Of a DNA stretch of 64,000 bases, positions 1 to 64,000 are shown one piece after another. Numbering within the stretch: the stretch's first letter is position 1; every line of letters begins with the position of its first letter. The DNA lies in contig JAHBVX010000004.1 of NCBI GenBank assembly GCA_019637295.1, positions 1 to 64,000 of the forward strand. Reading direction: 5' to 3'. Made by a program: the position numbers and the translations under genes. The stretch is from Polyangiaceae bacterium (GTDB taxonomy: Bacteria; Myxococcota_A; Polyangia; Polyangiales; Polyangiaceae). The notes beneath the pieces are model-generated. The model was not told where the DNA came from. It did not search any database and saw only the letters and a list, made by a program, of their open reading frames with translations.

Positions 1-307
1 CGGAGCCACCGACACCCCCCGAGGCGCCCGCTCCGCCCACACTCGCGTCGGTGCTCAGCCCACCCGCGCCGGCCGGTCCACCACCGCTGCCCGCCGCTCC
101 TCCGGTCACCGCGCCACTCGAGCCGCCCATGCCCCCGGTCGGGCCGCCGCCGAGGCTCGCGTCGAGGTCGCCACCCACGCCGCCCGAGCCAGCCCCGGGA
201 GGCAAGCCCTCGCCCTGGGCGCAACCGTACCCGACGAGCGCGATGACTGTCGCCGAAGTGGCCAAGCGACCCAGCACGCCTCCAGGATAGCCGCGTCCCG
301 CCGCCAT
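1..307 (-). CDS. Gly/Ser-rich secreted or lipoprotein, N-terminal part only
   Basis: The gene runs off the left edge, so only about 102 N-terminal residues are visible. From the ATG at 307 the protein has a short Arg-containing start, a hydrophobic stretch around residues 15-27 ending in a Cys (VGYGC, an imperfect lipobox), then a long Gly/Ser/Ala linker. This layout recurs in the lipoproteins near 42 kb and 61.5 kb of this window, which supports reading this frame rather than the competing ones. A GTG ten codons inside (277) is an alternative start. The folded domain lies outside the window, so no function can be given. Confidence 0.55.
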   Translation of the reverse strand, partial: MAAGRGYPGGVLGRLATSATVIALVGYGCAQGEGLPPGAGSGGVGGDLDASLGGGPTGGMGGSSGAVTGGAAGSGGGPAGAGGLSTDASVGGAGASGGVGGS

Positions 308-339
308 GCCAACCGAGGCTCTCGCTCCCGGCAACGCGC

Positions 340-2589
340 TCAACCCATGGCTACGAACGGCGCGCGTCGGCGTCGCTTGCCGATCAACATCGCCGCGCAT
401 GGCACCCCGCGCGCGATCCGCAACGCGAAGTCTCCGATCTGTTTCTTGCCGCCACCGGCCGGGCTGAGCCCGAGCAAGATCAGGTCGTGAGCTTTGGCGC
501 GCTCGATGATGCCGGCAGCGGCGTCGCTCGCGCGCAGCACCTCGACGCGACAGTGGCCCGGCGCCGTCGCCTCGCCCAGGTGCTCGAGCCAGCGCTCCGT
601 CTCCGCGACGTCGGCGTCCGACGCGTCTTCCCGAGCCACGGACATGAACGTGACCTCCCGCGCGGTGTTGCGGCAGATGGAGCCGATCACGCGTGCGCGC
701 AGGCCATGTTCGTCCCCCCGGCCACCGAGCGGCACCAAGATGCGCTTGGCTGCAGAGAGCTGCCACGTCTTGTCGGCGCGCAGCAGCGCGATGTCACAAT
801 CGACGTCGCCGATCAGCCGCTCGAGCTCGCTCTCACCGTCGCCGTCCGCCACGATGGACGGGCCGGTGCCCAAGATCAGGCTCTGACACGCGTGCTCGTC
901 GGCGATACGCCGGATCTCTTCCCACGGCGACGCGGCGCTGATCATCGCCACCGGGCGGTGACCATCGGCGAACGACGTCTCGAGCGCGCGCCGGACCACG
1001 GCTTGGGCGTCCGCGAGGCCGGCGAGCGGCTCGCTGCCCTCGCGCGGCGCCACGATCGAGAGCAAGAGCACGCGCGCCACCTCGCTGGGCGCGAGGGCGT
1101 TGGCGATCTGTATCAAGCTGCTGGCGTGCTCCGGGTTTGCGATGGGCACGAGCACCAGCGGGCTCTTGCCGCGCAGGCGAGTCAGCAGCGGGTTGCGGGC
1201 CTCCGCGGACTCGTCGTGGGTCTCCGCGCCGCTCTTGAACACGGCCAAGTAGAGCATCACGCCGAGGCCGAGCCAGAGCAGAGCCACGCCACCGGCGGTC
1301 GGCACGCGCACGGCTTGAAACACGGCGACCGCGCCGGACCCGAGCATGCCGACCACCGGCAGCAGCGGGAACAGCGGGGAGCGAAAGGTGCCGCTCACGT
1401 GGCCCCCGCGCACCTGCGCGAGATACGCGATCCAATGCGTGAGCACGTAGGCCACCAGGAAGATCAAGCTCGCCGCGGCACCCGCGGCGGCGAGGTTCGG
1501 GATCATGAACAAGATGGCGATCGTCGACAAGCTCGTGGCGTAGGTCGCCATCACCGGCGTGCGTCGCGTCGCGTGCATGCGCGACACGATGCTCGGCAGC
1601 ATGCGATCGTTGGCCATGGCCAGCGCGACGCGAGAGCCAACCAGCAGATTCGCGCTCAACGCGGACAGCGTCGACAGCACCCCGGCGACGATCACCAGCC
1701 AATAGCCGGCGGTGCCCATGAAGCGCCGAATGCCCGCGGCGAACACGCCATCCGGGTCGGCCCGGGCCAGCTCCTGCAGCGACTCCCCCGGCGCGAAGCC
1801 GACGGCAGCCACCAGGAACACCAACGGTACGTAGAGTAAGGTCGCGATGCCGAGCGAGAAGAGCATCGCGCGCGGCAGGTTCCGCGAGGGCTCCTTCACT
1901 TCGCCGGCCACCGCAGCGATCAGGCCCACCCCCTGCAGCGCGATGAAGGTGAAGCCCATCGCCGAGAGCAGGCCGGTCGCGCCGCCAGGGAGCAACGGCG
2001 TGAGCGCTCGCTGGGTGTCCGCCATCGGCTGGCGCGCGAGAGCGACGAGGCCCGCCAGGACCATCACCGCGAACACCACCACCTTGCCCACGTTCGCCCA
2101 CTGCCCGCCGCCCCCCGCCCTGCGCACGAGTGACGCCGAGTAACCAAGGATGGCGAGCGCCGCCAGCACCTGCGTCAGGCTCCTGCCCACCCAGGGCGGA
2201 GCGGCCGCGTCGAGCCCGCGCAGCACCTCGTTGATGCCCAGCAGCGCGAAGGTCCCGAAGCCAAGCGCGTACAGCACCGAGGTCACGATGTGGGCGAACC
2301 ACAGCACCCAGCCCACCGCGAACGCCGCGCGCACGCTCAGCACCTTCTTGGCGAACGCATAGGTCCCGCCGTTCTCCGGAAAGCGGGTCGCCAGGGCGGC
2401 GAAGCTGAACGCCGCGATGAACGCGATCAGGGCGTTGAGCGCGAACGCCAGCGTCGCGCCCGCGCCGCTCTCGGCGTAAGCGACGCCGGCAAGCACGAAG
2501 ATGCCACCGCCGACGATCGCGCCGACGCCGACGCCCGTCGCGCCAACCAGCCCGATTCTACGCCCGTCGCTGGAGGCCGGAGCGGTCAT
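340..2589 (-). CDS. APC-family amino-acid permease with C-terminal universal stress protein domains
   Basis: A 749-residue inner-membrane protein. The first ~450 residues form a 12-helix APC transporter beginning with the characteristic Gly-rich first helix (GVGAIVGGGIFVLAG). The last ~270 residues are soluble and resemble two universal stress (UspA-like) domains, starting near SPLVLVPIANPEHASS and near KRILVPLGGRGDEHG. The family imports amino acids or polyamines by proton symport; the Usp part may sense nucleotide or energy state, which is inference. It is transcribed divergently from the NAD synthetase with about 100 bp between them. APC-Usp fusions are known, so the architecture is uncommon rather than new. 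The substrate cannot be told. Confidence 0.85.
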   Translation of the reverse strand: MTAPASSDGRRIGLVGATGVGVGAIVGGGIFVLAGVAYAESGAGATLAFALNALIAFIAAFSFAALATRFPENGGTYAFAKKVLSVRAAFAVGWVLWFAHIVTSVLYALGFGTFALLGINEVLRGLDAAAPPWVGRSLTQVLAALAILGYSASLVRRAGGGGQWANVGKVVVFAVMVLAGLVALARQPMADTQRALTPLLPGGATGLLSAMGFTFIALQGVGLIAAVAGEVKEPSRNLPRAMLFSLGIATLLYVPLVFLVAAVGFAPGESLQELARADPDGVFAAGIRRFMGTAGYWLVIVAGVLSTLSALSANLLVGSRVALAMANDRMLPSIVSRMHATRRTPVMATYATSLSTIAILFMIPNLAAAGAAASLIFLVAYVLTHWIAYLAQVRGGHVSGTFRSPLFPLLPVVGMLGSGAVAVFQAVRVPTAGGVALLWLGLGVMLYLAVFKSGAETHDESAEARNPLLTRLRGKSPLVLVPIANPEHASSLIQIANALAPSEVARVLLLSIVAPREGSEPLAGLADAQAVVRRALETSFADGHRPVAMISAASPWEEIRRIADEHACQSLILGTGPSIVADGDGESELERLIGDVDCDIALLRADKTWQLSAAKRILVPLGGRGDEHGLRARVIGSICRNTAREVTFMSVAREDASDADVAETERWLEHLGEATAPGHCRVEVLRASDAAAGIIERAKAHDLILLGLSPAGGGKKQIGDFALRIARGVPCAAMLIGKRRRRAPFVAMG

Positions 2590-2691
2590 GGGCGGCGAAG
2601 TGTAGTCAGACTGGCCGCTCAGGCGCCACTATTGCCACGACCACGGCGCGCTGGACGCTCGGTCGCGTTTGGTGCCACGCTCGCGTCAGGC

Positions 2692-4695
2692 ATGAAGCTC
2701 GTCAAGGTCGCGGCGGCTACGCTGAACCAGACCCCGCTGGCGTGGGAGAACAACCTGGCCAACGTTCGCGCCGTGCTCGAGCGCGCGCGCGCCGAGCACG
2801 TCGGGATCCTGTGTCTGCCAGAGCTGTGCCTGACGGGCTACGGCTGCGAGGACATGTTCCTCTCGCCCGCGGTGCTCGAAACCGCCCTCGACGTGCTGCG
2901 CGAGGCGTTGCCCTTCACGCGCGGGCTGGTGGTCTGCCTCGGCTTGCCCTTGCTCCACAACAAAGCGGTGTTCAACACCAGCTGCCTCGTCGCGGACGGC
3001 AAGGTGCTCGGCTTCGTCGCCAAGCGCGCGCTCGCGGGCGACGGCATTCACTACGAGCCGCGATGGTTCAAGGCGTGGCCCCGCGGACAGCGCTCGCGTA
3101 CGCGGGCGCTGGGCGACGAGCTGCCCATTGGCGACGTCCACTTCGACGTGGGCGGCATCAAGATCGGCTTCGAGATCTGCGAGGACGCCTGGATCGCTCA
3201 ACGCCCCGGAGCGGAGCTCGCGCTCGACGCAGTAGACGTGATCCTGAACCCGAGCGCGAGCCACTTCGCCTTCGGCAAGCGGGACGTGCGACGGCGTCTC
3301 GTACTCGAGGGCTCGCGCGCGTTCGGGGTCAGCTACGTCTACGCCAACTTGGTAGGCAACGAGGCCGGCCGAGCCATCTACGATGGCGACGCGGTGATCG
3401 CGACCGGCGGCCGCCTGATGGCCGCCGCGCCGCGCTTCTCGTTCGCGGACCACTCCCTGATCACGGCCACGGTGGACATCGCGCTCACGCGCAGTCGCTA
3501 CGGCTGGCTCAGCAGCTTTCAGCCCAACGTCTCGCCGGACGCAGAGGAGTGCGTCTCGACCGAGCACCACTACCCCAAGGTGCCGATCGACTTGTCGGAG
3601 CCCGCGGAAGCACCGTGGGAGCGCTCCTCGGAACTGAAGGAAGAGGAGTTCTCCCGGGCCCTCGCCCTGGGGCTGTTCGACTACATGCGCAAGAGCCGCT
3701 CGTCGGGCTTCGTGGTCTCGCTCTCGGGCGGCGCGGACTCGGCCGCGGTGGTGGGCTGCATTGCGCTCATGGTCCGCTTCGCGCTCGAGCAACTCGGCCC
3801 CGCGGGGCTCCGCCAGCGGCTCGGCTACATGAGTGACCTGCCGATTGACGGCGACCCGGCCGCGTGGGTGGGCCGGCTGTGCACGACCCTGTATCAACCC
3901 ACGAGGAACAGCGGCGAGGTCACCCGCAGCGCCGCGCGGGCCGTCGCCGAGGCCACCGGGGCCAGACACCACGAGCTCGGGGTGGACGCGCTGGTGGACG
4001 AGTACCTGCGCCTGGGCGAGAGCGCCCTCGGTCGCAAGCTGACCTGGGAGTCGGACGACGTCGCGCTGCAGAACATCCAGGCGCGAGTGCGCGCGCCGAG
4101 CGCGTGGCTCTTGGCCAACGTGCTCGGCGCCCTGCTGCTCTCCACCAGCAACCGCAGCGAGGCAGCCGTCGGCTACGCCACCATGGACGGCGACACCGCC
4201 GGCGGACTGTCGCCCATCGCCGGCATCGACAAGAACTTCCTCAGGCGGTGGCTGTTCTGGCTGCAGACCAGCGGTCCCGAGGGCCGTGGGGCGATCGCCG
4301 CCCTGTCCACGGTCACGTCGCAAGCTCCCACGGCGGAGCTGCGCCCGCCCGGCAGCCACCAGACGGACGAAGCGGATCTGATGCCCTACGAGCTGCTGGA
4401 CGCCATCGAGCGCGCTGCCATTCGCGACAAGCGCGGTCCACTCCAGGTGTTCGCGCTGATGAGCGCGACCTTCCCCCAGTACCAACCTCCCCAGCTGCTC
4501 GAGTGGGTGGAGCGGTTCTTCCGACTCTGGAGCCGCAATCAGTGGAAGCGCGAGCGCTACGCGCCCAGCTTCCACGTGGACGACGCCAACCTCGACCCCA
4601 AGACTTGGTGCCGCTTCCCCATCTTGAGTGGCGGGTTCGAGCGAGAGCTCGCCCAGCTTCGAGCGAGCGTCCTCGCGACGCCGGGCGCCGACTGA
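2692..4695 (+). CDS. nadE: glutamine-dependent NAD+ synthetase
   Basis: Catalyses the last step of NAD+ synthesis: amidation of nicotinic acid adenine dinucleotide using glutamine and ATP. The 667 residues match the two-domain form. The N-terminal nitrilase-type glutaminase shows its triad as Glu44 (LPELCLTGYG), Lys111 and Cys163 (FEICEDAW). The C-terminal ATP pyrophosphatase has the SGGADS loop at 345-350. The frame stays open about 400 bp upstream, but that part overlaps the divergent permease and has no family-like sequence, so the ATG at 2692 before MKLVKVAAATLNQ is chosen. The stop abuts the stop of the convergent next gene with no gap (TGATCA). Confidence 0.93.
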   Translation: MKLVKVAAATLNQTPLAWENNLANVRAVLERARAEHVGILCLPELCLTGYGCEDMFLSPAVLETALDVLREALPFTRGLVVCLGLPLLHNKAVFNTSCLVADGKVLGFVAKRALAGDGIHYEPRWFKAWPRGQRSRTRALGDELPIGDVHFDVGGIKIGFEICEDAWIAQRPGAELALDAVDVILNPSASHFAFGKRDVRRRLVLEGSRAFGVSYVYANLVGNEAGRAIYDGDAVIATGGRLMAAAPRFSFADHSLITATVDIALTRSRYGWLSSFQPNVSPDAEECVSTEHHYPKVPIDLSEPAEAPWERSSELKEEEFSRALALGLFDYMRKSRSSGFVVSLSGGADSAAVVGCIALMVRFALEQLGPAGLRQRLGYMSDLPIDGDPAAWVGRLCTTLYQPTRNSGEVTRSAARAVAEATGARHHELGVDALVDEYLRLGESALGRKLTWESDDVALQNIQARVRAPSAWLLANVLGALLLSTSNRSEAAVGYATMDGDTAGGLSPIAGIDKNFLRRWLFWLQTSGPEGRGAIAALSTVTSQAPTAELRPPGSHQTDEADLMPYELLDAIERAAIRDKRGPLQVFALMSATFPQYQPPQLLEWVERFFRLWSRNQWKRERYAPSFHVDDANLDPKTWCRFPILSGGFERELAQLRASVLATPGAD

Positions 4696-5442
4696 TCAAT
4701 CGGCGAACTGCGACGAGAGCTCACCGCGCATGAACTCGCGCGCCAGGCTGCCGACGGCTCGGCCGTAGGCATCGGGCTTCTCGGTGAAGTAGCCGCGCCG
4801 CTCCAGCGTCAGGATGAACGTCGGCGTGTCTCCACGTCGGGCCGCCTCGATGCACTCGGGGTAGCGCCGCTGCAGCATCTCCACGTAGTCCCGCGCTCCC
4901 TCGCCCGGGGTCGAGTACGCTCGGAAGCGACCGCGGATGCGCTTGGGCCCGTCGTCGGTCTCTTCCCAGGTCCACCACAGCGCGCTACCTCCGCCGGGCG
5001 CGCGACCCTTGAGCCCAGCGAAGTTGTGGTCGACCATCCAGCGACCGCGTCCGGTCTCGAGCGCCCACTGCGCCCACAGCACGCTGACGATCTTGGCGCT
5101 GGCGCGCCCCCCGACGACCTCCTCCCAGGCCATGGCCAAGTGACGCGCGGCGTCCCCCGGCTCCATGGGGGTCGGGCGCTTCCACCACTGGGCGGGTTCG
5201 TCCGCCTCGGCCTCCGCGACGAGCTCGTCCGTGTCTGGCTCCGTCGCTCCGACCGCTGCGTCGGCCGGACGGAGCAGCGGCGCCGCCGCCGCGGTCGGCT
5301 CGTGGATCCACAGCACCGCCGCGATCAGCCCACCGAACAGGCCCCCGGCCAACCCGAGGGAGATGCCCGCCAGGCGCTCCCGCAACCAGCGGCGCTCTTC
5401 TCGCCGCTGAATCTCAGGAAATTTCACCTCGCGGACGTGCAC
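4696..5442 (-). CDS. membrane-anchored glucosaminidase-like peptidoglycan hydrolase
   Basis: A 248-residue protein with a basic N-terminus, one membrane helix at about residues 25-46 and an acidic/Ala linker, which places the C-terminal domain outside the inner membrane. That domain carries ALETGRG, then NFAGLKG, then YSTPGEGARDYVEML and YFTEKPDAYGRAV, the pattern of the glucosaminidase (GH73/FlgJ-like) family that cuts glycan strands of peptidoglycan. The Glu in ALETGRG is the expected catalytic acid. It is convergent with nadE and divergent from the cupin gene. The exact cleavage specificity cannot be inferred. Confidence 0.75.
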   Translation of the reverse strand: MHVREVKFPEIQRREERRWLRERLAGISLGLAGGLFGGLIAAVLWIHEPTAAAAPLLRPADAAVGATEPDTDELVAEAEADEPAQWWKRPTPMEPGDAARHLAMAWEEVVGGRASAKIVSVLWAQWALETGRGRWMVDHNFAGLKGRAPGGGSALWWTWEETDDGPKRIRGRFRAYSTPGEGARDYVEMLQRRYPECIEAARRGDTPTFILTLERRGYFTEKPDAYGRAVGSLAREFMRGELSSQFAD

Positions 5443-5501
5443 AGCGCGAAATTGAAGCAGGCCGGGCTTGGCCGGGCCAAACTCTCGCCTACAGTCGCGG
5501 G

Positions 5502-5864
5502 ATGCCCCAGCTCGTGACCTCCCCCAAGCGCATCGAAGCCGCCGGCAACAAGCCGAAGCTGATCGACGAGTACTTTGGTCGCGTGAACTCGAACACGGAG
5601 GCGGTGAGCATCGCGCACATGCGCTCGCCTGGCGGCTGGGTCGAGCCCGGTCAGCGGCCCGAGTTCGACGAGTACACGGTCGTGCTGCGCGGGCTGCTGC
5701 GGGTGGAGCACGAGGGCGGGGTGCTCGAGGTCAATGCAGGGCAAGGAGTGCTCACCCGCGCGGGTGAGTGGGTGCGCTATGGCACGCCCGACGCCGAGGG
5801 GGCGGAGTACATCGCCGTGTGCCTGCCCGCGTTCGCCATGGACACGGTGCACCGCGACGAGTGA
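5502..5864 (+). CDS. small cupin-domain protein
   Basis: A 120-residue single-domain cupin. The core reads as beta strands with FDEYTVVLRGLLRVEHEGG and then NAGQGVLTRAGEWVRYGTPD, close to the two cupin motifs, but the usual metal-binding His pairs are largely absent (Glu and Asp remain in motif 1). A metal-dependent enzyme activity is therefore uncertain, and a ligand-binding or regulatory role is possible. It is followed eight bases later by a small membrane protein gene in the same direction, so the two are probably co-transcribed. Confidence 0.7.
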   Translation: MPQLVTSPKRIEAAGNKPKLIDEYFGRVNSNTEAVSIAHMRSPGGWVEPGQRPEFDEYTVVLRGLLRVEHEGGVLEVNAGQGVLTRAGEWVRYGTPDAEGAEYIAVCLPAFAMDTVHRDE

Positions 5865-5872
5865 GGCGAGTG

Positions 5873-6322
5873 ATGGAGCCCGAGATCGAAGCACGTCACC
5901 TGACGGAGTTCTACGCCGAGCGCAAGACCGAGCTCTTGGCGTTTCTGTCCGGCCAACTCGCGGTGCTGCGCTCGCAGGGGCAAGCCTATCTGGGGATCGC
6001 CAGCGTGTGCATCAGCGTGACGGGCTTCGCAGGTCACAACATGGTCAACGCGGGCCCCTGGTCAGCCGGCGCGATGATCCTCGGCATCTTCCTGATCCTG
6101 GTCGCCATCGTGATCACGCTGCGGGCGCTGGCCAGCGTTCGTTGGGTGTCACAGCACCTCGGAAGCGCGTCCGAGGTCCTGGCCCAGCGCGCCATCGAGC
6201 GTCGCAACGTGCTCGCGTCGCGCCTGGCAACGGCTGCCGCGCTGATCGGAGCGGGGCTCGCCTTCTACCTCGCAGCCGTCGTGCTGGCGGCTTTCAGCAA
6301 CGCCCGCTGGACGCCGCCGTGA
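5873..6322 (+). CDS. small integral membrane protein, unknown function
   Basis: A 149-residue protein beginning MEPEIEARHLTEF. It has three hydrophobic segments, about residues 35-52, 60-82 and 120-142, separated by short charged stretches, and no recognisable enzyme motif. The start at 5873 is preferred because the frame upstream overlaps the cupin gene and encodes Arg-rich sequence unlike a protein start. The 8-base gap to the cupin suggests one transcript. I do not recognise the family; a membrane sensor or small accessory protein is possible but unsupported. Confidence 0.65.
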   Translation: MEPEIEARHLTEFYAERKTELLAFLSGQLAVLRSQGQAYLGIASVCISVTGFAGHNMVNAGPWSAGAMILGIFLILVAIVITLRALASVRWVSQHLGSASEVLAQRAIERRNVLASRLATAAALIGAGLAFYLAAVVLAAFSNARWTPP

Positions 6323-6332
6323 GCGCGCAGCG

Positions 6333-7859
6333 CTAGCCGTGAATCACGAAGGTGGTCGCGGGTTCGTCCCTCGGATTCCAGCGCACCCCGTGCCAACCGA
6401 CCGGGATCTGCGGCTCCGTCCAGTGGAACAGTCGCCGACCGTCGATGGGCGAGACATTCACGCAGCCCGCGCTCTTGCGGTTGCCCCAGTCGTCATGCCA
6501 GTACGCGCCGTGCAGTGCGTGCGGGCCGCTGAAGTTCTGTGCCCAGGGCACGTCCGTGTGGATGTACTCACCCGGCGCTTCCATGGTCGCGGTGGCGAAC
6601 TTGCCCGTGATCTTGAAGACGCCCGTGGGCGTGGCCGCGGTGTCGATGGCGGGCGTTCCGGGCACCGGCGTGCCTCCCCGCCCCGGTGAGATCATGGTGA
6701 CGAACACCGGCTTGGTGCCCTCGTAGGCGATGAGCCACCCGCCCCAGATGCTGGCCTGCATCCAGGTGCGCCGACCACCGGGCCCCGCTTCGGTGTCCTG
6801 CCCACCCACGGGGGCGCCCCAGGGCGTCTTCGCCTGAGGTGTGGGCACGACCGCGTCGCTCTTCTTCATCCAGAAGCGACCGTCCCGGGTCTGCAGGTAG
6901 GTCTCTCCCCCAACCACGGACTGCTCGCCGCTGAGCGGAGCGAAGGACAATCGCGGGAAGGTCTCGCCACTCTCGACGAAAGCGCCGTCTCGCTCGATCA
7001 GCTTGGGGCGCTCCTTGCCGCGGAACAGGGCGATGGGGAGCTCGACGGCGCCGTTCGACAGGTCCACGCCTTCGAACGTGACCTTGGGATACAGGGTCAC
7101 GCGATCCTTGGGCACCCACATCAGATCACCGGTGAGCAAGAAGTCTCGGCCCTCCGCGCGCCGCTCGGCGATGTAGCTCACGGTGGAAGACGGCAACAGT
7201 CGCTTGCGCGGCTCGTGGACCGTGCTGGGCAGACCCAGGAGGTCGATCGGGGTCTCCGGAGCCGGGTCGAGGTTCACGCCCTGAAGCGAGGCGTGACGCG
7301 TCTCCCCGCGGCGGGCTTGCTCCACGCGCTCCATGTGACTCGCGAAGTCCCACTCGCTACGCTTCTGTTGCTCTGCGCTCGGGATCTCCTTGTGCCGGAG
7401 CAGCCCGCGCGACTCGCCATAGTGGTGGGGCCACGCGGTGTCGACGCGTGGGCCGTACTCGCGCAGCGTCGCCAGCACCGGATCGCTGGCGTCCGTCGTC
7501 GCTCGCACGCCGTTGGCGCACACCCAACCGCGCGGTTCGATGGCGACCCACTTCGTACACGAGCCGGCGGCCACCGGCTCGAGCGGGCGCAGCTTCACGC
7601 TCGAGCCGAACCACAGAAACCCGATCCAGCCTTCCGCGCCCGGTTGGGAGACGACCCAGACATAGCGGCTCTTGGCGTACACCCGCGGCGAGTCGTCCTC
7701 CGGCGCGGTCGGCGCCATCGCGGCGTCCGGCACCTCTGGCTCCGGCGCGGTCGCGCTCGACCGCGCAGGCTCGGGGGCTTCATCGACATCACCCTTGCGC
7801 TCCGTGCTGGCGCAGCCGGCGACTGCGCCAGCGACGAACAGGGCGAGGAAACGCGCCAT
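6333..7859 (-). CDS. L,D-transpeptidase (YkuD-type) lipoprotein
   Basis: A 508-residue lipoprotein (lipobox VAGC at residues 13-16) with an acidic/Pro linker, a central region of unknown fold and a C-terminal YkuD catalytic domain. The domain shows ALHGAYWHDDWGN followed by KSAGCVNV, with Cys466 as the expected nucleophile, matching the family signature of a His then S-x-G-C. Such enzymes form 3-3 crosslinks in peptidoglycan or attach proteins to it, acting in the periplasm. The frame continues far upstream, but the ATG at 7859 begins a perfect lipoprotein signal peptide and sits 93 bp from the divergent pseudokinase gene, so it is taken as the start. Confidence 0.85.
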   Translation of the reverse strand: MARFLALFVAGAVAGCASTERKGDVDEAPEPARSSATAPEPEVPDAAMAPTAPEDDSPRVYAKSRYVWVVSQPGAEGWIGFLWFGSSVKLRPLEPVAAGSCTKWVAIEPRGWVCANGVRATTDASDPVLATLREYGPRVDTAWPHHYGESRGLLRHKEIPSAEQQKRSEWDFASHMERVEQARRGETRHASLQGVNLDPAPETPIDLLGLPSTVHEPRKRLLPSSTVSYIAERRAEGRDFLLTGDLMWVPKDRVTLYPKVTFEGVDLSNGAVELPIALFRGKERPKLIERDGAFVESGETFPRLSFAPLSGEQSVVGGETYLQTRDGRFWMKKSDAVVPTPQAKTPWGAPVGGQDTEAGPGGRRTWMQASIWGGWLIAYEGTKPVFVTMISPGRGGTPVPGTPAIDTAATPTGVFKITGKFATATMEAPGEYIHTDVPWAQNFSGPHALHGAYWHDDWGNRKSAGCVNVSPIDGRRLFHWTEPQIPVGWHGVRWNPRDEPATTFVIHG

Positions 7860-7952
7860 CACGCCGAGGCTTAACTTGATTTCGCCGCGTGTGCCAAGCG
7901 AACCGACGGACAGCCCAGCAAACCTGTACGCCCTCGGCGTCAGGGGCGCATA

Positions 7953-9893
7953 ATGGGGCGGAACATGGGTCCTCGCGTGCTCCCGGATGAACCGTCGCCG
8001 GCGTCCTTCAACGTCGCGAGGCACATCGGCCGCTACGGGCTGGTGCTCGAGCTGGCCGACGAGACCTGGGTCGGCGTCGTGCTCGAGGGCGCGGATCGCG
8101 GGCGACTCGTGCGGGTTCGGCTGGTATCGGCGCGGAGCTTCGCGGACGACGAGCTGGCGCTGCTCAAGCGCGCGGGGCTCACGGCGATGGTGATTCGCCA
8201 CCCCAAGGTGCTGGCCACGCTGGATTTCGCCGCCGAGGGCGACGACGTGGCCGCCGTGAGCGAGTATGTAGAGGGTGAGTCCCTGCGCGCGCTGCAACAG
8301 CAGGCCGCTCGAGCAGGCACGCCGCTTCCGCCCGCCGTCGCGTTGGCGGTGGTGCGCGACATGGTCGCCGCCCTCCGAGCCGCCCGGGATCAGTGGAAGC
8401 AGATGATACGCAGCGGGGACGCGCTCGCGGACGCCGTACACGGCGGGGTCGACCCCAGCGGCATCATCGTCGCCGCTTTCGGCGACACGATGCTCGCCGA
8501 GGTGGGCATGGCGGGCACCCTGGCGCGGCGACCCGAGGCGCTGCGCGAACCGAGCGCGCTCGTCTATCGCGCGCCCGAGCAACTCAGCCAGGGGCGCGGC
8601 TTCGCCGAGCGCTGCGACGTGTTCTCGGTGGGTGTGATCGCCTGGGAGCTGCTGGCGAATCGTCCGTTGTTCGGCGACCCGTCGCGGCTCCAAGGGAGCG
8701 TCGCGCAGGATCCGCTCGAGCTCGAGAAGCAGGTTCTGACGGGACCGATCCCTCCCCTGGACACCATCCGGGGACGAAGCGAGGTGCCCGGGGCCGTCGT
8801 GGACCTGCTCCGCAACGCCCTGCTACGCGATCCACTCAAGCGCTACTCGAGCCTCGACAAGCTCGCCCTGGCCATCGACCAGCTCCCCAGCGAGTTGTTC
8901 GCCAGCGCGGCGCAGATCACGGCGGCGGTCGATCGCTTGGCGCGCTCGTCACTGGAAGCTCGGCGCGACTCACTCGACGCGGCGCTCGGCGCCGAGACGG
9001 TGCGCGAGGGTAGCGGCCCGCAGAGCCGACGCTCCACGGCGCGTCCACCCTCGGGGACCCAAGCGGCTCGCGTCCACGTTCCCCGGCACGGCGTTCCCCG
9101 GCTCGACGAGGTCGGCGACGGCGTCCCGCCGATGGCGGAGCGCGCGGTAGCGCGCCGGCGACGGAGCCTCGAACCTGGGGCCGATGAGCCGCTGCCCGTC
9201 GATCCGCGCGCCGAGCCCGATGGGCCGCCCGCGCCGCGAGTGGAGAGTCTGTTCCCGCCGAGCACCAAGAGCCAGGCACCGCCGCGGGCCGAGGTCCGCC
9301 CGCAGGACGTCGAGCCGGAGCCCGTCAGGGTGCTTGCAGACTCGGTCGACACCGAGCTCGAGCCGCAGAGCGACGCGCACCCCGACACGCTCGTGGTCCA
9401 GCCCGACGAGCTGGCGAGTGGCGAGGCTTCGCCCTTCGAGGCGCTCGCGGACGACGAGCAGGCCGCGCCCCCCGAGCGGCTGCAGCCAGCGGCGGCTCCC
9501 TCGAGCCCGCCGGTCGCCGCGGCCGCGCCCGGGCGGCGCAACGCGCTCTGGCTCGCGCTGGGCGGTGTCGCCCTGGCCCTCGCGCTGTTCGTCGCGCTCG
9601 GCCGTGGCGGCGCCGCCAGCGACGACCCGCCGGCCACGGCTCGACCCACCGCTGAACCCCGACCTCCCTCGCCCCAGCCCGAGGCGCCCGCCGGGCAGCC
9701 CGGGCCCCGTGAACCACAGCCCCCGGCCGCGCCGGCGCCGGACGCCGCCACCCCGGAGCCCGCGGCCGTCGAGCCGGCTCAGAAGCCGCGGGTGAAGCTG
9801 CCGCGAGTACCGCCGGCTGCCAAGCCGGCCGAGTCCCCGTCCGCGACCCCGAGCGCGCAGCCGACCGAGCCCTTCCGTCCGAGCGAGATCTGA
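7953..9893 (+). CDS. membrane protein with degenerate Ser/Thr kinase domain (pseudokinase)
   Basis: A 646-residue protein. Residues ~25-320 align to the bacterial Ser/Thr kinase fold, with a clear late lobe (YRAPEQLS and CDVFSVGVIAWELLANRPLF), but the catalytic parts are replaced. There is no Gly-rich loop; the VAIK lysine position reads VRVRL; the HRD loop reads HGGVDPSG; the DFG reads EVG. After a long Pro/Glu-rich linker comes one membrane helix (about 530-550) and a Pro/Ala-rich C-terminal tail. It is therefore probably a scaffold or signal-receiving pseudokinase, not an enzyme. It is divergent from the L,D-transpeptidase. Confidence 0.8.
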   Translation: MGRNMGPRVLPDEPSPASFNVARHIGRYGLVLELADETWVGVVLEGADRGRLVRVRLVSARSFADDELALLKRAGLTAMVIRHPKVLATLDFAAEGDDVAAVSEYVEGESLRALQQQAARAGTPLPPAVALAVVRDMVAALRAARDQWKQMIRSGDALADAVHGGVDPSGIIVAAFGDTMLAEVGMAGTLARRPEALREPSALVYRAPEQLSQGRGFAERCDVFSVGVIAWELLANRPLFGDPSRLQGSVAQDPLELEKQVLTGPIPPLDTIRGRSEVPGAVVDLLRNALLRDPLKRYSSLDKLALAIDQLPSELFASAAQITAAVDRLARSSLEARRDSLDAALGAETVREGSGPQSRRSTARPPSGTQAARVHVPRHGVPRLDEVGDGVPPMAERAVARRRRSLEPGADEPLPVDPRAEPDGPPAPRVESLFPPSTKSQAPPRAEVRPQDVEPEPVRVLADSVDTELEPQSDAHPDTLVVQPDELASGEASPFEALADDEQAAPPERLQPAAAPSSPPVAAAAPGRRNALWLALGGVALALALFVALGRGGAASDDPPATARPTAEPRPPSPQPEAPAGQPGPREPQPPAAPAPDAATPEPAAVEPAQKPRVKLPRVPPAAKPAESPSATPSAQPTEPFRPSEI

Positions 9894-9951
9894 AGCTCGC
9901 CCGCGCCCAACTTCCCGCCGCGACCGAGGTGATCTTGTTACTGTTGCGCGC

Positions 9952-10950
9952 ATGTCAGCCCTGCGTCGGATCGCGATCGGGTTCACGCTCACGCTCATGA
10001 CCACCGCTTCGGCGTTCGCGGCCGGAGCCCCGGTAGAGCAGGCCAGCAAAGAGCAGTGGAGCGCCGCGCAGAAGACGTTCCTGGCTGCGGGCGAGCTGTA
10101 CGACGCGAAGCGCTACGACGAGTCCATCACCGCGTACCGTGCATCTTGGAACATCGTCGCGAGCCCCAACACGCGGCTGCAGATCGCTCGGGCGCTGCGC
10201 GAGCTCGACAGGGTGCCGGAAGCCTACGAGGAGATGCTGGGCGTGTTGGCGGATGCGGAGCGTGACGCAGCGAAGGACGAGAAGTACGAGCGCACGGCGA
10301 GCGCTGCGCGAGAAGAGCTCGCCGCGCTCGGGGCTCGCGTCGCGCTGCTGCGCATCACGCTGCGCAACGTGCCCGAGGGCATGTCTCCCGAGCTGACCGT
10401 GTCAGGACGTGCGATCCCGCTGGCGGCGCTCGGCAAACCAGTGGCGGCCACCCCGGGCTCGATCGACGTGACGGTGCGAGTACAGGGCCGCGAGCCGGTG
10501 GTGCAGAGCATCACCCTGGCGGCCGCAGAGTCGGGCGACCTCATCGTCGATCTGGCCGCGGGTTCGGCGGGCACCGAGCCGGTTGCAGCGCCGCCAACCG
10601 CCGCGCCGCCGCTCGACGCCAGCTCGTCCCGCTCCAGCCTACGCCCGTACGCGTACGTCGCTGGAGGTATTGGCGCTGCTGGGCTCGCCACCTTCGCCGT
10701 GTTCGGCCTGATGAACAACTCGAAGTTCAGCGAGCTCGAGGCCGACTGCCCGGGAGGTCGCTGCGCCCCGGGCAAGGACGCGGAGGTCGACACCGGACGG
10801 CAGTACCAGACCATCGCCAACATCGGGCTGGTGGTGGGCGCCGTGGGTCTTGCCGCCGGGACGGTGCTCTTCGTCCTCGAGCCCAAGCCGGAGGCCGGCG
10901 CTCGGGTCAGCCTGGGTCTGGGCACGGTGGCGGTGCAGGGACGGTTCTGA
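9952..10950 (+). CDS. secreted TPR-like protein with C-terminal membrane helices
   Basis: A 332-residue protein with a Sec signal peptide (cleavage probably after AFAAG near residue 25) and then a helical TPR-like region (AAQKTFLAAGELYDAKRYDES onward, about 35-130). A beta-rich segment resembling PEGA/carboxypeptidase-regulatory domains follows (about 135-205), then a Pro/Ala linker and two hydrophobic segments near 225-245 and 282-303. A protein at 31179-32003 has the same order of parts. Such proteins are common beside kinases in polyangial genomes, but no biochemical role is known to me. It lies 58 bp downstream of the pseudokinase gene in the same direction and may be co-transcribed. Confidence 0.7.
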   Translation: MSALRRIAIGFTLTLMTTASAFAAGAPVEQASKEQWSAAQKTFLAAGELYDAKRYDESITAYRASWNIVASPNTRLQIARALRELDRVPEAYEEMLGVLADAERDAAKDEKYERTASAAREELAALGARVALLRITLRNVPEGMSPELTVSGRAIPLAALGKPVAATPGSIDVTVRVQGREPVVQSITLAAAESGDLIVDLAAGSAGTEPVAAPPTAAPPLDASSSRSSLRPYAYVAGGIGAAGLATFAVFGLMNNSKFSELEADCPGGRCAPGKDAEVDTGRQYQTIANIGLVVGAVGLAAGTVLFVLEPKPEAGARVSLGLGTVAVQGRF

Positions 10951-10981
10951 GTCCGAGGCCCGCTGATCGCGCTGACGGGGT

Positions 10982-11015
10982 TGTGCCAGACCCGGCTGCC
11001 CAGGCGGTTGGCACA
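10982..11015. promoter_or_regulatory. inverted repeat between two genes
   Basis: TGTGCCA (10982-10988) is repeated as TGGCACA (11009-11015) with a 20-base spacer. It lies 32 bp after the stop of the TPR-like gene and about 60 bp before the Cys-rich lipoprotein gene. No T-tract follows, so it could be a weak terminator stem or a regulator site for the downstream gene. Confidence 0.3.
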
Positions 11016-11074
11016 CGCGGGCGAAATCCCCGAGGTCGCCACTTTCTTGGGATGGACCGCGCTTTGCAGGTTCA

Positions 11075-12463
11075 ATGGCGATGATGACGGCGAACGTGCG
11101 CAAGTGGGCGTTGGCGTGGGGTGTGGCCGCGCTGCTCGGGCTCGCCCAAGGCTGCGGCAGTCGGGCCGATCTCGGGCCCGACGGCGACGCGGGCATCGGG
11201 GGCGTCGGGGGCGGGGGCGGCAGCGGGGGCAGCGGCGGGGTGCCTCACGGTTGCGGCAACGGTACCTGCGACGCCAACGAGGATCCGGTGACCTGTCCCG
11301 CGGACTGTCACGGCTTCTGCGGCGATGGGACCTGCTCGATCACCGAGAATCCCATGAGCTGCCCCGCGGACTGCGCGTACAACTGCGGGGACGGACTGTG
11401 CCACCCCGGCGAGCACAGCACCTGCCCCAAGGACTGCCCAGGTGCCTGCGGCAACGCCAAGTGCGAGCCGGGAGAGACCGCCGAGTCCTGCCCGCAGGAC
11501 TGCGGCCAGGGCTACTGCGGCGACGGCTACTGCGGACCGAACGAGGACCCGTGGACCTGCCAACAGGACTGCGGGTTCTGCGGCGATGGCCAGTGCGGCG
11601 CTGGGGAGGACCCCAAGAGCTGCCCGAGCGACTGCGGCGGCTACGGCTACTGCGGCGACTACGTCTGCGGACCCGGCGAGAACCAGTACAACTGCCCGCA
11701 GGACTGCGGCGGCCCCGGCTACTGCGGCAACTACGTCTGCGAGCCCGGCGAGAACCAGTACAACTGCCCGCAGGACTGCGGCGGCCCCGGCTACTGCGGC
11801 AACTACGTCTGCGAGCCCGGCGAGAACCAGTACAACTGCCCGCAGGACTGCGGCTATTACGGCTATTGCGGCGACTACATGTGCGGACCGGGCGAGGACC
11901 AGTACAACTGCCCACAAGACTGCGGCAAGCCGTATTGCGGCGACTACGTCTGCGGGCCCGGCGAGAACCAGTACAACTGCCCGCAAGACTGCGGCTATTA
12001 CGGATACTGCGGCGACTACGTCTGCGGGCCCGGCGAGAACCAGTACAACTGCCCGCAAGACTGCGGCTATTACGGATACTGCGGCGACTACGTCTGCGGG
12101 CCCGGCGAGAACCCCTACAACTGCCCGCAAGACTGCGGCTATTACGGATACTGCGGCGACTACGTCTGCGGGCCCGGCGAGAACCCCTACAACTGCCCCT
12201 GGGATTGTGGTGGCTACCCACCGCCGCCGCCGTACTGTGGCAACTACCAGTGCGAGCCGGGCGAGAACCAGTACAACTGCCCGCAGGACTGCGGCTACGG
12301 CGGGTACTGCGGCAACTATGTATGCGAACCTGGGGAGTGGCAGTGGTGTCCCCAGGACTGCGGCTATCCGGGCGGCTCCGGTGGTGGTGGAAGCGGTGGC
12401 TTCGCGGGCTCCAGCGGTGGTTTCGCCGGCTCCGGCGGCGCGATGCCTCCTCCGATGCCTTGA
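11075..12463 (+). CDS. Cys-rich repeat lipoprotein (16 CGxxxC...CPxDC repeats)
   Basis: A 462-residue secreted protein: a signal peptide ending in LAQGC (lipobox-like), a Gly/Ser linker, then 16 tandem repeats of about 22-25 residues, and a Gly/Ser/Pro C-terminus. Each repeat follows CG-(N/D)-x-x-C-x-P-G-E-x-x-x-x-CP-x-DCG with four conserved Cys, which suggests a disulfide-stabilised rod on the cell surface. The first six repeats are diverged, while repeats 7-14 are nearly identical and rich in Tyr/Asn/Gln. Short versions of this motif occur in other secreted bacterial proteins, but its function is not known to me. Adhesin or structural spacer is a guess. Confidence 0.8.
   Translation: MAMMTANVRKWALAWGVAALLGLAQGCGSRADLGPDGDAGIGGVGGGGGSGGSGGVPHGCGNGTCDANEDPVTCPADCHGFCGDGTCSITENPMSCPADCAYNCGDGLCHPGEHSTCPKDCPGACGNAKCEPGETAESCPQDCGQGYCGDGYCGPNEDPWTCQQDCGFCGDGQCGAGEDPKSCPSDCGGYGYCGDYVCGPGENQYNCPQDCGGPGYCGNYVCEPGENQYNCPQDCGGPGYCGNYVCEPGENQYNCPQDCGYYGYCGDYMCGPGEDQYNCPQDCGKPYCGDYVCGPGENQYNCPQDCGYYGYCGDYVCGPGENQYNCPQDCGYYGYCGDYVCGPGENPYNCPQDCGYYGYCGDYVCGPGENPYNCPWDCGGYPPPPPYCGNYQCEPGENQYNCPQDCGYGGYCGNYVCEPGEWQWCPQDCGYPGGSGGGGSGGFAGSSGGFAGSGGAMPPPMP
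11644..12340 (+). repeat. 72-bp coding tandem repeats
   Basis: Within the Cys-rich lipoprotein gene, about nine units of roughly 72 bp (24 codons, YCGDYVCGPGENQYNCPQDC plus a spacer) follow each other, several differing at only a few bases. One unit is 69 bp (around 11870-11940), and near 12217 a Pro codon run is inserted. The unit length is always a multiple of three, so gain or loss of units keeps the reading frame. Confidence 0.85.
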
Positions 12464-12531
12464 GCCGTCTCGACGCGGTTACGACGCGGCCCAAACTGCT
12501 CTAACCTGTCGGCTCAGCTAGGAGCAGCCGA

Positions 12532-13869
12532 GTGCGTGAGCGTCTGACGACTGGTGCGGAGCCGGTCACGGTCATCGAGTCCATCCCCGTGCGCCGGGAC
12601 CACCAGGTCGGTCAGAGCGTGATCGACGAGGAGGGCATCCCCACGCCGCCGCACCTCGCCATCTACCCGGAGCTCGGGCGCGGCGGGATGGGGCGGGTGC
12701 ATCCGGCGCTCGACAAGAACCTGCTGCGCGCGGTCGCGCTCAAGCGCCTGGATCGAACCCTGTCCGAGGAGCCGATGTACCACGACGGGTTCGTCGCCGA
12801 GGCGCAGATCACTGGGCAGCTCGAGCATCCGAACATCGTCCCCGTGCACGAGCTCGCCATCAGCGAGCACGGCGTCCCCTACTTCACGATGAAGCTCATC
12901 CAGGGGATAGGCTTCGACCGGTGGCTCAGGGACCCCGAGCGCGCGCCCGGATCGACGGAGCGGCTGCACGAGGGGCTCGAGATCTTCCTCAAGATCTGTG
13001 ACGCCGTCGCGTACGCTCACCACCGCGGCGTGATTCATCGCGATCTCAAGCCCGAGAACGTGATGATCGGTGACTTCGGCCAGGTGTACTTGATGGACTT
13101 CGGCCTCGCGCGGCTCACGAAGTCCAAGCCCGCCTCCGGACAGTTCTCCCAGATGGAGGCGCCTGGCCCGGTCGGCACGCCTCAGTACATGGCGCCCGAG
13201 CAGGCCCGGGGCATCCCCGCCGAGATGGATGAGCGCTCGGACGTGTTCGGGCTCGGCGCGATGCTGTACGAGATCGTCAGCGGCCAGACGCCCTACGGCA
13301 AGGTCCGACAGCCGCACCAACTGCTGAGCAAGGCGCAGCGCGGGGAGGTGGTACCCCTCGACGCGGTCACTTTCGGCATGGACGTCTCCAAGCGCCTTCG
13401 CGCGATCGTGGACCGCGCCGTGGCTCCTGACCCCGCGGCTCGCTTCCAGACCGTTCTCGAGCTGCAGGACGACGTGCGCCGATTCTTGCGCGGAGGCCTG
13501 TACTTGCCGAGCCAGGTGTTCATGCCCGGAGCGCTGATCGTCAAGGAAGGGGACATCGGCGAGGAGGCGTACATGATCGTCAGCGGCAAGTGTCGCGCGT
13601 TTCGCAGCCTGCCCGAGGGGGACGAGACGCTGGCCGTGATGGAGGCCGGCGACGTGTTCGGCGAGATGGCGCTCCTGCTCGACGAGCCGCGCTCCGCCAG
13701 CGTGGAGGCGGTGGACCAGGTCAGCGTGCTCGTGCTCGACAAGCGCACGATGAGCGACGAGCTCGGCATCGAAGGCTGGAGCAGCAAGCTGGTTCGCGCG
13801 CTCGCCGAGCGGTTCCGCAACCTGGAGCAGCAGGCCCGCAGCTCGGGTATGCGCCGCAGCATGGCCTGA
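12532..13869 (+). CDS. Ser/Thr protein kinase with C-terminal cyclic-nucleotide-binding domain
   Basis: A 445-residue soluble protein. The kinase domain (about 42-320) is complete: Gly loop GRGGMGRV, VALKRL, HRDLKPEN, DFGLA and MAPEQ. It is followed directly by a cNMP-binding domain (about 325-430) with KEGDIGEEAYMIVSG and the phosphate-binding cassette FGEMALLLDEPRSASV, in which both the Glu and the Arg needed for cyclic nucleotide binding are present. There is no membrane helix. The start is a GTG at 12532 with GGAG seven bases upstream (12521-12524). Activity is probably controlled by cAMP or cGMP, which is inference from the domains. Confidence 0.9.
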   Translation: MRERLTTGAEPVTVIESIPVRRDHQVGQSVIDEEGIPTPPHLAIYPELGRGGMGRVHPALDKNLLRAVALKRLDRTLSEEPMYHDGFVAEAQITGQLEHPNIVPVHELAISEHGVPYFTMKLIQGIGFDRWLRDPERAPGSTERLHEGLEIFLKICDAVAYAHHRGVIHRDLKPENVMIGDFGQVYLMDFGLARLTKSKPASGQFSQMEAPGPVGTPQYMAPEQARGIPAEMDERSDVFGLGAMLYEIVSGQTPYGKVRQPHQLLSKAQRGEVVPLDAVTFGMDVSKRLRAIVDRAVAPDPAARFQTVLELQDDVRRFLRGGLYLPSQVFMPGALIVKEGDIGEEAYMIVSGKCRAFRSLPEGDETLAVMEAGDVFGEMALLLDEPRSASVEAVDQVSVLVLDKRTMSDELGIEGWSSKLVRALAERFRNLEQQARSSGMRRSMA

Positions 13870-13872
13870 GCC

Positions 13873-14664
13873 TCAAAGCTCGGCTCTTGGGCTCTCGGTC
13901 GTCGCCACGTTCCGCTGATCTCGCGCCGGCCCGGGTTCGGGGGCGATGCCCAAGTGGAAGTGGTCGTGGTGGTCCGCGTTGTAGTCCGGGGTCAAGAGCT
14001 CGCGGAAGCGACCGGTCTTCTTCAGCTCGCACGCGATGCGATTGAGCACCGGTGCTTCCGTCGCGCAGCCGTCGGCAAGGTTCTTGGTGAACGCGGTCTT
14101 CACTTCGTGCCACGCGCCGCCCGCTTCGGCCGCGTGCAGATCGATGGCGAGGCCATGGGCGTGCAGGCTGAGCCTGCCCACCCGGCTCATGCGGTACACG
14201 TAGGCGCCCGAGAAGCGAAAGCGCGTCACGCCGAGGGCGCGGAGCACGGGCGCCACCTCGACGAGCGTGAGCGCCATCCGACAGTCGAGCTCGAGCGGAA
14301 GCCCCGCGCCCGCGACGTAGTCCACACCCGCGAGACCACCCTGGATCACGACCGGGGTGACCACCCCACGGCGCTCCCCGGGCTGCTGGAAGTCGACCCC
14401 CGCTGCGCGCAGTCGCTCGAGGCAACCCTCGGCGCCGGGCGGCTCCGCCTGGGGGATCGGAGCGAGGGGCGCCGACGCGCGGACGGGCGTCGCGGTCGCC
14501 CCGAGCGCGGGCCCCGGTACGAAGTGGGACCACGGCCCCCCGGCCGGCAGGACGTACGCCGGCGCGACGTAGCCAGCGTAGCCGTGACTCGGCGCCTCGG
14601 GCGGAGGGGACTCGCGCACGCAAGCCACCGAGAGCAGCCCCACCGCGATGGCCAGCCGGTGCAT
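13873..14664 (-). CDS. extensin-like C-terminal domain lipoprotein
   Basis: A 263-residue lipoprotein (LLSVAC at residues 10-15) with a Pro/Ala linker and a C-terminal domain of the extensin_C family. Diagnostic parts are GVDFQQPGERRGV, a central Cys-containing sheet, RLSLHAHGLAIDLHAAE and DYNADHHDHFHLG. The His/Asp pattern resembles zinc peptidases of the M15 type (HxxxLAID and HxH), so a role in cutting peptidoglycan peptides is plausible but unproven. It is convergent with the cNMP-binding kinase (3 bp gap) and divergent from the radical SAM gene. Confidence 0.78.
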   Translation of the reverse strand: MHRLAIAVGLLSVACVRESPPPEAPSHGYAGYVAPAYVLPAGGPWSHFVPGPALGATATPVRASAPLAPIPQAEPPGAEGCLERLRAAGVDFQQPGERRGVVTPVVIQGGLAGVDYVAGAGLPLELDCRMALTLVEVAPVLRALGVTRFRFSGAYVYRMSRVGRLSLHAHGLAIDLHAAEAGGAWHEVKTAFTKNLADGCATEAPVLNRIACELKKTGRFRELLTPDYNADHHDHFHLGIAPEPGPARDQRNVATTESPRAEL

Positions 14665-14838
14665 GCTCGCTTTGTTGCCATGGAGCGCGCACTGGCACCA
14701 AGAAACCGGCGCAATTTCAGGCGCGAAACGCTGATCGTGCGTGTCGGACTGGGCGGGTGCTCAGCGTCCCACTATCCTGTCGGTGAATGGGCCAGTCCTC
14801 CAGCGTGACCGGTGGCGACATCCTCGGGAGGCGGTGAC

Positions 14839-16020
14839 GTGGCGAACATCGGCTACATCCAGGTCGTCCGCCACTGCAACCACTTCTGTGGCTTCTGCTC
14901 CAACCCGAGCACACCCTACGTGCACACCTTCGACACCATGCGTGCGCTGGTGGACGACTTCGTCGCGCGCGACTACTTCGGCGTGATCCTGACCGGTGGC
15001 GAGCCCACGCTGCACCCGGAACTACCGCGCATCACCGAGTACGCCCGCGAGCAAGGCCTGCACGTGCGGCTCATCACCAACGGCACGCGGCTCGCCGAGC
15101 CCGAGTTCGCTCGTCGACTCGCCTCGGCGGGGCTGCAGCTCGCGCACGTCTCGGTCTACTCGGTGCGGCCCGAGGTCGAGGCCAAGCTGCGCGGGATCGA
15201 GGGCACGCTCGAGCGCGCCTTTCACGCCATCGACGCGGCCCACCTCGCGGGGATCGAGGTCAACATCAACTGCGTGATCAACCGCTTGAACGCCGACCAC
15301 CTCGACGAGAACATCCGGCACTTCATCAGCCATCACCCGCACGTCAAGCACTTCGTGTGGAACAACCTCGACCCGTCGATGGGTCGCGCCGAGGTCAATC
15401 AAGACGAGTTCCTGCATCGGCTGCGCGACTTCGAGGTCTCGCTCCAGCGCGCCCTGCTGCTGCTGTTCGAGAGCGGCCGCACCTTCCGCGTCGAGAAGGT
15501 TCCGCTCTGCTACATGACCGAGTTCGCCTGGGCCAGCACCGAGACGCGCAAGATCGTCAAGGGCGAGGAGCGGATCGTGCACTTCCTGGACGCCAAGCAG
15601 ACCATTCGCCAGACTCGCTTCGAGCACGTCTATTCGCCGGCGTGCGACCACTGCTCACTGCGCACCATTTGTGGCGGGCTCTTCGACCGCGGGGACGGCT
15701 ACGATCCGGCCGAGCTCGCTCCGGTGTTCGTGTCTCGCGACGCGATCGTCAAGCGTATCCTGTTCGACAAGACCGATCCCAGCGCCAGGTTCGAATCCTT
15801 CGACGCTTGGCGGCGTGACTTCGACGAGCGTTGTCGGGAGTCGGAGCAGGGCGCCGGCGTCGTGGATGGTCCCCAGCAGGGCGGCCCGCCGGTCGGCTTC
15901 GTCAACGAAGACAGCCTGCGTCGCTACGCGGGTCGCCGTCAGGCCGAGGCCCGTCGTGCGGAGCAGAGCGGTGTGTCCCTCGAGCCGGACGCTCGACCCC
16001 CGGATGCGTCGGAGACGTGA
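14839..16020 (+). CDS. radical SAM protein with C-terminal Cys cluster
   Basis: A 393-residue radical SAM enzyme. The 4Fe-4S motif CNHFCGFC lies near residue 12 and the SAM-contacting TGGEPTLHP near residue 55. C-terminally CDHCSLRTIC resembles an auxiliary cluster of the SPASM/twitch kind. Start choice: the frame opens at a GTG at 14812, but the GTG at 14839 has GGGAGG seven bases upstream (14826-14831) and directly precedes the conserved core. The tail after about residue 325 is charged and disordered. The substrate is unknown; no precursor peptide gene is evident beside it, and the neighbours (extensin-like protein, PilZ) do not define a pathway. Confidence 0.8.
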   Translation: MANIGYIQVVRHCNHFCGFCSNPSTPYVHTFDTMRALVDDFVARDYFGVILTGGEPTLHPELPRITEYAREQGLHVRLITNGTRLAEPEFARRLASAGLQLAHVSVYSVRPEVEAKLRGIEGTLERAFHAIDAAHLAGIEVNINCVINRLNADHLDENIRHFISHHPHVKHFVWNNLDPSMGRAEVNQDEFLHRLRDFEVSLQRALLLLFESGRTFRVEKVPLCYMTEFAWASTETRKIVKGEERIVHFLDAKQTIRQTRFEHVYSPACDHCSLRTICGGLFDRGDGYDPAELAPVFVSRDAIVKRILFDKTDPSARFESFDAWRRDFDERCRESEQGAGVVDGPQQGGPPVGFVNEDSLRRYAGRRQAEARRAEQSGVSLEPDARPPDASET

Positions 16021-16035
16021 GCTCGGGATGGAGGC

Positions 16036-16413
16036 TCACTCGTCCATGTCGTGGTACAGCGGCTCGCGCTTGGCCATGAAGCGACGGATGAGCGCCTCGT
16101 TCTCCGGGCTGAGCGCGAGGAAGCGAACGCCCATGCCCGGGTGACCAGAGACGGGCTCGCTCACCCACACGACCTCCCCGTCCGCCGAGATCTCCGGACA
16201 CGCCGGCAGGGCGAACTTCACGGTCACGTGCGTGCCGAGGGGCAACGGCGTGTGCGTCGCGACGAACAGCCCGCCGTCGGAGATGTCACGGGTCAAGCCC
16301 GAGAAGAAGTTGCTTTCGCTGTGCACCCCGAGCGCCACCTCGACGGGCATGCGCACGGAGCGGCGTCGCTCGCTCGGGGAACCCGGGTCGCTGATCCGCG
16401 GTTGACTGGTCAC
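16036..16413 (-). CDS. PilZ domain protein
   Basis: A 125-residue single PilZ domain. The N-terminal RRRSVRMPVEV holds the RxxxR motif and DISDGGLFV matches (D/N)xSxxG, the two c-di-GMP-binding elements. The rest is a small beta barrel with a helical end. Stand-alone PilZ proteins are frequent in myxobacteria and typically act on motility or secretion through protein partners. It is convergent with the radical SAM gene and about 190 bp from the divergent MMPL transporter gene. Confidence 0.85.
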   Translation of the reverse strand: MTSQPRISDPGSPSERRRSVRMPVEVALGVHSESNFFSGLTRDISDGGLFVATHTPLPLGTHVTVKFALPACPEISADGEVVWVSEPVSGHPGMGVRFLALSPENEALIRRFMAKREPLYHDMDE

Positions 16414-16605
16414 TTTCGGCTACCTCCCACTCGATTCCCCGTCATAGCAGACTCGGGACCAGGCGCGGAACCAACTCGTCGTCTCCGGCGTGCGTTTCGC
16501 AGTGCGTGCGGCCCCGCCGAATGCCGCCGCGCTGCGCGATCTTGAGTACTATGCGCGGGTCATGCCTCGCGAGGTCGGCACACCGGGCCACCGGAGGTCA
16601 CGTCC

Positions 16606-19155
16606 GTGACCCGTTGGCTCGAGCGCGCGCTCACCGCGCTGGCGGGGGTCCAGGTGCGCCGGCCCTGGATCATCGTCTCGCTGGTCGTGCTGTCGCTGCT
16701 TCCCGCCGCGTGGATGGCCTCGCAGCTCCAGCTCCGCACGGCGTTCAGCGAGCTGCTGCCGGACGATAAGCCGAGCGTCATCGAGCTCAAGCGCATCAAC
16801 GAGCGAATGACCGGCATGTCCACGCTCACGGTCGTGGCGGAGGGCAGCGGGCCGGACTCGCTCAAGCGCTGGGTCGATCGGGTCGCTCCGCGGCTCAGGG
16901 AGCTTCCGCCCGAGCTCGTCGGCGCCGTGGACGACGGCACACGGGAAGCTCGCAAGTTCTTCGAGGAGAACAAACACCTGTACGCGAGCCTCGAGGACAT
17001 CGAGAAGCTGCACGAAGACGTCATCACCCGCTACGACCACGAGGTCGGCAAGGCGACGGGAACCGATCTCGGGCTCGACGACGAGGACGGCGAGGACGTC
17101 GCGTCCGAGCGCCCGCCGCCCATCACGGCGGAGTCCGTCGAGCAACGCTTTCGCAAGAAGATCGACGAGGTCAACGCGCAGAGCCCGGGGCTGGACGGCT
17201 ACTACATCGGCGAAGAGGGGAAGCTCGCCGCCATCCTGGTGAGGACACCCCTCGGCAGCGGCAGCGAGAAGGCCTTCGAGCTGCGCACCCGCATCGAGCG
17301 GATCCTGGAAGAAGAGAAGCCGACGTTGGGGGACGACTCGCTCCGCTTCGGGTTCACCGGCAACCTCATCACCAGCGCCGAGCAGCATCAGGCCGTCAAG
17401 GCCGACCTGGCCAACGTGGGCCTGTGGGGCGTGGGCCTGATCCTGGGCGCCGTGTTCCTGTTCTTCCTGCGCTTCCGCACGCTGTTTGCCATGACTCTGA
17501 CCATCGCCATCGGCTGCGTGTGGTCCTTCGGGATGGCCGCGCTGACCGTGGGCTACCTCAACTCCGCCACCGGGTTCTTGGTCAGCATCATCGCGGGCAA
17601 CGGCATCAATTTCGGCATCATCTACATGGCGCGCTTCATCGAGGCGCGACGGGATCAACGGCTCGCGACGATGGACGCCATCGTCGCTTCTCACCGAGAC
17701 ACCTACGCGCCCACCCTGGCCGCCGCTGGAGCGGCGATGATCGCCTACGGTTCGCTCGCGGCCACGGACTTCCACGGCTTCAAGCACTTCGGGATCATCG
17801 CCGGTGCCGGCATGGTGCTGTGCTGGGCAGCGACCTACCTGTTCTTGCCCGCGTTCTTGGTGTTGATCGAGCGCGTGCGCCCGATGGTCGGCGACGAGGG
17901 CTCCTGGCGCGCGAACATCAAGGGCGTGTACGGCTATCCGTTCGCCTGGACCGCCCGGCGCTTCCCGCGCGCGATAGTGCTGCTGGCAGCGGCCTCGGCG
18001 ATCGCGACGGTGGTGCTGTCCGTTCGTTACTTCCGGGACGATCCGATGGAGTACGATCTTGCCAACATCCGCAACGAGCGGCTGGATCCGACCTCCGCCG
18101 GACTGCTCTCGGTTCGGGTCGACAAGATCGTGGGGCGGCTCGGGCAGGACGGTCGCGCCATCCTGACGGATCGACTCGACCAGGTGCGTCCGTTGATCGA
18201 GGAGCTCGAGCGCCGACGGGCCGCCGCCCCCGAGGGGAACAAGCCGTTCCAGAAGGTGGTGAGCATCTACGACGTGCTGCCCACGGACCAGGAGAAGAAG
18301 CTGGAGCTGCTGGAGGAGATGATGGATCGCATCGAGCGCGCACGGCGCCGAGGCAGCATCTCCGACGAGGACTGGGCGAAGCTCGAGCCTCACCTGCCCA
18401 AGAAGCTAGAGCAGATCGGCATCCCGGAGCTGCCCGAGCTGGTCGCCCGCAGCTTCACGGAGAAGGACGGCACCCGGGGCAACATCGTCTACATCGTGCC
18501 CAGCGAGGGCAAGAGCGTCTATGACGCGCGGTATCTGATGAGCTGGGCCGACAGCTTCCGCGAGGTGAAGCTCCCCAACGGGGACGTCATCCTCGGCACG
18601 GGGGATCCGGTGGTGTTCTCCGACATGCTGCTCAACATCGAGGAAGACGCGCCCAAGGCCATCTTGATGAGCTTGGTCGGTACGCTGGTGGTGATCCTGA
18701 TGGTGTTCCGAGCCAAGCGGGACGGCTGGCTGGCGCTCGCCACGTTGATGCTCGGCGTCGGCTGGCTGATCGCGTTTCTCGCGCTGTTCGACATCAAGCT
18801 CAACTTCCTGAACTTCGTCGCGCTGCCCATCGGCATCGGCATTGGGGCGGACTACGTCATCAACGTGCTCAAGCGACGTCAGATCGAGGGTCGGCTCGAG
18901 CTGTATCGCGTCTTGGTGCAGACCGGCGGCGCCGTCGTGCTCTGCTCGCTAACGACGACGCTCGGCTATCTGGCGCTGCTCCTGTCCATCAATCGCGCGG
19001 TCAAGAGCTTCGGGCTCGCCGCGGCCGTGGGTGAGCTGACCACCGTCATCGCCGCCGTGCTCGTGCTGCCCGCCATCTTGTTCTGGCGCCTCCAGCGCTC
19101 GGGAGAGGTCCCCAGGAGCTTCCCGTTTCGCCGCCGGCCACCCGCGGGGTCGTGA
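16606..19155 (+). CDS. MMPL/RND-superfamily membrane transporter
   Basis: An 849-residue inner-membrane protein with the RND/MMPL duplicated layout. It has one N-terminal helix, a large periplasmic loop (about 45-265), a block of five helices (about 270-430), a second single helix and loop, and a final five-helix block (about 675-830). The second halves of both blocks carry paired Gly-rich helices (GNGINFGIIYMARF and GIGIGADYVINV). It resembles hopanoid/lipid-type exporters (HpnN-like) more than drug pumps, but the substrate is not determined. The GTG start at 16606 has GGAGG at 16593-16597. A TetR gene follows 77 bp downstream. Confidence 0.85.
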   Translation: MTRWLERALTALAGVQVRRPWIIVSLVVLSLLPAAWMASQLQLRTAFSELLPDDKPSVIELKRINERMTGMSTLTVVAEGSGPDSLKRWVDRVAPRLRELPPELVGAVDDGTREARKFFEENKHLYASLEDIEKLHEDVITRYDHEVGKATGTDLGLDDEDGEDVASERPPPITAESVEQRFRKKIDEVNAQSPGLDGYYIGEEGKLAAILVRTPLGSGSEKAFELRTRIERILEEEKPTLGDDSLRFGFTGNLITSAEQHQAVKADLANVGLWGVGLILGAVFLFFLRFRTLFAMTLTIAIGCVWSFGMAALTVGYLNSATGFLVSIIAGNGINFGIIYMARFIEARRDQRLATMDAIVASHRDTYAPTLAAAGAAMIAYGSLAATDFHGFKHFGIIAGAGMVLCWAATYLFLPAFLVLIERVRPMVGDEGSWRANIKGVYGYPFAWTARRFPRAIVLLAAASAIATVVLSVRYFRDDPMEYDLANIRNERLDPTSAGLLSVRVDKIVGRLGQDGRAILTDRLDQVRPLIEELERRRAAAPEGNKPFQKVVSIYDVLPTDQEKKLELLEEMMDRIERARRRGSISDEDWAKLEPHLPKKLEQIGIPELPELVARSFTEKDGTRGNIVYIVPSEGKSVYDARYLMSWADSFREVKLPNGDVILGTGDPVVFSDMLLNIEEDAPKAILMSLVGTLVVILMVFRAKRDGWLALATLMLGVGWLIAFLALFDIKLNFLNFVALPIGIGIGADYVINVLKRRQIEGRLELYRVLVQTGGAVVLCSLTTTLGYLALLLSINRAVKSFGLAAAVGELTTVIAAVLVLPAILFWRLQRSGEVPRSFPFRRRPPAGS

Positions 19156-19202
19156 GCCAGCAGCCAGCGCGCCCTCGAGCGCCCCGACGCCTTGCGTCGT
19201 TG

Positions 19203-19218
19203 CCTACCAGATGGTAGG
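19203..19218. promoter_or_regulatory. candidate TetR operator CCTACC-N4-GGTAGG
   Basis: A perfect 6+6 bp inverted repeat with spacer AGAT lies 15-30 bp before the TetR start codon. Position and symmetry fit an autoregulatory operator that would also control the downstream acyl-CoA dehydrogenase. Binding is inferred only. Confidence 0.5.
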
Positions 19219-19232
19219 GAAACGGCGAACAC

Positions 19233-19919
19233 ATGGTCAGTCGCCCTGGGGCCCCCCTCGAGCGCCCGGACATGCGCCGGGAGATCCTCACCCACGCCAC
19301 GCGTCTATTCGCGGCGGGCGGCTACGAGGGCACCTCCCTGCAGCAGATCGCCGACGCGGTGGGCATCCGCAAGCCCTCTCTCCTGCATCACTTCGCCAGC
19401 AAGGAGCAGCTCTTGCAGGCGGTCCTCGACGAGGTCCTCGCTCGCTGGAACGACACGCTCCCCAAGCTGATGCTCGCGGCCACCGCCGGGGAGGGTCAGT
19501 TCGACGCGGTGACGCGGGAGATCGTCTCCTTCTTCGCCGAAGACCTGGATCGCGCGCGGCTGCTGATCCGCGAGGCTCTCGATCGACCCGACGAGATGCG
19601 CGAGCGGCTGCGCAAGCACGTGCGCCCGGTCGTGGTCAATCTCGCGTCCACCGTTGGCCGCGGGCAGGCGCGCGGGCAGCTCCACGCCGGAGCCGATCCC
19701 GAGTCCTACCTGTTTCAGACCATCATCTTGTTGGTCTGCGGCGTGACCTTCTCCGAGAGCTTCGGCCCGCTCATGCCGCGCAGCAGCGAGCGCGGCAAAC
19801 CTCGCGAGCGACTGCACTCGGAGCTCTTGCGCATCGCCAAGAGCAGCTTGTTTCTGTCCCCGGACGCACCGGGGAGCTTCGAGGGGCCAACACCCAAGAC
19901 GGGAGTCGAGGAGCGCTGA
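19233..19919 (+). CDS. TetR-family transcriptional regulator
   Basis: A 228-residue regulator. The N-terminal helix-turn-helix reads LFAAGGYEGTSLQQIADAVG then RKPSLLHHFASKEQL (about residues 25-63), typical of TetR. The C-terminal helical region (about 70-200) would bind an acyl or acyl-CoA ligand, judging from its partner gene. The stop is three bases before the acyl-CoA dehydrogenase start, so they form an operon, and a palindromic site lies just upstream of the start. An internal ATG at residue 13 is an alternative start. Confidence 0.88.
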   Translation: MVSRPGAPLERPDMRREILTHATRLFAAGGYEGTSLQQIADAVGIRKPSLLHHFASKEQLLQAVLDEVLARWNDTLPKLMLAATAGEGQFDAVTREIVSFFAEDLDRARLLIREALDRPDEMRERLRKHVRPVVVNLASTVGRGQARGQLHAGADPESYLFQTIILLVCGVTFSESFGPLMPRSSERGKPRERLHSELLRIAKSSLFLSPDAPGSFEGPTPKTGVEER

Positions 19920-19922
19920 GCC

Positions 19923-21842
19923 ATGGCAAACTTCTTCAAGGACAACGACGATCTCCGGTTCTACTTCGAGCAAGCCATCGACTGGGACGCGATAGTCTCG
20001 GCGACGGAGCGACGCCTGGGCGAGGGCGAGGCCTTCGCGAGCGTGGATGAGGCCAAGGAGTTCTACCGCGAGGTGCTGCACAGCGTCGGCGAGTTCGTGG
20101 CGGAGCAGGTCGCTCCCCACTCCCTGGCGATCGACGCCGAGGGGGTGCGCCTCGAGGCTGGCGAGGTCGTCATGCCCGCGCGCCTCGAGGAGATCATGAG
20201 GCGCATCAACGACCTCGAGCTGCACGGCCTGTGCTTGCCCCGGGAGCTCGGTGGCACGAACGCGCCCTTCTTGCTGTACTTGATCAACACCGAGCTGTTC
20301 GCCCGCGCGGACGTCTCGGTCATGGCGCACCACGGCTTTCACGGCGGTATCGCGCTCGCGATGCTGCTGCTCAGCCTCAAAGAAGGCTCGACCCGCTTCG
20401 ATGCGACGAGCGGCGAGCTGGTCGAGACGCGGTTCGCGGACTACATCGAGGAGATTCGCAACGGCCGCGCCTGGGGCTGCATGGACATCACCGAGCCCCA
20501 TGCCGGTAGCGACATGGCGAAGCTCGCCAGCGTGGGCGAGCAGCAAGCGGACGGCACCTGGCGGGTGACGGGGCAGAAGATCTTCATCACCTCGGGGCAC
20601 GGCAAATATCACTTCGTGATCGCGCGCACCGAGCAGCCGACGAGCAGCGACGACCCGATGGCGGGCCTCAGCGGACTGAGCATGTTCTTGGTTCCGACCT
20701 ACGAGGACGGCACCGAGGGTCGGCGTCGCATCGTCACCGTCGACCGGCTCGAGGAGAAGATGGGCCACCACGGCTCGGCCACCGCAGCGCTCTCCTTCGA
20801 TTGCGCGCCGGCGCACCTGACGGGCAAGCGTGGGGAGGGGTTCAAGCAGATGCTCATCCTGATGAACAACGCGCGACTGTCGGTCGGGTTCGAGTGCATT
20901 GGGCTGTGCGAGGCGGCGCTGCGACTGGCCAAGACCTACGCCGCCGAGCGCGTCAGCATGGGCAAGCCCCTCGATCGTCACGAGATGCTGGCGGACTACT
21001 TGTCGGAGATGGATACGGACATCCGCGCGCTGCGCGCCATGGCCATGGTCGGGGCGTACCACGAGGAGATGGCGCAGAAGCTGGAGATGCAGGCGCTGCG
21101 TCAGCGGCCCGAGGGCGAGCTGGAGCAGAAGCGGCTCGAGCGCCGGATCCGCGAGCACCAACAGAGCAGCCGGCGCGTCACGCCGCTGCTCAAGTACCTG
21201 GCCAGCGAGAAGGCGGTGGAGATGGCCCGCCGCGCGGTGCAGATGCTCGGCGGCTCGGGCTACATCAAGGAGTACGGCGCGGAGAAGCTGGTGCGGGACG
21301 CGATGGTGATGCCCATCTACGAAGGCACGAGTCAGATCCAGGCGCTCATGGCGATGAAGGACACGCTCGGCGGCATCCTGAAGAACCCGCGCGGTTTCGT
21401 GAAGAAGCTGGCCCAGGCGCGCTGGCGCGCGCTCTCCGCCAAGAACCCGCTGGAGCGGCGAGTCGCCCGGATCGCGGTGTTGTCGCTGTCGGCCCAGCAG
21501 CACCTGCTCACGCGCACCGCGGGCGCGAAGATGCGCGGACTCGCAGGCAAACCGCTGGGCGAGTGGCCGGCAGCGTTCTTCGAGAACTGGGATCCCAAGC
21601 GGGACTTCGCGCTCGCCATGCTCCACGCGGAGCGCTTGACCAAGCTGCTCTGTGACGACGTCGTCACCGAGCTGCTGCTCGCGCAGGCCAAGCGCTACCC
21701 CGAGCGGGAGATTGTCCTCGAGCGCTACCTCGAGCGCGCCGAGCCGCGCGCGCGATTCCTGCACGACGAGATCACCTCGACCGGGCACCGGCTACTGGCG
21801 GAGCTTGGCGAGACCGACTCCGGTCACGTCGCCGCTCAGTGA
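19923..21842 (+). CDS. acyl-CoA dehydrogenase
   Basis: A 639-residue flavoenzyme of the long acyl-CoA dehydrogenase group (FadE/DmdC-like size, rather than the ~380-residue mitochondrial type). Visible parts are DITEPHAGSDMA (FAD/substrate contact), GQKIFITSGHG, the catalytic-base segment MPIYEGTSQIQ, and GGSGYIKEYGAEKLVRDA. A C-terminal extension of about 160 residues follows. It oxidises an acyl-CoA to the 2-enoyl-CoA, passing electrons to ETF; chain length is unknown. It is co-transcribed with the TetR gene. Its last 51 bp overlap the convergent SpoIID-like gene. Confidence 0.9.
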   Translation: MANFFKDNDDLRFYFEQAIDWDAIVSATERRLGEGEAFASVDEAKEFYREVLHSVGEFVAEQVAPHSLAIDAEGVRLEAGEVVMPARLEEIMRRINDLELHGLCLPRELGGTNAPFLLYLINTELFARADVSVMAHHGFHGGIALAMLLLSLKEGSTRFDATSGELVETRFADYIEEIRNGRAWGCMDITEPHAGSDMAKLASVGEQQADGTWRVTGQKIFITSGHGKYHFVIARTEQPTSSDDPMAGLSGLSMFLVPTYEDGTEGRRRIVTVDRLEEKMGHHGSATAALSFDCAPAHLTGKRGEGFKQMLILMNNARLSVGFECIGLCEAALRLAKTYAAERVSMGKPLDRHEMLADYLSEMDTDIRALRAMAMVGAYHEEMAQKLEMQALRQRPEGELEQKRLERRIREHQQSSRRVTPLLKYLASEKAVEMARRAVQMLGGSGYIKEYGAEKLVRDAMVMPIYEGTSQIQALMAMKDTLGGILKNPRGFVKKLAQARWRALSAKNPLERRVARIAVLSLSAQQHLLTRTAGAKMRGLAGKPLGEWPAAFFENWDPKRDFALAMLHAERLTKLLCDDVVTELLLAQAKRYPEREIVLERYLERAEPRARFLHDEITSTGHRLLAELGETDSGHVAAQ

Positions 21843-23597
21843 CGCCCGGCGCCGCCGCCGCACCCACCAGGCGGCGAGCCCCACACCGAAGCTCGCCCAG
21901 GAACCGAAGCGTGAGGTCGCAGTGCGCCCGGGGGCCACGCTGCAGCTCTCGCCGTACTCCACCGCGTCGTAGTGCATGGCGTCGGCGTCGTCGCCGGTGA
22001 AGCCGTCCTCCGCGAAGTCCGCGTCGTCGTCCTCGCCCTCGCCGTCCGCGTCGGACTCCCAGCCGTCGTCATCCGAGGCGTCCTCGTCGTCACCCGGCTC
22101 ACCGCCGTCCGTCGGCTCCCCACCCGGGCTCGGATCCGTCTCCGGCTCGGGCCAGTCAGAGCCGTCCGAGCCACCGGCAGGAGAGGATGGCGGGGAAGGC
22201 GCCGAGGGATCCGTGGACGTGGTGCCCCCGCTGCCGCTCGTGCCCCCGCCGCCGCTGGGCTGACACGCGACGTAGTCGTGCTTCAGGGTGGCTGCAGGCT
22301 TGCACGCCGTCTCAGCCACGGACTTGCACATCGCGTTGCTCGTGATGGTCGAGGCCAGCTTCTGGCTCGAGCCGTCCGTGCACCACACGCGACAGCCGCA
22401 GCCGGCGTTCGGAAGCTCACAGGAGACGACCTTGACCTTCAGCTCGACCTTGGGTCCAAAGCCCTGGGACTGCTTGCCCCAGGCCGCGCTGTAATCCCGC
22501 AGTCGCCAGCGGGAGGTGTAGACGCCCGGCTTCTTGGGCGCCTTCGCCTTCATGCCGCCGGAGATGAAGCGCGTCTTGCGGCAGCCGCGCTTGTCCGCAC
22601 AGTTCTTGGCCTTGCGGTCGCCGCGCACGAGATCGTTGTCGTTGTGGCGGAGGCTGAAGCGCTTCTTCCCAGTGAGCTTGTCGACCTTGCCACTGGCAGT
22701 GACGAGGAACACGTCGCTGCCCACGGCCTTGCCCCGCTTCTCCACGTCGCGCCAGGTGGCGCTGCCGACGTTGCTGAACGTGAACCCCAGCTTCAGCGGC
22801 TGTTCAGCGCAGGCGATGTAGTGCGCTTGCTTGCCGCGGAAGCGCTTGGCCGAGCTCCACTTCTTGACGGCCTTGGCCTTCAGGGTCTTCTCCGCCGGCA
22901 CGCAGTCTCCCTGCGTCTGGAGCACCGTGATGTCGCTGCCGTAGTAGAAGCGCAGGATGTCGGTGTGGCTGTACTTCTTCTGGTTCTCGAGGCAGCGCGC
23001 CCCCCACTGACTCATGCAGCCGCGGTTCTGACCGAACCCTGGCGGGCCGATGTAGCCGAGGGACGTCTGCGTCACGGACTTTCCCGTCTTGCCCGCGTTG
23101 TACGTGACGTAGTGGCTGGTGTATCCGCTGTAGTCCTTGCAGCTCGGCGCCTTGGCCCCCGAGTCGCCCGCGACGTAAAAGCCATAGGTCAGCGTTCCGC
23201 CGTGGGACAGGATCATCCCGCGGGTCTCGCGCACAGCTCGCTTGGCCAGCTCCGACGGCTGCTTCCCGCAGCTGTAGACCTGACAACCCTGGCTGTCGCA
23301 GATGCTGCCCTTCGTCATCATGGAGTAGTAGGCCACCGAACGCGCGGCGATCGCTTGTGCCTTGAGGGCCTGCAGATTCGCCCCGCCGTTCTCGCAGGTG
23401 ATCACGTGCGGCAGGTAGTCCGTCTCCATGTCCTTGGTGCCGCGCCCTTCCACCGGGACCTTGCAGAACGCCTTCTTCGGGGCGCTGAGCTCCTCCTGCT
23501 TCCAACCGAGGGGCTCGTCCCCCGCCTCGAAGGTGCAGCCGATGGCGGTGATCACGCCCACCAGAGCCACGCTCGCGGGCAGGAAGCGCCTTCTCAT
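21792..23597 (-). CDS. SpoIID-like protein with Cys-rich NBR1-Ig-like module and MYXO-CTERM
   Basis: A 601-residue exported protein with a signal peptide whose end looks like a lipobox (TAIGC at 17-21). Residues ~55-230 form a SpoIID/LytB-like domain (LQALKAQAIAARSVAYY, GYTSHYVTYNAGKTG, GCMSQWGARCLE). Residues ~237-445 are the Cys-rich module shared with three other copies nearby. An acidic Asp/Glu/Gly linker follows, then Cys + hydrophobic helix + RRRRR near 556-590, a MYXO-CTERM-type surface-sorting tail. SpoIID proteins cut denuded glycan strands or activate amidases. Its ATG overlaps the stop of the upstream hydrolase ORF (ATGA), so the two are translationally coupled. Its 3' end overlaps the acyl-CoA dehydrogenase gene. 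Confidence 0.82.
   Translation of the reverse strand: MRRRFLPASVALVGVITAIGCTFEAGDEPLGWKQEELSAPKKAFCKVPVEGRGTKDMETDYLPHVITCENGGANLQALKAQAIAARSVAYYSMMTKGSICDSQGCQVYSCGKQPSELAKRAVRETRGMILSHGGTLTYGFYVAGDSGAKAPSCKDYSGYTSHYVTYNAGKTGKSVTQTSLGYIGPPGFGQNRGCMSQWGARCLENQKKYSHTDILRFYYGSDITVLQTQGDCVPAEKTLKAKAVKKWSSAKRFRGKQAHYIACAEQPLKLGFTFSNVGSATWRDVEKRGKAVGSDVFLVTASGKVDKLTGKKRFSLRHNDNDLVRGDRKAKNCADKRGCRKTRFISGGMKAKAPKKPGVYTSRWRLRDYSAAWGKQSQGFGPKVELKVKVVSCELPNAGCGCRVWCTDGSSQKLASTITSNAMCKSVAETACKPAATLKHDYVACQPSGGGGTSGSGGTTSTDPSAPSPPSSPAGGSDGSDWPEPETDPSPGGEPTDGGEPGDDEDASDDDGWESDADGEGEDDDADFAEDGFTGDDADAMHYDAVEYGESCSVAPGRTATSRFGSWASFGVGLAAWWVRRRRRASLSGDVTGVGLAKLRQ
22263..22889 (-). repeat. Cys-rich NBR1-Ig-like module, copy 1
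   Basis: About 209 residues from KTLKAKAVKKWSSAKRFRGK to HDYVAC. The first half has the pattern FTFxNxGxATWRD ... PGVYxSRWRLRD ... GFGPK, resembling the Ig-like domain of NBR1-type proteins. The second half (CGCRVWCTDG ... SNAMCKSVA) is a compact Cys-rich unit. It is closely similar to the copies at 24014-24637 and 26186-26821, and more distantly to 29486-30106. Confidence 0.75.
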
Positions 23598-26500
23598 GAC
23601 GCCCTCCGCGCGGCGCCCAGGCGGCGACGTCGGGCTCGAAGCAGGGCGGCAGCCGCGAGCACCAAGCCCGCCGCCGTGCCCGCGGGCAGCTGACCTCGGC
23701 TGCCCGTCGGGCTCAGCGCGCAGCCCGGGGCCTCGTCACCGAGGGCGTCGTCCGCGTCCGCGTCGCCGGTGAAGCCGTGATCGTCGAACTCGGCGTCGTC
23801 CTCCTCCTCGATCGCGTCTTCGTCCTCGTCGAGGTCTCCGGTCGTCCAACCGTTGTCGTCGGTCTCTTCTTCGTCGCTCTCGGTCTCGCCGGCTTCGCCT
23901 TCGCCTTCGCTCCCACTTGCGCCTCCGGCGCCGCCGGCGCTCGACTCGCCGCCAGCGCCGCTGCCGCCGCCCGTCTCGTTCGGGCCACTGCTCGGCGGCG
24001 TCGGCGCCGGCGCCGCGCACGCGACGTAGTCGTGCTTCAAGTACGCGGCCGGCTTGCAGGCCGTCTGCGCGACCGACTTGCACATGGCGTTGCTCGTGAT
24101 GGTCGACGCCAGCTTCTGACTCTTGCCGTCCGTGCACCACACGCGACAGCCGCAGCCGGTAGTCGGCAGCTCGCAGCTCACCACCTTGAGCTTGACCGCC
24201 ACCTTGGGCCCGAAACCCTTGCTCTGCTTGCCCCAGGCGGCGCTGTAGTCCCGCAGGCGCCAGCGGGAGCTGTACACACCGGGCTTCTTCGGGGCGGCGC
24301 CCAGCATCGAGCCCTCGATGAAGCGCGTGCGCCGGCAGCCTCGTTTGCCCACGCAGTCCTTGGCGTTGCGGTCGCCGCGCACCAGGTCGTTCTGGTTGTT
24401 GCGCAAGCTGTAGCGGATGCGCCCCGTCAGCTTGTCCTTCTTGCCGTCGGCGGTCACCAGGAAGACGTCGCTGCCCACAGACTTGCCGCGCTTCTCGACG
24501 TCACGCCAGGTGGCGCTGCCCGTGTTCTTGAAGGTGAAGCCGAGCTTCACCGGCTCGCCAGCGCACGCGATGTAGTCCGCCGCCTTGCCACGAAAACGCT
24601 GCTTGTTGCTCCACTTCTTCGTGGACTTGGCCTTCAAGGTCTTGGTCACCTTGCCCCCAGACTTCACGAGGGACATGTACTTGTTCCAGTCCCAGCCCGA
24701 GCCCGGATCCGTGTGGGTGCTGCAGTCCGGCGTCTCGCCGTGCCCCATGATGTGCTTGCGATCCTTGGGGATGCCGTACTTGTCGCACAGCCACGACGTG
24801 AGTCGCGCCGACGAGCGGTACATCGCGTCCGTGTACCACTTCTTCGGCGACTCCACGAAGCCCTCGTGTTCGATGCCGATCGAGTTCGTGTTGAAACACG
24901 CGTCGTGCCAGGCAACGTCGCGATCGTCCACCATCTGCGTGACGTGACCGTCGCTCGAGCGCACGACGTAGTGCGACGACACGTTGGACGCGGGGTTCTT
25001 GAACCAGCTGATGGCGCCGGAGTAGGAGCCCTGGGTGGTGTGGATCACGACGTAGCGGATGTCGGCCTTTCCGCGGTTGGAGTTGGTGTAATTGCTCGAG
25101 CTGGCCGGGCTCCACTTGCCGCCGGGGTACCCGAGCCCTTCCTGCAGCACCCCGAGCTCGTCACCTTCGTCGATCGGAGCGGTGCCCGTGACCTCGACGT
25201 CGAGCTCGTCGTCGTCGCTTCCCACCCAGCCCGTGGCCAGCAGGCGAAGCACCGGCGACGAGAGCTCCTCGCCACCGTAGCGATCGAGGACTGGCGCCCA
25301 GTCTTCGTGACGGGCGGGAGAGAGCCCCTGGCGCTGCGCCTCGGCGGCGAGCCAGGCCGCGGCGGCGCGCACGTTGGCTCGCGGGTCGACCGCCGCTTCT
25401 CCCGGGGTGACCCGCGCCTCGGCCGCCGCTTGCTCGAGGGTGAGCAGGCCCGCGCTGCCGATGGCCATCAGGCCCCACTCGTGGGGCGCGCCGTGGGCGT
25501 GCTCCTCGTGGTCGCCGGTGTTCATGCTGAGCCGCGCTTGCAGCCACGAGATGGTGGCCAGCAGCTCGGCGGGCACGCCGGTCTCGCGCGAGGCCTCCTG
25601 GAAGATGGGCACCAGCGGCGACTCGCCGGACAGCGCGCCGGACGAGGAAGCCGCCTCGGGCCCCGCGTCGGGTGCGCCGCAGCCGAGGGCGAAGAGCAAC
25701 AGCGGCAGCACCACCAACAGCCCCGCGCAACGCGACCTGGGCTGGGACCGGCGGCGCCGACGCACCGCCCCGCCTAGCACCAGCAAGGCCAGCGCGAGCC
25801 AGGCGCCAGAGCCCGTGACGGCGCCCGCCCCGCGCACGCTGCAGGCCTCCGCGGCCGCGTCGGGGTCGGCGGCGTCCACGTCGCCACCGTCGTAGCCATC
25901 GTCAACGAAGTCCTCGTCGTCCGGCTCCTCCGTGCCCACGCCCTCACCGTCGTCTTCGTAGCCGCCGGGGGCGTCCTCTTCGCCGTCGTCCTCGCCAGCG
26001 CCGTCTTCGGCCACGGTGCTCGGATCTTCCTCCGAGCCGGGATCGCCGTCCTCCGCGTCGTCGTCGCCGGGCAGGCTCGGCCACTCGGAGCCGCCGCTGT
26101 CGGTGCTCGTAGTGGAGCTGGTGCTGCCGCTTCCACCCGAGCTCGACGACCCACCGGTCCCGCCCGTACCGCCCGTGCCCGTCGAGGCGCACTTCTGGAA
26201 GCTGTGGTCGAGGTACGCGGCGGGCTTGCTGCAGTACGTCTGTGCGACGGACTTGCACATGCTCGCGCTCGTGATGTTGGCGGCCAGCTTGTGGCTCTTG
26301 CCATCCGAGCACCACACGCGACAGCCGCACTCGGCCTTGGGCTGCTCGCACTGAATGACCTTCACCCGCAGCTCGGTCTTGGGACCAAAGCCCTTGGACG
26401 ACTTGCCCCAGGCCGCGCTGCGATCGCGCAGGCGCCAGCGCGTGGTGTAGATCCCGGACTTGGCCGGCGCCTTGGCCTTCATCGCGCCCTTGATGAACGT

Positions 26501-27493
26501 GGTGCGCCGGCACCCGTTCTTGTCGCTGCACGACTTGGCGTTGCGGTCTCCGCGCACGACGGCGTTCTTGTTCAGCTTCACGCTGAAGCGCTTCTTGCCG
26601 GTCAGCTTGTCGGTCTTGCCGCTCGCGGTCTCCAAGAACACGTCATTGCCGATCTTCTTGCCGCGCCCCGCCACGTCGCGCCACACGGCGGTCCCCTTGT
26701 TGGCCAGCGTGAAGCTGAGCTTGAAGGAGTCGCCCGCGCAGGCGATGTAGTGGGCGTTCTTACCGCGGTACCGTCGCGCGCTGCTCCAGCGCTTGGTCAC
26801 GTTCGCCTTCAGCGTGTCGCCGTTGCACGGGCCTTGACCGGTGTCGCTCCCCCACCACTCCCAGTGCCACGCCTCGCTCGGAACCGTGCGCTTGAAGCCG
26901 AACTTGCCGCCGTGCTTGGCGAGCCAGTTGTACACGCCCGCGGAGCTGGTGTTCAGGTCCAGGGCGTGACCGCTCTGGTGGTTGCTGTAACCCGGCGCCG
27001 CGGCGAGGTTGCAGGAGTTGCAGCTGCAGGTCTTGTAGCAGTTGTACAGGTACTGTTGCTCGGACATGCTGCGGAAGCCGCTGACGATCCGGATCTGCAC
27101 GCCGTCCTTCGCCGCCGCTTGGGCCATGCGCATGTAGGCGTTGGCCGTCTTCCACTCCACCTTCTTGCCGTCGATCGTCACGACCTTGATCGGGAACGAC
27201 TTGCCGGAGGTGTAGCCCGTGGTCGCGCTCATCTTGCAGCTCAGCGACGACAGCTCCTCGCGAGCCGTGCCGACGGTGCCCTCTTCCGTCTCGACCTCCG
27301 AGTAGCCACCCAGGGACGACAGCGCTTGCGGCTCGAGCTCGCAGGCGTGGTGCTCGTCCTCCCCGAGGGCGGGGGCAGCGCACCCGCCGACCAGCGGGAT
27401 GGCCAACAGCAACGCCCCCATCAGCATCAGGACCCGCCGCACGAGCGGGACGGAGCGGCGGACTGAGCGAGGGGCGGGTGTCGGCGAGACCAT
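23594..27493 (-). CDS. D,D-carboxypeptidase/amidase double hydrolase with internal sorting signals
   Basis: One open frame of 1299 residues that reads as two complete exported proteins. Part 1: lipoprotein signal (VGGC, residue 28), M15/VanY-type D,D-carboxypeptidase (~78-212; SNHQSGHALDL and WHWEWW), Cys-rich module (~225-436), acidic linker, and MYXO-CTERM (Cys551, helix, RRRRR at 578-582). Part 2 starts at once: a new lipoprotein signal peptide (LLLFALGC, Cys605), a helical region, an amidase_2 domain (~812-935; VVIHTTQG, GHGETPDC, DPG), a second module (~953-1160), an acidic linker and a final MYXO-CTERM-like tail. The ATG at 27493 has GGAGG ten bases upstream (27504-27508). An internal GTG at 25765 could start part 2 separately. 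Both enzyme types act on peptidoglycan. Confidence 0.82.
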   Translation of the reverse strand: MVSPTPAPRSVRRSVPLVRRVLMLMGALLLAIPLVGGCAAPALGEDEHHACELEPQALSSLGGYSEVETEEGTVGTAREELSSLSCKMSATTGYTSGKSFPIKVVTIDGKKVEWKTANAYMRMAQAAAKDGVQIRIVSGFRSMSEQQYLYNCYKTCSCNSCNLAAAPGYSNHQSGHALDLNTSSAGVYNWLAKHGGKFGFKRTVPSEAWHWEWWGSDTGQGPCNGDTLKANVTKRWSSARRYRGKNAHYIACAGDSFKLSFTLANKGTAVWRDVAGRGKKIGNDVFLETASGKTDKLTGKKRFSVKLNKNAVVRGDRNAKSCSDKNGCRRTTFIKGAMKAKAPAKSGIYTTRWRLRDRSAAWGKSSKGFGPKTELRVKVIQCEQPKAECGCRVWCSDGKSHKLAANITSASMCKSVAQTYCSKPAAYLDHSFQKCASTGTGGTGGTGGSSSSGGSGSTSSTTSTDSGGSEWPSLPGDDDAEDGDPGSEEDPSTVAEDGAGEDDGEEDAPGGYEDDGEGVGTEEPDDEDFVDDGYDGGDVDAADPDAAAEACSVRGAGAVTGSGAWLALALLVLGGAVRRRRRSQPRSRCAGLLVVLPLLLFALGCGAPDAGPEAASSSGALSGESPLVPIFQEASRETGVPAELLATISWLQARLSMNTGDHEEHAHGAPHEWGLMAIGSAGLLTLEQAAAEARVTPGEAAVDPRANVRAAAAWLAAEAQRQGLSPARHEDWAPVLDRYGGEELSSPVLRLLATGWVGSDDDELDVEVTGTAPIDEGDELGVLQEGLGYPGGKWSPASSSNYTNSNRGKADIRYVVIHTTQGSYSGAISWFKNPASNVSSHYVVRSSDGHVTQMVDDRDVAWHDACFNTNSIGIEHEGFVESPKKWYTDAMYRSSARLTSWLCDKYGIPKDRKHIMGHGETPDCSTHTDPGSGWDWNKYMSLVKSGGKVTKTLKAKSTKKWSNKQRFRGKAADYIACAGEPVKLGFTFKNTGSATWRDVEKRGKSVGSDVFLVTADGKKDKLTGRIRYSLRNNQNDLVRGDRNAKDCVGKRGCRRTRFIEGSMLGAAPKKPGVYSSRWRLRDYSAAWGKQSKGFGPKVAVKLKVVSCELPTTGCGCRVWCTDGKSQKLASTITSNAMCKSVAQTACKPAAYLKHDYVACAAPAPTPPSSGPNETGGGSGAGGESSAGGAGGASGSEGEGEAGETESDEEETDDNGWTTGDLDEDEDAIEEEDDAEFDDHGFTGDADADDALGDEAPGCALSPTGSRGQLPAGTAAGLVLAAAALLRARRRRLGAARRAS
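24014..24637 (-). repeat. Cys-rich NBR1-Ig-like module, copy 2 (amidase part)
   Basis: Module following the amidase domain, residues ~953-1160 of the large ORF, from KTLKAKSTKKWSNKQRFRGK to HDYVAC. At the protein level it is nearly the same as copy 1, which points to duplication between neighbouring genes. Confidence 0.75.
25679..25843 (-). other. junction: MYXO-CTERM directly followed by lipoprotein signal peptide
   Basis: Encodes Cys551 to Cys605 of the large hydrolase ORF. The order is Cys, a 17-residue hydrophobic helix, RRRRR, a short basic loop, a second hydrophobic helix and a lipobox LFALGC. The frame is open throughout. A GTG codon (25765-25763) lies just before the Arg cluster, where an independent lipoprotein would start. 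Confidence 0.7.
26186..26821 (-). repeat. Cys-rich NBR1-Ig-like module, copy 3 (carboxypeptidase part)
   Basis: Module following the carboxypeptidase domain, residues ~225-436, from DTLKANVTKRWSSARRYRGK to HSFQKC. It keeps the same Cys positions but is more diverged than copies 1 and 2. Confidence 0.72.
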
Positions 27494-27631
27494 GGCTGAG
27501 ATACCTCCAGACGCTCTGGATTGCAGATCCCGTTCCAGCCGCGGGAGCGGGTTTGTGCGCGCCGCGCCGACGCCGCGCTGACACCGACAAAGGCCATCCG
27601 CCGGAGAAACCCGGGGCGCGCGCGCCGCTGG

Positions 27632-27654
27632 CTGTCAGAACATGTCGCTGACAG
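27632..27654. promoter_or_regulatory. stem-loop between kinase and hydrolase genes
   Basis: CTGTCAG (27632-27638) and CTGACAG (27648-27654) form a perfect 7-bp stem with a 9-base loop containing ACATGT. It begins immediately after the kinase stop codon on the minus strand. With no T-run it may act as a weak terminator, an RNA stabiliser or a regulator site. Confidence 0.4.
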
Positions 27655-29148
27655 TCAGAAGCACGCTGGCTTCGGCACCCGCACGCCGTCCTTGTCGACG
27701 GTGAAGGGCGGGTTGCAGGGGTCCCGCGCGACCTTCGGGGGCTTGCGCGGGGCCGCCGTCGTGGCGCTGGGCGGCGGCTCGGTGGGCGGCGCTTGCGTCA
27801 TCGTCGGCGTCGACTCCGCCGTCGGCTCCAACGACGCGGCCGGTGCGACCTGAGTCGGAGACGGCTGAGGCAGCGAGATCACCGCCAGCCCCGGGTCCGG
27901 CGGTTTGGGTTCACGGGCGCTCAGCCCTACCAGCAGCAGCGCCGCGAGCAGCACGCCGACCACGGCGAGGATCGCGAGCGGCAACGCACGACGCGAGCGC
28001 GGAGCGGAGTCCCGGGAGGCGAGCGTGGTCGCGGTGGTCTCCGTCACCTCGCGCCGCGGTGGCGGAGTGCTCGGGCGCGGCGCCGTGTGCGAGGTCGCGA
28101 CGTCGGTCGCGTCGGCGTCCCGAGCCTGGTTGACGCGCACCGTCGTCGCGGCCTCCGTCTCACCGGACTCGATGCGCGCGACGGCCGCCGCGCGGCGGGC
28201 AAGCGCCGCTCCCGCGTGGTCTCTTACCCAGTCGGCCACCTCCCGCTGGGAGGCCAGGGGCAGCACGCGCTCGAGCTCCAGCGCCAGCTCGCGAGCGCTG
28301 CCATGGCGGTCCTCGGGTCGCACCGCGAGGCTCTTCATGACCACCGCGTCGACGCTCGGCATCAGGTGCCGGGCGATCGCGCTCGGCGGTGTGGTCGCGC
28401 CGGCTGCGATCCGTTTGTGCATGGCCCCTTCGCCGGCAGCTTCGAACAGACGCTGACCGGTGAGCAGCTCCCACAGGACGACCCCTGCGGCGTACACGTC
28501 CGTGCGGCGATCGACGTCCCCGCCCTCCAGCTGCTCCGGCGACATGTAGCGCAATTTGCCCTTGATTTGGCCAGTGCGCGTGGACTGCAGCCGCTCCGAC
28601 GCGTACGCGATGCCGAAGTCGAGGACCCGAGGCAGTCCGTCTGCTCCCAGGATTACATTTTGGGGTGATACATCGCGGTGGACGATGCCAAGCGTCGCGC
28701 CCGACTCACTCACGGCCTCGTGCGCGGCGTGCAGACCCGCGAGGACCCCGGCCAGGATGAACGCCGCGATGTCGGGGCGAACGGGCTCGCCTCGCTCGTT
28801 CGACGCGCGCAAGAGTCCGGCCAGGGACTCGCCGTGCACGTACTCGAGCACCAGGAACAGCTCGGTGGTCGTGGAGACGACGTCGAGAATGGGCACTACG
28901 TTCGGGTGCCGAACGCGCGCCGCGAGCCGCGCCTCGTCCAAGAACATGCTGACGAAGTCCGGCTCCTCCGCGAGGTGCGGGTGCAGGCGCTTGACGGCGA
29001 CGACCCGCGAGAAGCCCGCCTCCCCCACCAGCTTGGCCAGATGCACCCGCGCCATGCCCCCGCTGGCGAGCGCATCGAAGAGCAAGTAGCGACCCACTCG
29101 CGCGGGCTGCTGGCGGCTGGGGTCACCGCTCGCTTCTGAGTCGGTCAT
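27655..29148 (-). CDS. transmembrane Ser/Thr protein kinase (Hanks type)
   Basis: A 497-residue receptor-like kinase. The cytoplasmic kinase domain (~17-290) is complete: LASGGMARVH, VAVKRLHPH, HRDVSPQNVIL, DFGIA and MSPEQ. After a Thr/Pro-rich juxtamembrane segment comes one helix (about 380-402) and an outer tail of ~95 residues rich in Pro/Thr that ends with a small Cys-containing segment (DPCNPPF to PKPACF). The frame opens 14 codons upstream, but the ATG at 29148 (MTDSEASGD) is preferred. It sits upstream of and in line with the hydrolase operon and is divergent from the stand-alone module gene, so control of the wall-hydrolase cluster is a reasonable guess. Confidence 0.88.
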   Translation of the reverse strand: MTDSEASGDPSRQQPARVGRYLLFDALASGGMARVHLAKLVGEAGFSRVVAVKRLHPHLAEEPDFVSMFLDEARLAARVRHPNVVPILDVVSTTTELFLVLEYVHGESLAGLLRASNERGEPVRPDIAAFILAGVLAGLHAAHEAVSESGATLGIVHRDVSPQNVILGADGLPRVLDFGIAYASERLQSTRTGQIKGKLRYMSPEQLEGGDVDRRTDVYAAGVVLWELLTGQRLFEAAGEGAMHKRIAAGATTPPSAIARHLMPSVDAVVMKSLAVRPEDRHGSARELALELERVLPLASQREVADWVRDHAGAALARRAAAVARIESGETEAATTVRVNQARDADATDVATSHTAPRPSTPPPRREVTETTATTLASRDSAPRSRRALPLAILAVVGVLLAALLLVGLSAREPKPPDPGLAVISLPQPSPTQVAPAASLEPTAESTPTMTQAPPTEPPPSATTAAPRKPPKVARDPCNPPFTVDKDGVRVPKPACF

Positions 29149-29326
29149 GACGGATCGGCGCGTCGCGCGGGCAGCGCACCGAGGCTGCAATCGTACCCTC
29201 TCGTCACAATCCGCTCAATCTTCAGGCAGGATAGCCGCTGGCTGGCGCGTTGAAGTGTCGAGCCGGCTGTGTCACCCTGAAGCTCACGCGCAGGTGGAAC
29301 ACATCCTGCAACACGCGCGACCAACG

Positions 29327-30463
29327 ATGATGACGGTCACGGGTACGACTTCAGGGCTCCACCCCACGCGCTGGCCATGGCTGGCCCTGCTCGTACCGTT
29401 GCTGGCGGCGTGTTCGGCCGCCGCCCCAAGCGAGGACGTCGGCGAGGCGGCCTTCGCAGCGAGCGAACCCGAGCTCGTAGCGGGCAAGGCCGTGCGCGTG
29501 TGGACGAACCTGAACGGCGCGTGTGAGCCGGATCCCGGAGGGGTGAACGTGTGCGTGGGGTTGGCCTGCACCGAGCAACCCTTCACCTTCACGTTCACGT
29601 TCCGCAACCGCGGCAGCGCCGTGTGGCGGGACGTGACGGGGCGCGGAACCGACGTCGGGAGCGACGTCTTCTTGGAGACAGCCAACGGGAAGCAGGACCC
29701 GCTGACCGGCTCCGTCCGTTTCAGCGTCAAGCGGCACACCAACAACTTCGTGCGCTGGGATCGCAACGCCTCCGAGTGCGTCACCAAGCGAGGCTGTCGT
29801 CGCACGCGCTCGGTGAAGGGGGGCATGATCAGCAAGGCGCCCTCCACGCCGGGCGTCACCATCTCGCGCTGGCGGCTGCGGGACTACAGCAAGGCCTGGA
29901 GCAAGGCCCAGGGCTTCGGGCCCAAGGTCGCTTTTCAGCTCAAGACCGTGGACTGCGGTGACGAGTGGTGTGGTTGCCGCGTCAACTGCAACAGCGGCGA
30001 GTCGCATCGGGTGTGGTGGAAGGTGAACTCGGACGCCGAGTGTGCGGCCGTCGGCGAGGAGTTCTGCGGCGTCGGCAAGGTCACGAGCCACGAGTTTCAC
30101 TCCTGCGAAGACACGACCGGCCCCGGCGGATACAGCTCCCCGCCCGGGGAGACGCCGCCCGACGAGCCGGAGGACGACGACGACGGCTGGTGGTACGCCC
30201 CCTCGGATCCAGAAGAGAACGAGCAGTGGCACAGCACGACCGGGGATTCGATCGGCACGGAGTTGCCCGACGATCCGGACTACACCCCGTCGGGCTTCGA
30301 CGGCGTCGATCCCGAGGAGAGCAAGCCCTGGAATGCGCCGAAGCTCGGCCGGGACGGCGGCTGCAGGGCGGCTCCGGGGCGCGGCGAGAGCGGCGGGCTC
30401 GTCGCGCTGCTCGGCGCCCTGGGCCTGCTCGTCCGGCGACGGCGGCGTGATCTGGGAGCCTGA
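29327..30463 (+). CDS. stand-alone Cys-rich NBR1-Ig-like module protein with MYXO-CTERM
   Basis: A 378-residue lipoprotein (LLAAC, Cys29). It has no enzyme domain: residues ~54-260 are the Cys-rich module (FTFTFRNRGSAVWRDV, SRWRLRDYSKAW, CGCRVNCNSGES), the most divergent of the four copies. An acidic linker (PPDEPEDDDDGWW onward) follows, then the sorting tail with Cys, helix and RRRRRDLGA. Two adjacent ATGs (29327 and 29330) could serve as start. The stop at 30461-30463 directly touches the GTG of the acyltransferase gene, so these form an operon. Possible role: a surface ligand-binding partner of the hydrolases across the divergent promoter region (inference). Confidence 0.78.
   Translation: MMTVTGTTSGLHPTRWPWLALLVPLLAACSAAAPSEDVGEAAFAASEPELVAGKAVRVWTNLNGACEPDPGGVNVCVGLACTEQPFTFTFTFRNRGSAVWRDVTGRGTDVGSDVFLETANGKQDPLTGSVRFSVKRHTNNFVRWDRNASECVTKRGCRRTRSVKGGMISKAPSTPGVTISRWRLRDYSKAWSKAQGFGPKVAFQLKTVDCGDEWCGCRVNCNSGESHRVWWKVNSDAECAAVGEEFCGVGKVTSHEFHSCEDTTGPGGYSSPPGETPPDEPEDDDDGWWYAPSDPEENEQWHSTTGDSIGTELPDDPDYTPSGFDGVDPEESKPWNAPKLGRDGGCRAAPGRGESGGLVALLGALGLLVRRRRRDLGA
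29486..30106 (+). repeat. Cys-rich NBR1-Ig-like module, copy 4
   Basis: Residues ~54-260 of the stand-alone protein. The WRDV, RGCRRTR, RWRLRDYS and GFGPK landmarks align with the other three copies; the C-terminal Cys spacing differs slightly. Confidence 0.68.
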
Positions 30464-31171
30464 GTGTCACGCTTCCTCGCGCTCGGAGCGGTGCTCGGGA
30501 CTGCGAAGATCGCCGTGGCGACGGTGCTCGATGGCGCGCTGAATCGAGAGGAGCTGCCCGCGCGCGTCGACGAACGGCTAGCCGAGTGGGCGGCGGACAT
30601 GCTCGCGCTCGCCGACATCCAACTCAGCGTCAGCGGCCGCGAGCACCTTGGCCGGAGCGAGACCTTCGTGGTGATGAGCAATCACCAGTCGCACTTCGAC
30701 GTGCCCGTCGCGTACGCGTCGATCCCCGGGCGGCTGCGCATGGTGGGCAAGACCGAGCTGTTTCGCATCCCCGTCTTCGGGCGAGCCATGCGCGTCGCTG
30801 GCTTCGTGGAGGTGAACCGCGGCGACCGCGCCCAAGCCGTCAGCGCGTTGGATGGCGCCCGTGCCGCGCTGGGCGCGGGCACGAACATCTGGATCGCACC
30901 CGAGGGAACACGCAGCGAGACGGGAGCGCTCGGCCCCTTCAAGAAGGGCGGCTTCCACCTGGCCCTGGGCGCGGACGCGCGCATCGTCCCGGTCAGCATC
31001 GACGGCACCCGAGACGTGCTGCCCGCTCACTCGCGCGCGGTCAAGCGAGGTCAAGCCGTGCGCGTCGTGATCGGCGAGCCCATCGACAGCCGAGCCTTCG
31101 GGAGCGAGCGCCTCCCGGAGCTGATGGCGGCGGTGCGCGACGCGATCGCGACGCACCTACCCTACGCTTGA
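30464..31171 (+). CDS. 1-acyl-sn-glycerol-3-phosphate acyltransferase (PlsC-like)
   Basis: A 235-residue membrane-associated acyltransferase of phospholipid synthesis. NHQSHFD is the HX4D catalytic motif, and EGTRSETG (block III), GRAMRVAGFVEVNR and IVPVSIDGT match the other family blocks. It starts with GTG at 30464, immediately after the TGA of the preceding gene, with GGGAG just upstream (30454-30458), so its translation is coupled to the module protein. Whether it serves general lysophosphatidate acylation or a specialised lipid is not visible. Confidence 0.88.
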   Translation: MSRFLALGAVLGTAKIAVATVLDGALNREELPARVDERLAEWAADMLALADIQLSVSGREHLGRSETFVVMSNHQSHFDVPVAYASIPGRLRMVGKTELFRIPVFGRAMRVAGFVEVNRGDRAQAVSALDGARAALGAGTNIWIAPEGTRSETGALGPFKKGGFHLALGADARIVPVSIDGTRDVLPAHSRAVKRGQAVRVVIGEPIDSRAFGSERLPELMAAVRDAIATHLPYA

Positions 31172-31178
31172 GCCCGGC

Positions 31179-32003
31179 TCAGAACCGAGCGCGCGCGAAC
31201 GCACTCACCCGTCCGGGCTGGGCGCTCGCGCCGAACCCGACGCGCGCCGTTGGCGCTTCGGTCGCCGGGGTCGCGCCGAAGTAGAAGTACGCCGCGCCGC
31301 CGAGGGCGAGCGCCGCGACGGCCAGCGAGATGTCGGCCCGCAAGAAGTCCGCTCGCACGTCGTCCACCGCGTCGCTCGAGCAACGACCTTTACACTCGTC
31401 GAGGTCGCTGCGCCCTGCCAGCCCCTTCAGCCCGAAGTAGCCGAAGCTCACCAGGCCGACGGCGGCGACCGACGCGAGCACGAGGCTCTCGCTGGGGATC
31501 CCGCGCTCGGTCGACACGGGCGGCGGCGTCGAGTCGCCGGCGGCGAGCTCGAGCACCAGGCGACGGTTCTTGTCCCCTTCGCGGATCACCAGCTCGAGCT
31601 CGACCGCCGGGTACGCGTCGTGCTCGACCCGCAGCTTGCGCGTTCCGGGGTCGAGGGGCACGGCCACGCCCCGTGCGGCGTCCGCCACGAGCTGCCCGTC
31701 CACGCTGACCCGCGCGTCCGTGACCTCCCGCTTGCCCGCTCGCACCTCGAACACGACCGTGGGCGTGCTCTGCTCGATGGCGTCGAGCCAACCGGCGCAG
31801 TCCGCGCGGAGCAGCTCCGGGCACGCCGGGTCGAGGCAGGACAGCACGTCTCGCCGCGCGGCTCGGAACTGGGACGCCTTGCGGTTGCGCTGGGCGGACT
31901 CGTAGGACCGGAGGCACTCGGCCTTGTCCATGGCCGGCGCCAGCTCCGTCGTGCCGAGCACGGTCAGTGCGACCAGCGCCGCGCCCATCCGACGGTTCAT
32001 CAT
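31179..32003 (-). CDS. secreted PEGA-like protein with C-terminal membrane helices
   Basis: A 274-residue protein: signal peptide, a Cys-containing helical segment (AECLRSYESAQRNRKASQF to LRADCAGWLDAIE), a PEGA-like beta domain (VDGQLVADAARGVAVPLDPG to VEHDAYPAVELEL), a Thr/Pro hinge and two hydrophobic segments near 172-192 and 226-244. The overall plan matches the protein at 9952-10950, including a Cys pair before the last helix (CKGRC here, CPGGRC there). No enzyme motif is present. It is divergent from the FHA regulator (74 bp), suggesting a regulatory link. Confidence 0.7.
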   Translation of the reverse strand: MMNRRMGAALVALTVLGTTELAPAMDKAECLRSYESAQRNRKASQFRAARRDVLSCLDPACPELLRADCAGWLDAIEQSTPTVVFEVRAGKREVTDARVSVDGQLVADAARGVAVPLDPGTRKLRVEHDAYPAVELELVIREGDKNRRLVLELAAGDSTPPPVSTERGIPSESLVLASVAAVGLVSFGYFGLKGLAGRSDLDECKGRCSSDAVDDVRADFLRADISLAVAALALGGAAYFYFGATPATEAPTARVGFGASAQPGRVSAFARARF

Positions 32004-32077
32004 CGAGAGTTATCTCCCAGCTCGTCAGCGGGAGCAACTTGGTGGAGCCACCGAGGTCGCGCTAAGCTCGCGCGAGG

Positions 32078-33382
32078 ATGGCCGACGTCACCGAGACCCG
32101 GCACGGACCGGGCAGCCGAAGCGAGCCGCGGCGGCGCGTGGGCGTCGTGGTCCTGTTCAGCGAGGCCGGGCTCGCTCACATGCCGCCGCCGCACGCGCTG
32201 ACCGCGCCGGTGCGCGTGGGGCGAGACGAGGGCGTCGAGCTGCGGCTGGCCGACTCGCAGATCTCTCGCGAGCACGCGCGGCTGTCTCCAGCGCCCGAGG
32301 GCGTGCTGGTCACCGATCTCGGCAGCCGCAACGGCACGTTCATCGACGGCAACAAGGTGGATGGGGCCGACACCTTCGCCCCGGTCGGCTCCTGCTTGCG
32401 GCTCGGCAAGACGCTGCTCGCGGTGGTGCAGGACGTGGACCTGTTTCGCCGAGAGGCGTCGGTGACGGCCCTCCCGCTGGTTGGTGGCCCGCGGCTCGCC
32501 GCGATTCGCCGCTTGGTCGCGACGGTAGGCGCCACGCCGCACGCCGCGTTGGTCCTCGGCGAGACGGGCACCGGAAAGGAGCGCGTCGCCGAGGCCCTGC
32601 ACCAAGCCAGCGGGCGCGCCGGGCGGTTCGTCGCCGTCAACTGTAGCGCCATCCCCGCGGACCTGATCGAGTCGGAGCTGTTCGGCCACGCCAAGGGCGC
32701 GTTCTCGGGCTCGCACCAGGCGCGCACCGGGCTGTTCCGGCAAGCCCAAGACGGCACGTTGTTCCTCGACGAGGTGTTCGACCTGCCCTTGGGCGCGCAG
32801 GCCAAGCTCTTGCGCGCGCTCGAGACCGGCGAGGTGCGCGCCGTGGGCGAGGATCAGGTGAGCCGCGTAGACGTGCGCATCGTCGCCGCCACCAACGTCG
32901 ATCTCGTGCGCATGGCCGAAGAGGGGCGCTTTCGCAGCGACCTGCTGCACCGATTGTCGGTGTGGCGCATCGATTTGCCGCCGCTGCGCGAGCGCAGCGA
33001 GGACGTCCCGCTGCTCGCGTGGCACTTCCTGCCGCAGGGTTCGGCCCCGTTCTCGGTAGAGGCGATGGAGCTGTTGGTGCTCGGGCGCTGGCCGGGCAAC
33101 GTGCGCCAGCTGCGCAGCTCGGTGCTCACGGGCTCCGCGCGCGCAGCGGCCGAGCGAGCGGCGCAGATCCTCCCGGCGCACCTCGACGTGCAGCCCGCGG
33201 AGCGCGCCCAGGGCGAGCCCGGCACCGACGCGGTGTTCGCGGAGCGAGTGAAGACAGCGCTGCAGCTGCGCGAGGGCAACGTGGCCCAGGTGGCGCGGGA
33301 CTTGGACTGCGGTCGGCCTTGGCTCTACCAGGAGCTCAAGCGCCTCTCCATCGATCCGGGCGCGTATCGGAAGCGCCAGTGA
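32078..33382 (+). CDS. FHA-domain sigma54-dependent transcriptional activator
   Basis: A 434-residue regulator. The N-terminal FHA domain (~38-120; RVGRDEG, SREHARL, LGSRNGTFIDG) binds phosphothreonine, linking it to Ser/Thr kinases. The AAA+ domain (~135-350) has Walker A GETGTGKE, Walker B GTLFLDEV and the RFRSDLLHRL arginine region. The sigma54-contact loop reads GAFSGS instead of GAFTGA. A short Fis-like HTH ends the protein (GNVAQVARDLDCGRPWLYQEL). The stop overlaps the next gene's GTG (GTGA), so the downstream lipoprotein is coupled. Confidence 0.9.
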   Translation: MADVTETRHGPGSRSEPRRRVGVVVLFSEAGLAHMPPPHALTAPVRVGRDEGVELRLADSQISREHARLSPAPEGVLVTDLGSRNGTFIDGNKVDGADTFAPVGSCLRLGKTLLAVVQDVDLFRREASVTALPLVGGPRLAAIRRLVATVGATPHAALVLGETGTGKERVAEALHQASGRAGRFVAVNCSAIPADLIESELFGHAKGAFSGSHQARTGLFRQAQDGTLFLDEVFDLPLGAQAKLLRALETGEVRAVGEDQVSRVDVRIVAATNVDLVRMAEEGRFRSDLLHRLSVWRIDLPPLRERSEDVPLLAWHFLPQGSAPFSVEAMELLVLGRWPGNVRQLRSSVLTGSARAAAERAAQILPAHLDVQPAERAQGEPGTDAVFAERVKTALQLREGNVAQVARDLDCGRPWLYQELKRLSIDPGAYRKRQ

Positions 33383-34317
33383 GCGGGCTCGGACGCTGCT
33401 GGGCGCTGGTCGTCGCGTGCTTGCTCATAGCGAGCGCGTGCAGCGTCGCGTTCCCCGTCGACGAGTACGAGGGCCCGGCGGGGCCGGTGTCTTGTGACGA
33501 GTGCGGCGGCCCCGACTGCCAGTGCGTCGCGGGCGCGCCCGCGGGCTGGGCGCTCGCGCGGGTGCGCCTGGGCGCGGGCAGCGGCGACGCGTGTCCCGTG
33601 GGTTTCGGCAGCAGCCTGGTCCTGGGCCAAGGGCTGAGAGACTCGCCGTGTGAGTGCCGCTGCGACAGCCCCGCGCCGGGCGCCGCGTGTGGCGTCGGGC
33701 TGCACGACTTGGGGCAGTGCGCGGGCGGGGCCACGCAGACGGTCACGACCACCGCGTGCTCGCCGCTCGACAGCGCGACCTCGGCGCGCGCCGTCCTCGC
33801 CTCGGGCGCGCCGTGTACGGTCAGCGCCGAGGCCGAGCTCGAGTTCGACGTGCGGGTGCTCGCCTGCCTCGACGGCACCTCGGGCAGCGACCCGGTGTGT
33901 GGCGCGGGCGCGACCTGCAGCCGCGTCGCGCTCGCGCCGTTCCACCCCGCGGCGTGCGTCGTGAGGACCGACAGCAGCTCAGGGCCCTGCCCCAGCGGGT
34001 ACTCGCATCGCTACGTCTTCGAGAGCGATTTCGTCGACACCCGGAGCTGCACCAGCGCCGACTGCGGCTGCACGCCCCAGCCCTGCGAGGGTGCGAGCTT
34101 CGTGCTGTGCAAGGACGCCGGCTGCACGGACTGCCCGGTCACCTCCGACGGCAAGTGCGCCTCCTTCGGCGGCCTCTCGTCGCTGCGCGTCATCGCGCCG
34201 GGCAAGACCGTGGGCAGCTGCACACCCACCGGAACGACGGACACCACCGGCTCGGTGACCACCACCGGGTCCCGGGTCGTGTGCTGCACGCAGAAGCTCA
34301 CGAGCAGCGCCGGCTGA
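33379..34317 (+). CDS. Cys-rich lipoprotein, unknown function
   Basis: A 312-residue lipoprotein starting at a GTG that overlaps the activator's stop. The signal peptide ends in IASAC (Cys about residue 19). The mature protein has some 30 Cys in short irregular clusters (CDECGGPDCQC, CECRCDSP, CTSADCGCTPQPC, CKDAGCTDCP), a Thr-rich stretch and CCTQKL near the end. No repeat unit or enzyme motif is evident. Coupling to an FHA/sigma54 activator suggests a cell-surface factor made under kinase control. The family is not recognised. Confidence 0.72.
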   Translation: MSGLGRCWALVVACLLIASACSVAFPVDEYEGPAGPVSCDECGGPDCQCVAGAPAGWALARVRLGAGSGDACPVGFGSSLVLGQGLRDSPCECRCDSPAPGAACGVGLHDLGQCAGGATQTVTTTACSPLDSATSARAVLASGAPCTVSAEAELEFDVRVLACLDGTSGSDPVCGAGATCSRVALAPFHPAACVVRTDSSSGPCPSGYSHRYVFESDFVDTRSCTSADCGCTPQPCEGASFVLCKDAGCTDCPVTSDGKCASFGGLSSLRVIAPGKTVGSCTPTGTTDTTGSVTTTGSRVVCCTQKLTSSAG

Positions 34318-34319
34318 CG

Positions 34320-34478
34320 CCCACGCGACCCGCGATCGCCCACGCCCCCCCACCACGCCCACGCAACACGCCCCCGCCCCCGCACACGCCCACGCAACCG
34401 CCCCCGCACCTCGCCCACGCCCCCGCACCTCGCCCACGCCCCCGCAACACGCCCACGCCCCCGCACACGCCCCCCCCG
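34320..34478. repeat. low-complexity CGCCCACGC-type repeat, copy A
   Basis: About 160 bp almost wholly made of CACGCCC, CGCAACACGCCCACGC and CCCCGCACCTCGC words, lying between the Cys-rich lipoprotein and the four-helix protein gene. The same words recur at 35023-35140, 41890-41927 and 43640-43836. Confidence 0.75.
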
Positions 34479-34489
34479 CGCGATCCGCG

Positions 34490-34822
34490 TCAGCGCCGCG
34501 CCGGCCCCTGAGTGATGCGCACCAGCGTGCCGATCACGCGATTGAAGCTCGCGACCCGCGCCGCCGACAGGGCGGGCAAGTAGCCCATGACCTCAGCCAC
34601 TTCGAAGCACGCCTGCGCCTCCCGCAGCGATCCGAGCGCCGTCGCGTACCGCGCCCCGCGGTTTCGCCCCCGCGACTGCGACCCTTCCGCGACATTGAGC
34701 GGCGCGCTCGCGAGCGCCCGCCGACACTGCCGCGCCAGATCCGGCTCCCGTCGCTCGAGCTCCCGCACCAGCGGCATCAAGTCCCGGATCAACTCCAACA
34801 ACACCGAATAGATTCGTAACAT
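34490..34822 (-). CDS. four-helix bundle protein (23S rRNA-intervening-sequence protein family)
   Basis: A 110-residue all-helical protein starting MLRIYSVLLELIRDLMPLV. The family landmarks are LARQCRRALASAPLNVAEG and YATALGSLREAQACFEVAE. Members were first seen inside 23S rRNA intervening sequences but many, as here, stand alone; the function is not established. AGGAG lies about eight bases upstream of the ATG at 34822. The frame is open further upstream, but that sequence is Arg-rich and not family-like. Low-complexity repeats lie on both sides. Confidence 0.82.
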   Translation of the reverse strand: MLRIYSVLLELIRDLMPLVRELERREPDLARQCRRALASAPLNVAEGSQSRGRNRGARYATALGSLREAQACFEVAEVMGYLPALSAARVASFNRVIGTLVRITQGPARR

Positions 34823-35147
34823 CGGACCATCTCCTCTTCTCCGATCGCGCCCACTGCGCGGCGGTCGTCCCACCGCCACCCGGCTCGCGCAGGCGCCGTC
34901 CAGGCTGCGCGCGAAGCGCGCACGGCGCGCAGCCACGCGCAGGCGAAGCCGAGCATGGCGAGCACCGCCCCGGCCTGGACGACGCCGAGCAAGCCGGTAC
35001 CCTCAGACGACCGCAGCGAGCCCCTCGCCCACGCCCCCGCAACACGCCCTCGCCCACGCACCTCGCCCACGCCCCCGCACCACGCCCACGCCCCCGCACC
35101 TCGCCCACGCCCCCGCCCGCGATCGCCCACGCGACCCGCGAGCGTCG
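34823..35147. other. intergenic region with possible coding remnant and repeats
   Basis: The left half has no gene I can support. Read on the minus strand it contains a hydrophobic stretch (GTGLLGVVQAGAVLAML) near 34940-35020, which could be the relic of a membrane protein. The right part, from 35023, is low-complexity repeat. No promoter is obvious except the ribosome binding site of the four-helix protein gene. Confidence 0.4.
35023..35140. repeat. low-complexity CGCCCACGC-type repeat, copy B
   Basis: About 118 bp of the same words as copy A, directly after the 3' end of the peptide transporter gene. GCGATCGCCCACGCGACCCGCG near its end is also found, in altered order, at the start of copy A. 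Confidence 0.72.
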
Positions 35148-37073
35148 CTACCCCTCCTGCAGGTAGGTGCGCCCCTTGTACAGGTACGCCAGCACCATGA
35201 ACGCGAGGGCCGCGCCGACCATCAGCCCGGTGAACACCCAGAAGAACTGGCTGAGGCTCAGGATGGTCTGCATCGGCGCGAGGAAGGCGACCAGCACGTT
35301 GCCGAAGGTCACGCCCAGGAGCCAGAAGCCCATGATCGTGCTCTTCATGCGACGCGGCGCCTGGGTGTAGGCGAACTCGAGCCCCGTCACGCTCACGAGC
35401 ACCTCCGCGGTGGTCATGATCAAGTAAGGCGCGATCTGCCACAAGACGTGGACCGCCTCGCCGTGCGTCGCGAGCGCCTCCATGCGCGCCTGGAGCATGG
35501 CCGCCACCCCGAACGCCACGGCGGCGAGGAACATGCCGAGGGTCATCTTCTGCAGGGGCCTGATGGTGATGCCGCGCTTCTCCAGGGGCCGGTACACGGC
35601 CACGTTCAGGAGCGGGATGATGATCATGACCATCAGCGGGTTGAGCGCCGAGATCTGCGCGGCCTTCAGCTCGATGGTCGTGGTCTGCCGCGCGATCGAG
35701 TCGAGGGCGATCGCCGAGAGGCCCGCGAGCCCCACGACGCCGAAGAGGGCCCGCGTCACGGACCTCGGGATCGAGCGGTTGGACACCCACAAGAACAGCC
35801 AGGTGCCTCCGAGCAGCGCGAGCGCGATGGTCGCCGCCACCGCGTAGCGTCCGCTCCAGTAGGGCACGGTGATCGTGCGATCCATCTGCTTGGCCTGCTC
35901 GATCCAGGTCGAGGCGTGCTGGTCGAACAGGGCCCAGAACACGCTGACCATGCTGAACACGGCGACGATGCGCAGCACCGCCGGGGGGCCGTCCCCGGCC
36001 TCGTCGCCAAACTTGCGACGCGCCGGATCGAAGAAGCCCTCCCCGGGCCTCCGCTCGGCGCGATGCGTGAACGCATACAGCACCACGGCGATGAAGCCCG
36101 CGTCCGACTGCTTCTTCTGCCGCAAGGTGAACAAGTACAGGCCCGCCGCGACGCACAAGCCAGAGAAGGCGAAGTAGTGCCAGGACGTCGCGGCCAGGTG
36201 AGCGGTGTAGTCCCGCACGTAGAGCCAATAGAACTCCGTCTTGGCCATACCCTCGCTGCTGGCCGCCTTGAAATGCTCCCCCTGCACGAACACCGCGACG
36301 ATCAACGCGACGATGGGCGTGAACAACAGCACGCTCGAGCCCACGTCGAGCAGCCCGAGCCTGCCGCCGGGGCTGGGCGCCACGTGCACGAAGCGCCGGC
36401 GGCCGAGCCAGAACACGATCGTGGCCAGCGCCATCATGATGCCGGGCACGCCGAAGGCGACCTCCGCGCCGAACCAGGCGTACAAGAGCGGCGTGAGCAA
36501 GGTCGAGAAGAACGAGCCAAAGTTGATGATGAAGTAGAAGATCTGAAAGACCTTGGAGACCAAGTGGGAGTTCTTGGCGGTGAACTGATCGCCCACGTTG
36601 GCCGACACGCACGGCTTGATGCCGCCGGAGCCGATAGCGATGAGCGCGAGGCCCGCGTACATGCCGTACTCGGCCGCCTTGAAGTTCTCCCACTCGGCGA
36701 AGCGCCCCGCGACCGCGAGCACGGCGTGGCCGGCGCAGTAGATGATCGACACCCAGAAGATGACCGGGTACTTGCCGAGCAAACGGTCCGCCAAGATGGC
36801 GCCGATCATCGGGAAGGCGTACACGCCCGCCATGAACAGGTGCGCGACCGCGGTGGCTTGCGCCTTGGCGGCGTCGGTCTGGGCCGAGGTGAGGTCCGCC
36901 TCGGAGACGAAGTGCACGTAGAGCGACGCCAGGTACACGTACAGGATGGCGCGCATCCCGTAGTAGCTGAAGCGCTCGGCCCCTTCGTTGCCGACGATGA
37001 ACGGGATGCCCGGCGGGAAGCGGTCCTCGCGCTCCTCGACCTTGGCTTCTTCGGGTGCGGTGGCAGAGCTCAT
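35148..37073 (-). CDS. POT/PTR-family proton-dependent peptide transporter
   Basis: A 641-residue inner-membrane protein with about 14 helices. GNEGAERFSYYGMRAILYVY holds the ExxERFxYYG motif of proton-coupled oligopeptide transporters, and ADRLLGKYPVIFWVS is the PTR2 signature. Bacterial members import di- and tripeptides. It is longer than the ~490-residue E. coli type because of extended loops in the middle and near residues 270-300. The start at 37073 is chosen because GGAGGAG lies just upstream; the open frame continues 77 codons further without family sequence. It is divergent from the sdh operon. Confidence 0.9.
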   Translation of the reverse strand: MSSATAPEEAKVEEREDRFPPGIPFIVGNEGAERFSYYGMRAILYVYLASLYVHFVSEADLTSAQTDAAKAQATAVAHLFMAGVYAFPMIGAILADRLLGKYPVIFWVSIIYCAGHAVLAVAGRFAEWENFKAAEYGMYAGLALIAIGSGGIKPCVSANVGDQFTAKNSHLVSKVFQIFYFIINFGSFFSTLLTPLLYAWFGAEVAFGVPGIMMALATIVFWLGRRRFVHVAPSPGGRLGLLDVGSSVLLFTPIVALIVAVFVQGEHFKAASSEGMAKTEFYWLYVRDYTAHLAATSWHYFAFSGLCVAAGLYLFTLRQKKQSDAGFIAVVLYAFTHRAERRPGEGFFDPARRKFGDEAGDGPPAVLRIVAVFSMVSVFWALFDQHASTWIEQAKQMDRTITVPYWSGRYAVAATIALALLGGTWLFLWVSNRSIPRSVTRALFGVVGLAGLSAIALDSIARQTTTIELKAAQISALNPLMVMIIIPLLNVAVYRPLEKRGITIRPLQKMTLGMFLAAVAFGVAAMLQARMEALATHGEAVHVLWQIAPYLIMTTAEVLVSVTGLEFAYTQAPRRMKSTIMGFWLLGVTFGNVLVAFLAPMQTILSLSQFFWVFTGLMVGAALAFMVLAYLYKGRTYLQEG

Positions 37074-37339
37074 CGGACTCCTCCTCACGGAATGTCGGAG
37101 GCGTGGACGCCACCGGCTTGACGGCGGGCAAGCCGCTGCGCCAGGCCGACTGCTTCGTTCGGCGCCGATTCCGCCGCAAGAGGGCGACGGCTGCCCCCAC
37201 CCGGGCCCCCTGTCACAGGACCCCCCACGGCTCCAGGTTTTGGGATAAGGTCCCGCCCGAGCGAGTCCCGCCGCTGAGGCGCGGGGCCCCGAACCCTCGG
37301 ACAAATGCGGCCGAAGAGCCGCGGCAAGGTCAGAAAGCC

Positions 37340-38005
37340 ATGCAGAAGGCGCTCACTCTCTACGACACGACCATCGGCAAGAAGGCCGTCTTGGCGGTGA
37401 CGGGGATCGTCCTGTTCGGTTTCGTCATCGCCCACATGCTCGGCAACCTGCAGGTGTTCCTCGGTCCCGAGCAGCTGAACGGCTACGCCAAGAAGCTGCA
37501 CGACCTCGGGCCTCTGCTCTGGGCAGCCCGCGGGGTCCTGTTGCTGTCCGTCATCGCGCACATCGTGGTGGCCATCCAGCTCGTGAGCCGCAGCACCGCG
37601 GCGCGGGCGGTCGGCTACCGGCTGCAGAAGTCCGCGATCACGAGCTACGCCGCGCGCACCATGAAGATCAGCGGGCCGCTCTTGGCGCTGTTCATCGTCT
37701 ACCACCTCGCGCACTTCACCGCGCCGGGGGTGCCCATGGGCAGCTACGAGCACAGCCGCACGGACGTGTATGCGAACGTCGTCAGCGCGTTCTCCATCCC
37801 GTGGGTCAGCGGCGTGTACATCGTGGCGCAGCTGCTGCTCGGCTTTCACCTGTACCACGGCGCCTGGAGCCTGCTGCAGACCCTGGGCCTGAGCCACCCC
37901 CGCTACGACGGCAAGCTCCGCACCGTGGCCCAGACCATCGCCATGGTGGTCGTGTTCGGAAACCTGTCCATGCCCATCGCCGTGCTCGCCGGCGTCGTGA
38001 AGTGA
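37340..38005 (+). CDS. sdhC: succinate dehydrogenase cytochrome b558 subunit
   Basis: A 221-residue membrane anchor of the single-polypeptide, di-heme type (SdhC b558 family), with five hydrophobic helices and conserved His in [32 protein letters not shown] and GFHLYHGAW that would ligate heme. It anchors SdhAB and passes electrons to quinone, probably menaquinone as in B. subtilis-type enzymes (inference). It is first in sdhCAB, 14 bp before sdhA. The upstream part of its open frame has no family sequence, so ATG 37340 is used. Confidence 0.9.
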
Positions 38006-38019
38006 AGGAGCTCTCGGCC

Positions 38020-39948
38020 ATGCAACTCGACTCCAAAGCTCCGTCCGGCCCCATCGAGACCCGCTGGGATCGCCACCGCTTCGAGATGAAGCTCGTCAAC
38101 CCGGCCAACCGCCGCAAGTTCCGCGTGATCGTGGTCGGCACCGGCCTCGCCGGCGGCGCCGGCGCCGCCAGCCTCGGCGAGATGGGCTACAACGTGCTGT
38201 CCTTCTGCTACCAGGACAGCCCGCGCCGCGCCCACAGCATCGCGGCCCAAGGCGGCATCAACGCCGCCAAGAACTACCAGAACGACGGCGACAGCGTGTT
38301 CCGCCTGTTCTACGACACGGTGAAGGGCGGCGACTTCCGCTCGCGGGAGTCCAACGTGCATCGGCTCGCGCAGGTCAGCGTGAACATCATCGACCAGTGC
38401 GTGGCGCAGGGGGTGCCGTTCGCCCGCGAATACGGCGGCCTGCTCGACAACCGCTCCTTCGGCGGCGCGCAGGTCTCGCGCACCTTCTACGCCCGCGGCC
38501 AGACCGGACAGCAGCTCTTGCTCGGCGCCTACCAGGCCCTCGAGCGCCAGGTCGAGTCCGGCTCCGTCAAGATGAACGCCCGCACGGAGATGATGGACCT
38601 GATCGTGATCGACGGCGTGGCTCGCGGCATCGTCACGCGCGACATGGTGAGCGGCAAGATCGAGGCGCACCTAGCGGACGCCGTGGTGCTCGCCACCGGC
38701 GGCTACGGCAACGCATTCTTCCTGTCCACCAACGCCAAGGGCTGCAACACCACCGCCATCTGGCGCGCGCACCGCCGGGGCGCGTTGTTCGCCAACCCCT
38801 GCTTCACCCAGATCCACCCCACGTGCATCCCGCCCAGCGGGGACTACCAGTCCAAGCTCACGCTCATGAGCGAGAGCCTGCGCAACGACGGCCGGGTGTG
38901 GGTGCCGAAGAGCGCGGACGACTGCGGCAAGGATCCGAGCAGCATCCCCGAGAAGGACCGCGACTACTACCTCGAGCGGCTGTACCCGAGCTTCGGCAAC
39001 CTGGTGCCGCGCGACATCGCCTCGCGCCGCGCCAAGGAGGTCTGCGACGACGGCCGCGGGGTGGGCCCCAAGGTGGAGGGCGTGCGCCGCGGCGTGTACC
39101 TGGATTTCCGCGACTCCATCAAGCGCCTCGGCGAGAAGGTGGTGCGCGAGCGCTACGGAAACCTGTTCGACATGTACGAGCGCATCACCGGCGAGAACCC
39201 GTACAAGGTGCCGATGCGCATCTACCCCGCCACCCACTACACCATGGGCGGGCTGTGGGTGGACTACAACCTGATGAGCACCATCCCTGGTCTGTTCGTC
39301 GCGGGGGAAGCGAACTTCTCCGATCACGGCGCCAACCGGCTGGGAGCCAGCGCGCTGATGCAGGGCCTGTCGGACGGCTACTTCGTCCTGCCCTACGTGC
39401 TCGGCAACTACCTGGCGCAGACCAAGCTGGAGAAGATCGACGACGGCCACGCGGAGGTGAAGAAGACCGTCGCGGAGGTCCAAGAGCGCATCGACAAGCT
39501 GCTCTCCATGGGCGGCAAGCGCACGCCGGACTCCTTCCACCGCGAGCTCGGCGCGCTGATCTGGGACAACTGCGGCATGGCCAGGAACGGCAAGAACCTG
39601 CAGAAGGCCATCGATCGCATCCCGGAGCTGCGGGCAGAGTTCTGGAGCAACCTGCTCGTGACCGGCGGAGGCGAAGAGCTCAATCAAACCCTCGAGAAGG
39701 CGGGGCGGCTGGCGGACTTCATGGAGCTCGGTGAGCTGATGTGCCGCGACGCCCTCGCGCGCGACGAGTCCTGCGGCTGCCACTTCCGCGAAGAGCACGT
39801 CACCGCCGAGGGCGAGGCACAGCGCGAGGACGACCAGTTCATGCACGTCGCGGCCTGGGAGTACTCCGGGGACGTCTCCAAACCGACGCTTCACAAGGAG
39901 AAGCTCGAGTACGAGTTCGTGAAGCCCAGCCAGAGGAGCTACAAGTAA
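38020..39948 (+). CDS. sdhA: succinate dehydrogenase flavoprotein subunit
   Basis: A 642-residue catalytic subunit of complex II. The FAD-binding [12 protein letters not shown] is near residue 40, the covalent-flavin His is His72 ([10 protein letters not shown]), and the active site includes [10 protein letters not shown] and [22 protein letters not shown]. It oxidises succinate to fumarate in the TCA cycle. AAGGAG nine bases before the ATG at 38020 supports this start. The stop overlaps the sdhB start by one base (TAATG). Confidence 0.95.
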
Positions 39949-40730
39949 TGGCCAAGACCATGAAGCTGACCCTCAACATCTGGCGGCAGAAGGGCGGCAC
40001 GGATCCGGGCCGCTTCGAGCGCCACGAGCTGAGCGACGTCAGCGAGCACATGTCGTTCCTGGAGATGCTCGACGTGCTCAACGAGAAGCTGCTGGCCGAG
40101 GGCAAGGACCCGGTCGCCTTCGATCACGACTGCCGCGAGGGCATCTGTGGCATGTGCGGCATGGTCATCAACGGGCGGCCGCACGGCCCCCAGGAGGCCA
40201 CCACGACGTGCCAGCTGCACATGCGCCAGTTCCACGACGGGGACGAGATCACCATCGAGCCCTGGCGCGCCACCGCGTTCCCGGTGATCAAAGATCTGGT
40301 GGTCAACCGCGGCGCCTTCGACCGCATCATCCAGGCCGGGGGCTACATCTCCGTGCGCACCGGCGCCGCTCGGGACGCCAACGAGATCCCGGTGCCCAAG
40401 CCGGACGCGGATCTGGCCATGGACGCAGCCCAATGCATCGGCTGCGGCGCCTGCGTGGCCGCCTGCCCGAACGCCTCGGCGAACCTGTTCGTCGCCGCCA
40501 AGCTCGCGCACCTGAGCTTGCTTCCGCAGGGCCAACCCGAGCGCTACGACCGCGTGCGCAAGATGGTGGCCCAGATGGACGCGGAGGGCTTCGGGCACTG
40601 CACCAACCACTACGAGTGCATGGCCGCCTGCCCCAAGGAGATCGACGTCGAGTTCATCGCCAAGATGAACCGAGACATGCTCAAGGCGATGGTCGGCGAG
40701 CGGGACGAAGTCGCGTCGCGCAAGAAATAG
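39948..40730 (+). CDS. sdhB: succinate dehydrogenase iron-sulfur subunit
   Basis: A 260-residue subunit carrying the three clusters: 2Fe-2S by CREGICGMC and the later CQLH, 4Fe-4S by [12 protein letters not shown], and 3Fe-4S by the Cys in [12 protein letters not shown]. It relays electrons from the flavin to the b558 anchor. It is last of the sdhCAB operon; its stop directly abuts the stop of the convergent hypothetical gene. Confidence 0.95.
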
Positions 40731-41579
40731 TCAGCGATACACTTCCCGGGTTCGCGGACTGACGAAGTCCACCAACTCGGCCGCGGCGCCCGCGCGCTCG
40801 AGCAGCTCGGCTACGGGGGCGTCCGGCTGCAGGGTCACGCTGAGCCGCACGCCGTAGTCGTCCACGAGGATGTCGTGGATCTCCCTGGCGAGCTCGAGCA
40901 ACCGCGCGCGCGCGGCGGGGTTCAGCGCGAGCTTCACCCACTCGGCGTCCGCTGCGGTGACGCGGAAGACCCGGTCGAACCCGGCGTCGCCCGTGGTCAG
41001 CTCCGTCATGCCCCAGGGCACCTCGGCGTGTACGACGCGGCTGAGCGCGTGATAGCCGATCCCCAGCGGCCTGCGGAACTTCCCGACCACGACCAGCGTG
41101 TGCCCACCGAGTGAGTCGCGCTCGACGAACGCGAGGGTATCGATACCGCGAGCGCGCCCCGAGAGCGACAGCGGCGTCAGCGAGACGGTGAGCCCGCGAC
41201 CGGTGGCGAGCCGAGTCCAGTGCGCGTGCAGGGGCGCGAGCTCTCGCGGCAAGGAGACGACTCCACGCCTGCGATTGACGATCCGCGCGATGCCGACGAG
41301 CTGCTCGAGCTTCGCGCGAGCTTCAGCACAACCCAACACACCTTTGCCCAACCAGGAGACGTGCCGGTCCGTGATCACGACCTGGGGCAGCGCCTTGAGC
41401 GCCGTCACGAGCTCCGCAGCCACGAGCTGGCGGCCGCGCTGAGGTTCGAGCGCGACCAGCGTGAACGGCGGCGCACCGCCGCCCGCAATCACCCGCATCC
41501 CCAGGTCCAGCGGTGGCCACAGGAAGCAATCGAACTGCGTCCGCAGCGCCCCGTACCCGCGCTCGATGCGCACGGTCAC
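40731..41579 (-). CDS. hypothetical protein
   Basis: A 282-residue soluble protein with no signal peptide, no membrane helix and no motif I recognise. Composition is ordinary for the region. Visible landmarks are FDCFLWPPLDLGMRVIAGGG near the start, VNRRRGVVSLPRELAPLHAHW in the middle, and DILVDDYGVRLSVTLQPDAP near the end. It lies convergently against sdhB without a gap. The length and clean codon pattern support a real gene; the function is unknown. Confidence 0.6.
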   Translation of the reverse strand: MTVRIERGYGALRTQFDCFLWPPLDLGMRVIAGGGAPPFTLVALEPQRGRQLVAAELVTALKALPQVVITDRHVSWLGKGVLGCAEARAKLEQLVGIARIVNRRRGVVSLPRELAPLHAHWTRLATGRGLTVSLTPLSLSGRARGIDTLAFVERDSLGGHTLVVVGKFRRPLGIGYHALSRVVHAEVPWGMTELTTGDAGFDRVFRVTAADAEWVKLALNPAARARLLELAREIHDILVDDYGVRLSVTLQPDAPVAELLERAGAAAELVDFVSPRTREVYR

Positions 41580-42078
41580 GTAGTCGTCACCGAGCTAACC
41601 GCTGACGCGTGGCGGCGACGCGTGCGAGTGCAGCCCGAGCTCCGCGGCGAGCAGCGGCCACTCCCGCGCGGGTGCGGGTTCGCCGGGGGTGCTTCGAGGC
41701 GGTATCCGGCCAAGGGTAGCTGAACCTCCGGCTCGGACGGCTGCACGAAGGCGAGCTCCGCATCGAGGGCAACGCCGACGACGCCGCCTCCCTGCGCTTC
41801 TTCGACGTCCACGGCCAGTTCACCGCGGCTCCGCCCGGGTGCGCAGCGACCCAAGGTGGGTCTGTGACCCAAGGTGGGTCGTCGCCAGACCGCCATCGCG
41901 ACACGCCCACACCCACGCAACACGCCCAAAGGGTTGGCGCAGCGCGGGTCGCCGACGAAGCCGGCTACTCGCTCGTGACGCGTCCGCCCGGCAACCACAA
42001 GCCGCTCGCGCTGGAGCGGCTCGAGCGCTTGCCCGTGGAGCCCACGCCGGGTCATTCGGCCCTGCCCGAAGGACTGTG
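41580..42078. other. intergenic region with decayed coding remnant and repeats
   Basis: No intact gene. On the plus strand, after a TAG near 41716, a frame reads LRLGRLHEGELRIEGNAD, then LRFFDVHGQFTAAPPGC, passes through repeat-derived sequence and ends ALERLERLPVEPTPGHSALP. It stops at 42077-42079, overlapping the ATG of the next lipoprotein (TGATG). This looks like the end of an older gene interrupted by repeat insertion. Two 15-bp copies of GACCCAAGGTGGGTC (41848-41862, 41866-41880) and a short CGCCCACGC-type repeat (41890-41927) lie inside it. Confidence 0.5.
41848..41880. repeat. tandem 15-bp palindrome-like repeat
   Basis: GACCCAAGGTGGGTC occurs twice at an 18-bp interval. Each copy has GACCC/GGGTC arms around a 5-base centre. 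It sits at the edge of the repeat-interrupted coding remnant. Confidence 0.6.
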
Positions 42079-43494
42079 ATGCGCCGAGCCGGACACGCCG
42101 TCTTCGCGTTCGCGCTCGTCCTCGGCTGCGGCTGCAGCGACGAGACCCCCGCCGCGAAGCCCGCCGACGCGGCTGCCGGGGCTGCCGGGACCAGCGGCAA
42201 CGGCGGCTCCGGCGGCTGGGCGTGGGACAGCGCCTCGCCCAGCGGAGGGACCGGTGCGGCAGCCAGCGGAGGAGGCCCGAACTGCCCGCCGCTCGGGCTG
42301 CCCAAAGAAGTCCCCGCGGGCTTCCTGGAGTACACCGGCTACTCCTGCTCGTGCCCGTTCTACGTGCCGGGCCCCAGCGCGGAGCCGCTCCCGCCGGTGC
42401 AGTGGGAGCCGTGTCCACAACCAGGGCCAGCCAACTCGTCGTGCAAGCGCATGATGACGCCGTGGACGACGAGTAACGGCGCCGTCCGGACGTTCCCGCA
42501 GTTCTGGTACGACTCGAAGCTGAAGCGGGGGCGGCTGCAGTTCGCTCGCCTGCGCGTCGACTCCGTCTCGAATACAGTGCGGCACAGCGTCGTGGCCGAC
42601 GTGGACGGCCCGATCCTCAGCGCCGTTGTCGAAGTTGGCCTGGGCTGTGTGCTTGGTGACGCTGGCATCGAGGGCGACCGCTACCTATTCAATGCGATCA
42701 GCGAGGCCCTCGGCACCGAAGGCTTCATCGGCGGTAAGATCGGCGAGGCGCCCGACTTCGCCTACCGCCAACCCCTGCAGCAGTACGATCACACGACCTG
42801 GCGCATGACGGGCGAGTGGGTGATCCGCTGGAAGTCCGGGCTGCACGGGCGGCGCTGGGGCGCGACGGACGAGGTCAGCGTGTACGCGCCCAGCCAAGAC
42901 ATCGAGGGGCTCGCTCCGCACAACGTCGTGGGCGTCGGTCCCGACGTGTTCTTCCGCGTCGGCGGCGGCGTGTCCTCGGGCGTGATGGTGTGGAACGAAG
43001 ACAACGGCTCGAAGCCCCTGGTGCGCTACCCGGGAGACACCACCCGCGCCGCCGCGAACCTCGGCACCGACGGCACCGATTTGGTCTGGACGTACGGCGA
43101 GGGCCCGGTGCCCGAGACCGCGACCTGGACGCGCTCGGTATTCACGGCTCCCCACTCCACCGATCCGGACACCGTCGCGAGCACCGCCCGCCGGCTGCGG
43201 TCCGATCCGGGAACGTTCATGGTGACCGGCTTCGCCGTCGGGTGCGGGTATGCCGCGAGACAGTTCTACCAGGCCAACGCGGAGGGGAACTCCGCCAACC
43301 TGCTGATCGTGCGGCTGTCCGACGGCGTCTCTTGGATTGTCGAGATGCCTCCCACTTCGGAGGCCGCGCTGTTTGCGACGGCCCTGGGGTTCACGTGCGA
43401 GGAGGTCTTCACCAGGGCGCAGTTTCCCGACGAGTCCGTCACCATCGTGCGCATCCGCCTCGACTCCCTCGGCCCGGGGATGCCGCCGGATTGA
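42079..43494 (+). CDS. lipoprotein with Gly/Ser linker, unknown function
   Basis: A 471-residue lipoprotein: signal peptide ending LVLGCGC, Gly/Ser/Ala linker to about residue 70, then a beta-rich domain containing several Trp-rich strands (FPQFWYDSKLKRGRLQF, WRMTGEWVIRWKSGLHGRRW, DVFFRVGGGVSSGVMVWNED). The periodic strands and WNEDNG/WTYGEG turns suggest a beta-propeller-like fold, but no family is recognised. It resembles the lipoprotein at 61539-62780 in plan (linker, then propeller-like strands). The start overlaps the stop of an upstream remnant frame. Confidence 0.7.
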   Translation: MRRAGHAVFAFALVLGCGCSDETPAAKPADAAAGAAGTSGNGGSGGWAWDSASPSGGTGAAASGGGPNCPPLGLPKEVPAGFLEYTGYSCSCPFYVPGPSAEPLPPVQWEPCPQPGPANSSCKRMMTPWTTSNGAVRTFPQFWYDSKLKRGRLQFARLRVDSVSNTVRHSVVADVDGPILSAVVEVGLGCVLGDAGIEGDRYLFNAISEALGTEGFIGGKIGEAPDFAYRQPLQQYDHTTWRMTGEWVIRWKSGLHGRRWGATDEVSVYAPSQDIEGLAPHNVVGVGPDVFFRVGGGVSSGVMVWNEDNGSKPLVRYPGDTTRAAANLGTDGTDLVWTYGEGPVPETATWTRSVFTAPHSTDPDTVASTARRLRSDPGTFMVTGFAVGCGYAARQFYQANAEGNSANLLIVRLSDGVSWIVEMPPTSEAALFATALGFTCEEVFTRAQFPDESVTIVRIRLDSLGPGMPPD

Positions 43495-43857
43495 GCGGAG
43501 CGTCCTGCTTCGTCTCTTGGGTCGCAGCAGGAGCTTCGCGGTCGCGGCGTTCGCCGTCGTTCAGTACGTGACCGCCGTCGCCGACGCATCGGACGCGGAC
43601 CTCGAGACCCGCCTGGCGAGCGCCACTTCGTCGGTGACTCACGCCCCCGCCATCGCAACACGCCCCCGCCCACGCAACACGCCATCGCGAGACGCCCACG
43701 CGACCGCCATCGCCATCGCGCCCGCAGCCCGCCCACGCTACCGCGCCCGCAACGCCCCACGCAACACGCCCACGCAACACGCCCACGCCCACGCAACACG
43801 CCCACGCCACCGTCATCGCGACACGCCCCGCCCCGCAGACGTGCTACCCTCCCGCCC
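43495..43857. other. intergenic region, mostly low-complexity repeat
   Basis: No gene is supported. The first ~130 bp read on the plus strand as LLRLLGRSRSFAVAAFAVVQ then ADASDADLETRLAS, possibly a relic of a coding sequence. From 43640 to 43836 the DNA is CGCCCACGC-type repeat, and the remaining ~20 bp lead into the next lipoprotein's ATG. Confidence 0.4.
43640..43836. repeat. low-complexity CGCCCACGC-type repeat, copy C
   Basis: The longest block in the window, about 200 bp, built from CGCAACACGCCC, CGCCATCGC, CCCACGC and GCGACCGCC words. It has the same word set as the blocks at 34320, 35023 and 41890. Confidence 0.75.
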
Positions 43858-45900
43858 ATGCTCGCGGCTCGGGTGGCCACCGCAACGCTGCTCGGACTGT
43901 GGTGCCTCGCGTGCACGTCGTCGGAAGCCGATCCCGACACGAACACCCGCGTCCTGGCAGACTACACCCTCGCGGCCGGCTTCTTCTCAGCGCCGTTCCC
44001 GAACGCCGCCCGACTCGACGACGCTGGCCGTCCGCAAGTCGAAGGCTTCCCGAACCCCACCGCGTCGGTGTTCGTGGACTCCCTCAAGGCGATGCTCCCG
44101 CGCGACGCCCGCGGCTTCTCGACCACGGCGGGCGTGTTCTTCGGCCTGAGCGGCCCCCTCGATCCCGCAGTCGATGCGGAGCTCGACGCCAGCGTGGCGG
44201 CCGACGCGCGAGTGTTCTTGATCGATGTCGACGATGACTCGCCGGACCGGGGCGCGCGTCTGCCGGTGCGCGTGCGCTTCATGCAAGATGGCGGCCCCTT
44301 CGGCGCGCCGAACCTGCTCGCGCTCGTGCCGCTGCAGGGCATCCCGCTGCGTCCGCTGACGCGCTATGCCGCCGTAGTGACGCGCGACGTGCTCGACGCC
44401 AAAGGCAAGCCCCTCGCCGTCACCGCGTCGCTCCAGCAAATCCTGAGCGGACGGTCGCCCGCGGGCATGAGCGCACCCGCGCTCGACGAGCACACCCGAG
44501 CGATCGCGGCGCTGGACGAACTGGGCGTGCCCCCGAGCCGCCTAGCGGGAGTAGCGGCGTTCACCACCGACGATCCGACGCGGGATCTCCGCGCGGTGCG
44601 CGACGCGATGTTGGCCATGCCGCTACCCACGCTGCTCGAGCCCTTCACGCCGAAGGAAGTGTTCGACGACTACTGCGTGTTCGAGAGCCGGCTCTCGATG
44701 CCGGTATTCCAGGCGGGCGCTCCGCCCTTCTCCGAGACCGGCGGGCAGTGGGCGTACGACGCCGGCGGCGCGCCCGCGCTGCAAGCTCAAGAGCCGGCGC
44801 GCATCGTGCTGACACTCCCGCGAGCTGCCATGCCCGCGGCGGGATTCCCCGTGGTGATCTTCAGTCGCACCGGCGGCGGCGGAGATCGCCCGCTCGTCGA
44901 CCGCGGCGTGCAGGCCGAGACCGGCGGGCCCGCGTTGGTGGCCGGCACCGGACCCGCGCTGCAGTTCGCCCGCGCCGGCTTCGCGGGCGTGAGCGTGGAC
45001 GGCCCGCACGGTGGCCTACGCAACGTGAGCGCCGCGGACGAGCAGTTCCTGATGTTCAACGTGGCCAACCCCTCCGCGCTGCGGGACAACGTGCGCCAGT
45101 CCGCCGCGGAGATCGCGCTGCAGGCGCACGTGCTCGAGGTGCTCACGCTGGACGCTGCGAACTGTCCGGATCTGGACGCGGGCTCGGGACCCGTGCGCTT
45201 CGACACGAGCGCCCTGGGGCTGATGGGACACTCCATGGGCGCGACCATCGCGCCGCTGGTGCTGGCGGTGGAGCCCAAGTTCCGCGCTGCGATCTTGAGC
45301 GGCGCAGGCGCGAGTTGGATCGAGAACGTGCTCTACAAGCAGAAGCCGGTGCCCGTGAAGGGCTTCGCGGAGCTGCTGCTCGGCGTCGCCGGGCAGCACT
45401 CGCTCACCGAGAGCGATCCGGTGCTGTCGCTCTTTCAGTGGGCAGCGGAGTTCTCGGATCCACCGGTGTACGGCCGCGCCATCGTGCACGAGCCCATGGC
45501 CGGCGCGCCGCGACACGTGCTGATGATCCAGGGCATCGTCGATCACTACATCATGCCGTCGATCGCCAACTCCATCAGCCTGTCTTTGGGTCTGGACCTC
45601 GCGGGGGAAGCGCTCGATGCGACCACGGCGGAGCTCGCCGGCGCGCCACACCTTGGGGCAATGCTGAAGTTCTCCGGGCGTTCGCAGATCGCGCTGCCCG
45701 CCTCGGGCAACGTGACGTCCGAGAGCGCGCTGACGACCGCCGTCGTGGTGCAACAGCAGGAGGACGGCGTGCAGGACGGCCACGAGGTCGTGTTCCAGAC
45801 CGAGGCCCCCAAGCATCAGTACCGATGCTTCCTCCAGAGCCTGCGCGCGGGTACGCCCCGCGTCCCAGCGCCAGCCGCCGAGCTCGCGGCGTGCGAGTAG
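43858..45900 (+). CDS. alpha/beta-hydrolase lipoprotein
   Basis: A 680-residue lipoprotein (signal peptide ending CLAC, Cys about 19). The N-terminal part (DYTLAAGFFSAPFPNAARLD to ARVFLIDVDDDSPDRGAR) resembles the N-terminal region of secreted bacterial lipases. The C-terminal part is an alpha/beta-hydrolase with the nucleophile elbow GLMGHSMGATIAP and, downstream, VLMIQGIVDHYIMP, which would supply the acid. It is probably an outer-membrane-anchored esterase or lipase. It is convergent with the phospholipase-D-like gene, one base from its stop. Confidence 0.78.
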   Translation: MLAARVATATLLGLWCLACTSSEADPDTNTRVLADYTLAAGFFSAPFPNAARLDDAGRPQVEGFPNPTASVFVDSLKAMLPRDARGFSTTAGVFFGLSGPLDPAVDAELDASVAADARVFLIDVDDDSPDRGARLPVRVRFMQDGGPFGAPNLLALVPLQGIPLRPLTRYAAVVTRDVLDAKGKPLAVTASLQQILSGRSPAGMSAPALDEHTRAIAALDELGVPPSRLAGVAAFTTDDPTRDLRAVRDAMLAMPLPTLLEPFTPKEVFDDYCVFESRLSMPVFQAGAPPFSETGGQWAYDAGGAPALQAQEPARIVLTLPRAAMPAAGFPVVIFSRTGGGGDRPLVDRGVQAETGGPALVAGTGPALQFARAGFAGVSVDGPHGGLRNVSAADEQFLMFNVANPSALRDNVRQSAAEIALQAHVLEVLTLDAANCPDLDAGSGPVRFDTSALGLMGHSMGATIAPLVLAVEPKFRAAILSGAGASWIENVLYKQKPVPVKGFAELLLGVAGQHSLTESDPVLSLFQWAAEFSDPPVYGRAIVHEPMAGAPRHVLMIQGIVDHYIMPSIANSISLSLGLDLAGEALDATTAELAGAPHLGAMLKFSGRSQIALPASGNVTSESALTTAVVVQQQEDGVQDGHEVVFQTEAPKHQYRCFLQSLRAGTPRVPAPAAELAACE

Positions 45901-45901
45901 C

Positions 45902-48496
45902 TCACGCCGACAGCACGCCCGGCCAGTAGCGCATCCAGGCCCGGCGCTCGGCGAGCGCCCTCCACGCCGGGTCGTCGCTCGAGACGCGGGTCGAGCCCGC
46001 CATCACCAGGTCGAGCTGCGCCTCGAGCCCAGCCGCCAGCGCGGGGTCCTCGGTCACCAGCAAGAGCTCGCTCTCCCAGTAGGAGGCGGTGATGTCCATG
46101 TTGGCGCTGCCGAGCGCGCAGCGAAGGCCGTCCGCGCTCATGACCTTGGCGTGCACGTGTGGGTGCACCAGCCCGAGCTCGGGCGCCCAGCCCGGCACGT
46201 CCCGGAGCGCGAACAGGTAGACCTCTCCGCCCGCGGCGACGAGGGGGTCCAGCCGCGAGTGAGTGAGCTCCATCGCGGCCTGTCGCGCGGTAGACCAGGA
46301 ACCACTGAAGGGCTGGCCCTCGTACGTCGGCGTGGCCGAGCCGACCAGGAAGCGAACCCGGACGCCGCGGTCGAGCGCGCGCAAGAGCGCGTGCTGGAGC
46401 TCGAGCACGAGCGGGAAGCCATTGACCAGGTAGAGGTGGGACTTCGCGCAGGCGACCAGCTCCAGGTAGGTCTCGAGGGTGAACGCGTCCTGCAGCGCTC
46501 GGTGCACGACGACGCGCGCGGCGGACGGACCCGCAGGCTCCGGGGTGAGGACCGGGAAGGGCGCGCCGCCGGCTTCGAGCCAGGCCTCCAGGAACGAGCC
46601 CTCCAGCGCCGCCACGGCGGGACCTTCGACGCGCGCGCCAGCGTCGAGCCACGGCACCGCGCGCCAGTTCGACTCCGGCGTGATCGGCACCTCGTCGAAG
46701 CCCGAGTAGTACTCGTGGGAGAGGTTGCGGCCACCAAGCAGCGCCAAGCGCCCGTCGGCCACGACGAGCTTGCGATGATCCCGTGCCTTGAGATCGGCGA
46801 GCGAGGGCAGCTCGGTGATGGGTCGGTGCGTGCGGAGCTGCACCCCGGGGCGCGCGGCGAGGCGCTCGAGGAGCGGGTTCTTGGTGCCGAACGAGCCATG
46901 CAGCCCATGAAGCGAGTCCACGAGCACGCGCACGGCGACGTCTCGGGCCGCGGCTGCGGCCAGCGCCCCCTCGACGGTCGCCCCGGTCTCGTCGTCCAGC
47001 GCCATGTAGACCTGCAAGTGCAGGGTCTTCTTGGACCCCGCGATGGCGTCGAGGAGCCAGCGGCGCGCCTGGGCGTTGTCGAGCTCGAGCTCGATGCGAT
47101 TGCCGGTCTGGGTCGCCGGCGACGCAGCCGAGTCGTCCGACCAAGGCTCGACCTGCTCGCCCTGCGCGACGGCGGTGATCGGGAAGCCCGAGCGATGGAG
47201 GGTCGCGGCGACGCGCGCGAGACGCACCCGGTCGAACTCCGGAGACACGTCGATGGCTTCGCCCTCATCGAGGACCAGGCGAGCGTCCAGCACCCGCGCC
47301 GGGAGCTCCAGGGCGCGGAGTCGCTCGCGGATGGCGCGGCAGCTTCGAGTCGGTCGCAGTCGCACCGCGAGCAGCGCGCCGCCCGACGTGGCGACGTCGT
47401 CCTCGACGGCGCGGAGGGTCGCGTCCGGCAGCTCGGCGTCCACCAGCGCGATCGGGTCCGTGCCGGGAGCGATGACGGCGACCTCCTGCTCGACCGCCGC
47501 GAGAGGGTCGGCCGGAGCGCTCACGCTTGCGCGATACACGCCGACGGAGCCCAGCGCGAGCCCTTTCGGGAGCTGCGCCTCACCGTCGCGGGTGCACAGG
47601 GTCGCGACGACTCGACCACCCGAGACGAACGCCAAGGCCTGATCGGGGATCGGCTTCAGATCCCCCACGGTCGCGGGGTGGTCGACGCGGACGCGGATCG
47701 GGCCGCCGTCGTCCACCAGATCGGGAACGTCGATGGCGCGCTGCCCGTCCGGACGCGGCGCCGAGTCAGGTGGGAGCAGCAGCACCGGCGCGGCGCGCAG
47801 AGCGGACACGAGCAGCGCGGTCGAGATGCGGGAGAAGACCAAGAGGTCGATGCGCCGCTCCCGAGTATATTCGTCCAGCCACGCCTGCGGCGCGTCGCGC
47901 AGGCTCGAGACGTCGACCGTCGCTCTCACTCCCGAGACCTGCAGCGTGGTCGCGAGGTCGTCCGGCGCGAGCGCTGTCCGCGACAGGACGCTGACGTGTG
48001 TCGAAGGCTCGGCGACGTCCCGGAGGAACACGGCGAGCTCGGCTCGCGAGCGCTCGTCGAAGCCGACGCAGGCGATCTCACGCAGCGGGCGGGTCGGCGG
48101 CGGCCCCTCGCACCAGAGCACCGCGGCTCGCTGGCGCTTGCGTTCTGCGGTCGCCACCCAGGCGTTTCGCAGCGAGCGCGTGTCGAACGCGAGCAGATCG
48201 AGCGGTTCGGCGGAGCACAAGGCTCCGAGCGCATCGCCGCTCAGCTGCGGAACCACCCGGAGATCCACGCTCGGAGCGACCTCGAGCGCCAGCGCCCGCA
48301 GCGCTGGAGCCACCTCTGTCGTCGCCTCGTCCGGGAGCAGCGAGCGCTCGCCGAAGATCCACGCGAACGGCGCCGTCGACAGCTCTGCGACGACCAGCAG
48401 GTGCTCGAGTCGCGGCGCCACCTGACCCAGCAGCGCCAGGCTGGGAGCCGGATCCTTCTCTAGCTCCAGGACGATGAGCGCGCGCAGATGGCTCAC
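45902..48496 (-). CDS. two-HKD phospholipase D-like protein with N-terminal Usp-like region
   Basis: An 864-residue protein. Residues ~1-230 look like two tandem universal-stress-like alpha/beta units (LRALIVLELEKDPAPSLALL, VGFDERSRAELAVFLRDV), followed by a beta-rich linker. The C-terminal ~420 residues are a PLD-superfamily pair, with HRKLVVADGRLALLGGRN and HVHAKVMSADGLRCALGSAN as the two HxKxxxxD motifs, as in cardiolipin synthases. No signal peptide is seen. It could act as a phospholipid synthase or phosphodiesterase. The GTG at 48496 is preferred over 48514 because GGAAGG precedes it. Confidence 0.75.
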   Translation of the reverse strand: MSHLRALIVLELEKDPAPSLALLGQVAPRLEHLLVVAELSTAPFAWIFGERSLLPDEATTEVAPALRALALEVAPSVDLRVVPQLSGDALGALCSAEPLDLLAFDTRSLRNAWVATAERKRQRAAVLWCEGPPPTRPLREIACVGFDERSRAELAVFLRDVAEPSTHVSVLSRTALAPDDLATTLQVSGVRATVDVSSLRDAPQAWLDEYTRERRIDLLVFSRISTALLVSALRAAPVLLLPPDSAPRPDGQRAIDVPDLVDDGGPIRVRVDHPATVGDLKPIPDQALAFVSGGRVVATLCTRDGEAQLPKGLALGSVGVYRASVSAPADPLAAVEQEVAVIAPGTDPIALVDAELPDATLRAVEDDVATSGGALLAVRLRPTRSCRAIRERLRALELPARVLDARLVLDEGEAIDVSPEFDRVRLARVAATLHRSGFPITAVAQGEQVEPWSDDSAASPATQTGNRIELELDNAQARRWLLDAIAGSKKTLHLQVYMALDDETGATVEGALAAAAARDVAVRVLVDSLHGLHGSFGTKNPLLERLAARPGVQLRTHRPITELPSLADLKARDHRKLVVADGRLALLGGRNLSHEYYSGFDEVPITPESNWRAVPWLDAGARVEGPAVAALEGSFLEAWLEAGGAPFPVLTPEPAGPSAARVVVHRALQDAFTLETYLELVACAKSHLYLVNGFPLVLELQHALLRALDRGVRVRFLVGSATPTYEGQPFSGSWSTARQAAMELTHSRLDPLVAAGGEVYLFALRDVPGWAPELGLVHPHVHAKVMSADGLRCALGSANMDITASYWESELLLVTEDPALAAGLEAQLDLVMAGSTRVSSDDPAWRALAERRAWMRYWPGVLSA

Positions 48497-48574
48497 GCGC
48501 TCATCCCTTCCCACCGTGCCGGGGTCGTGTCAACTCGACACATGCGGGCACGTGTGACTCCCGCAAGCCGCTGG

Positions 48575-48739
48575 TCACATCCGCGTCGCGCCGCCCTCGA
48601 GGGAGCCTTCGGCGCCGTCGCACACGAGGGTCTCGGGAGCGACGTCATCCGCGCAGTAAGGGCTCGGCGCGCGGGCCGCCCCGTCCCCGCATCCTACGGC
48701 CAAGCCCGAGACAGCCAGCGTGCAGAGTAGGAACTTCAT
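48575..48739 (-). CDS. small lipoprotein
   Basis: A 54-residue precursor: MKFLLCTLAVSGLAVGC is a lipoprotein signal peptide, followed by a short tail with two more Cys (YCADDV and LVCDGAEG). GGAG six bases upstream decides the ATG at 48739 within a longer open frame. There is no homology I recognise. Its isolation between two larger genes and tiny size make it easy to miss. Confidence 0.55.
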   Translation of the reverse strand: MKFLLCTLAVSGLAVGCGDGAARAPSPYCADDVAPETLVCDGAEGSLEGGATRM

Positions 48740-48941
48740 GAGGGACTCCATTCGGTTGTGGTCGGCCGTTGCTGGCCTGAGTCGAACCGTAGGGGCGCCG
48801 CGTGGAAGCCTCCGTGTGAGCGGGTGTTGAAACGAGCAGCCCATCCTCGTCGGCGTTGCGCTCGTCTACGCGTCCGCCTTGCTCACACTCCCCCGAGCGA
48901 GCGGCGGACTGACCCGCGTGACGGCGAGCTCGGGTTGCGGC

Positions 48942-49352
48942 TCAGCGACAGGCCGCGGGCATGCCCGCGCCCTTGAGCGCGCCTTGCACGATGGCCGTCA
49001 CGCTGGCCTTGTCTTTACCCTGCTTGACCGCGACGTCGCAGGCTGCGGCCGCTTGGAGCATGTAGGCGTTGTTCGGCGGCGCCACGTTCGCGGCGTTCTG
49101 GCGCAAGGCGGCGCAGCACGCTTGCAGGCTGGCCGAGGGCGCAGCCTTGCCCTTGGGTTTCGCGGCGTCCGCGGCGTCGGCGTCGGCGTCGGCCGCGTCG
49201 GGGCCGGCGTCCTCGGGCTCGAGGGTGGTCTCGACGGTGGCCGAGACGGTGGGCTCCGTCTGCAAGGGATCCGGGGCTTCGTCGGGATTGCAGCGGCTAC
49301 AACCGCCGAGCGCGGCGGCGCTGGCGAGCAGCAGGGTGGACCAGGGTCTCAT
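48942..49352 (-). CDS. small lipoprotein with helical Cys-containing domain
   Basis: A 136-residue lipoprotein (LGGC about residue 18), with an Asp/Ala/Thr-rich linker (DAADADADAADAAK) and a helical end with paired Cys (LQACCAALRQNA, AACDVAV, MPAACR). An upstream ATG at 49370 is an alternative start. It lies just after the sigma-factor operon in the same direction (41 bp), so it may be a fourth gene of that unit. Function unknown. Confidence 0.6.
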   Translation of the reverse strand: MRPWSTLLLASAAALGGCSRCNPDEAPDPLQTEPTVSATVETTLEPEDAGPDAADADADAADAAKPKGKAAPSASLQACCAALRQNAANVAPPNNAYMLQAAAACDVAVKQGKDKASVTAIVQGALKGAGMPAACR

Positions 49353-49393
49353 GCGTCGACAACGGAACATCACAGTGATCGCTTTCACCGCGG

Positions 49394-49873
49394 TCAGTGG
49401 GGCGGCCCCTCCCCACGCATGCGGCGGCCCACGGCGCGCCGCATTTGCCGGATCGAAATCACGAGCTTGGCTTGTTGCTTGGGCGTCAGCACCTTCGCGA
49501 GCTCTTGCAGCTCCTTGTCGCGCAGCTCGGCCAGCTTCTTGTCCGCGGTGCGCATGCCGAGGAGCGCGCGTTCGTATGCCTTCTGGTCGTTGCTGTCTTT
49601 GTCGATCAGCTCCGAGAGCGCCTTGGCGCTCTCGCGCACCGCTTGACGCTGCTTGACGCGCTCGGGCTCGTACTTGTTCAAGATCTGCTCGACTTGTTTG
49701 GCCTTGGCCTCGTCGAGACCCACCTTCTCGCGCAGCACACGGCCCCGGATCTGGTTCAGACGCTCCTCCATCTTGGCGCGGCGCTCCTCGCCCTTGGGGC
49801 CCTTGCCTTTCGGCTGCGCGAGCGCGCCGGACGAAACCAACAGCACCGCTAGCAGCAGGAACAAAGCTCGCAT
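49394..49873 (-). CDS. periplasmic Spy/CpxP-like helical protein
   Basis: A 159-residue secreted protein: signal peptide (cleavage near GALAQ), then a charged all-helical region ending in VLTPKQQAKL, an LTxxQ motif as in CpxP/Spy-type proteins. Those proteins act as periplasmic stress chaperones or sensors. It begins two bases after the anti-sigma stop, with GGAGG overlapping that stop, so it belongs to the ECF sigma operon and may feed envelope stress information to it (inference). Its basic C-terminus (RRAVGRRMRGEG) is unusual. Confidence 0.75.
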   Translation of the reverse strand: MRALFLLLAVLLVSSGALAQPKGKGPKGEERRAKMEERLNQIRGRVLREKVGLDEAKAKQVEQILNKYEPERVKQRQAVRESAKALSELIDKDSNDQKAYERALLGMRTADKKLAELRDKELQELAKVLTPKQQAKLVISIRQMRRAVGRRMRGEGPPH

Positions 49874-49875
49874 CG

Positions 49876-50343
49876 TCAACCTCCACCGGCCAGGTAGTAC
49901 TCGGCTCCGGCCAGCCATAGCTCCAGCTCCGTGTCTTCCGCGGGGATCGCGAGCCCCGCCCATAGGTCGTCGTTGTCCAGCTCCCCAGCGAGGTGGTCGA
50001 GCCCCTCGAGCTCCGGGTCCAGGGACGGGCTGGCAGCGGGTGACTGCGCAGCAGGCTCTGCCGCTGCGGGCGCAGAGGGCACCGACAGCTGAGCGGGAAC
50101 GGGCACGTGCGCCAGCGGCTCGACCGCCGGCTCGCCGCCCCCGAGCGCGAGCGTCGCCACCAGCGCACCGCCCGCGAACGCGAAGGTGGGCAACAGCCAG
50201 CGGCGCCAGGTCGCGCGCGGCGCGCGCTCGGGGAGGTCGACCGCGCGCGCGCGGAGCTTGGTCAACAGCGGCCCCGACGCCTGCTCCGCGGTGCGGTCGA
50301 AGAGTTGCTGCAGATCCTCGAAATCGTCTTGCTCGCCGCTCAT
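49876..50343 (-). CDS. membrane anti-sigma factor-like protein
   Basis: A 155-residue protein with a cytoplasmic N-terminus (~50 residues), one membrane helix at about 51-68 and a Pro/Ala-rich outer domain with an acidic end. Topology and position fit an anti-sigma factor, but the zinc-binding HxxxCxxC of the common ZAS type is absent. The ATG overlaps the sigma stop (ATGA), the typical coupling of sigma and anti-sigma genes. Identification rests on context rather than sequence. Confidence 0.6.
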   Translation of the reverse strand: MSGEQDDFEDLQQLFDRTAEQASGPLLTKLRARAVDLPERAPRATWRRWLLPTFAFAGGALVATLALGGGEPAVEPLAHVPVPAQLSVPSAPAAAEPAAQSPAASPSLDPELEGLDHLAGELDNDDLWAGLAIPAEDTELELWLAGAEYYLAGGG

Positions 50344-50966
50344 GACTCGTCTCCTTCCTCGGGACCCGCGCCGAGCAAGTCCTTCAGCGACTCACGCAGC
50401 TCTTTGAGGGCCAGGTGCACGAGCACTCGTGCGGAACCTTCGCTGGTGTCCAGCGCTCGGGCAATCTCGGCGTGGCTCAGCCCGCCATCGAGCCGCAGCA
50501 TCGCGGCGGCGCGGCGCTTCTCGGGCAGGCCATCGAGCACCGCAGCAATGCGCAGCGCCGTCTGCTGGGCGTGCGCGGCGGACGCAGGACCCTGTAGCTG
50601 GTTCGGTGCGTCGGCGACCTCTTCACGCTTCTTGCGGCGACGCTCGCCGCGCAGCAGGGTCTGGGCCTTGCGCACCGTACACGCCGCTAGGAACGCCTTG
50701 AGGGAGGTGCCCGGCTGATAGGTGTCGAGCCGCTGGTAGGCGACCGTCAGCGCCTCTTGCACCGCGTCCTCGGCCAGGGTGGAGCTGCCGCAGGCCCGAG
50801 CCGCGATCCGATACAACATCGCCAAGTGTGGCTCGACCAGGGTGGCGAACGCACGACCGTCGCCCTCCAGGGCGCGGGCGACCAGCTCATGCTCGGTGGA
50901 CACGGCAGTCCACGTGGGCAGGAGCTCGGCGCGGACATGGCCGGGCAGGCAGAGCGCGGTGATCAC
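50340..50966 (-). CDS. ECF-type RNA polymerase sigma factor
   Basis: A 208-residue sigma-70 family factor with regions 2 and 4 only. Region 2 runs from LVARALEGDGRAFATLVEPH to LAEDAVQEALTVAYQRL; region 4 (LPEKRRAAAMLRLDGGLSHA, then TSEGSARVLVHLALKELRE) is the -35-binding HTH. It directs transcription of an envelope-stress-like regulon judging from its partners. The first ~21 residues are unusual for the family, so a GTG at 50903 (STEHELVARALEG) is a possible true start. It leads the operon sigma, anti-sigma, Spy-like protein, perhaps with the small lipoprotein. Confidence 0.85.
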   Translation of the reverse strand: MITALCLPGHVRAELLPTWTAVSTEHELVARALEGDGRAFATLVEPHLAMLYRIAARACGSSTLAEDAVQEALTVAYQRLDTYQPGTSLKAFLAACTVRKAQTLLRGERRRKKREEVADAPNQLQGPASAAHAQQTALRIAAVLDGLPEKRRAAAMLRLDGGLSHAEIARALDTSEGSARVLVHLALKELRESLKDLLGAGPEEGDES

Positions 50967-51053
50967 GCGCCTTCAACGCCGGATCCGGGGCAACGGTTAA
51001 AGGCCAGAGCGGGGCGCGCACGGAAACTCCCTTGATTTCCAGCAACTAGGCGC

Positions 51054-51851
51054 TCAGCGACCCTGAAACGCCGGCGGGCGCTTCTCGAGGAATGCCGCCA
51101 TCGCCTCGCCGAGATCCTCGGACGCCAGGAAGGCGGAGTTCCACGCCGCCACGTAGTCGAGGCCGTCCTGCACCCGCCGGTCAGCGCCGAAGTCGAGGAC
51201 CCGCTTGACCCCGCGCACCGTGAGCGGAGGGTTGGCGGCGATCTCGCGCGCGAGCTCGAGGCTGCCCTGGTCGAGGGCGGCGCGGTCGTCGTACAGGCGG
51301 TTGACGAGGCCGATGCTCAGGGCCCGCTCCGCGCCGATGTCGGCCCCCGTGAACGCCAGCTCGCGCGTGAGCCCCTGGCCGATGAGGCCGGGCAGCCGCT
51401 GCAGGCTCCCGAGATCCGCCACGATGGCGATCTTGGTCTCACGCAGCGAGATGGACGCATCGCGTGACGCCACGCGCAGATCGCAGGCGCTCGCCAGATC
51501 CAGACCGCCGCCGATGCAGCGCCCATGGATGGCAGCGATCGTCGGCAACGGGCAGCGAACCACCGCCTCGAGCTCGGCCTGAAGGCGACCAATGGTCGCG
51601 AGCAGCTTCATGCGGCTCAGAGCGCCGCCGCCCGTGAACGCTTCGCCCATTTCCGAAGCCGCGGCGGGCAAATCCAATCCGTAGCTGAACGCCTTGACGC
51701 CCGAACGCACGATCACGACGCGCGCGTCGGTGTCCTCGGCCAGCGCGCGAAAGGTGTCGCCCAGCTCTTGAAAGAACACGGGGCGCATGGTCAGCTCCCG
51801 CAGCACCACCGTGACGACGCCCTCGGCTCGCTCGACTTGCAGAGTCTCCAT
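51054..51851 (-). CDS. enoyl-CoA hydratase/isomerase family protein
   Basis: A 265-residue crotonase-fold protein. IAAIHGRCIGGGLDLASACD forms the oxyanion hole, and the segment ADLGSLQRLP with Asp resembles the delta3,5-delta2,4-dienoyl-CoA isomerase subgroup (ECH1-like) more than hydratases, where Glu is expected. It is probably used in fatty-acid beta-oxidation. The ATG at 51851 is chosen; an in-frame TTG at 51860 is possible. It is divergent from the FAD-dependent oxidoreductase gene, 50 bp away. Confidence 0.85.
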   Translation of the reverse strand: METLQVERAEGVVTVVLRELTMRPVFFQELGDTFRALAEDTDARVVIVRSGVKAFSYGLDLPAAASEMGEAFTGGGALSRMKLLATIGRLQAELEAVVRCPLPTIAAIHGRCIGGGLDLASACDLRVASRDASISLRETKIAIVADLGSLQRLPGLIGQGLTRELAFTGADIGAERALSIGLVNRLYDDRAALDQGSLELAREIAANPPLTVRGVKRVLDFGADRRVQDGLDYVAAWNSAFLASEDLGEAMAAFLEKRPPAFQGR

Positions 51852-51901
51852 CTCGGACAATCCGGTATCACTTTGGCCGGCCGGCGCCTATCCTGCTGCT
51901 C

Positions 51902-53176
51902 GTGCAGGACGCAGACGTCATCGTGGTCGGCCTCGGGACTGCAGGTGCCGCCCTGGCGCACCACGCGGCCCGTCAGGGTCTGTCGGTGATCGGGCTCGAG
52001 CGGCGAGCCCTCGACCAGGCTGGCGCCCGCTGGATCAACGGCGTGGCCCGCTGGATGTTCGCGGAGGCCGCCATCGACGCGCCGGAGGCGCCGGAGCTCG
52101 CCGGCGGTGGGCACGCCTTTCACATGCTGCTGGGGCGCGGGCCCGAGCGCGTGGTGGTGCGTGACCACGAGGTGCTCGAGGTCGACATGCGGCACTTGGT
52201 CGCGCGACTACAGCGCCTGGCGCGCGAGTCCGGCGCGGAGCTGCAGGAGGGCGTGACGGTGCTGGGCCTCGAGGGGCAGACCGTGGTGACGAGCTCGGGT
52301 CGCTTCCGAGGGCGCACCGTGGTGGACGCGAGCGGCCTGGCGGGACCCGGCCTCCTGGGTAGGACGCGCCCGCGCGCGTCGGATCTGTGCGTGGCCGCAC
52401 AGGAAGTGCGAGAGCTGGTCGACGAGCGCGGCGCCGAGGAGTTCTTCGGGGCGCACGACGCGCGCATGGGCGAGACGGTGTGCTTCACGGCGGTCGCGGG
52501 TGGGTACTCGATCGTGAACGTCCGCGTGTCCGAGGGCACCGTCAGCCTGCTGACCGGGAGTATCCCGGGCGACGGACGCCCGTCGGGTCGCAAGCTGCTG
52601 GACGACTTCGTGCGCGAGCAGCCGTGGATCGGCCGAACCCTGTTCGGCGGCGCGCGCAGCATCCCCATCGATCGTCCGCGGGTACGACTCGCCGAAGGAC
52701 GCGTCGCGCTTCTCGGCGACTCGGCCAGTCAAGTCTTCGGCGCTCATGGCTCCGGGATTGGTCCCGGGCTCGTCGCGGCGCGACTGCTCGCCGAGGTGCT
52801 CGCTGGAGAGCCCGAGGAGCTGCATGAATACTCCGCGCGCTGGTTCCACGAGTACGGCGGCACGGTGCTCGCGGCGGACGTGCTCCGTCGCTTCTCCGAG
52901 TCCCTCACACCGGAGGATCTGCGCGTGCTGCTCGACACGGGCCTCATGAACGAGGTGACCGCGCGCGCCACGATGGAACAGCGGACGCCGCCCATCGGCG
53001 TGGCCCTGCTCGCCCAAACTCGGTGGCGAGCGCTCGTCGCGCGCCCGGACCTCGCGGCGCGGGTCGGGCGCCTCGCGACCCGGACCCCCGCCGCTCGACT
53101 GCTGGCCAAGAGCTACCCTCGCAGCGCGCGGCGGGTCGGGGCATGGTCCCGCGCGGCGGCTTCCCTACTGGGCTGA
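51902..53176 (+). CDS. FAD-dependent oxidoreductase
   Basis: A 424-residue flavoprotein of the geranylgeranyl-reductase/halogenase-like fold. The N-terminal dinucleotide motif VVGLGTAGAALAHHA, TVVDASGLAGPGLLG, and the late FAD motif VALLGDSASQVFGAHGSGIG are in the right order. The start is a GTG. The substrate is unknown, and halogenase motifs were not seen. Context (divergent isomerase, downstream AI-2E permease) gives no pathway. Confidence 0.8.
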   Translation: MQDADVIVVGLGTAGAALAHHAARQGLSVIGLERRALDQAGARWINGVARWMFAEAAIDAPEAPELAGGGHAFHMLLGRGPERVVVRDHEVLEVDMRHLVARLQRLARESGAELQEGVTVLGLEGQTVVTSSGRFRGRTVVDASGLAGPGLLGRTRPRASDLCVAAQEVRELVDERGAEEFFGAHDARMGETVCFTAVAGGYSIVNVRVSEGTVSLLTGSIPGDGRPSGRKLLDDFVREQPWIGRTLFGGARSIPIDRPRVRLAEGRVALLGDSASQVFGAHGSGIGPGLVAARLLAEVLAGEPEELHEYSARWFHEYGGTVLAADVLRRFSESLTPEDLRVLLDTGLMNEVTARATMEQRTPPIGVALLAQTRWRALVARPDLAARVGRLATRTPAARLLAKSYPRSARRVGAWSRAAASLLG

Positions 53177-53257
53177 AGCGCCCGAGCCCTGAACGCGCGT
53201 ACCTCCCGAGTGCCTGAATTTTGGGCGCGGGACCGGAGACCGGTACGCTGTCCGGCC

Positions 53258-54310
53258 ATGGAAGCCTCCTCGCGCCCGTTCGGAAGCGTGGTGGTGCCGG
53301 TGGCGGCCTTCGTCGTGGTCGTCGCTGGACTGAAGGCCGCCGAGGCCTTGCTCGTGCCGATCGTGTTCGCCCTGTTCGTGGCGGTGCTCGCGGCGCCCGT
53401 GGTCCGGGGGCTGACGCGCAAACGCGTCCCCGCGGTCGTCGCCATCCCGCTCGTCGTGAGCCTCTTGCTGGTGGTGCTCCTGCTGTTCGGTGGCCTGCTC
53501 GGTCGTTCCCTGAACGATTTCGTCGCTACCATCCCGAGCTATCAGTCGCGGCTCGAGACGCTGCTGGCCGGCGCGGTGTCGTCCCTCGCCGAGCGAGGGG
53601 TCGAGCTCTCGAAGGAGACGGTCCTCTCGGCGATCGACCCGGGAGCCGCCATGGGCGTCATCAGCGGTGCGCTCACGCAGGTCGCGAGCTTGCTCAGCGA
53701 TACGATGCTCGTGCTCTTGACGGTCATCTTCCTGCTCTTCGAGGTGGCGGAGCTGCCGCGCAAGTATCGCCTGGCAGTCGGCGACCCTGACGCCGACCTG
53801 TCTCGGTTCACCGACATCGTCGCGGACGTCAAGCACTACATCGTGCTCAAGACCTATATCAGCATGGGAACCGGCGTGGTGGTGGCGGTGGCGCTGTGGC
53901 TGCTCGGCATCGACTTTCCGGTGCTGTGGGGGATCGTGGCGTTCGTGCTGAACTACGTGCCCAACGTCGGCTCCATCGTCGCCGCCCTGCCGCCTGTCTT
54001 GCTCGCGACCGTCCAGTATGGGCTCGGTCGCGCAGCGGTGGTGGCTGCCGCGTTCGTCGCCATCAATATGCTGATCGGCAACCTGCTGGAGCCCAAGCTC
54101 CTCGGCGCTCGCCTCGGACTGTCGACGCTGGTCGTGTTCGTGTCCCTCGTGCTGTGGGGCTGGCTGTGGGGGATCCCGGGCATGCTGCTGAGCGTGCCGC
54201 TGACCATGGTGGGCAAGCTGCTCTTGCACCACAGCGAGACCTGGCGCTGGCTGGCGCAGCTGATGGAGCCGCTGCCCGTTGGTCCGGCGAGCCCTGACGG
54301 GAGGCCGTGA
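53258..54310 (+). CDS. AI-2E-family transporter (TqsA/PerM-like permease)
   Basis: A 350-residue inner-membrane protein with about seven helices: paired helices at the N-terminus (VVVPVAAFVVVVAGLKAAEA), a soluble central helix region (LNDFVATIPSYQSRLETLL), and conserved late helices including FVLNYVPNVGSIVAALPPVL and NLLEPKLLGARLGLSTLVV, typical of the family. Members export autoinducer-2 or act in ion exchange; the substrate here is unknown. The ATG at 53258 is preferred over an upstream in-frame ATG at 53210. An SDR gene follows by three bases. Confidence 0.87.
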   Translation: MEASSRPFGSVVVPVAAFVVVVAGLKAAEALLVPIVFALFVAVLAAPVVRGLTRKRVPAVVAIPLVVSLLLVVLLLFGGLLGRSLNDFVATIPSYQSRLETLLAGAVSSLAERGVELSKETVLSAIDPGAAMGVISGALTQVASLLSDTMLVLLTVIFLLFEVAELPRKYRLAVGDPDADLSRFTDIVADVKHYIVLKTYISMGTGVVVAVALWLLGIDFPVLWGIVAFVLNYVPNVGSIVAALPPVLLATVQYGLGRAAVVAAAFVAINMLIGNLLEPKLLGARLGLSTLVVFVSLVLWGWLWGIPGMLLSVPLTMVGKLLLHHSETWRWLAQLMEPLPVGPASPDGRP

Positions 54311-54313
54311 GCG

Positions 54314-55063
54314 ATGACCTCGTTCGGAGTCGAGCGCTTGCGCGGACGGGTGGCCTTCGTGACCGGCGCGTCCTCCGGGATCGGACGGGCCGTGTGCGAG
54401 CGACTGCTGGCAGCGGGCCTGCGCGTGGCGGCGTGCGCCCGTCGCGTCGAGCGGGTTCGCCAGATCGCCGCCAGCGACGACCTGCTGCCGCTGGCCGCGG
54501 ACTTGCGCCAGGAAGCCGACATCCTGGCCGCCTTCGCGGCGGTGCGCGCGCGCTGGGGCGGGACGGACATCGTGATCAACAACGCTGGGCTCGGGCACCA
54601 CGCGCCGCTCTCGTCTGGCGACACGGACCACTGGCGCGAGATGCTCGACGTCAACGTGCTGGCCGCGTGCGTGTGCACGCGGGAGGCCCTGGCGGACATG
54701 CGACGCTCCGGCATCGACGGACATGTGCTGTTCGTCTCGAGCATGGCCGCGCACCGCGTTCCGGCGGACAGCGCAGTGTACTCGGCGACGAAGTTCGCCA
54801 TCCGCGCACTGACCGAGGCGCTGCGCCAGGAGCTACGCGCCGCGAAGAGCCCGGTGCGCGTCAGCGCCGTCAGCCCGGGCTACGTGCAAACCGAGTTCGC
54901 CGCGAAGTACCACAAGAGCGAGGCCGCTGCGGAGGCGACCTACGGGGCATACCCCGTGCTGCAGCCCGACGACGTGGCGGCCGCCGTCGAGTACGCGCTC
55001 GGGCAACCGCCGCACGTGCAGATCCACGACGTGCTCATGCGCCCGACGGACCAGACGAGCTGA
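54314..55063 (+). CDS. short-chain dehydrogenase/reductase
   Basis: A 249-residue SDR. The cofactor motif TGASSGIG, the NNAG motif, and the catalytic Ser...Tyr-x-x-x-Lys (FVSSMAAHR then VYSATKFA) are all present. CARRVERV after strand 2 suggests NADP preference. The substrate is unknown. GGGAGG nine bases upstream of the ATG and the 3-bp gap to the permease indicate co-transcription. The last 29 bp overlap the convergent hydrolase gene. Confidence 0.9.
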   Translation: MTSFGVERLRGRVAFVTGASSGIGRAVCERLLAAGLRVAACARRVERVRQIAASDDLLPLAADLRQEADILAAFAAVRARWGGTDIVINNAGLGHHAPLSSGDTDHWREMLDVNVLAACVCTREALADMRRSGIDGHVLFVSSMAAHRVPADSAVYSATKFAIRALTEALRQELRAAKSPVRVSAVSPGYVQTEFAAKYHKSEAAAEATYGAYPVLQPDDVAAAVEYALGQPPHVQIHDVLMRPTDQTS

Positions 55064-55685
55064 GCCCCGCGCAGAACGTCGCCACCGCGGCGAGGATGGC
55101 GACATCGACGTCGTCTTGAGTCTGGCCGCGCGCCGCGAGTTCCCGCTTGCCGACGCGCAGCGAATGGTCGCCCCCGGCGACGACGAACAGCTCGCTCGAG
55201 GCCGTCATGCGAGCCCGCACCTCCGCGAGGCGGTCCAGTGGGCAGAGCGGGTCGCGCGTGCCTTGCACGAACAGTATGGGTTTGTGCGACGCGAGCAACA
55301 CCGCGTCGCGCACGGGCTTGTTCGTGCTGGCCCCCACCAGCGGGTAGCCGAAGCAGACGAGCCCCAGTACCCGCTCCGCCCCGGGCTCGAGCGCGAGGTG
55401 ACAGCCCACGCGGGACCCCATGCTCTTGCCCGCGAGGATGACGCGGTCGTGCGCCCCGAGCTCGACGGCGAGCTCGTGGCCGTGCCGCTCTACCAAACGC
55501 GCGAGGGGGTCCGGTCGCTTCCGTCCCTCGCGCTGATAGTCGTAGTCGAAGGCGCGCACGGGCCCTAGCGTCGCCAGGCGCTTCGCCCAAGCCACCATCC
55601 AATCCGAGCTGGACGGCGCACCCGCGCCCGGAGCGAAGAGGAAGGCAGGTTGCTCGGACACCGGGGCAGTGAGACGAAGGTCCAC
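55035..55685 (-). CDS. alpha/beta-hydrolase (KANL3/Tex30-like dienelactone-hydrolase fold)
   Basis: A 216-residue small alpha/beta-hydrolase. The nucleophile elbow is AGKSMGSR, the acid is probably in QGTRDPLCP, and the His in VAGGDHSLRV, a complete triad. LFAPGAGAPSSSDWM near the start matches this subfamily. It starts with GTG (55685), with another GTG at 55661 possible. It is convergent with, and overlaps, the SDR gene. The natural substrate is unknown. Confidence 0.8.
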   Translation of the reverse strand: MDLRLTAPVSEQPAFLFAPGAGAPSSSDWMVAWAKRLATLGPVRAFDYDYQREGRKRPDPLARLVERHGHELAVELGAHDRVILAGKSMGSRVGCHLALEPGAERVLGLVCFGYPLVGASTNKPVRDAVLLASHKPILFVQGTRDPLCPLDRLAEVRARMTASSELFVVAGGDHSLRVGKRELAARGQTQDDVDVAILAAVATFCAGLSSSGPSGA

Positions 55686-55751
55686 CGCGACGTCAATGCT
55701 TTGTTGGCGAGGAACACGACATGGCCGTTGCGGCGTTGTGGCGAGTGGCCA

Positions 55752-57188
55752 ATGCTCGAGAGCACTTCACGCCGCCCTTCCTTCCTCGTGCCCCAGATCC
55801 CCTCCGCAACCGCCGCGACCGGCGGCAACGTCGCAGCTTGGCGGCGCGAGGCACGCGCGCTCCTCGCGCTGTCGCTGCCGATCGCGTTCTCGCACCTGGG
55901 CCAGACTCTGCTCGGCGTGGTGGACACCGCCGTCGTGGGCCGGGTGGGCGAGCTGCACCTCGGCGCTGCGGGCCTGGGCAACGCCCTCTTCTTCACGGTC
56001 ACCGTGCTGGGCATGGGCGTGATGCTCGGGCTCGACCCGGTGATCGCGCAGGCCATGGGCGCGGGGGAGGCCAACAAGGCACGCCGCGCGCTGTGGCAAG
56101 GGGTGTGGCTCGCGGGGCTGGTAGGCGTCCCGCTCATGTTGGTCGTGCTGCTCGCGAGCGGCACCCTCGAGCTGATGGGCATCGCGCCCGACAGCGCGGT
56201 GCTGACCCGGGCCTACGTCATGGCGCGGCTGCCGAGCTTGGTGCCCTTCCTGGTGTTCGTGGCGCTGCGCTGCTACCTGCAAGCCGCCGGCACGACACGC
56301 CCGGTGGTGACCGCCGTGGTGCTGGCCAACATCGTCAACGTGCCGCTGTCCATCGTGCTGGTGTTCGGAGACGAGGCGCTCACTCGGGCGGGCCTGCCGC
56401 CACTCGGTCTGCCCGCGCTGGGCGTCGCCGGCGCGGGCTGGGCCAGCACCGCGTGCACGCTGGTGCAGGTGGTGGTGCTCGCTGACGCCATGCGCCGCAG
56501 CTCGTCCGCCGCCGAGCCGAACGCCCGGCAGGTGGACGCGGTCGTGATGAAGCGGGCGCTGCTGCTCGGGCTCCCCATCGGACTGCAGTTGGTCGCGGAG
56601 TTCGGTGTGTTCGCGCTGGTGAACGTGGCCATGGCGAACCTCGACTCAACGTCGCTGGCCGCGCATCAGGTGGCCCTCACCCTGGCCAGCGCCACCTTCA
56701 TGGTGCCGGTCGGGATCGGCGCGGCGACCAGCGTGCGCGTGGGGCGCGCGATCGGTCAGGGCGACGCCACCGGCACGCGACGCGCGGGCATCGTCGGACT
56801 GGGTCTGGGCACGACGTTCATGATCGGCTCTGCGCTCTGCTTCTGGCTGTTTCCCGAGAGCCTGGCCGCCATCATCACCAGCGACGCGAAGGTCATCGAC
56901 GCCGCCGTGGGTCTGCTCTTGGTCGCCGCAGTGTTTCAGATCTCCGACGGCGTGCAGGCCGTGGGTGCGGGCGCACTGCGCGGCGCCGGGGACACGCGGT
57001 TCACGTTCTTGGCCAACGTGGCGGGACACTACCTGATCGGGCTTCCCCTCGGCCTCGTGCTCACCTTCGTCTTGGCGGCGGGCGCGCCGGGATTGTGGTG
57101 GGGATTGTCCGCCGGGCTCACGGTGGTGGCCATCGCGCTGTTGCGGCGGTTCTTGCGCATCAGCGCGGGGGCCATCGCGCGGGTGTGA
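55752..57188 (+). CDS. MATE-family efflux transporter
   Basis: A 478-residue, 12-helix membrane protein of the NorM-like MATE group, exporting cationic drugs or metabolites by Na+ or H+ exchange. LPIAFSHLGQTLLGVVDTAV begins the first lobe, and LPIGLQLVAEFGVFALVNVA the second. DGVQAVGAGALRGAGDTR is a strongly conserved family stretch. The ATG at 55752 precedes a short Pro/Ser tail; the frame is open upstream into the neighbouring gene, which is not used. Confidence 0.9.
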   Translation: MLESTSRRPSFLVPQIPSATAATGGNVAAWRREARALLALSLPIAFSHLGQTLLGVVDTAVVGRVGELHLGAAGLGNALFFTVTVLGMGVMLGLDPVIAQAMGAGEANKARRALWQGVWLAGLVGVPLMLVVLLASGTLELMGIAPDSAVLTRAYVMARLPSLVPFLVFVALRCYLQAAGTTRPVVTAVVLANIVNVPLSIVLVFGDEALTRAGLPPLGLPALGVAGAGWASTACTLVQVVVLADAMRRSSSAAEPNARQVDAVVMKRALLLGLPIGLQLVAEFGVFALVNVAMANLDSTSLAAHQVALTLASATFMVPVGIGAATSVRVGRAIGQGDATGTRRAGIVGLGLGTTFMIGSALCFWLFPESLAAIITSDAKVIDAAVGLLLVAAVFQISDGVQAVGAGALRGAGDTRFTFLANVAGHYLIGLPLGLVLTFVLAAGAPGLWWGLSAGLTVVAIALLRRFLRISAGAIARV

Positions 57189-57258
57189 CGCGGGGGGAGC
57201 ACGGGCGCGGGGGCGGCGCGGGCGCGTTCGCGCGCTGGCGACCGGAGCGAGCGGCGAA

Positions 57259-57294
57259 GCGGCGAAGCACGGGCCTAGCGCCTTGCTTCGCCGC
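57259..57294. terminator. strong stem-loop between MATE gene and large secreted-protein gene
   Basis: GCGGCGAAGCA (57259-57269) and TGCTTCGCCGC (57284-57294) form a perfect 11-bp stem with a 14-base loop, 70 bp after the MATE stop. No U-tract follows, so it may be a factor-dependent terminator or a 5' leader structure of the downstream gene. Confidence 0.45.
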
Positions 57295-57342
57295 GGCGTA
57301 AGATTGCCTTGCCGGCGGGGAAGTGCGCCGGGGGAGAACATC

Positions 57343-61538
<4,196 letters not shown>

Positions 61539-61542
<4 letters not shown>

Positions 61543-62780
61543 GCCGCGCCCTCGGCGGGCTCGTCGTCGCGGCAGGAGTGGCGCTTAGCCTACTCGCGGG
61601 CTGCCCGGGTGACGACGGCCCCGCAGGCACGGGCGCGACGGGCGGCAGCGGTGGCCTCGGCTCCGGCGGAAGCGCCGGCAGCGCGGGCGCGGCGGGCGCG
61701 CCGTGGGATCCAGAGTGGCACGAAACCGAGCCCAAGGACTGGCCCAGCGTCGGACCGGACGACAACCCCGACTGCGGACCGGGGTGCAGGGTGGCGCTCA
61801 ACGTGCCGATTACCAATCCGTCGGTCTTTGGCCACGGCTACACGGAGAAGTGGTTGGTCAGCGAGACCCCGCTGGGCATCGGCTTCGCGGAAGTCGGCGC
61901 GAGCGTCACCTTCGCCATCCCCCACGAGCCCGGCAGCCTCATACAGCACTCGGTTTGGGGCGACCACGTGTCCTACCGGCGCACCTACGGCACGTACGGT
62001 ACGGTCGAGATCGCGAGCTTGCTGACCGGCGAGACCAAGATCGCCTTCGAGAACTCCCCCGGCACCGGCGCCGTCGCGGCGACCGCCCTCGGCCCCAACC
62101 ACGTCTTCTGGGAGACCGGCGGCCTGTGGTCCCGCCACCTGAAGACCGGCGTCGCCAAGAAGCTGACCCTTGGTTGCTTCTCGTACTGCCCTACCGAGTC
62201 GCTCGTGCTGTGTGACAACGGCCGCATCTACACCATCGATCCCGACACCGGCGAGCTGAAACACCTCGACTACGGCGCCGCTTGGCAGACCGACGGCGCC
62301 TGCTCCCCCGGTCGCACTCAGTACGCCTGGGTCGACTACCGCGATCCGCCCGGTCCCGGTTCGGGCTGGCTCCAGCGCAGCGGCGGCGAGATCTACGTGC
62401 ACGATCTCGCCAAGAAGAAGACGACGCGGGTCACCTTCGACTCGCCCGGCGAACCGCGCGGGAAGGTGTATCCGGCCATCGCGGGCAAGTGGGTGGTCTG
62501 GAGCGAGCCGCCCGATGGGGTCGACGCCAATCCCGACACCCTCAGCTCGCTCCAGTACTCCTCTACGACGCTCGGCTCACTCGACCTGAGCACCGGGCAG
62601 CGCTGCCGCTTGACGACCGACGCGGCGGGCCCTTTGGGATTCAAGTCACTGCACGGACGCGTGCTCTATGCGTCCTGGCTCGACAAGATCGCCAACGAAA
62701 AACGCCTCGTGGCCCTCGAGCTCGACCACCCCGCCCTCGAGTGGTCCTGCTGGCCCACCCCAGGCTGGACGCCCCCATGA
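61539..62780 (+). CDS. lipoprotein with Gly/Ser linker and propeller-like domain
   Basis: A 413-residue lipoprotein starting at a GTG that overlaps the stop of the large secreted-protein gene. The lipobox is LLAGC, followed by a Gly/Ser linker (GATGGSGGLGSGGSAGSAG) and a beta-rich domain with repeated Trp/Tyr strands (GDHVSYRRTYGTYGTVEIAS, NHVFWETGGLWSRHLKTG, GKWVVWSEPPDG). This resembles TolB/propeller proteins. The end (WSCWPTPGW) overlaps the next start (ATGA). Function unknown; translation is coupled to a phase-variable-looking upstream gene. Confidence 0.75.
61549..61694 (+). repeat. 146-bp direct repeat, first copy
   Basis: Encodes the signal peptide and Gly/Ser linker of the lipoprotein. 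It is matched with few differences by 62790-62935, exactly 1241 bp downstream. Confidence 0.85.
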
Positions 62781-62998
62781 CCCCGAGCACCCTCGGCGGC
62801 GTCGCTATCGCGGCAGGGGTAGCGCTTAGCCTACTCGCGGGCTGCCCGGGCGACGACGGGCCCGCGGGCACGGGCGCGACGGGCGGCACTGGTGGCCTCG
62901 GCTCCGGCGGAAGCGCCGGCAGCGCGGGCGCGGCGGCTGCGACGCGGCGGCGCGCACACAGCGACGCGTTGGACGTCCATCCAAGGCGGCGAAGCTGA
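62777..62998 (+). pseudogene. truncated tandem duplicate of the lipoprotein N-terminus
   Basis: A 73-codon frame whose ATG overlaps the previous stop. Its first ~53 residues repeat the preceding lipoprotein's signal peptide and linker almost exactly. It then runs out of frame into transposase-derived DNA and stops (TRRRAHSDALDVHPRRRS). The folded domain is missing, so this is best read as a duplicate destroyed by insertion or deletion, although a short Gly/Ser lipopeptide could still be made. Confidence 0.65.
62790..62935 (+). repeat. 146-bp direct repeat, second copy
   Basis: Second copy of 61549-61694. Identity breaks sharply at about 62935, where the sequence changes to transposase-like DNA. 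Confidence 0.85.
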
Positions 62999-63240
62999 CC
63001 GACCGGGTGAAGCAGTGGCTCGGCGAGGATCCGGGTCTGCCGACGCAGGAGTTGCTGCGTCGCGCGAAGGAGTCGGGGTACACCGGCAAGAAGACCGCGC
63101 AGCTCGAAGCCTGGCACGCTGAGGTGAACACGCAGACGCCGTCGAGGGCGGCCGGGTGCCAACAGAAGATTGCCGAGAAGATCGTCGAGAAGGGAGCCGA
63201 CTACCTGCTCGCGCTCATGAGCAACCAGCCGCTGTTGCAT
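62971..63240 (+). pseudogene. mosaic of transposase remnants (IS21-like and ISAs1-like)
   Basis: One plus-strand frame reads GRPSKAAKLTDRVKQWLGED then PGLPTQELLRRAKESGYTG, like the N-terminal region of IS21-type transposases. After a short gap, AAGCQQKIAEKIVEKGADYLL then ALMSNQPLLH matches the conserved GCQ...DYLLALKGNQ region of ISAs1-type transposases. Neither is complete, no terminal inverted repeats are seen, and the two belong to different families, so this is a scar of successive insertions. Confidence 0.55.
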
Positions 63241-63263
63241 CGCCCAACGCGCAACGCGCCGCG

Positions 63264-63326
63264 CTCATCCCTCATCCCTCATCCCTCATCCCTCATCCCT
63301 CATCCCTCATCCCTCTTCCCTCTTCC
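63264..63326. repeat. heptanucleotide tract CTCATCC x7 + CTCTTCC x2
   Basis: Seven perfect CTCATCC units (63264-63312) followed by two CTCTTCC units. Outside any gene I can support. Confidence 0.9.
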
Positions 63327-63352
63327 CGCTGCCCCCTGCCCCTGAAGTCGCA

Positions 63353-63429
63353 GGCCGCGTCGAGGACGCCGAAGGCGCCGCGCCAGCGGACCGAGCACGC
63401 GAAGCGTGCGAAGGGTCCTCGACGCGGCC
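63353..63429. repeat. 15-bp inverted repeat with nested hairpin
   Basis: GGCCGCGTCGAGGAC (63353-63367) pairs perfectly with GTCCTCGACGCGGCC (63415-63429). The 47-base interior contains its own hairpin, GCACGC-GAA-GCGTGC (63395-63409). It could be a small structured RNA, a remnant of a miniature inverted-repeat element, or a terminator. Confidence 0.55.
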
Positions 63430-63649
63430 GAGCACCCGGGCAGACTCGAATCAGCCAAGCCAGCACCCACCCAACGCGCAACGCGCAACGCGCCGCGCTC
63501 ATCCCTCATCCCGCTTCCCCCTGCCCGCTGCCCGCTTCCCCCTGCCCACTGCCCCTGCCCCTGCCCCCTGCCCGCCTTCGCGGCCAACACGGCGCCCCGC
63601 CATTTCATCGCCGTGGCCCAGGACATAGAGTGCCGCCCACTGGACGCTC

Positions 63650-64000
63650 ATGACCGATCCCCTCGACTCCACTCTCCAAGAGCTGACCGCAGCCATCCGC
63701 ACTCGCCGGTTGTCACCGGTGGAGGTCGTGGACGCACACATCCGGCGCATCGAGACGGTAAATCCGCTGGTGAACGCGCTGGTCGCAGCTCGCTTCGACG
63801 AGGCGCGCGACGAAGCGCGCAGCGCGGAGCAACGCCTGGCGTCGGCGTCACCGGAGGAGCTGCCCCCGCTGTTCGGCGTGCCGTGCACGATCAAGGACTT
63901 CTACGCGGTGCGCGGCTTGCCGCAGACGGGTGGGCTCGTCCGACGCCGCGGCGAGATCCCAGAGCGTGACGCCATCGTGGTGGAGCGCCTGCGCGACGCT
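63650..64000 (+). CDS. amidase-signature enzyme, N-terminal part
   Basis: The first 117 residues of an amidase-signature family protein, running off the right edge. IRTRRLSPVEVVDAHIRRIE and the catalytic-lysine segment GVPCTIKDFYAVRG are typical; the Ser-cis-Ser-Ser part lies beyond the window. Members hydrolyse amides (GatA, fatty-acid or aryl amidases). Without the rest, and without gatB/gatC in view, the substrate cannot be decided. Confidence 0.85.
   Translation, partial: MTDPLDSTLQELTAAIRTRRLSPVEVVDAHIRRIETVNPLVNALVAARFDEARDEARSAEQRLASASPEELPPLFGVPCTIKDFYAVRGLPQTGGLVRRRGEIPERDAIVVERLRDA

Follow-up and report, generated by a model that had tools for sequence, protein, structure and literature searches.

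What kind of protein is built from sixteen closely similar cysteine-rich units, and how did those units come to be so alike? The question is posed by an open reading frame at 11075-12463, plus strand, of the window (the whole 64,000-nucleotide stretch of Polyangiaceae DNA that was analyzed). It starts with ATG and encodes 462 amino acids, with 16 in-frame four-Cys units of the pattern C-G-[DN]-x2-C-x3-E-x3-5-C-P-x-D-C; 2,000 residue shuffles of the same protein gave a mean of 0.002 units and a maximum of 1, which upholds the sixteen-repeat Cys-rich array of the original prediction. The parts of the gene, with the evidence used for each, are as follows.

11075..11152, plus strand: hydrophobic signal peptide (residues 1-26) ending in LAQG; sequence and alignment with homologues
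11153..11164, plus strand: predicted lipidated Cys27 with the conserved motif C-G-S-R; motif counts in array lipoproteins versus other lipobox-like ORFs
11165..11251, plus strand: Gly/Asp-rich spacer; sequence
11252..11650, plus strand: units 1-6, diverged, partly collinear with the units of G021, the only further genome in its genus; unit comparison
11651..12235, plus strand: units 7-14, the recently renewed part, unit 14 with a Pro-rich linker; TRF and unit comparison
12236..12361, plus strand: units 15 and 16, the latter the short EWQWC form; pattern and homologue alignment
12362..12463, plus strand: Gly/Ser/Phe/Pro tail and stop, with neither transmembrane helix nor head domain; sequence, no Pfam/NCBIfam match

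The protein probably serves as a stalk or spacer in the cell envelope, as a lipoprotein whose most likely place is the outer membrane. It would be exported, cleaved ahead of Cys27, and lipidated. Cys27 is the invariant Cys downstream of the hydrophobic stretch and is kept in the homologues, and the lipoprotein character predicted originally is supported to that extent. Of the textbook lipobox, L(-3)-[AST](-2)-[GA](-1), the window protein (A-Q-G) fits position -1 alone; the A and Q at -3 and -2 are atypical, and these two positions vary among homologues. According to excerpts of one study of M. xanthus, a Lys at +2 leads to the inner membrane and an Ala at +7 marks matrix lipoproteins, and the same excerpts note no conserved signal for outer-membrane lipoproteins (PMC3222651). 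The window protein has G at +2 and L at +7; since it carries neither +2 Lys nor +7 Ala, the M. xanthus scheme would assign it by default to the outer membrane. Its composition is extreme (pI 4.05; Tyr plus Trp make up 50, and Lys plus Arg only 7, of the 462 residues). Because there is no head domain, action through length, surface, or tail is probable: a strongly acidic, Tyr-rich protein of this kind could be a bristle, a link to the matrix, or a membrane spacer.

Each core of 18-19 residues would fold round two disulfides, and short Gly/Tyr/Pro linkers would connect the sixteen cores into an extended chain. Disulfide pairing is likely, since the Cys that follow the lipid Cys are even in number in 20 of the 21 array lipoproteins with closed frames and in 11 of 13 held-out ones; in the window protein they number 64, all of them unit Cys. 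The remaining odd counts (1/21, and 2/13 held-out arrays) weigh against a stalk, as do the atypical lipobox residues and the lack of a head domain for such a stalk to present. Conservation in the module extends beyond Cys. A set of 367 units was picked from search-retrieved loci with Cys spacing as the sole criterion, the ORFs having been preselected by an E-or-D pattern. In it, G occupies position 2 in 97% of units, E accounts for 86% and D for 8% at position 10, and directly ahead of the last Cys D accounts for 90% and E for 10%. In a second set of 150 three-unit windows selected by Cys spacing, G2 and D18, the residue that precedes the final Cys, are invariant in all three units, and E10 is invariant in units one and three and at least 90% conserved in unit two. 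At a guess, the conserved acidic residues may hold calcium.

An AlphaFold model of three units reached pLDDT 81.2 (pTM 0.52) and shows the C-P-x-D-C ends of units one and two as one-turn helices; six units gave pLDDT 60.1 (pTM 0.29). Foldseek returned no fold match in the PDB, a result of little weight since the query model is nearly devoid of regular structure. Thus, of the stiff disulfide-linked stalk proposed originally, the disulfides are supported by the Cys counts and the stiffness is not supported by the models. With confident structure for no more than three units and no fold match, the extended, stiff shape is something that we infer, as are surface exposure and the stalk function itself.

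The 64 unit Cys could also be read as the reduced thiols of a metal-binding protein, such as a store for zinc or copper, and a weak phmmer match to designed zinc fingers points the same way. We regard such a store as very improbable. The match reflects the spacing of Cys and of Gly-Glu alone, an exported location favors oxidation, and the residues conserved besides Cys are G, E, and D, with no further soft ligands such as His. The zinc finger itself was rejected, as the phmmer match comes from Cys spacing alone and no His is conserved in the unit. Other searches were equally unproductive. The whole protein matched nothing in Pfam (E up to 1) or NCBIfam, and array proteins of relatives gave no acceptable match in either. 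A Pfam scan of 56 six-unit windows gave weak matches only, to RET_CRD (0.044) and LNR (0.2), by 2 of the 56 members each, and a profile of the 150 three-unit windows against PDB sequences found only Evasin-1, at E 1.1. A literature search on the unit motif found no description, and literature on myxobacteria (TraA/SitA and general) yielded nothing about this array. The module is without an entry in the family libraries searched (Pfam and NCBIfam).

How the copies arose can be read in part from the DNA. TRF reports a 72-bp period in 8.1 copies at 11620-12198 (score 752). It also reports a 285-bp period in 1.9 copies, so the array may at some time have doubled a block of four units. Units 1-15 measure 66, 66, 63, 69, 63, 72, 72, 72, 72, 69, 72, 72, 72, 84, and 72 bp, and unit 16, without a linker, 54 bp. 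All are divisible by 3, so the frame is kept in every unit as originally stated, and 72 bp is the length of 8 of the 15 linker-bearing units. The original prediction also had units 7-14 almost identical and units 1-6 diverged. This is correct for units 1-6 (65-77% mutual DNA identity) and for units 7-9 with 11-13 (84-100%), where units 11 and 12 share all 72 bp, both match unit 13 at 97%, unit 7 matches unit 8 at 95%, and unit 8 matches unit 9 at 91%; it is incorrect for unit 10 (78-85% against the rest of 7-14) and unit 14 (78-84%). Where residues match, the same codon is used in 94% of cases within units 7-9 plus 11-13 and in 72% within units 1-6, against an expectation of 58% derived from the codon use of neighboring genes. 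Near-identity in the middle of the array therefore exceeds what protein constraint plus codon bias would produce. The cores of units 8 and 9 are identical and their linkers differ, a pattern compatible with both unit exchange and duplication.

The window holds other repeats. Three scattered, degenerate arrays of CGCCCACGC-like units lie at 34337-34474, 35020-35148, and 43640-43855. A perfect ACGC repeat of 12.8 copies (57351-57401) stands close to where an open frame of 1501 codons begins, and its four-base unit could shift the reading frame. The heptamer CTCATCC occurs nine times at 63264-63327, and a C-rich array follows at 63509-63575.

Comparison with homologues shows which part of the array is old. 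The other genome of the genus, G021, has 21 units to the 16 of the window. Window units 1, 3, 4, and 5 find their best partners in G021 units 1, 2, 3, and 4, in collinear order; window unit 6 is closest to G021 unit 6 (80%) and then unit 5 (77%), and no separate partner is left for window unit 2. When five homologous arrays (the window included) were compared unit by unit, the nearest relative of each of units 7-13 was another window unit, and that of units 1, 3, 5, and 6 a unit from another genome; units 4 and 16 were nearest to window units, and units 2, 14, and 15 gave ties. From this pattern, the middle has been renewed within the lineage and the start largely inherited. Together with the DNA identity and the codon agreement, the within-protein nearest units support the recent expansion or homogenization claimed for the middle of the array. 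The short last unit, EWQWC in the window, recurs as EWGWC, EWQTC, or EWKTC at the array ends of homologues. Between species, length is seen to change by in-frame duplication and homogenization of middle units, with the opening units and the closing one retained.

Closed frames among homologues hold 16 (window), 21, 26, and 24 units, and further ones 18, 51, 23, 31, and 34, of which the 34 (G087) is among those taken from draft genomes, where copy numbers are uncertain. The largest array, L131:11563-15045 (G046), carries its 51 units in a single frame of 1161 codons. Repeat number is thus not identical in all relatives, and the variation in length foreseen originally is found both between species (16-51 units) and inside one genus (16 versus 21). 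That the exact number in the window is an artefact of assembly, through collapse or expansion of 72-bp repeats in an otherwise real family, seems distinctly improbable. Several relatives' arrays do stop at contig edges (those of G013 and G033 are interrupted by contig ends), but the window contig, running 626 kb, crosses the array and the frame is kept, and lineage-specific identical units are seen independently in other genomes.

Myxobacteria are social and predatory in lifestyle. With unit sets and lengths that are lineage-specific and with abundant Tyr and Trp, the protein might instead be a molecule of contact or recognition (adhesion to prey, kin, or matrix), in which change of units and length is itself under selection. 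This is unlikely: the unit changes look more like one peptide duplicated than like diversification, CGDYVCGPGENQYNCPQDC is kept in both genomes of the genus although the DNA encoding it has diverged, and no known binding domain was found with Pfam.

The array had been placed between two kinase-related genes. This is correct for the right neighbor, an intact kinase with a cNMP-binding domain, and loosely so on the left, where the second gene over (7953-9893) matches the Pfam kinase model at E 3.4e-14, lacks the HRD and DFG motifs, and is likely a pseudokinase with a Pro/Ala-rich C-terminal part; the immediate left neighbor (9952-10950) has no Pfam match. When the 9 neighbors were compared with 12 stretches, mostly from relatives, none recurred beside an array except for one kinase match at 28% identity, and kinase matches in the genome as a whole number at least 151. 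Kinase adjacency thus means little, and a kinase partnership was ruled out on these grounds.

What does recur, in an all-against-all comparison of neighbors, is the order array gene, double-FHA gene, ECF sigma factor, TPR protein, and putative outer-membrane protein. The TPR protein has a hydrophobic stretch and is labeled anti-sigma-like by us; the last protein, without a Pfam match, is taken for a putative outer-membrane barrel. The order is seen at L055:5701-13011, L132, L131, L040, L035, and others, often preceded by a membrane-protein gene with ferredoxin-like Cys motifs, and the L047 copy of the double-FHA protein has a weak TPR-like N-terminus. Among 17 genomes with the FHA gene in a fetched stretch, the array lies beside it in 10 (8 genera) and is absent beside it in 7. 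In two g14 genomes the array is about 1.5 kb from the FHA gene. Four more are linked by coordinates (G013, G063, G064, and G094), for a total of at least 14 genomes in 9 genera.

This adjacency raises a further alternative, that the lipoprotein supplies the outer input to an envelope-sensing system whose remaining parts are the FHA, ECF-sigma, and TPR (anti-sigma-like) genes. We give it a small chance, given the 7 of 17 FHA-bearing stretches without an adjoining array, the lack of a direct sigma-factor link, and the separation of array and operon on different contigs in the window's own genus: the operon is on contig C9 of the window genome and the FHA gene on C36 of G021, with no array at either site. 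In the window genome, the slot before the FHA gene (L124:5902-7380) holds a lipoprotein-like gene with the metallopeptidase motif HEMGHAHGRKH, and the corresponding gene of G021 (L125:4493-6028) is likewise lipoprotein-like and carries a zinc-metallopeptidase motif. With the operon on other contigs and the array slot otherwise occupied, the window array most likely either moved away from this operon or is closely paralogous to the operon-linked array.

Among known systems, the closest in general plan is TraA of Myxococcus, the outer membrane exchange receptor, whose Cys-rich repeats are proposed as a stalk in excerpts of PMC3325183 and PMC6372800; by the latter's account, two or three of the first four repeats can be deleted with full function. 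As far as those excerpts go, the shared features are export, myxobacterial origin, and tandem Cys-rich repeats of about 20 residues (TIGR04201, Myxo_Cys_RPT). The differences are several. TraA has a PA14 head and a MYXO-CTERM (Cys motif, helix, and basic end), whereas no PA14 domain was found in the window protein (Pfam, E up to 1) and its Gly/Ser/Pro-rich tail has no helix and no NCBIfam match to MYXO-CTERM. Moreover, the window protein would be lipid-anchored at its N-terminus, and its units are far more numerous and far more regular. The TIGR04201 model matches neither the protein nor the locus at E up to 10 and passes at four other places in the genome, so membership was ruled out by the family's own model. 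The same holds for TIGR02232 (myxo_disulf_rpt, 38 positions), with 24 matches in the genome and none at the array locus at E up to 10. That repeat is also common in Myxococcota and disulfide-forming, likewise starts C-G-[DN]-G, shares an equally spaced E-P-G-E with array units in sequences such as L057, and adjoins array units in L057, L063, L068, and L069; the Cys spacing after E differs in the array unit. A remote common origin of the two is possible. No paper was found for TIGR02232, and searches on TIGR04201 and related names returned PMC3325183 only. By its defining features the window protein stands outside the TraA family, and by analogy it plausibly works like the TraA stalk, headless.

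The most testable novelty is the link to the operon together with a motif at the N-terminus, rather than the kinase neighbors. Right behind the predicted lipidated Cys, C-[GSA]-(S)-R-[STAI] is present in 24 of 25 array lipoproteins whose first unit begins within 50 amino acids, the sole exception being L062 (Corallococcus), in 1 of 15 with a longer spacer, and in 1 of 51 lipobox-like ORFs without an array (864 kb of the same genome). The motif was defined on the same, related sequences, so a Fisher value overstates the case; an early test on a small set (7/11 versus 0/13) is superseded by these larger sets. Twenty further stretches were then drawn as a held-out set; of their 14 near arrays 8 had the motif, or 7 of 13 once L145, the same protein as L056, is left out. 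Split by kinship, all 7 from the window's order or class have it and none of the 6 from other classes does, and the claim is therefore kept for the class alone. Since the motif spans arrays of differing unit types, it is a candidate sorting signal that may serve the class's array lipoproteins; common descent is an alternative source. The LES of Bacteroidetes offers a parallel, described in an excerpt of PMC5080379 as a short motif directly behind the lipidated Cys that is common to a class of lipoproteins. The motif here, C-[GSA]-(S)-R-[STA], differs in being basic where the LES is acidic, in belonging to another phylum, and in being a candidate signal only.

Related arrays are widespread, as the search of related genomes suggested in the original prediction makes clear: protein matches occur in 62 of 98 sampled family genomes and 106 of 282 of the phylum. 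A pattern scan of contigs from 84,980 species confirmed 31 of 87 stretches, chiefly Myxococcota or unassigned deltaproteobacterial bins, with Minicystis rosea, Myxococcus qinghaiensis, and Corallococcus carmarthensis among the carriers; outlying carriers, several of them weak, are one Gracilibacteria, one Anaerolineae, one Oligoflexales, and six archaeal bins. In the archaeal bins (L059, L072-L076; Woesearchaeota, Micrarchaeota, Nanohalarchaeota, DPANN), the unit sits in large, exported-looking proteins. Plasmid records gave no match to the array. Arrays differ in type, some with four-Cys units, as in the window, and some with six-Cys units, some of the latter followed by a conserved C-terminal domain. 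The window's own genome has a second array lipoprotein, L002 (G000:C22:468720-469349), with seven six-Cys units and a C-terminal Cys-containing domain common to L029, L031, L032, and L033. In L061, L065, and L067, a few units lie, by our reading, between protease-like parts and a hydrophobic C-terminal end, and L062:3979-5974 (Corallococcus carmarthensis) has three consecutive small array-lipoprotein frames with unit variants. Tentatively, one could see in all this a class of Polyangia surface lipoproteins, with C-[GSA]-(S)-R-[STA] as export signal, rods of four- or six-Cys modules, length tuned by duplication, and an origin in the FHA/ECF-sigma operon from which the window protein has departed.

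What the array lipoprotein offers to the biology of the group is threefold. The N-terminal motif makes lipoprotein sorting testable in this group. The series of homologues from 16 to 51 units is natural material on the evolution of length in an envelope protein. Finally, a widespread exported repeat module, present across Myxococcota and more sparsely in candidate-phylum bacteria and archaea, stands without a Pfam or NCBIfam entry.
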